The notes below the pieces were generated by a model. It saw only the letters and a program-made list of their open reading frames with translations, did no database searches and was not told where the DNA came from. From positions 1 to 24,022 of the IMG/VR virus record IMGVR_UViG_3300006920_000246: a DNA stretch of 24,022 bases. One strand, given 5' to 3'. How positions within the stretch are numbered: position 1 is the first letter of the stretch; the number at the start of each line of letters is the position of its first letter. The DNA is from a virus. Made by a program: the position numbers and the translations under genes. Shown one piece after another: positions 1 through 24,022 of this stretch.

Positions 1-1839
1 ATATTATTTGATATCGAATCAGACAACTATTTAGAACACATGACAGTCATACATTGTATAGCTTGCATAAACGTCGATACAGACGAAGTATGGAGATTTA
101 GACCTCACCAGATTAAGGAAGGTCTTAAATTCCTACAAGCCGCAAAGGTTTTAATTGCACATAACGGTATAGATTTTGACATTAGGGCAATAAAGAAAAT
201 ATATCCTAGATGGAAAACAAATGCTTATATTTATGATACACTAATTGCCGCTAAGGTTGCATTTCCTGATATTAAAGACAGGGACTTCAAGAGACTTAGA
301 GGTGCAATGAATAAGTCACCAAAAGACAGGAGTGATCTTGAAACTAAGATGATGAGAAATATTGGTAAACATTCTCTTGAAGCTTATGGTTTAAGAATGG
401 GTTGCCATAAAGGTGACTTTGGTAAAGAGATTGGTTTTGAGACATACTCAGAAGAAATGATGGAATATTGTGTACAAGATGTAATTGTAAACGCTAAGTT
501 ATTTCACAGATTAGAGAAAGAAGAAATTAATCAAGATGCTTTAGATTTAGAATTTAGAACACAGCAGATTTGTTTAGATCAAACTGAGAAAGGTTTTGAT
601 TTTGATATAGACAAAGCTAGAAAACTAGAGCAAGATTTAATGAACAGACAACAAGAATTAGCTCAATTAATTTGTGCTGATTTAGGTGGGGATTTTATCA
701 TTAATTTAGGTACTAAAGTGCCTAAGAGAACCACTAAGTATAAAGACCTTTTAAGGGGACAGTATACCAAAGGTGCGGCATATTCCAAAATAAAATTTAA
801 AGAGTTTAATCCTAATTCAAGATATGATCTTGGACAGCGTTTAATCACTAGATTCAATTGGAAGCCTAAAGAATTTGGTACGGATGGTAAACCGACACTT
901 GGTGAAGAAATTCTTTCCAAGATGAAATACCCTGTATCTACACTAATTTCAGAATACTTGATGGTTGATAAACGATTGGGTATGCTTGCTAATGGCAACG
1001 GAGCGTGGTTAAAATTGTACAATGAGGACACAGGGTGTCTCCATGGTAGAATTAATACGCTTGGAGCTGCAACATCACGTTGCGCCCATATGAAGCCTAA
1101 TTTAGCACAGATTCCTTCGGTTAGATCACCATGGGGTAAAGAGTGTAGAGAGTTATTTACTGTCCCCAAAGGCTTTAAACTATTTGGTACAGATGCATCA
1201 GGACTTGAGTTAAGAATGTTAGCTCACTATATGTTCCCATTTGACAATGGTGAATACGCAGATGTAGTACTTAATGGTGATATACACACAGTTAACCAGA
1301 CAGCAGCAGGTTTAGATTCTAGAGATACCGCAAAAACATTTATATATGCTAAAATATATGGATCTGGTATTAAAGGTTTAGCTGAGACTTGTGGAATGTC
1401 TGTTAAAGATATGAAGAAAGTAGTTGATAGTTTTGATAAGAACTTACCTGCATTAGTTAAATTAACTGAAGCTGTAAAGTATACTATTAGGACTAGAGGT
1501 TATGTTAAAGCATTAGATGGTAGAAAAATATATTGTAGTAGTGAACATGCTGCTTTAAACTATTTACTACAATCAGCAGGTGCTATAGTATGTAAAACTT
1601 GGATGGTTGAAATACATAATTTATTAAGTATTAAAGACCCAGAGTATGAAAATTATGTCAAACAATTAGCATTTGTCCATGACGAATTGCAGTTTGCATA
1701 TGATGAAAATAAAATTTCAAATACTGAATTAGATTTAATTTCAAAAGAGGCTATGAGTAATACTCAGATAAAACTCGGAGTAAAGATTAAGCTAGATTCA
1801 GATAGTAGTTTTGGTAATAACTATGCTGAGACTCACTAA
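1..1839 (+). CDS. Family-A DNA polymerase, T7 gp5-like (5' end cut by window)
   Basis: Replicative DNA polymerase with a 3'-5' proofreading exonuclease and a polymerase domain. The frame is open to base 1, and exonuclease motif I (D-I-E-S, bases 10-21) lies before the first in-frame ATG (base 40). That ATG is therefore not the start; probably only a few codons are missing. Exonuclease motif II is H-N-G-I-D-F-D (160-180), and motif III is Y-C-V-Q-D (near 466-480). Polymerase motif A is D-A-S-G-L-E-L-R (from 1192), motif B is R-D-T-A-K-T-F-I-Y (from 1321), and motif C is V-H-D-E (near 1675-1686). The end S-F-G-N-N-Y-A-E-T-H aligns with the T7 C-terminus, so the 3' end is natural. The visible 612 residues compare with 704 in T7 gp5. 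Part of the deficit is in the thumb, where the T7 thioredoxin-binding loop is much shortened. The identification is secure. Confidence 0.97.
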   Translation: MLFDIESDNYLEHMTVIHCIACINVDTDEVWRFRPHQIKEGLKFLQAAKVLIAHNGIDFDIRAIKKIYPRWKTNAYIYDTLIAAKVAFPDIKDRDFKRLRGAMNKSPKDRSDLETKMMRNIGKHSLEAYGLRMGCHKGDFGKEIGFETYSEEMMEYCVQDVIVNAKLFHRLEKEEINQDALDLEFRTQQICLDQTEKGFDFDIDKARKLEQDLMNRQQELAQLICADLGGDFIINLGTKVPKRTTKYKDLLRGQYTKGAAYSKIKFKEFNPNSRYDLGQRLITRFNWKPKEFGTDGKPTLGEEILSKMKYPVSTLISEYLMVDKRLGMLANGNGAWLKLYNEDTGCLHGRINTLGAATSRCAHMKPNLAQIPSVRSPWGKECRELFTVPKGFKLFGTDASGLELRMLAHYMFPFDNGEYADVVLNGDIHTVNQTAAGLDSRDTAKTFIYAKIYGSGIKGLAETCGMSVKDMKKVVDSFDKNLPALVKLTEAVKYTIRTRGYVKALDGRKIYCSSEHAALNYLLQSAGAIVCKTWMVEIHNLLSIKDPEYENYVKQLAFVHDELQFAYDENKISNTELDLISKEAMSNTQIKLGVKIKLDSDSSFGNNYAETH

Positions 1840-1972
1840 AATTTAGATTAAACCGAGTAGGGTGATGACGTACCTGTGCCGAGAGACTAGTAAAAATGTC
1901 TAAACTAAACCATCGAAAAGTTTATTTGCGTGTCCAACTAAACATTGATTGGACTTAACCCATTATAAACGG

Positions 1973-2003
1973 AAAATCCTGAGAAAGATTTTAAACTTCT
2001 CAC
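1973..2003 (+). repeat. Direct repeat copy A (hairpin, CTGAG...CTCAC)
   Basis: A 31-nt element starting AAAATCCTGAG and ending CTTCTCAC. It shares the order AAAA-y-CCTGAG, then AA, TTAAA and CTCAC with copy B at 2084-2116. TGAGAA (1980-1985) pairs with TTCTCA (1997-2002) around an AT-rich loop. It is followed by ATATACTATAACG. Conservation of both the sequence and the pairing arms in two copies suggests a functional element, possibly a phage promoter or processing signal. Confidence 0.5.
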
Positions 2004-2083
2004 ATATACTATAACGTACTGATTGTAACAGTCGTGCTAATAGTGAAAGCGATGCACTGATAAAGCATAGATTAGCTTAAACT

Positions 2084-2116
2084 AAAACCCTGAGTAAACG
2101 GTTAAAAACTGCTCAC
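2084..2116 (+). repeat. Direct repeat copy B (hairpin, CTGAG...CTCAC)
   Basis: A 33-nt element starting AAAACCCTGAG and ending CTGCTCAC, a diverged second copy of 1973-2003. TGAG (2091-2094) pairs with CTCA (2112-2115), and CGGTT (2099-2103) with AACTG (2107-2111, one G-T pair) around a three-base loop. It ends 19 bases before the next start codon, so it lies in the leader of the 2136 gene just upstream of its SD. CTCAC followed by TATA and GGAGA loosely recalls T7-type promoters, but the spacing does not match. Confidence 0.5.
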
Positions 2117-2135
2117 CTTATATCTAGGAGATATT

Positions 2136-2345
2136 ATGAATATATTTAAATTAAACATGGAACTAGATGCTTTACTTAAAAGCAATCCAGAACTTATGGA
2201 ATTACAATTAGAGATAAGTAAAAACTTAGCTAAATTTGATACACCAGAGGGTCGTATGTATTATCTAAGTACAGAATTATTTGATAACTTTGATTTATTA
2301 AGAGAAAAATTAAATGATTTAGAAAAGAAACTAAAGGAATTATAA
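2136..2345 (+). CDS. Small hypothetical protein, helical, 69 aa
   Basis: Start supported by the SD TAGGAGA about 6 bases upstream of the ATG. The product is rich in Leu, Glu and Lys and predicted by eye to be almost entirely alpha-helical. The last 25 residues (from L-F-D-N-F-D to the C-terminus) have coiled-coil-like heptads ending in K-K-L-K-E-L. A segment D-A-L-L-K-S-N-P-E-L-M-E faintly resembles the D/E-x-L-x-x-x-x-P-E-x-F-E start of DUF3135-type small proteins, but this is too weak to assign. It is the first gene after the structured region and its stop overlaps the next ATG (TAATG), so the two are probably translated together. Function unknown. Confidence 0.75.
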   Translation: MNIFKLNMELDALLKSNPELMELQLEISKNLAKFDTPEGRMYYLSTELFDNFDLLREKLNDLEKKLKEL

Positions 2346-2659
2346 TGGAAAGATTAAGTATAGCAAATCAAATTAAAATAATTAAAGATGCAGGTTTAAA
2401 GATACCTGTATATCGTGCACCTACAGAGGACTATGATCCTGAATGTCCTACTAAATTTGATAGACATGTAATGCATGAAGCAGTTGAAGTAAATGTAAGT
2501 GTTAGATTTTTACTAGGTTTAGTAGAATATCTATCTAAAGAAATATTAATAATGAACCAAGGTAAAGCAATCAACCCTACACTTTGGAACAGCTTAAAGA
2601 CAGTTAGAAAACTAGTTAAGGAGCAGCATAATACTATGGGGGGATCACGAAGGAGGTAA
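2345..2659 (+). CDS. Hypothetical protein, 104 aa
   Basis: Begins at the ATG that overlaps the stop of the preceding gene by one base, which implies coupled translation. The product is soluble-looking, with helices around residues 3-20 and 44-70 and a basic end (G-S-R-R-R). I do not recognise the family. The final codons CGA-AGG-AGG-TAA also supply a full SD for the small gene starting at 2661. It lies between DNA polymerase and nucleotide metabolism genes, so a role in replication or host takeover is plausible but unproven. Confidence 0.7.
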   Translation: MERLSIANQIKIIKDAGLKIPVYRAPTEDYDPECPTKFDRHVMHEAVEVNVSVRFLLGLVEYLSKEILIMNQGKAINPTLWNSLKTVRKLVKEQHNTMGGSRRR

Positions 2660-2660
2660 T

Positions 2661-2762
2661 ATGCCAATACTGATATCTATACTAAGAAGTATAATAATCA
2701 ATGTAGTAACTAAGAAAATTGTGAAAGCTATTAAGCCAAGGAGCAAAGATGAAAAGAAATAA
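2661..2762 (+). CDS. 33-aa hydrophobic/basic small protein
   Basis: A very short frame supported by position. AGGAGG (2651-2656) lies 4 bases before the ATG at 2661, and no other start there could use that site. The first half is strongly hydrophobic (M-P-I-L-I-S-I-L-R-S-I-I-I-N-V-V); the second half is basic (K-K-I-V-K-A-I-K-P-R-S-K-D-E-K-K). This fits a small membrane-associated or amphipathic peptide. Its end overlaps the next gene's start (2749) by 14 bases, typical of the packed small genes here. No homologue is recognised. Phages often encode short peptides that inhibit or permeabilise host components, but there is no direct evidence of that. Confidence 0.6.
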   Translation: MPILISILRSIIINVVTKKIVKAIKPRSKDEKK

Positions 2763-3000
2763 GATAGTAGAAATAATCTTATCATTAATGGTAAAGATTA
2801 AAATTAAAGATAAAAGAATTAGATACACAGTACTAGGTATTCTAGGATTAGCACTAGCTGCTTCCACTCAGATTACTAATATTGATGGTGAGATTGAATC
2901 AGTAACACCTAGTAAAAATGTAATTGAACAAGTAGTTGAAGATGAGGTGTCTAAAGCTGCAGGTAGTGTAATTGAAGAAGTACTTAAGAATTTATTCTAG
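2749..3000 (+). CDS. Small membrane protein, 83 aa, one likely transmembrane segment
   Basis: The start is set by AAGGAG (2738-2743), 5 bases before the ATG. The N-terminal 25 residues alternate hydrophobic and lysine-rich stretches. A probable transmembrane helix follows around residues 26-41 (Y-T-V-L-G-I-L-G-L-A-L-A-A-S). The rest is an acidic tail rich in V, E and S that may form an amphipathic helix (I-E-Q-V-V-E-D-E-V and V-I-E-E-V-L-K-N-L). The basic N-side and acidic C-side would suit N-in topology. It lacks a lipobox cysteine. Size and topology are compatible with a holin or a membrane inhibitor, but its position in the replication region makes a lysis role uncertain. Family not recognised. 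An antisense open frame over the same bases has no supporting signals. Confidence 0.75.
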   Translation: MKRNKIVEIILSLMVKIKIKDKRIRYTVLGILGLALAASTQITNIDGEIESVTPSKNVIEQVVEDEVSKAAGSVIEEVLKNLF

Positions 3001-3008
3001 GAGAATAT

Positions 3009-3542
3009 ATGAGTAAGCAAAAACTATTAATTGGTATATCAGGTAAGATGGGTAGTGGTAAATCAACAATATCACATATGCTTAAAGCAGCATTTGGTGA
3101 CACTATGAAAGTCGATATTATGTCACTATCTAGACCTATATACAAAGCACAGGATTTACTATATAAAGAATATGGTTTAAAACTTCAAGGTGACAAGGAT
3201 AGGGATTTATTAATAGCTATTGGTAAATGGGGTAGAGATATATCCTCAGACTTTTGGTTAGAACAGATGGCTAAAATGATTACTGAATCAGAATCAGATG
3301 TTGTAATTTGTGATGATGTTAGATTTGAAAATGAAGCTGACTTCTTTGATAGACTTGGCTTTCTAGTTAGAATTGAAGGTGAACAACGTGGTGAGAATGT
3401 TGATCATTCTAGAGCTAATGATAGTACTGAGTGTTCATTAGATAATTATAAGTTCAAAAATAAAGTAAGCAACCTTTTAGCACCTGATGCAATGTGCAAG
3501 AAAATTGCAGAAATGATGGGTGGTGAGAATGAGGACAATTAG
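3009..3542 (+). CDS. Deoxynucleoside monophosphate kinase (T4 gp1-like)
   Basis: Phosphorylates dNMPs, released by host DNA breakdown, to dNDPs for phage synthesis. A Walker A P-loop lies at residues 12-20 (G-K-M-G-S-G-K-S-T). A Walker-B-like strand leads into D-D-V-R-F-E-N-E-A-D (102-111), a signature of phage dNMP kinases. R-I-E-G-E-Q-R (121-127) and D-H-S-R-A-N-D-S-T-E (132-141) follow and match the substrate-binding lid region of this family. Length is 177 aa, shorter than T4 gp1 (241 aa) but normal for podovirus versions. The SD AGGAG sits 5 bases before the ATG. Its 3' end overlaps the endonuclease gene downstream by 14 bases. Identification is firm at family level; substrate range is not visible. 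Confidence 0.92.
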   Translation: MSKQKLLIGISGKMGSGKSTISHMLKAAFGDTMKVDIMSLSRPIYKAQDLLYKEYGLKLQGDKDRDLLIAIGKWGRDISSDFWLEQMAKMITESESDVVICDDVRFENEADFFDRLGFLVRIEGEQRGENVDHSRANDSTECSLDNYKFKNKVSNLLAPDAMCKKIAEMMGGENEDN

Positions 3543-3825
3543 AAGTAAAAATCTTAAACAACGATTTAAACTTACTACTGATGCTTATGATCAACAGTTT
3601 ATACACCAAAGAGGTCTATGTGCTATCTGTGAAAAACCAGAGGTAAACAAAGATGTTAGTGGTAAGATAAAATGGTTAAGTGTTGATCACAATCACGCTA
3701 CTGGTGAGCTTAGAGGACTATTGTGTTATAAATGTAACACTGGTCTAGGTAAGCTTGGTGATAGCTTAGTGACACTAGAGAGTGCAATTAAATATTTAGA
3801 AGAAAGAGGAAGTTATGGAGAATAA
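3529..3825 (+). CDS. Endonuclease VII-type HNH nuclease (recombination endonuclease)
   Basis: A 98-aa zinc-binding His-Me finger nuclease of the T4 endonuclease VII family, which cuts branched DNA and Holliday junctions. Zinc ligands are C31/C34 (C-A-I-C) and C66/C69 (L-C-Y-K-C-N), flanking the catalytic D-H-N-H at 53-56 with N70. This is the compact core without the long dimerisation domain of T4 endonuclease VII (157 aa). I chose ATG 3529; two in-frame GTG codons at 3520 and 3523 are alternative starts, and no strong SD decides between them. It overlaps the dNMP kinase gene by 14 bases and the exonuclease gene by 11. Next to a gp6-type exonuclease it may take the debranching role of T7 endonuclease I. 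Confidence 0.92.
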   Translation: MRTIRSKNLKQRFKLTTDAYDQQFIHQRGLCAICEKPEVNKDVSGKIKWLSVDHNHATGELRGLLCYKCNTGLGKLGDSLVTLESAIKYLEERGSYGE

Positions 3826-4699
3826 AAAACCAGTATTAATTATTGATGGTGATATATTAAACTTTACAGTAGGCAGAGCAACAGAAGATTATTCAGATTT
3901 TGGTGATCAATTATGTAAATCTTTTGATAAAGAAGGTACTATTAGATTACTAGATCAAGGTATACAGAATATAGCTGATCAATGTGGTTATAATAGGGAA
4001 GATATTATATTCTCTATTTCATGTACTAAGAATTATCGTAAGAGATTTTTCCCTACTTATAAAAGTAATAGAAAAGATGTTGTTAAGCCATTAGGTTTAC
4101 AATTTATTAGAGAACACTTAATAGCAAATAAGGAAAAGTATAATTTATTAATGATCGAAGAGTTAGAAGCTGATGATTGTATGGGAATATTTGGAACATC
4201 AGGTGATGATAGTATCTCAATATATTCACAAGATAAAGATCTTAGGACTATACCAGTAAGACAATGGTGCTTCAAGAGAGGTAAATTTTGGACACCAACA
4301 TATAATGGTTCAATGAAATGGTTATACACTCAGGTGTTAACTGGTGATACTGTAGATGGTTATAAAGGTTGTCCTAAGATTGGTAAGGTTAAAGCTGAGA
4401 AAGCGTTATCTAACTGTACTAATGATCTTGAATTACTTGAGCAGATATTTGTTAGATATTATATAGCTTATGGTAAAGATATAGATATAGCTAAAGAGAA
4501 ATCTTTAGAGCAATTTGGTCAAGCTAGGATACTACATCAGTCTGATTATATTGAGTTAACGCAGAATAATAAAACATTTGATCCTTATAGTATACTAGGT
4601 GTAGATAGAGATATGTTAGAATCTTGGACTGAAACTTATGTAGAATCAATAGCTAAAGCTAAGAAGAAACCTAAAATAAAGAAGGTTAAAGATGTTTAA
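3815..4699 (+). CDS. 5'-3' exonuclease, T7 gp6-like (FEN family)
   Basis: A 294-aa exonuclease expected to remove RNA primers and degrade host DNA. T7 gp6 is 300 aa. Metal-binding acidic residues run in the family order: D11 and D13 (I-I-D-G-D), then a basic arch segment N-Y-R-K-R-F-F-P-T-Y-K-S-N-R (73-86). Next come E-E-L-E-A-D-D (115-121), S-Q-D-K-D-L (138-143), and G-D-T-V-D-G-Y-K-G-C-P-K-I-G (177-190), the helix-turn-helix DNA-binding signature. The C-terminus is lysine-rich (K-A-K-K-K-P-K-I-K-K-V-K). It starts inside the endonuclease gene (11-base overlap) with AGAGGA as SD, and its own 3' end overlaps the zinc-ribbon gene by 8 bases. Confidence 0.94.
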   Translation: MENKKPVLIIDGDILNFTVGRATEDYSDFGDQLCKSFDKEGTIRLLDQGIQNIADQCGYNREDIIFSISCTKNYRKRFFPTYKSNRKDVVKPLGLQFIREHLIANKEKYNLLMIEELEADDCMGIFGTSGDDSISIYSQDKDLRTIPVRQWCFKRGKFWTPTYNGSMKWLYTQVLTGDTVDGYKGCPKIGKVKAEKALSNCTNDLELLEQIFVRYYIAYGKDIDIAKEKSLEQFGQARILHQSDYIELTQNNKTFDPYSILGVDRDMLESWTETYVESIAKAKKKPKIKKVKDV

Positions 4700-4859
4700 A
4701 TGTCAGAACAGTAAGTGTAAAAAAGAAACAGTATTATTATACTATCTATCAGAGTATGGTCAAAGAGCCAACAGAACAAAAGATGGTAAGGAGTATTGTA
4801 AGGAATGTTTCAACAAGAAATTTGAGGAAAAACATAATGACAAAAGTAACAAAAAGTGA
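4692..4859 (+). CDS. Small zinc-ribbon protein, 55 aa
   Basis: A short gene that overlaps its neighbours at both ends. Its ATG is within the last codons of the exonuclease gene, and GAAGG (4681-4685) lies 6 bases upstream. The product carries four cysteines in two pairs, M-F-K-C-x4-C near the start and C-K-E-C at residues 36-39, as in a treble-clef or zinc-ribbon knuckle. A lysine-rich tail follows. The spacing of about 26 residues between pairs is normal for such folds. The role is unknown; DNA binding or a structural partner of the neighbouring nucleases is plausible. Preservation of a full zinc motif in a 55-codon frame argues that it is real. Confidence 0.75.
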   Translation: MFKCQNSKCKKETVLLYYLSEYGQRANRTKDGKEYCKECFNKKFEEKHNDKSNKK

Positions 4860-5085
4860 GCGTAAGTATGGTAAGAAAGAGTCAACTGAAAAGCTTACTA
4901 GAGGTAAGAAAACTAAAAAGGATACTGAGAAACCTGAAGAAGAAATGTATAAAGTACTTATAGATGGTTCTGGTTTTAGTAAAGCTATGAATTATGATGG
5001 CTGTCAGGAGTTAATCAGTAAATATGAAACAAATGCTAAGAGATTAAACAGGTTAAAACCAAGTTTAGTATTAGTCAAACAATAG
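4837..5085 (+). CDS. Basic hypothetical protein, 82 aa
   Basis: I set the start at ATG 4837, with GAGGA 8 bases upstream, giving a 23-base overlap with the zinc-ribbon gene. An in-frame ATG at 4756 would give 109 aa, but it has no SD and would overlap that gene by over 100 bases. The first 40 residues are dominated by Lys, Glu, Thr and Arg and are likely disordered and possibly nucleic-acid binding. The second half looks folded and helical (D-G-C-Q-E-L-I-S-K-Y-E-T-N-A-K-R-L). It lies immediately upstream of the gp7.3-like tail gene. No family recognised. Confidence 0.65.
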   Translation: MTKVTKSERKYGKKESTEKLTRGKKTKKDTEKPEEEMYKVLIDGSGFSKAMNYDGCQELISKYETNAKRLNRLKPSLVLVKQ

Positions 5086-5094
5086 GAGGATATT

Positions 5095-5502
5095 ATGGGT
5101 GGAAAGTCCAATTCTTTAAGAAACATAGTAAAAGATGTAGCTACATCAGTAGATAAAGCCACAGGAACTAAAGCAGGTTCTAATGTATTTGACGCAGTTA
5201 ACAGTAGCGTAATTGGTGAAGCTGATAGGAAATTATCAGGAGATAAAATTATATTATCCCCTACCAATAGGAAAGAAGAAGAAGCTAAAGATGCTGCAAG
5301 AGATGATACTAGACAAAGAGAGCAAGCAATTTCTGATCAAAAAGAATTAGCATCTAATCTTAGAAGACAAGAAGCTACAAGTGCTGATGCAAGTAGTGGT
5401 TCAACTATTCTATTGGGTAAGAAAGGTAAGAAAAGTAAAGGTAAAAGTTCGGTATCTGCAGGCATGGGATTGTCTACAGGTAAAACAGGATTACAATCTT
5501 AA
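5095..5502 (+). CDS. Tail assembly protein, T7 gp7.3-like
   Basis: 135 aa encoded directly upstream of the portal, the position of T7 gene 7.3 (99 aa), a tail-associated protein needed for infectious particles. Shared character rather than alignable sequence supports the call. It has a lysine-containing N-terminus, a central charged, Ala/Glu/Gln-rich helix (residues 60-100), and a short basic Gly/Ser/Lys tail (S-T-I-L-L-G-K-K-G-K-K, 103-113, then S-S-V-S-A-G-M-G-L-S). T7 gp7.3 likewise ends in a G-x-K-K, S-L-S-V-A-R-S-S-G-G-G stretch. The SD TAGGAGG is well placed. The stop codon directly abuts the portal ATG. It could alternatively be an unrelated head-tail accessory protein. Confidence 0.6.
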   Translation: MGGKSNSLRNIVKDVATSVDKATGTKAGSNVFDAVNSSVIGEADRKLSGDKIILSPTNRKEEEAKDAARDDTRQREQAISDQKELASNLRRQEATSADASSGSTILLGKKGKKSKGKSSVSAGMGLSTGKTGLQS

Positions 5503-7041
5503 ATGGATAATATGAATAAAGGTGGTGCTAAGAAAAGATATGACAAACTTGTAACAAAGAGAGTTAATTATCTTACTAGAGCAGAAGATGCTTCTAGATT
5601 AACAGTACCTCAATTATACACTGGAACGTATGATGGTAGTAATGATGGTAACTCTTATGGGACACCATATCAATCATTAGGTGCACGAGGTGTAAACAAT
5701 TTAGCAAACAAGATTATATTAACTTTATTCCCCCCTGCTACAGCTTTCTTTAAAATGGGTATTAGTCCAATTACATTGAAACAGTTAGGTAAAGGTGAAG
5801 GTGAAATACAACAAGCTTTGCAAGTATTAGAAAAAAGTATTGTAAATGAAATGGAAATATCTCAACTAAGGTCAACACTTGTTGATTCGCTTAAACAAGC
5901 TATAGTTGGTGGCTCATTAGTTTTACATATACCAGAGGAAGATAATCCTAAAGTTTTTAGTTTAGATAGCTTTGGTATTAAAAGAAGTAAATCCAAAAGA
6001 GTTCTAGAATTAATCATTAAAGAATCAATGATGTATTCTGAATTAGATAAGGATTCACAAAAACAACTTATTGAGTCAAATAGACTTAAGGAAGAACATA
6101 AAGATGGTAAAGAACCTTTATGTGTATATACTGTTATAGAAAGACAAGATGATGGAATGTATAAAGTACATCAAGATATCTATGATTTAGTAATGCAAGG
6201 TACTGAAGGTATTTATAAAGAAAAAGAATTACCTTATATATTTGTACCTTTTGTAGATCGTGGTGAAAGTTATGGTAGATCATATTGTGAAGATTTCATA
6301 GGTGATTTAAATTCATATGAAGGTCTTAGACAATCAGTATTAGAAGCAGCAGCAGAGTCAGCAAGACTTATTTATTTAGTTAAACCTAATGCTACTTTAA
6401 CAGTTAAAAAGTTACAGTCAGCTAGAAGTGGTGATGTACTCGTAGGTAATCCAGATGATGTTGGTGTATTACAAGCTGATAAAAGATTAGATTTACAAAT
6501 TGCTCAGACTGAAATGGAGATACTAAGGAGAGATCTAGGTACTTTATTTCTATTAGATAGTTCAGTTACTAGAAATGCAGAAAGAGTTACAGCAGAAGAA
6601 ATTAGGAGAGTATCACAGGAACTAGAAGTTTCACTTGGTGGTATCTACTCAACACTTGCTAATGTACTTCAAGAACCTTTAGTTAATCTATACTTAAGTA
6701 GATTAAGAAAGAAAGGTAAAATTAATGACGCATTGAAAGATATGATTGAATTAGAGGTTACAACAGGTTCAGCAGCTTTAGGTAGAGGTACAGAATTTAA
6801 TTCTATTACAGCTTTCCTACAGACTACACAAGCTATACTTGGTGATCAATTTGCTACATATGTTAAAATGCCTGAGCTTATTGCACGAGTTGCAAATAGT
6901 TTAGATATTGGAACATCTGAGTTAATTAAAACAGAAGAAGAGATTCAAGGTGAGCAACAAGCGGCACAAGAAGCTCAAATGGCACAACAAGCAATTTCTC
7001 CTGCAATTAATGCAGCAGCTAAACAAGGACAAGAAGAATGA
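5503..7041 (+). CDS. Portal (head-to-tail connector) protein, T7 gp8-like
   Basis: Forms the dodecameric ring through which DNA is packaged and ejected. Length 512 aa against 536 in T7. Clear family segments are S-L-G-A-R-G-V-N-N-L-A-N-K (58-70; T7 has V-G-A-R-G-L-N-N-L-A-S-K), G-E-S-Y-G-R-S-Y near 253, and N-A-E-R-V-T-A-E-E-I-R-R near 358-369 followed by E-L-E-V-S-L-G-G-I-Y. The C-terminal tail is Gln/Ala-rich, as in T7. The ATG immediately follows the gp7.3-like stop and has only a weak upstream AGGA, so expression probably relies on translational coupling. Its stop overlaps the scaffold ATG (ATGA, 7038-7041). Confidence 0.96.
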   Translation: MDNMNKGGAKKRYDKLVTKRVNYLTRAEDASRLTVPQLYTGTYDGSNDGNSYGTPYQSLGARGVNNLANKIILTLFPPATAFFKMGISPITLKQLGKGEGEIQQALQVLEKSIVNEMEISQLRSTLVDSLKQAIVGGSLVLHIPEEDNPKVFSLDSFGIKRSKSKRVLELIIKESMMYSELDKDSQKQLIESNRLKEEHKDGKEPLCVYTVIERQDDGMYKVHQDIYDLVMQGTEGIYKEKELPYIFVPFVDRGESYGRSYCEDFIGDLNSYEGLRQSVLEAAAESARLIYLVKPNATLTVKKLQSARSGDVLVGNPDDVGVLQADKRLDLQIAQTEMEILRRDLGTLFLLDSSVTRNAERVTAEEIRRVSQELEVSLGGIYSTLANVLQEPLVNLYLSRLRKKGKINDALKDMIELEVTTGSAALGRGTEFNSITAFLQTTQAILGDQFATYVKMPELIARVANSLDIGTSELIKTEEEIQGEQQAAQEAQMAQQAISPAINAAAKQGQEE

Positions 7042-7730
7042 GTGAATTACAAACAGAACAAAATAATGAAGCAGTAGCAGAATCAACAGACCAATCAGCA
7101 GAACAAATCTCAGAAGAAACTCAGCAAGCCTCCACAGGTGAGCAAGTAGATACTTCACACGAGATAAAAACTAATGGTAGTGAAGTTGGTTTATCGAAGA
7201 AACAGGAAGAAGAGAGTAGTGAACCTTCCCCTTATTCTTCAGACAACATTAATGGTTTAATAGAAGCAGCACTTAATGGTGAATTAACAGATGAACAAAG
7301 AGCATCAATAGACGAAGATGGTCTAGGACAGCACTTTGACATGATAGTTAATGGTCATAAAGCTGAGATTGCAAAGAATGACGCAGAGATAGTAGGAGTA
7401 GCAGGTGGTCAAGAAGCATATACTGAGTTACAAGAATGGGCAGTATCCAATCTTGATGATTCAGAAATTGATGCTTTCAACCGTGCTGTACTTGAAACTG
7501 GTGACATTGGTATTGCAAAATTAGCTGTAGAAGGTCTGCAAGCTAGGTACCAAAGAGCTAATGGACAAGCCCCAAATAAAATTATTGAGGCAGGTGGTAC
7601 TAGCAATGAAAGTAATCGTCCATATAATAATGTGAATGATTACATAAACGAAACAATGTCTATGAAATATAGACAAGATCCTGAGTACGCAGCACAAGTT
7701 GAGGCGAAGAGAAATCTATCAGGATTCTAA
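7038..7730 (+). CDS. Capsid assembly scaffolding protein, T7 gp9-like
   Basis: Guides procapsid assembly and leaves before maturation. 230 aa, shorter than T7 gp9 (307 aa). The N-terminal 70 residues are acidic, Gln/Ser/Glu-rich and probably disordered. The conserved core begins at N-I-N-G-L-I-E-A-A-L and includes G-G-Q-E-A-Y-T-E-L-Q-E-W-A, D-D-S-E-I-D-A-F-N-R-A-V and A-K-L-A-V-E-G-L-Q-A-R-Y, the pattern of the podovirus scaffold family. The C-terminus is basic and aromatic (M-K-Y-R-Q-D-P), as expected for a capsid-binding end. The start overlaps the portal stop, and the gene lies directly before the capsid gene. Confidence 0.9.
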   Translation: MSELQTEQNNEAVAESTDQSAEQISEETQQASTGEQVDTSHEIKTNGSEVGLSKKQEEESSEPSPYSSDNINGLIEAALNGELTDEQRASIDEDGLGQHFDMIVNGHKAEIAKNDAEIVGVAGGQEAYTELQEWAVSNLDDSEIDAFNRAVLETGDIGIAKLAVEGLQARYQRANGQAPNKIIEAGGTSNESNRPYNNVNDYINETMSMKYRQDPEYAAQVEAKRNLSGF

Positions 7731-7731
7731 C

Positions 7732-7739
7732 AAGGAGGT
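7732..7739 (+). promoter_or_regulatory. Extended Shine-Dalgarno of the capsid gene
   Basis: AAGGAGGT is fully complementary to the 16S rRNA 3' end and lies 5 bases before the capsid ATG (7745). It is among the strongest SD sites in the window, fitting the need for hundreds of capsid copies per particle. Confidence 0.85.
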
Positions 7740-7744
7740 AAACA

Positions 7745-8704
7745 ATGGCATATAGTTCACAAGGGGTAAACAACGGAGCTGCACTAAACGGTACAGTAGA
7801 CAGAGAATTATTTCAAGTTAAAGCAGCAACAGATGTTTTAAAGTATTTTAAAGTAACAAACGTAGCACGTCAATTAATTACTAATGAGTCAATTGATAGT
7901 GGTAAATCAAAATCATTTCCAGTTGTAGGTAATGCTACAGCATCTTCAAGAGACGAAGAGACTTTAGCAGAGCTTTCACTTCAAAGTGTTAAAGCTACTG
8001 AAAGAGTAATCGCTATTGACGACTTAACAGTTGCTCATAGTTGGATTTCAGATCTTGATAATGCAATGGTACACTACAATGCAAGTGCTGCACATATTGA
8101 GTCTATCGGTAGAGCTTTAGCTAAAGCTGTAGATATTGCAATTATTGCTAAAGTAATTGAAGCAGGTCGTATCGTTGATGCTACTGCAGCAGCTACAGCA
8201 GGTCTTAAAGTATTTGCTGACGATGTATTTTCAAGCATTGTTCAAACTCAACAAGACTTTGATACTGCAATGACAGGTTCAGAAGTCCAAGCAATGATGG
8301 CTTCAGCTATGACTGAATTTAGAGACAAAGATTGTGTTGGTGATCCAGTATACTTACTTAGACCTCAACCATACTTCGCACTACTTAACAACGCTGCTCA
8401 AACAGGGTTAACTTGGGTAAATGATGAGTATGCACAGTCAGGTAAAGTACCGATGGTATTAGGATCTAAAGTTATGTATTCACCTAACTTTCCTGCTATT
8501 TCATCAACTACTGGTGATGAGAATGCAGTTGGTGTTCTTTTCTCTAAAGAGTGTGTAGGGATCTTAGAGTTACTTTCTGTATCTATTAAGACTGACTATA
8601 TCCCGACTAGATTAGCTGACCTTATGGTTGGTAAACTAGCTGTTGGTTATGGTATTCTTAATCATGGTTCAGCAATTACTTTTGGATTTGAAGAACAAGC
8701 ATAG
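7745..8704 (+). CDS. Major capsid protein, T7 gp10-like
   Basis: Forms the icosahedral shell (HK97 fold). 319 aa compared with 345 for T7 gp10A. The call rests on location between scaffold and terminator/tail-tube genes, on length, and on recognisable family stretches: F-Q-V-K-A-A-T-D-V-L near residue 23, then S-K-S-F-P-V-V-G-N-A-T-A, I-A-I-D-D-L-T-V-A-H-S, and the late Y-I-P-T-R-L-A-D-L-M-V-G-K-L-A-V-G-Y-G. These resemble the T7 pattern of a central insert followed by a basic C-terminal strand. Unlike T7, no 10B-type -1 frameshift extension is possible, because stops follow soon after and the terminator begins within 40 bases. Confidence 0.95.
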   Translation: MAYSSQGVNNGAALNGTVDRELFQVKAATDVLKYFKVTNVARQLITNESIDSGKSKSFPVVGNATASSRDEETLAELSLQSVKATERVIAIDDLTVAHSWISDLDNAMVHYNASAAHIESIGRALAKAVDIAIIAKVIEAGRIVDATAAATAGLKVFADDVFSSIVQTQQDFDTAMTGSEVQAMMASAMTEFRDKDCVGDPVYLLRPQPYFALLNNAAQTGLTWVNDEYAQSGKVPMVLGSKVMYSPNFPAISSTTGDENAVGVLFSKECVGILELLSVSIKTDYIPTRLADLMVGKLAVGYGILNHGSAITFGFEEQA

Positions 8705-8707
8705 AAA

Positions 8708-8733
8708 TAATTAACTCCTATGAGGGTTGATTA
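8708..8733 (+). promoter_or_regulatory. Hairpin directly after capsid stop (possible RNA processing or stabilising stem)
   Basis: TAATTAACTC (8708-8717) pairs with GGGTTGATTA (8724-8733), ten pairs including two G-T, around CTATGA. It has no T-tract, so it is not a terminator on its own. It starts 3 bases after the capsid stop and precedes the real terminator by 8 bases. A role as RNase III site or 3' end protection of the capsid message is inference. Confidence 0.5.
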
Positions 8734-8741
8734 ATAATATT

Positions 8742-8770
8742 GGGGAGGCTTAATTGCTTCCCCTTTTTTT
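8742..8770 (+). terminator. Intrinsic terminator after the capsid gene (T7 T-phi position)
   Basis: GGGGAGGC (8742-8749) pairs with GCTTCCCC (8756-8763), eight pairs with one G-T, around a TTAATT loop. Seven T residues (8764-8770) follow immediately. This is a classic rho-independent signal. Its location between capsid and gp11 genes is that of the T7 T-phi terminator, which reduces but does not abolish transcription into the tail genes. Confidence 0.93.
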
Positions 8771-8795
8771 GATAACTAAAATAAGGAGATAAATT

Positions 8796-9368
8796 ATGGG
8801 AATGTTAACAGAATTAGAAGCAATAAATCAGATACTTAGTGTTACAGGTGATTCACCAGTAGCAAGTGTAAATAGTACATATTCACAAGCTGTTGTAGCT
8901 AGAAGAATACTATTAGAAATTTCAAAAGAAAAACAAGCTAAAGGTTATTGGTTCAATGAGTTAGATGAGCAATTAATAATTAGAGATAGTGATGGTTTTA
9001 TAAACCTACCATCAGATACAATAAGATGTGATATACCTAGAGACTCAGGATATTACATACAAAGAGGTTTAAGAGTTTTCGATAAACTAGCTAATACATA
9101 TGTAATTCAAGAAGATTTATATGTAAATCTAGTTGCAGAGTTACCTTGGGCGCTATTACCACAATCATTTAGACAAGTAGTAGTATCATATGCAAGTTTA
9201 AGATATAATGCTGAATACTTTGGTTCTCCAGAGTTAAATCAGTCTATACAAAATGATGTTTTAAGGAAAGACTTAGCATTGACAACAGAAGACATTGATA
9301 ATAGAGATTTAAATATGCTTAATAATACTAGATCTAGTAATATAGCATTTAAAAATAGAAGGAGGTAA
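8796..9368 (+). CDS. Tail tubular protein A, T7 gp11-like
   Basis: Forms the gatekeeper ring joining portal to nozzle. 190 aa (T7 196 aa). The N-terminal helix pattern matches T7 closely: E-L-E-A-I-N-Q-I-L-S-V-T-G-D-S-P-V then A-R-R-I-L-L-E-I and a K-G-Y-W-F-N element (T7: A-V-N-D-I-L, A-R-R-I-L-N-K-I, R-G-W-T-F-N). Later L-P-Q-S-F-R-Q-V-V-V-S-Y-A-S and N-A-E-Y-F-G-S-P-E correspond to the T7 fitting helix and N-R-F-F-G-A-P-E. AAGGAG lies 8 bases before the ATG. The last codons (AGA-AGG-AGG-TAA) double as SD for gp12. Confidence 0.95.
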   Translation: MGMLTELEAINQILSVTGDSPVASVNSTYSQAVVARRILLEISKEKQAKGYWFNELDEQLIIRDSDGFINLPSDTIRCDIPRDSGYYIQRGLRVFDKLANTYVIQEDLYVNLVAELPWALLPQSFRQVVVSYASLRYNAEYFGSPELNQSIQNDVLRKDLALTTEDIDNRDLNMLNNTRSSNIAFKNRRR

Positions 9369-9370
9369 GT

Positions 9371-11704
9371 ATGAGCTTAATCAGTCGAGTTATAAAAAGC
9401 CTCATAAATGGTATATCTGAGCAAGCACCTAGTGTTCGATTAGATAACCAAGTAGAGGATCAAGAAAACATGATCCCTGATATATCTGGCATACTAACTA
9501 GAAGAAGTCCAGTTACGTTAGATAATATAATTACACAGGATGGTTCTAGGGTTTATGCTGATGAACACGCAATGTTTACACTGACTATAGATGGCGAATT
9601 AGTGTCACTAGGTGTTAAACCAGATGGTACAGTTTATAGATTTGATGAGAATTTTGCAGATACTACAACTATTACTCAAGCAGCTAGTGTTAAAACTTAT
9701 TTGACACATACTGATAAGAAAGATATTGCTGTAGTAGAGACTAGTGATAAATTATTTATACTAAATAGAGGTATTCCAGTAGCTTTAAATACTTCACCAA
9801 CATTACCAGATGTACCATCTGCAACAGTTTATAGGCGAGGGTTAATATGGGTTACAGCAGCGTTTCTAGATGCTACGTATACAATAACACATATAGCACA
9901 TGATGGTACTAGTACATTAGTAGGTTCACATAAGGCGGTAGCTACGGATACACCAAAGTCTATTGTAACTAAACTTATATCATCAGCAGCTACTAATATG
10001 ACAGCAGCTATACCTTTAACTAAGACTTTTCATCAAGAGAATAATACAGTTATTGTTAGGAACTTAGGTTTAGATTACTTTGAAGTTGAATGTGACTTTG
10101 GTAATCATATAAAGACTATTATGGAAGCTCAGCCAGAGAATACAAAAACATTGGTTGATCCTGCAATACTACCTCCTAAGGTAGCAGTAGGTGTTTCAGA
10201 TACACTAACACCAGTTGGTACATCTAATTTTCTAGTTAGAGTTAACCCTAGTGTTAATGAAGAATTAAATACATATTATCTTAAATACTCTATTGAATTT
10301 GATGCATGGGTTGAAGAGAATAATATATACATTGATTCTATTAATAATGAGACTATGCCTTGTAGTATAATAAAAGATACTGTAACAACTATTACTGTAG
10401 CTCATTCAGATTTCTTAGTACCCCAAGCAGGTGATAACTTAAGTAATCCTGCACCCACTGTAGTTGGTAGTAAAATTAAAGATATGATAGTATTTAATTC
10501 ACGTCTAGGATTTGCTACAGAAAGTACTTTAGTATTTAGTGTAATTGATGATTTCTTAAATCTGTATAGAACAACAACATCTTCATTTTTAATAAGTGAT
10601 GCAGTTGATTTAGAATTAGATTCAAGTAAACTAGGATATAGAACAATTGATAACGTATTCAGTATGGATAATAATATAATTGTCAACACTGGCTTGACAC
10701 AGAGTATGCTTGCATTACCACAGAATTTAGATATATCTAGAGCTATATTTGCTCAGGTATCATCATTTGATTTAGGTAGCAATGTACCAGTACCAATTAG
10801 ACGTTCAATGTATTTTCCTATTAAGTCAGGTAGTTTTTCAACAATTAAAGCTTTTGCTCCTGATACAGAAACAGGTGTAGGTTTTACGGATAATTCTGTG
10901 ACTAAACATTGTGAGAAATTAATAAGAGGTACTGTAGTTCAGAGTATATTCTCAAATGATATATATCTAGTTAGAACAACTGATAACCCTAAAGTATTAT
11001 ATGTACAAAATACATATGTTGCAGAGGGTACTGTATTACAAAATGCTTGGCACAAGTGGACATTTAAATATGATATTAAATATATTTATTCCACTGGTGA
11101 TGATCTTAAAATGGTATTTGAAGATACAGATAATACTCAGACTATATATGGTTCTTTAGAGCTTAATCCTGCAGAGATTACAGAAGATACTGATGCACAG
11201 ATTGGTTACATACCATACTTAGATTATCAAACTACAAACCCTACTCTAGCGTTACTTTTATCTAATACAATTTCAGTAGATTTAGCATTAGGTAAACTAG
11301 TACCAGTAGGTTCGGCTAATAGTACACAGGGTAATAATTTTGTGTCTAGAGTAGTACTAAGTGAGATAATACCTAAGACGCAAGGTTCTGATGGTAGTAT
11401 GACTAAGTTGGGATATGCTTTGTTGATGTTAAGGAGGATGGCTGTGACATTAGGCTATTCAGGTAGATTTAAGATTAATATTACAAAGACAAAACGAGTT
11501 GTATATAATCATACATTTATACCAGAACTATTAGGAAATATAATAATTGGTAGAGAACCAGTTAATGTTAGAGCAGCTAAATTTCCTATTAATGGTAGAT
11601 CGCAAGATGTTACTATTGAGATATCAACAGAAAATACATTTACACCATTACAGATAATTAGTCTAGAATGGCAAGGACAATTAATAACACAAGGTGGGAG
11701 GTAA
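9371..11704 (+). CDS. Tail tubular protein B (nozzle), T7 gp12-like
   Basis: Builds the tail nozzle below the gp11 ring. 777 aa (T7 794 aa). The start I-K-S-L-I-N-G-I-S-E-Q-A-P followed by R-L-D-N-Q-V-E-D-Q-E-N and G-I-L-T-R-R-S-P matches the T7 opening (I-K-N-L-K-G-G-I-S-Q-Q-P, then G-L-Q-K-R-P-P). The body is beta-rich, with the late T-V-E-I-S and L-E-W-Q-G-Q-L style strands of this family. AAGGAGGT, embedded in the end of gp11, lies 4 bases before the ATG. The stop is followed by a C-rich 27-base gap. Confidence 0.95.
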   Translation: MSLISRVIKSLINGISEQAPSVRLDNQVEDQENMIPDISGILTRRSPVTLDNIITQDGSRVYADEHAMFTLTIDGELVSLGVKPDGTVYRFDENFADTTTITQAASVKTYLTHTDKKDIAVVETSDKLFILNRGIPVALNTSPTLPDVPSATVYRRGLIWVTAAFLDATYTITHIAHDGTSTLVGSHKAVATDTPKSIVTKLISSAATNMTAAIPLTKTFHQENNTVIVRNLGLDYFEVECDFGNHIKTIMEAQPENTKTLVDPAILPPKVAVGVSDTLTPVGTSNFLVRVNPSVNEELNTYYLKYSIEFDAWVEENNIYIDSINNETMPCSIIKDTVTTITVAHSDFLVPQAGDNLSNPAPTVVGSKIKDMIVFNSRLGFATESTLVFSVIDDFLNLYRTTTSSFLISDAVDLELDSSKLGYRTIDNVFSMDNNIIVNTGLTQSMLALPQNLDISRAIFAQVSSFDLGSNVPVPIRRSMYFPIKSGSFSTIKAFAPDTETGVGFTDNSVTKHCEKLIRGTVVQSIFSNDIYLVRTTDNPKVLYVQNTYVAEGTVLQNAWHKWTFKYDIKYIYSTGDDLKMVFEDTDNTQTIYGSLELNPAEITEDTDAQIGYIPYLDYQTTNPTLALLLSNTISVDLALGKLVPVGSANSTQGNNFVSRVVLSEIIPKTQGSDGSMTKLGYALLMLRRMAVTLGYSGRFKINITKTKRVVYNHTFIPELLGNIIIGREPVNVRAAKFPINGRSQDVTIEISTENTFTPLQIISLEWQGQLITQGGR

Positions 11705-11728
11705 TACTCCCCCCTATATTTAGGAGTA
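11705..11728 (+). promoter_or_regulatory. Hairpin covering the ribosome binding site of the 11732 gene
   Basis: TACTCC (11705-11710) is complementary to GGAGTA (11723-11728), with a C- and AT-rich 12-base loop. GGAG in the 3' arm is the SD for the ATG at 11732. When folded, the stem would hide that SD and lower translation of the gp13-slot gene unless ribosomes finishing gp12 (stop 11702-11704) open it. Pairing is seen; regulation is inferred. Confidence 0.4.
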
Positions 11729-11731
11729 ATA

Positions 11732-12232
11732 ATGACTAAAGATGTCACAAAATTAAGCTTACAGAGTATAATTACTGATTTTAGTAAGGATTTAGAGCCA
11801 ACACCAGAATTAAAAGCAGAAAGAAGAGTTATTATATCTGAGTTAGAGCGTAGAATGGGTACTTTAGATAATAAATATGATATGGAAAAGTTTAATGATG
11901 GTAAAATAAAACACCATTATGCCACAGGTGTATATGGTAGGGAATTATTTATACCAGAAGGTCAAGTAATAGTGAGTAAAATACATAGGGGAAAGACATT
12001 CAATATCATTACAGAAGGTATGGTGTCAGTAATATCTGAAATGGGTTTTCATACTTATTCAGCTCCACATGTTTTTGTATCTGATCCATTTACTAAACGA
12101 GTTGTTATATCCCATATGGACAGTATATGGGTTACTGCACATGGTTCAGATAAAACAGATTTACAAGATATAGAAGAAGAGATAATAGCAAAAGATTTTT
12201 CAGAACTTAATAGAATAGAGGAGGAATTATGA
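11732..12232 (+). CDS. gp13-slot protein, probable cupin-like beta-barrel, 166 aa
   Basis: Occupies the place of T7 gene 13 but shows no resemblance to it (138 aa, acetyltransferase-like). Residues 1-55 are charged and helical. Residues about 60-140 read as a run of beta strands typical of a small cupin: H61-H62, Y-G-R-E-L-F-I-P-E-G-Q-V-I-V (68-81), K-I-H-R-G (83-87), F-N-I-I-T-E-G-M-V-S-V (90-100), Y-S-A-P-H-V-F (109-115), and R-V-V-I-S-H-M-D-S-I-W-V-T-A-H (123-137). The order 'P-E-G, H, G, P, H' loosely follows cupin motifs 1 and 2, but the canonical metal ligands are incomplete. The C-terminal 25 residues are acidic. Encoded between nozzle and core proteins, it is likely a virion or assembly component. 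Confidence 0.6.
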   Translation: MTKDVTKLSLQSIITDFSKDLEPTPELKAERRVIISELERRMGTLDNKYDMEKFNDGKIKHHYATGVYGRELFIPEGQVIVSKIHRGKTFNIITEGMVSVISEMGFHTYSAPHVFVSDPFTKRVVISHMDSIWVTAHGSDKTDLQDIEEEIIAKDFSELNRIEEEL

Positions 12233-12768
12233 CATGGGTAGCAGTAGGTTCTGCATCAGCATCAATGTTAATAACTAGTATGCAAGGTGGACAGAATAGC
12301 CTAAATAGAGCAAAACAATTAAAAGCTCAGAACGCAGCAAGAATTAAGCAACTTAACCAACAGTTTGAATTTGATACACAAAATATGTATAATAATAAAC
12401 AAGCAATTGATAGGAATAAATTTAAAAATGATGTCCTAATACAGGAAAATAAATTAGATGCACAAGATGCTTTCTCTCAAGCCTTCGCAGGTTCAGGAGT
12501 TAGAGGTAGATCTGTAGACGCTTTAGAGGCTCAAATTGTTGCTGATGTAGGTAAAGCAATTAATGAGAATGAAGAACAAGCAGGTCAATCTAAGGATAGA
12601 CAATTTTTAGGTATAATGAGACAAAGTCAACAGAATACACAAGCTATAGATAACATGGAAGCGTTTGATTTTGGAGCAGAGAAAGCTGCTAATGACATGG
12701 CTACATGGTCAGCAGGTGTAAATTCATTAGCCTCACAGAGAAACCTCGAAAAGTGGTTTAATAAATAA
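12229..12768 (+). CDS. Internal virion (ejection) protein, T7 gp14-like
   Basis: T7 gp14 leaves the virion first and forms a pore in the host outer membrane. This protein has 179 aa (T7 196). A weakly hydrophobic N-terminus (V-A-V-G-S-A-S-A-S-M-L-I) leads into a long Gln/Asn/Lys-rich helix. Then comes S-Q-A-F-A-G-S-G-V-R-G-R-S-V-D-A near 85-95, comparable to the T7 segment with G-E-S-M-L-E-G-S-S-M-D. More helix follows. Its ATG overlaps the preceding stop (ATGA). The assignment rests on gene order, size and this central motif. Confidence 0.82.
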   Translation: MTWVAVGSASASMLITSMQGGQNSLNRAKQLKAQNAARIKQLNQQFEFDTQNMYNNKQAIDRNKFKNDVLIQENKLDAQDAFSQAFAGSGVRGRSVDALEAQIVADVGKAINENEEQAGQSKDRQFLGIMRQSQQNTQAIDNMEAFDFGAEKAANDMATWSAGVNSLASQRNLEKWFNK

Positions 12769-12779
12769 AGGAGGGAATT

Positions 12780-14951
12780 ATGGCAAGTAAATTTTTTAAT
12801 AGACCGCAATTAGGTCAAGCTCAATTGAGTAATGCGCAGCAAAGTAATTTACCTAGTGAAGATGTTCAAGCTACTAGACGTGCACAATTAGCAGCAAAGA
12901 GTATTGAAACATTAGCTAGTTTAGGACAAAAAGTTACAAGAAATGTAACTGGTGCTTACTTAGATAATATTGATGCTAAGAATAAACTAGAAAGTAATAC
13001 CTTGAGAGAACCTTTTATGAGTAGGGTTCAGTTAGATTTGACTAATACTGAAAATCTAGAATCATATAGTGATGAGGATCTAGCATCTAAATATACTGAG
13101 TATTCTGAAAACTATCTAAAGGAACATAAAGATAAACCTTATTCTAATCAACTTAGACAAGATTTAGAAATGATGAAACCTACTATGTTAACTAACATGC
13201 GTAAGAATAGGGATGCAGTACATACAAAGAAAGTAACTGATAATACAATTCAAGGTGCTTCTAATGTAGCTCAGATGTTTTCTAAAGGTCTTATTGATAA
13301 GGAACAGTATTATGGTAGAATGGGTGAGTTAGCCCATGATGCTACATTTGCCTTTCAAGTACCATCTAGTTCTAAAGTGCCACTAAGTGATCAGGGTAGA
13401 GATAATTATATGACGAAAGTTACTAATCCTCAAGCCTTAAAAGCTATACTTAAAGGTATTATGATACAAACAGGTGAACCAAATAATTCAGTAATTGCTA
13501 ATGATATGGCAAGTCCTGAGTTTAAAAAGGCATTTAATATATCTGACACTAATGAAGAGTACAATCAAATGCTAGAGGTGGTAAAAAAGAAAGGGGCTAG
13601 AGCTGATAAGATTAATTATAAGGAAGGTCTAGATGGATTTAAAGAGTCATTATATACTAAAACTAATCAAGGATTTACAGTAGATATTGATAGAGAGCTT
13701 CAGGCATTTACTGACTCAGGTAAAACCATTACAGCACAGGATGAACATTCTTTGAGAAAAAGCTTTGAAGATGAGAATAAGACTAATCTTACATCAGTTA
13801 ACTATAGAGATAATCTAAAAGGTGGTAAAGATATTACTGCAGGTTTAACTAAGAAAAAGAGAGAATCTGTGTATGAAAGGTCATTTACTGATGTATTAGA
13901 TATTAATGAAGAAGGTATAAGTATTGACACTGTTAGTTCTTCTTTAAGTGGTAAAAATGGTCAAGTTGAGTTTGGTGAGTATATTAAATCTGGCGGTAAA
14001 GTACCTGATAAATTTGTAAAAATGTTTGATGTCCCTGCAGGTTCGTCAGCAGAGAAATGGGATAAAGCTAATGGAGCTATTGTGTTAATGCAAGCTGCTG
14101 CTACTGGTTCAGGACAATCTGTTGAAGAAATAATTGGAGTAAATTCTGTAGCTAAGATTAGAGGTATGTCTAGAATATATAATGATCCTAACATGGAAGG
14201 TGCAGTTAAACAAAATGCAATTGATGCTTTACAAACTCAATCAACATCTTTTAACTCTAAAGGTTATCTAAAGGGCACTGCTGAGCAACCAATAGACAAT
14301 GAGTGGTTAACTAGTGTATCTAAAGACGCACCTTGGACAACTGATGATTATGTAAGTGATCAACAAAATTCTTCTGAGATTGCAGGTAACTATCATGCTT
14401 ATAGAATGGCAGGTAATTCTGAAGCAGATGCTAAAGAGTTAGCTTTAGATTTATTTAATAAGTCTAATAGATCATTTGAAATGAGTAATGGTGGTGAGAT
14501 AATTATACCAGTTAAACATAAGAACCTTAATAATATAAGTATTGAAGAATTTAGTAAATCTTTAGATGCTAATGGTAAGTCTAGATTTCCAAGTTTAAAA
14601 CAACAAAGGGATGATCTAGAAATATCTACAGGTCAAGGTTGGATAAGTGAATGGAGAGCTAGAACAAATATTAGTTTTCAGAAATCTTATAATTATGGTA
14701 AGACAGGTAAATATGATATGTTATATAATGGTAAATTAGTTGATCAATCTTCTTTCTCTTATGAAGAATTAGAAGAATTTATTGCTCAATCTCCTAGTAA
14801 GCTTAGAGAGAAAATGACAGGTGGTAAACATCAATCTATTCAGGAAATTGAAGAAAGTGCATTAAGTAACAGAAGAAAGAATATAAAAGGTAAAAAGAAT
14901 CAAGCTAATATAGATATGAGAATACAGAGTTTGTTTGATCTTGGAATTTAA
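12780..14951 (+). CDS. Internal virion (ejection) protein, T7 gp15-like
   Basis: 723 aa, near the T7 gp15 length of 747. In T7 it stacks on gp16 to make the periplasmic DNA-transport tunnel. Sequence is mainly helical and polar without membrane segments. The first 60 residues (F-F-N-R-P-Q-L-G, then helical Q/A/S-rich) resemble the N-termini of other podovirus gp15 proteins. The remainder shows no enzymatic motif. The SD AAGGAGG is 5 bases from the ATG. Identification is mostly by position and size between clear gp14- and gp16-like genes. Confidence 0.85.
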   Translation: MASKFFNRPQLGQAQLSNAQQSNLPSEDVQATRRAQLAAKSIETLASLGQKVTRNVTGAYLDNIDAKNKLESNTLREPFMSRVQLDLTNTENLESYSDEDLASKYTEYSENYLKEHKDKPYSNQLRQDLEMMKPTMLTNMRKNRDAVHTKKVTDNTIQGASNVAQMFSKGLIDKEQYYGRMGELAHDATFAFQVPSSSKVPLSDQGRDNYMTKVTNPQALKAILKGIMIQTGEPNNSVIANDMASPEFKKAFNISDTNEEYNQMLEVVKKKGARADKINYKEGLDGFKESLYTKTNQGFTVDIDRELQAFTDSGKTITAQDEHSLRKSFEDENKTNLTSVNYRDNLKGGKDITAGLTKKKRESVYERSFTDVLDINEEGISIDTVSSSLSGKNGQVEFGEYIKSGGKVPDKFVKMFDVPAGSSAEKWDKANGAIVLMQAAATGSGQSVEEIIGVNSVAKIRGMSRIYNDPNMEGAVKQNAIDALQTQSTSFNSKGYLKGTAEQPIDNEWLTSVSKDAPWTTDDYVSDQQNSSEIAGNYHAYRMAGNSEADAKELALDLFNKSNRSFEMSNGGEIIIPVKHKNLNNISIEEFSKSLDANGKSRFPSLKQQRDDLEISTGQGWISEWRARTNISFQKSYNYGKTGKYDMLYNGKLVDQSSFSYEELEEFIAQSPSKLREKMTGGKHQSIQEIEESALSNRRKNIKGKKNQANIDMRIQSLFDLGI

Positions 14952-14963
14952 CAGGAGGTAAGT

Positions 14964-17900
14964 ATGGCTGATAAAGAAAGTACTAAGAAGGAAAGAATAC
15001 AGCTATTAAATGAAAGAAGAAAGACTATCTATGATAGACTTACAGGAAAGCATGAACTAGATAGAAATACTAGTCTAGCGATACTGGCTAACTTAGAATT
15101 TGAATCTGGACATACATTAGATCCTTCTACTAAACAGTTTAAAGATAAAACTGAGGAACAATGGTGGAAAGCTGTTGACTCTAAGAAATATGGTAGAGGT
15201 ACTGGTATAGCTCAATGGGATGGATCTAGAAGATTTGACCTTAAAGCTTATGCAGAGGAAAATGAAAGAGAGCTATATGATATTGATACTCAAGTAGATT
15301 TTTTAATGCATGAAATGGCTACTACTGAAAAGGGAGCTATGGAGGCTATGAAAGCTTCAGATACTCTTGAAGGTAAGACTGAAGCATTTCTAACCAAGTT
15401 TGAAAGAGCAGGTATTGGACATTTAAAACATAGATTAGGTAAACTTAAAGCTTATGAAGGTTTAGGTATAGACACTGAAGTGCAAGATAGAAAAGCACAA
15501 GGTGATCAAGTTTTAAACCAACCTTTACCTGAAGATTTTCAGGAAAAAGTTATTGATGATGTTATGTCACTTGAAGTTATTAAAGGTTCAAGAGTACCTA
15601 ATTCAGTAGGTGAAGCTTCACAACTTATTAAACATGTACAAGGTCAAAAGGATTTATCTAATAGTAATCCTCTTGAAGTAATTAATGAAGTTAATAATTA
15701 TGTGAAAGAGCAAGAAAGTAATTTCTTAAGCACTGAAGGTTCTCAGTTAAAAAATGAACTTGATATGGATATGACAAAGCCTAACTTTAGTAGCTCTAAT
15801 AGGACACCTAGTGTAACTGCTGACTTTGGTGGTTCTTCTTCATTCCAACAATCAGGTATTGTTGAAAGAGGTTTAAGAACTGTACCTCAAGGTTTTGATT
15901 ATGCTTATGAGAACGTTAAGAGGATACCAGATATTGAACAAGATGATATAGATCAACTTGGTAATCACTTTGTTAATCAATTGACAGAAGAAGGTGCTTT
16001 AGGTAATTTAATTCAAAGAGGTATACAAGGTTCAATTACTAGTGATCAACTTGATCCTAATTTTGACCCTAAACAGGATATGCTTTATGAAGAATTAACT
16101 AAAGATTTATCTAGTGAAGAGTTAACTAGTTTATTGGAAGACTACTCTTATAATCAAAAAGATTTTAGGACTGTAGCTACTCTAATGCAGCAAAGAAATA
16201 AAAGAATCCAAAGCATGTCTGAATATGCAAAAGAGAATCCAGTATTAAATGCTGCAGGTTTCATGGGTGCTTTAATGACTGATGCTGTTGTTATGATGCC
16301 AGTAACTAGTGCAATTGCTGCACAAGGTGCTGCTACACTAACTGGTTCTAGTTTGAAATCACTAAGTGCTGCTAAGAAATTAGGTTGGCTTACTGCTGCT
16401 GAAACTTTAGAGCAAGGTGGTCAAGAATTGGTATGGGATGCTTATAAGAAAGATTATGAGTTCAGCTTACCAATATTCATGGCAGGAATTGGTATGGGTG
16501 TAGGAGTTAGAAGTGTAGTTGATAACGTACAAAATAATAAAATGATAAGAGAGTTAGTTAGTAATGAAGAAGGTTTTATAAATCTTGGTAAGAAAGAAGC
16601 TAAGGAATTAGTTAGAGTTGTTGCCAAAGAAGCTGATAGTGAACAAGCTGTTCAATTAGCTAGTAGACTTTCTGAACTTAAATTAGCTAAAGCTCAAGAA
16701 ATTAGAAAAGGTTTATTACAGGATTATGATTTAGTTCAAGTAGGTATTCAAGAAGCTAAACAAACTCTTAGACAATCTGTAAAAGGTTCAAGTGAAGCAA
16801 AATTTGCTAAAAGTGAAGTACAGAGATTACTAAGAAAAGCTAAGACTATGGAGAAACATACTGGACAAGAATTAAGACAAGTACTATTAGGTACTCATCC
16901 TAAATTAACTACAGCTTTAAATCCTGAATTTGGTTTAAAGAGAATGACTAAGGAATTAGGTATTGACCATAAATTGGTAGATACACCAGATAAACTTAGA
17001 GAATTTTTAGGTATTAGATCAGGTAAGTTTGCTGAAAGTATTATTGTTGATGGTGAGAAAGGTTATGAATTAGTATTAAATAAACAGTTAAAAGAACTTA
17101 GTGATAATAAAAGAATTAACGCTAATCACTTTTTGACTGAAGTTTCTAATACTATGAAAACATCACCTACCGATATTAATGCAGGAATTAGTAGACATTT
17201 ACAAGGTTTAGGTAATAAAGCTAGTGACTTCATTGTTAATCAAGCTAATACAGATAGTAGTATGACAAAATACTTATTTAACAAAGGTAACTTAGTTAAT
17301 AGTGAAAATGCTCATGTATCTGGATTTTACAATTGGTTAGCTCCTGATAACTCAGGTAGACAAGGTATGTCACATATTAGAGCAGGTGAAACTAAAACTA
17401 TTTATAGAAATAGATATCATGGATCTATGATGGATAATTATAAGACTCAAGGGTATGAATTACTTAAACATATGAACAGTGATAAATCTTTAGCTAATAA
17501 GTTAAGTGTTTATACTGATTTTGCTAAGTTTGAGAATGATGTAGTTCCTATATTTAGAGATAGATTAGTTATGGATAAAGCAGATTTCATGAAGAAATAT
17601 CCAGATACTAAAGTACAAGAAATATCAGATACTTTTGCTAAAGGATATAACCAACTTAATAAAGAAGTTGCTGATGATGCGATATCTAAAGGAGTACTAG
17701 GTGTAGGTGCAAATTCTGAGAATTATATTCATAGATCATGGGCTTCAGATAAAGCTAGGTTAATACCAAAAGAAGACTTACGGGAAGCTATATATCAAGG
17801 TATGCATAAATCTATATTAGATGCAGGTTTACCTTTTGATGAAACTTTCTTAAGGACTGAAGCTAAGAACTTTGCTTTTGGTTTACAGAGTAAAGATATC

Positions 17901-19697
17901 ACTAATCATATAGAAGCTAATTCTACTTATATTGAGAATCTTAATAAGTTTCTTAAATCTGCAGAAGGTTCTAGTGACTCAGGTGTTAAAGGTGCAGTTG
18001 AATCAGCTATTCAGAAAGCTAATGCACAGAAGACAGCCAATGAGTTAGGTGAATTAGGTAAGAGAGCTGAGATTGATATAAATGCTGAGATACCAAATTC
18101 AGGAGGTAAAACTTTAGCCGATTTAATGGATGATAACTTCATAGCTACTCAAGATAGATACAATAGTAGAATGGCAGCAAGAACTGCAGCAGCAGAGCAT
18201 GGAATTAAAGATATTAAAGTTTTAGATAGTTGGAGAGCAGATGCTATACTAGCTGAGAAGAAACGATTAATAGAAACTAATGATCCTCATATTGCAGCTA
18301 ATGTTGAATATTTAGATAAAGTATTGAAGCAAGATATTAAATCTTTCCAATATGGTGGTCTAGGTGGACAAGGTGATGTTCTAGAAGCTGACATGAATGA
18401 TGTTATGCGATTAATGAAGAAGATTACTGTTACTAACTTAATGCAGAATGTAGGTATTGCATCTATGGCTGAATTTGGTGGTACTGTTAGTGAGATAGGT
18501 ATGTTTAATGCTTTAAAATCTACAATAGATCCTATACAACAAATGATAAGAAAGAATCATATTCTAGGTTCAGGTGTTACAAATATTAGAACACTGACTG
18601 ATGATATGTCTGCTCTTACAGGTATTGGTATGGGTGATATGGCTTTTTCAAGTAGAGGTGTATCTCAAGCAGAACAAATTTACAAAAATGGTGTAATGTC
18701 TAGTGTTGAGAAATCAATTGATGCTATGGGTTCAGTTACTCAAAACACTTTAGGGTGGGTAGAGACTGTAGGTCGTAAAGCAACAAGTAATGGTTTAGCT
18801 ATTAAATGGGGACAACACTTTAAGGGAAATGAGCCTAAAGGGATAATTTCTAAGTTTATGTCATTTGATAAAGTGACTACTAATAGAACTTTAGAAAATT
18901 CTGGTTTAGGTACATGGATTGAAGAAGGTGGTAAACAAGTATTCAAAACTAATGACACTTATGATGCTATTAAGAATAATTATCTTAAACATGTTTCATT
19001 TGATGAGAATGGTAGTGTTAAAGCTATGAACTTTGATAAATGGGATGCAGATGCAAGAGATTCATTTAGGAATACTATTAAATTACAGACTTCACATATA
19101 TATGCTGATCCAGACTCAACTACTGCTGCACATTGGCAAACTACTTCTCTAGGGAGAATATTAAACCAATTTAGAACATTCAGTGTAAACTCAACTTCTA
19201 AAATTGCAGGATTTACTTATGGAAATTTAGTTAATGGTATAAAACACCAAGATGCTGATGAAGTACTTAAGTTTAGTAATAAGATGTTTTGGGCAGCTAC
19301 TATGGGAACTTTAGCTGTAGGTGTAAGAGATGAACTTACAAGTGCAGGTACAGGTAATGATAAAGGTTTTAGTGAATTAGCTAGTACACCTTTACAATCA
19401 ATAGCTATAGGATTTAGTAGAAGTTCTCTAATCGCTAACATGGATACAGTTAACGGAATAGGTGGAGCACTATTTGGCTATGATAATATATTTAATAGAT
19501 CAAGTTTTACAGGTAGAAATAAGAACTTCTTTAATCTAGCTGAGACACCAATTGGTCAATTAGGTACAAACGCTTTCAAAGGAGCATCAAGTTTAATACA
19601 AGGTGATTTAGAGGGTGCAGGTAAAGCTGCAGGTAAACTAACACCATTTAAGAGACAACTTGGTATTCAACAAATGATAAATATTTTAAACAAATAG
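14964..19697 (+). CDS. Large ejection protein, T7 gp16-like, with N-terminal phage lysozyme domain
   Basis: At 1577 aa it is longer than T7 gp16 (1318). Residues 35-165 look like the Phage_lysozyme2 type rather than the SLT transglycosylase of T7. The signs are I-L-A-N-L-E-F-E-S-G (40-49, candidate catalytic E47), Y-G-R-G-T-G-I-A-Q-W-D-G-S-R-R (76-90), D-T-Q-V-D-F-L-M-H-E (108-117) and F-E-R-A-G (146-150). This domain would open the cell wall locally for DNA entry. Hydrophobic stretches near residues 428-460, 500-516 and 1440-1455 could insert into the inner membrane. Near 1395-1420, L-N-Q-F-R-T-F-S-V-N-S is typical of the C-terminal part of podovirus core proteins. SD AGGAGGT (14953-14959). 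Confidence 0.93.
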   Translation: MADKESTKKERIQLLNERRKTIYDRLTGKHELDRNTSLAILANLEFESGHTLDPSTKQFKDKTEEQWWKAVDSKKYGRGTGIAQWDGSRRFDLKAYAEENERELYDIDTQVDFLMHEMATTEKGAMEAMKASDTLEGKTEAFLTKFERAGIGHLKHRLGKLKAYEGLGIDTEVQDRKAQGDQVLNQPLPEDFQEKVIDDVMSLEVIKGSRVPNSVGEASQLIKHVQGQKDLSNSNPLEVINEVNNYVKEQESNFLSTEGSQLKNELDMDMTKPNFSSSNRTPSVTADFGGSSSFQQSGIVERGLRTVPQGFDYAYENVKRIPDIEQDDIDQLGNHFVNQLTEEGALGNLIQRGIQGSITSDQLDPNFDPKQDMLYEELTKDLSSEELTSLLEDYSYNQKDFRTVATLMQQRNKRIQSMSEYAKENPVLNAAGFMGALMTDAVVMMPVTSAIAAQGAATLTGSSLKSLSAAKKLGWLTAAETLEQGGQELVWDAYKKDYEFSLPIFMAGIGMGVGVRSVVDNVQNNKMIRELVSNEEGFINLGKKEAKELVRVVAKEADSEQAVQLASRLSELKLAKAQEIRKGLLQDYDLVQVGIQEAKQTLRQSVKGSSEAKFAKSEVQRLLRKAKTMEKHTGQELRQVLLGTHPKLTTALNPEFGLKRMTKELGIDHKLVDTPDKLREFLGIRSGKFAESIIVDGEKGYELVLNKQLKELSDNKRINANHFLTEVSNTMKTSPTDINAGISRHLQGLGNKASDFIVNQANTDSSMTKYLFNKGNLVNSENAHVSGFYNWLAPDNSGRQGMSHIRAGETKTIYRNRYHGSMMDNYKTQGYELLKHMNSDKSLANKLSVYTDFAKFENDVVPIFRDRLVMDKADFMKKYPDTKVQEISDTFAKGYNQLNKEVADDAISKGVLGVGANSENYIHRSWASDKARLIPKEDLREAIYQGMHKSILDAGLPFDETFLRTEAKNFAFGLQSKDITNHIEANSTYIENLNKFLKSAEGSSDSGVKGAVESAIQKANAQKTANELGELGKRAEIDINAEIPNSGGKTLADLMDDNFIATQDRYNSRMAARTAAAEHGIKDIKVLDSWRADAILAEKKRLIETNDPHIAANVEYLDKVLKQDIKSFQYGGLGGQGDVLEADMNDVMRLMKKITVTNLMQNVGIASMAEFGGTVSEIGMFNALKSTIDPIQQMIRKNHILGSGVTNIRTLTDDMSALTGIGMGDMAFSSRGVSQAEQIYKNGVMSSVEKSIDAMGSVTQNTLGWVETVGRKATSNGLAIKWGQHFKGNEPKGIISKFMSFDKVTTNRTLENSGLGTWIEEGGKQVFKTNDTYDAIKNNYLKHVSFDENGSVKAMNFDKWDADARDSFRNTIKLQTSHIYADPDSTTAAHWQTTSLGRILNQFRTFSVNSTSKIAGFTYGNLVNGIKHQDADEVLKFSNKMFWAATMGTLAVGVRDELTSAGTGNDKGFSELASTPLQSIAIGFSRSSLIANMDTVNGIGGALFGYDNIFNRSSFTGRNKNFFNLAETPIGQLGTNAFKGASSLIQGDLEGAGKAAGKLTPFKRQLGIQQMINILNK

Positions 19698-19707
19698 GAG
19701 GACATTT

Positions 19708-22700
19708 ATGGCAAATTTAAGTAATGTTACCTATACAGCTAATGGGGCTACTACGATATTCGTAGTGCCTTTTAGTTATATAGAAGAACCAGATATTACT
19801 GTTACAGTTGATGGAGTCACTAAGACAATAACAACTGATTATACATTTAACGGTTCAGGGGATGTAGTATTTAATATTGCACCACTAAATCTTGAGGTAG
19901 TTTATATATCTAGAGATTCTGATGTGACCCAAAGAGTTACTAGTTTCTCAGATGGATCAGAATTAACAGAAGCAGATTTAAATGATAATGGAGATCAATC
20001 TTTATATTTACATCAAGAGACAAGAGATTTAATTAATACACTTAACGTAGACAATGCCTCTGTATTAGGTAGAGTAGTTCAGAATGAAACTGATATTGCA
20101 TCTAATGATGCTGATATTGCAGTACTAGTAGGGGCTGTTGCAGATAATGTTAATGATATAGCAACTAACATATCTAATATAGATACTAATTCTAGTAACA
20201 TTGATACTAAAGTTACAGGAGCAGCTAGTTCAACAGATAATGCTATACCTAAGTTTGATAGTACTACTGGTAAGATCATCCAGAACACAGGAGTGATAAT
20301 TAGTGATACTGATGAAGTTAGTACAACTGGTGACTATGTAGTGTTCCGAGGTACATCTAAAGAAATGGAACTTGGTGAAGAAGTATTAGAAAGTTTATCT
20401 ACAGGTGTAACTGCTCCTATTACTTTATCTATTAATGGTGGAGATACAACTAAGTTTGATATATCTATTGTTGATGGTCATATCGTAAATAGAGAGTTAG
20501 ATACTTATGTAACTATAGCTTATGCAGGTTCAACTGGTAATTCAGTTAGTGCTGTTAATGGTGTAACTTATATATTTATTGATAAATTAGGTGCTGTCGT
20601 TAAACAGACTACTGCCCCAACACCAAGTGATCTAAGAGAAATGATTTACTTAGGTAGAGCAATTGCTATAGCAGGTACAGTAGTACAGGTTTTAGCTGAA
20701 CCAATTCCTATTGAGAATGTCGCTAGTGCAGTTTCAGATTTAGCTAAATCTATAAGAATATTTAATGCATCTGGTAACTTAGTTACATCAAATGGTTCAA
20801 ATATGAATTTAGATAAGTCCTTAGGTTATCTCTACTCTTATGGGTCAAATTATGCTACGGATAGGAATAATCCAAGTTTAGTTACAGTAGCAGCTAGTAC
20901 AATTAGTTCATTCGCATACATAACTCAAGCAGCAGGGTCTACAGAGGCAGCTACTACAGCAATAGACGCTACTTATTATGATGCATCTGGTACTAAAACA
21001 CTTATTACTGGTGCAGGTAAGCAAGCAACAGTTCAACGTATTTTCTTATTCCCATCTGGTGCTATAAGAATTGCTTATGGACAAACTGTTTATCCTACTC
21101 TAGCAGAAGCGATTCAAGGTACAACTAGTGAAACATTTATAGACAATCCAAACATATTTGGTAATGGTATTCTTATAGGTATGATAGCTTTAAGAAAAAA
21201 TACTACAGATTTATCTAACTCAACTCAAGCTAGATTTTTAGTAGCTTCTAGGTTTGGTGAAGGATCAGTTGGAGCAGCAGGGCAGTCTGTATCTAGTTTA
21301 CAAGACGCTTATAGCAACTCTAGTGTTGGTGAAGTTGTTTTAGATTCAACTCTAGGTGCTGTTAAAGTTAGAGATAATGGTACACCAATTGGTGCAAACT
21401 TATTTGAAGTTACTGATAATTCAGGATCTACAAAATCTTTAGAAGTAAAGATAGATTCAGTAGATGTGAGTAGTACACTTAATATGAAAGAAATTTCTAC
21501 ACCTAGTACTCCTGCGAGTGGCTACAAGTCAATCTATCCTAAGACTGATGGTAAGGTATACACACTTGATGACACTGGAACGGAAAAGGAAGTTGGATCT
21601 GGTGGTGGTGGTGGTTTAGATACTGTCCATACTGAAACATTTGAGGATACTATTAATGCATCAAGTTTCACATCAGGTAATAACGCTACATATGATAACG
21701 GAGGGACACTAGATGGTACATTAAGTGATGATACAGTTACTAATATATCAAGTAATACGTCACTTAAGTATTTGATGGGTGCAACAAGTACAAACGACTT
21801 TATTAAATCACCTGCTATAGCATTAGACGCTAAGCAGCAATCACAGACATTAGGTATGAGTTTTTATTATACTTATGATGGTGCTGATGATGATATTAAA
21901 GTAGTTGTGTATGATGATACTAATTCAGAAGTTATGACGACAAGTATTGACTTTCTTAAGGCAAGTAGTACTCCTCAGAGATTCTCGGTACAATTCCCAA
22001 CTAACTCTGATACCGCTAATTTGCACTATGGGATCCAAGTTGTTACTGGTAATTCTGGTAAGATACTAGTTATTGATGATGTTGAGATTAGTAGTAATCC
22101 TTTTGTAAGTAAAGATTTATTGGATACTCAAAACTTTGAAGAAGATAGTCCAACTATGACAGCTAGTACAGGAGACTTAAGATGGGGAGCTATTTCACAT
22201 ACAGGATCTAATATACTAAACTATGATGATTCAAATGGTAGGTTTACTGCCACTAGAGAATGTCAAGTATATGTTAGTTTTTCAGGATTTGCATCAACAT
22301 CTATATCATTTAATATAAAGAAAAATACTGTAACTGTTATGGTAGGAGCCGCCGCCGCTAATACTCAAGATACTCCATCGGCGACGCTAAAATTAAATGA
22401 AGGAGATTACGTTGTACTTAATACTACTACAACTATTATATCCCCTAAACTCACTATAACAGCAACAGCAGAAACAAACCACATCGTAGCTTACAACTCT
22501 CGTAACGCAGAAAACAGCATGGTAAGACTTCATACTGGTAATGGTCATGGTAGTACTAATACTGCAATCCGCCGCTTCTCGACAGCAGTCGATAATATTG
22601 GTAATGCTATCACATATGCTGATAGTTCAACAGATGGGGCTAGTTTTACAATCAATGAAGACGGGTTGTATTATATTTCATATAGTGATGGTAGAAACGC

Positions 22701-23412
22701 ATCAGGACAAGATAATATAGGTATTAGTTTAAATTCTACTCAACTAACTTCAAATATTGCAACTATTAATGCAGCAGATAGGTTAATTGAAGAGGTAAAC
22801 ACTCCTTCAAATCCTTCAGCATTATCATGGGCAGGTCAACTTTCTAAAGACGATGTAATTAGAGCGCATACAGGATCTACAGCAAACTTAACTACTGCAA
22901 CATCTTTCACAATATCAAAAATAGGCGTTGGAGATCTTCTCGGAGTCCCTACACCTCGCACAGCTTATATCAAGGATGTTAAGTCAAGTGGTACAAACGG
23001 TGGTACTTTTACTTCTGGAGCTTGGCAAACTAGGGACTTAAATACGCTAGAAGGTGACACTGAGTTCGTAAGTTTGAGTAGTAACCAGTTTACGTTACAA
23101 AGTGGTAAGTATAATATAGAAGCATATGCTCCTGCAATGCAAGTTAATGGACATGTTATAAAAATTAGAGATATTACTAGTAGTGTAGATATTATTATAG
23201 GAACATCTGGTTATGCAGCAACTTCCGGAGCATCTAACTTATCTAAAGCAATAAGTGATTTAGAAGTTATATCAAATACTACATTTGAAGTCCAACATAG
23301 ATGTAATACTACAAAAGCTACTAACGGACTAGGAAATCCACTTAATTTCGGAGTAGATGAGGTTTATACCACTATTAAAATCACAAAGCTACCATTAGGA
23401 GGCAACAAATGA
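19708..23412 (+). CDS. Tail fibre protein with T7 gp17-type N-terminus and modular C-terminus
   Basis: Receptor-binding fibre of 1234 aa (T7 gp17 is 553). Residues 1-110 are the T7 fibre N-terminal domain that docks on the tail (V-T-Y-T-A-N-G-A-T-T-I-F-V-V-P-F, Y-I-S-R-D-S-D-V-T-Q-R, L-N-D-N-G-D-Q-S-L-Y-L). A coiled-coil-like stretch with repeated D-I-A-x-N and S-N-I-D-T follows (about 115-170), then D-N-A-I-P-K-F-D-S-T-T-G-K common in fibres. A beta-rich shaft/knob module follows to about 600, ending in a S-L-Q-D-A-Y-S-N-S motif. A G-S-G-G-G-G-G linker lies near 630-637. A jelly-roll, carbohydrate-binding-module-like domain comes next (about 640-800), then three probable C1q-like sandwiches (about 805-925, 935-1070, 1080-1230). 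The N-terminus is firm; C-terminal domain names are by pattern. Confidence 0.95.
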   Translation: MANLSNVTYTANGATTIFVVPFSYIEEPDITVTVDGVTKTITTDYTFNGSGDVVFNIAPLNLEVVYISRDSDVTQRVTSFSDGSELTEADLNDNGDQSLYLHQETRDLINTLNVDNASVLGRVVQNETDIASNDADIAVLVGAVADNVNDIATNISNIDTNSSNIDTKVTGAASSTDNAIPKFDSTTGKIIQNTGVIISDTDEVSTTGDYVVFRGTSKEMELGEEVLESLSTGVTAPITLSINGGDTTKFDISIVDGHIVNRELDTYVTIAYAGSTGNSVSAVNGVTYIFIDKLGAVVKQTTAPTPSDLREMIYLGRAIAIAGTVVQVLAEPIPIENVASAVSDLAKSIRIFNASGNLVTSNGSNMNLDKSLGYLYSYGSNYATDRNNPSLVTVAASTISSFAYITQAAGSTEAATTAIDATYYDASGTKTLITGAGKQATVQRIFLFPSGAIRIAYGQTVYPTLAEAIQGTTSETFIDNPNIFGNGILIGMIALRKNTTDLSNSTQARFLVASRFGEGSVGAAGQSVSSLQDAYSNSSVGEVVLDSTLGAVKVRDNGTPIGANLFEVTDNSGSTKSLEVKIDSVDVSSTLNMKEISTPSTPASGYKSIYPKTDGKVYTLDDTGTEKEVGSGGGGGLDTVHTETFEDTINASSFTSGNNATYDNGGTLDGTLSDDTVTNISSNTSLKYLMGATSTNDFIKSPAIALDAKQQSQTLGMSFYYTYDGADDDIKVVVYDDTNSEVMTTSIDFLKASSTPQRFSVQFPTNSDTANLHYGIQVVTGNSGKILVIDDVEISSNPFVSKDLLDTQNFEEDSPTMTASTGDLRWGAISHTGSNILNYDDSNGRFTATRECQVYVSFSGFASTSISFNIKKNTVTVMVGAAAANTQDTPSATLKLNEGDYVVLNTTTTIISPKLTITATAETNHIVAYNSRNAENSMVRLHTGNGHGSTNTAIRRFSTAVDNIGNAITYADSSTDGASFTINEDGLYYISYSDGRNASGQDNIGISLNSTQLTSNIATINAADRLIEEVNTPSNPSALSWAGQLSKDDVIRAHTGSTANLTTATSFTISKIGVGDLLGVPTPRTAYIKDVKSSGTNGGTFTSGAWQTRDLNTLEGDTEFVSLSSNQFTLQSGKYNIEAYAPAMQVNGHVIKIRDITSSVDIIIGTSGYAATSGASNLSKAISDLEVISNTTFEVQHRCNTTKATNGLGNPLNFGVDEVYTTIKITKLPLGGNK

Positions 23413-23879
23413 GTGAAGAAATTATAGAAGAAGTCATTGAACTATCTCAGGAAGAATTAGATGTTATTGAAGCTGAACGTATTGAAGCAGAAAGACTAGC
23501 AGAGGAAGCTAGGGTTGAAGCAGGTCGTATATTAGAAGTAGCAAGGATAGTTGATATCAAGGATCGATATAAAAACCTTAAAGACCACAGGGCTGCAGGA
23601 GCGGCTCTTGGTATTTCTAATGTAGACTTACATGTTAAGAAGATTTGTGATAATAGTGACAAGGTTAAAGCGGAAGCTGACATAGCTGAGTTAGAGTCAC
23701 AGGATTCTATTCAACATGTATCTAGACAATCTACTGAGTACATTGAAAAACGTAAGAGTGAGTATAGAAGTATTGAAGAAGTAATACATACTATTCTTGA
23801 TCATGGTTTAGATTCTCAAGAGTTTATTGAGCTACAGAATGAAAGGGCAGCTATTAAAGCTAAGCACCCTAAAGAATAA
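23409..23879 (+). CDS. Fibre-coupled accessory protein, 156 aa (possible tail fibre chaperone or adaptor)
   Basis: The ATG overlaps the fibre stop (ATGA, 23409-23412), implying coupled translation. Residues 1-60 are a Glu/Ala/Arg-rich, probably coiled-coil helix (E-A-E-R-I-E-A-E-R-L-A-E-E-A). The end has K-S-E-Y-R-S-I-E-E-V-I-H-T-I-L-D-H-G (116-133) and E-R-A-A-I-K-A-K-H-P-K-E (145-156). This resembles the Y-P-S-I-x-E-Q-L-D-x-L/I-x-H-G ... I-K-A-V-K-x-K-Y-P-K ending found on many small phage tail-accessory proteins. In T7 this slot holds the holin gene 17.5, but no transmembrane segment is seen here. A fibre folding chaperone or trimming/attachment factor is the best guess. Confidence 0.65.
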   Translation: MSEEIIEEVIELSQEELDVIEAERIEAERLAEEARVEAGRILEVARIVDIKDRYKNLKDHRAAGAALGISNVDLHVKKICDNSDKVKAEADIAELESQDSIQHVSRQSTEYIEKRKSEYRSIEEVIHTILDHGLDSQEFIELQNERAAIKAKHPKE

Positions 23880-23887
23880 TAATTAAT

Positions 23888-23919
23888 GGGGAGGTAGTCA
23901 ATACTATCTCTCCTTATTT
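23888..23919 (+). terminator. Probable terminator after the tail fibre operon
   Basis: GGGGAGGTAG (23888-23897) pairs with CTATCTCTCC (23904-23913), ten pairs with two G-T, around TCAATA. TTATTT follows. The T-tract is short and interrupted, so it is weaker than the capsid terminator, though the 5' arm starts with the same TGGGGAGG. It would separate the fibre genes from the gene at 23934. Confidence 0.72.
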
Positions 23920-23933
23920 ACAAAGGAGATTAT

Positions 23934-24022
23934 ATGGCTGAAAAGAAATCTAAATGGCAGAAAATGTTTAGTGCAGGGTTTACAGGTGAAAAACTTAAAT
24001 TAAGTAAACGTGAGCAACAGAA
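23934..24022 (+). CDS. Start of an unidentified gene (cut by window edge)
   Basis: ATG at 23934, preceded by AAAGGAGA at 23922-23929 with 4 bases spacing. The first 29 residues (M-A-E-K-K-S-K-W-Q-K-M-F-S-A-G-F, then K-L-K-L-S-K-R-E-Q-Q) are basic and hydrophilic. The frame is open to the window end. T7 order would place holin, small terminase or 18.5-type genes here, but nothing visible decides among these. Confidence 0.75.
   Translation, partial: MAEKKSKWQKMFSAGFTGEKLKLSKREQQ

Follow-up and report, generated by a model that had tools for sequence, protein, structure and literature searches.

A gene-free interval downstream of the DNA polymerase gene of a T7-like phage contains two copies of a compact H-type pseudoknot, ~27 nt in length, that belongs to a large family of structured RNAs found in phages and almost nowhere else. 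Compensatory changes place the existence of both helices near certainty. We hypothesize, with a probability of roughly 0.45, that this pseudoknot serves phages as a roadblock at message 3' ends, halting 3'-to-5' exonucleases.

The window (the whole 24-kb virus record analyzed here) begins with a left-open DNA polymerase gene, followed by small ORFs and, rightward, by structural genes; its polymerase shares 57-77% amino-acid identity with those of relatives, and the identities that we take its other genes to have come from reading of the sequence. The polymerase gene, the interval behind it and the next gene comprise the following features:

1..1839, plus strand: DNA polymerase I-type gene, 5' end beyond the window; BLAST matches are annotated as DNA polymerase
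1850..1913, plus strand: module M3 (AAACCGAGTAGGGTGATGACGTACCTGTGCCGAGAGAC...GTCTAAACTAAACCAT), 94% identical over 64 nt in L302
1920..1954, plus strand: segment with the hairpin GTCCAA/TTGGAC (1932-1937/1949-1954), recognized from sequence only
1973..2001, plus strand: pseudoknot copy A, from descriptor and pattern matches, a counterpart in L001 and family covariation; helix S1 AAAATC (1973-1978)/GATTTT (1987-1992), helix S2 GAGAA (1981-1985)/TTCTC (1997-2001), loops L1 CT (1979-1980), L2 A (1986) and L3 AAAC (1993-1996)
2003..2085, plus strand: spacer between the pseudoknots, with weak stem-loops including the earlier-named 2036-2076
2086..2114, plus strand: pseudoknot copy B, from descriptor and pattern matches and counterparts in relatives; helix S1 AACC (2086-2089)/GGTT (2100-2103), helix S2 GAGTA (2092-2096)/TGCTC (2110-2114), loops L1 CT (2090-2091), L2 AAC (2097-2099) and L3 AAAAAC (2104-2109)
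2136..2345, plus strand: next gene, 69 aa, with a Shine-Dalgarno sequence AGGAG at 2126-2130 and a homologue in L302

The gap that a first-pass annotation had reported is real: 296 nt (1840-2135) separate the polymerase stop codon at 1839 from the ORF at 2136-2345, no ORF of at least 40 aa lies between them, and no other gap in the window is as long (the runner-up, at 8705-8795, spans 91 nt). The inverted repeats listed there are likewise exact at 1932-1937/1949-1954 and 1980-1985/1997-2002, and the arms of a further one at 2091-2115 can be read directly from the sequence. The description of the interval as four serial hairpins requires revision, however, as the second and fourth (1980-2002 and 2091-2115) are the S2 helices of the two pseudoknots, whose partner helix had been missed. 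Nor does folding bear out a highly structured interval as a whole; its minimum free energy of -55 kcal/mol (z = -1.31) is equalled or bettered by 17 of 200 shuffles, and since it barely out-folds them, the number of hairpins alone is unremarkable. No intrinsic terminator (a G+C-rich stem followed by a U run) was detected in 1700-2400. Elsewhere in the window, a canonical intrinsic terminator with an 8-bp stem and seven Ts occupies 8742-8763, after the gene at 7745-8704, which is probably the major capsid gene; the main terminator of T7 also follows its major capsid gene.

Both copies stand clear of chance. A pseudoknot descriptor matches exactly twice in the 24-kb window, against 0.075 matches expected per shuffled window, and a looser pattern run over the whole window recovers the same two sites only. 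At the place of copy A, L001 has a matching copy (CAAG-CT-GAGAA-T-CTTG-TAAAAC-TTCTC), and counterparts of copy B occur at the same position in L001, L002, L003 and L302; in all, L001 carries two pseudoknots and L002 and L003 one each. Neither window copy adjoins a stop codon, as 133 nt separate copy A, and 246 nt copy B, from the polymerase stop; the next start codon is 21 nt beyond copy B.

The family shares the architecture NNNC-CU-GAGNA-U-GNNN-nnAAAC-UNCUC, in which a 4-bp S1, an L1 of CU, a 5-bp S2, an L2 of 1 nt and an L3 ending in AAAC succeed one another, with a purine-rich 5' strand of S2 that closes on an A. To evaluate S1, sites were selected with S2, the loops and the two inner S1 pairs fixed and outer S1 free. 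Pair -3 of S1 was Watson-Crick in 149 of 155 distinct sites (56.5 expected), with all four pair types common (GC 64, CG 63, AT 13, TA 9), and pair -4 in 103 of the 155 (50 expected); pair -5 was at chance level, so S1 extends over ~4 bp. Conversely, among sites selected on S1 only, with S2 free, all five S2 pairs were Watson-Crick in 213 of 289, in 11 sequence types, whereas no S1-selected shuffle had four or more S2 pairs. Across 63 diverse sequences, in which the two search patterns themselves impose variation at one S2 pair (the S1 evidence being unaffected), the covariation score was 0.316, compared with 0.097 for shuffles (none of 500 reaches the observed value) and at most 0.057 when the pairing was slid. 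When the loops were left free in the search, L1 = CT, L2 = T and an L3 ending in AAAC still dominated; judged from sequence, these loops suggest a triple-stranded core in which L1 would sit in the groove of S2 and the A-rich L3 along S1. The covariation check that the first-pass annotation had proposed, and had also set as the result that could overturn its reading, thus shows both covariation and conservation for the pseudoknots.

The same motif is widespread in viral sequence. The CTGAGTATGTNNNNAAACTACTC pattern (GAGTA/TACTC) occurs in at least 120 IMG/VR contigs and its compensated variant (GAGCA/TGCTC) also in at least 120, whereas the mismatched combination GAGCA/TACTC is found in 22 contigs in all; the two scans together place the motif in at least 240 contigs. 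In contrast, 257 Gb of bacterial and archaeal genomes contain CTGAGTATGTNNNNAAACTACTC at only eight places, six of them in Weissella; the pseudoknot is phage-specific and near-absent from bacterial chromosomes. Isolate phages with the motif include Roseobacter-group, Lactobacillus, crAss-like, cyanophage and Vibrio phages, and it was confirmed in fetched sequences of Roseobacter phage SIO1, Celeribacter P12053L, Lentibacter ICBM2, Lactobacillus phig1e, crAss-like cr7_1, a Christensenellales phage, Phage C48C1 (Kyanoviridae) and Vibrio phage D456 g1 (with imperfect versions in Synechococcus S-EIVl, Oenococcus phiS13, Silicibacter DSS3phi2 and Rhizobium RHph_TM40). Records carry one to five copies. 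A 27-nt fold common to phages of marine, freshwater, food and gut bacteria points to a shared requirement of phage gene expression, overlooked so far perhaps because covariance models cannot represent pseudoknots.

We placed 333 pseudoknot sites relative to genes with a simple, home-made gene caller. Within same-strand gaps, 226 pseudoknots are in the sense orientation and five in antisense, a bias that identifies the pseudoknot as an RNA element. S1 most often begins 5-9 nt past the upstream stop codon, and the next start codon most often lies 20-24 nt beyond the knot. When ORFs of at least 80 aa whose end (upstream) or start (downstream) falls within 60 nt are counted, 98 of 264 sites have an upstream gene only and 50 a downstream gene only; the family therefore typically lies just downstream of coding sequence on the sense strand, the location that a REP-like stabilizer would occupy. 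The neighboring genes are diverse (Hsp20, ribonucleotide reductase, integrase, endonucleases, DNA polymerase, ligase) and share no common function. Promoter-like sequence comes after the knot in L042, L068, L077 and L081, and L066 has a tandem array of three knots and then a terminator-like hairpin, both read by eye. Leader placements also occur, in the order promoter, leader, knot and start codon in L170 and its relatives, and in the leaders of Weissella integrase genes. In L170, L171, L179 and L206 a structured leader, CTGCACCCCGTCACTGGGGAGTCGCAG..CGGGTCGCTACCCG, lies between a promoter-like TATAAT and the pseudoknot, and in L170 and L171 it has no Rfam match. A Pistol ribozyme (Rfam match) is present at 5749-5818 on the minus strand of L182, ~180 nt upstream of a pseudoknot copy.

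In twenty cases a knot is followed by a mature tRNA after 4-13 nt (4-7 nt in 18 of them), and most of the twenty knots begin 4-9 nt after a stop codon; no knot was found within 40 nt downstream of a tRNA. Many of the tRNA cases come from one gene order and so are not all independent, although the tRNA-Leu, -Arg and -Asn cases in other contexts (L075, L131, L242) have the same knot spacing. The recurring order, a gene of ~336-339 aa, the pseudoknot and tRNA-Asp, is seen in L189, L216, L246, L259, L083 and their relatives, a group in which pseudoknots number up to seven per 15-kb stretch.

From the demonstrated fold, family, strand-specificity and intergenic place, we infer cleavage, blocking and an effect on messages. 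Read-through transcripts would fold the knot soon after the stop codon, and the intergenic RNA would then be cut, by RNase P where a tRNA follows and otherwise by a host endonuclease. At the twenty sites where 4-13 nt separate the knot from a tRNA, cleavage by RNase P would make the knot the 3' terminus of the mRNA ahead of it. Tails of 4-7 nt would hinder loading of PNPase and RNase R; the knot, retained at the 3' end of the upstream message, would leave a tail too short for a 3'-to-5' exonuclease to load, and as a compact fold that is hard to unwind would halt exonucleases entering from the 3' side, so that the message persists. Phages may thereby reuse the knot, sometimes in tandem, as an end cap for single cistrons, and in the window the two copies would each form the end of a short noncoding segment behind the polymerase gene. 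Several observations count against the roadblock: the window copies have no adjacent stop codon and copy B is near the next start, like a 5' element; ~50 of the 264 sites, including the L170-type and Weissella integrase leaders, have a downstream gene only; and a generic stabilizer might be expected in bacterial chromosomes too, yet the knot is almost absent there. A role limited to hosts with RNase J was dropped, as Vibrio phage L299 carries the knot.

Among the alternatives, the one that survives best is a 5' element serving the downstream gene, as a ribosome standby site, a translation enhancer or a block to 5'-to-3' decay by RNase J. The 20-24 nt peak would put the knot just outside an initiating ribosome, and in the Weissella integrase leaders, the L170-type leaders and the window with its relatives the knot is near a start codon and far from a stop; indeed, owing to the position of copy B (21 nt before a start, 246 nt after a stop), the window copies fit such a role about equally well. 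We nonetheless regard it as unlikely, given that upstream-only sites are twice as numerous as downstream-only ones, that where a tRNA comes directly after the knot there is no start codon for it to serve and, for the RNase J version, that the knot is present in the Vibrio phage; to our knowledge, gammaproteobacteria generally lack RNase J.

Less probable still is recognition of the knot by a protein, of phage or host, that regulates translation or processing, by analogy with the operator of T4 gene 32. Conservation of the loops CU, U and AAAC in a search that left them free is what protein contact would produce, as would a triplex, and T4 provides a precedent (PMC3014915), but the knot occurs in very different phages beside unrelated genes, and no shared regulator gene was identified among them. 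We assign a low probability to an action on the terminating ribosome (readthrough, frameshifting or a block to post-termination scanning), even though the sharp 5-9 nt spacing from the stop is that of recoding pseudoknots. The phage knot is also compact, with a 2-nt L1 and an A-rich L3, as are the frameshift knots of luteoviruses. However, tandem stop codons precede it at several sites (e.g., TAATAAATAA in L190 and L025), and knots also follow noncoding leaders and precede tRNAs. A minimal-pseudoknot metabolite riboswitch is improbable: small H-type riboswitches are similar in size and in their triplex-like loops, but many of the knots are in 3' UTRs or before tRNAs, and flanking genes this diverse, without a common pathway, argue against a metabolite switch. 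A DNA element, whether a replication origin or an inverted-repeat protein operator, is very improbable: S2 alone would form a dyad (GAGTA...TACTC), but S1 joins a base outside that dyad with one inside and covaries strongly, an operator needs neither, and the strand bias is 226:5; nothing favors the origin reading of 1840-2135.

Across relatives, the region that holds the pseudoknots is a shifting assembly of small RNA modules. L001, L002 and L003, whose polymerases are 77, 77 and 72% identical to that of the window, all keep a noncoding interval after the polymerase, but its length and sequence differ, and the part in common with the window is a short motif immediately ahead of the next gene. 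A DNA homology search of phage records with 1500-2500 gave matches confined to the polymerase-coding part, and no tRNA or tmRNA was found in the closest relatives (L001, L002, L003, L009). The proposal of a conserved untranslated RNA or processing region therefore holds for the two pseudoknots, as members of a large covarying family, and possibly for 1850-1913, but not for the region as a unit, as relatives retain the pseudoknots amid otherwise unrelated sequence. The slot after the polymerase in relatives holds another widespread element, M2 (AACGAGGC...CGCCTACAACC), so that the post-polymerase interval is best described as a hypervariable slot for small RNA modules.

Of the window's other modules, M3 is 94% identical in L302, where the polymerase DNA is 74% identical, indicating that M3 is either conserved or recently exchanged. 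Its fold is unexceptional (z = -0.5), and either an RNA or a very small ORF could reside there; as read from its letters, such an ORF may run from ATG at 1865 to TAA at 1903 (MTYLCRETSKNV). The hairpin at 1932-1954 (fold z = -1.52), for which no homologue was found, possibly belongs to a third, different pseudoknot spanning 1920-1954, by putative pairing of GTTTA (1920-1924) with TAAAC (1939-1943), and the spacer at 2003-2085 has no fold support (z = -0.03). Both the spacer and M3 were rejected as widespread elements: a gapped 24-base pattern from 2003-2085 has a sole IMG/VR match, in a near copy of the window, and M3 has two other matching loci there, one of them in a near copy of the window.

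M2 (AACGAGGCG...CGCCTACAACC) is present in at least 120 IMG/VR contigs (e.g., L002:5484, L003:4430, L302:4596, L329:174, L389:380-470 and L391:10228-10310), folds into an outer stem with three hairpins (z = -3.96 in L389), is absent from Rfam and is often located directly 3' of tRNA genes. Just upstream of it, ARAGORN predicts phage tRNAs with anticodon-loop insertions of ~44-111 nt (L391:10085-10230, L389:242-379, L390:10270-10403, L412:520-726, L345:5513-5638), which may represent introns or tRNA-like domains, or else belong to a single larger RNA. After the polymerase in L002, L003, L302 and L329, a four-codon ORF with a strong Shine-Dalgarno sequence, MRYQ* or MRNQ*, is conserved and is possibly a leader peptide.

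No RNA family among those searched matches the phage pseudoknot. The first-pass annotation had suggested Rfam as the place to find a known class; Rfam 15 gave no match to the window at the gathering score, and only chance-level ones to the region 1780-2200 (best E = 3, cut-off E <= 10). The covariance model of STAXI (RF01728) matched none of 10 phage records at E <= 10. We found no earlier description of the knot in the literature searched, coverage of which leaves out many journals, and its novelty is therefore probable rather than proven. A 2023 compilation reportedly lists candidate structured RNAs from viruses and phages.

Several known systems nevertheless resemble it in part. REP-type and RNase III 3' hairpins stabilize mRNAs and are kept as the 3' end after cleavage; the phage knot shares with them the proposed role and its place just after coding sequence, but is a phage-specific pseudoknot with conserved loops. 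STAXI elements are likewise small pseudoknots, often in tandem and linked to mobile DNA including integrases, but they belong to Enterobacteriales, usually have three tandem units and carry UUCG loops (Rfam RF01728; PMC2864571). The Lacto-int motif, a candidate RNA from integrase leaders of Lactobacillales and phages that its authors call ambiguous and that is not in Rfam (PMC2864571), precedes integrase genes as the Weissella knots do and, compared by description only, could overlap those sites. The gene 32 mRNA pseudoknot of T4 and T2, an autorepression operator at one site 67 nt upstream of one gene (PMC3014915), is also an H-type fold in an untranslated region of phage mRNA, whereas the phage knot occurs at many sites, beside diverse genes rather than upstream of a single-stranded-DNA-binding protein gene, and in most cases immediately behind a stop codon.

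A functional parallel, likened here by description, is with the xrRNAs of eukaryotic RNA viruses, compact and sometimes tandem pseudoknots that halt exonucleases (e.g., PMC6299227). Whereas xrRNAs block the 5'-to-3' enzyme Xrn1 in eukaryotes, the phage knot would act in bacterial hosts on 3'-to-5' enzymes. We suggest, tentatively and with the balance still against it, that the family represents a new phage-specific class of exonuclease-halting pseudoknots, reusable 3' caps for cistrons including ends made by RNase P, and hence a bacterial-virus counterpart of xrRNAs. If it does halt exonucleases, phages would have in it a portable means of setting message lifetime, and engineers a very small stability tag.
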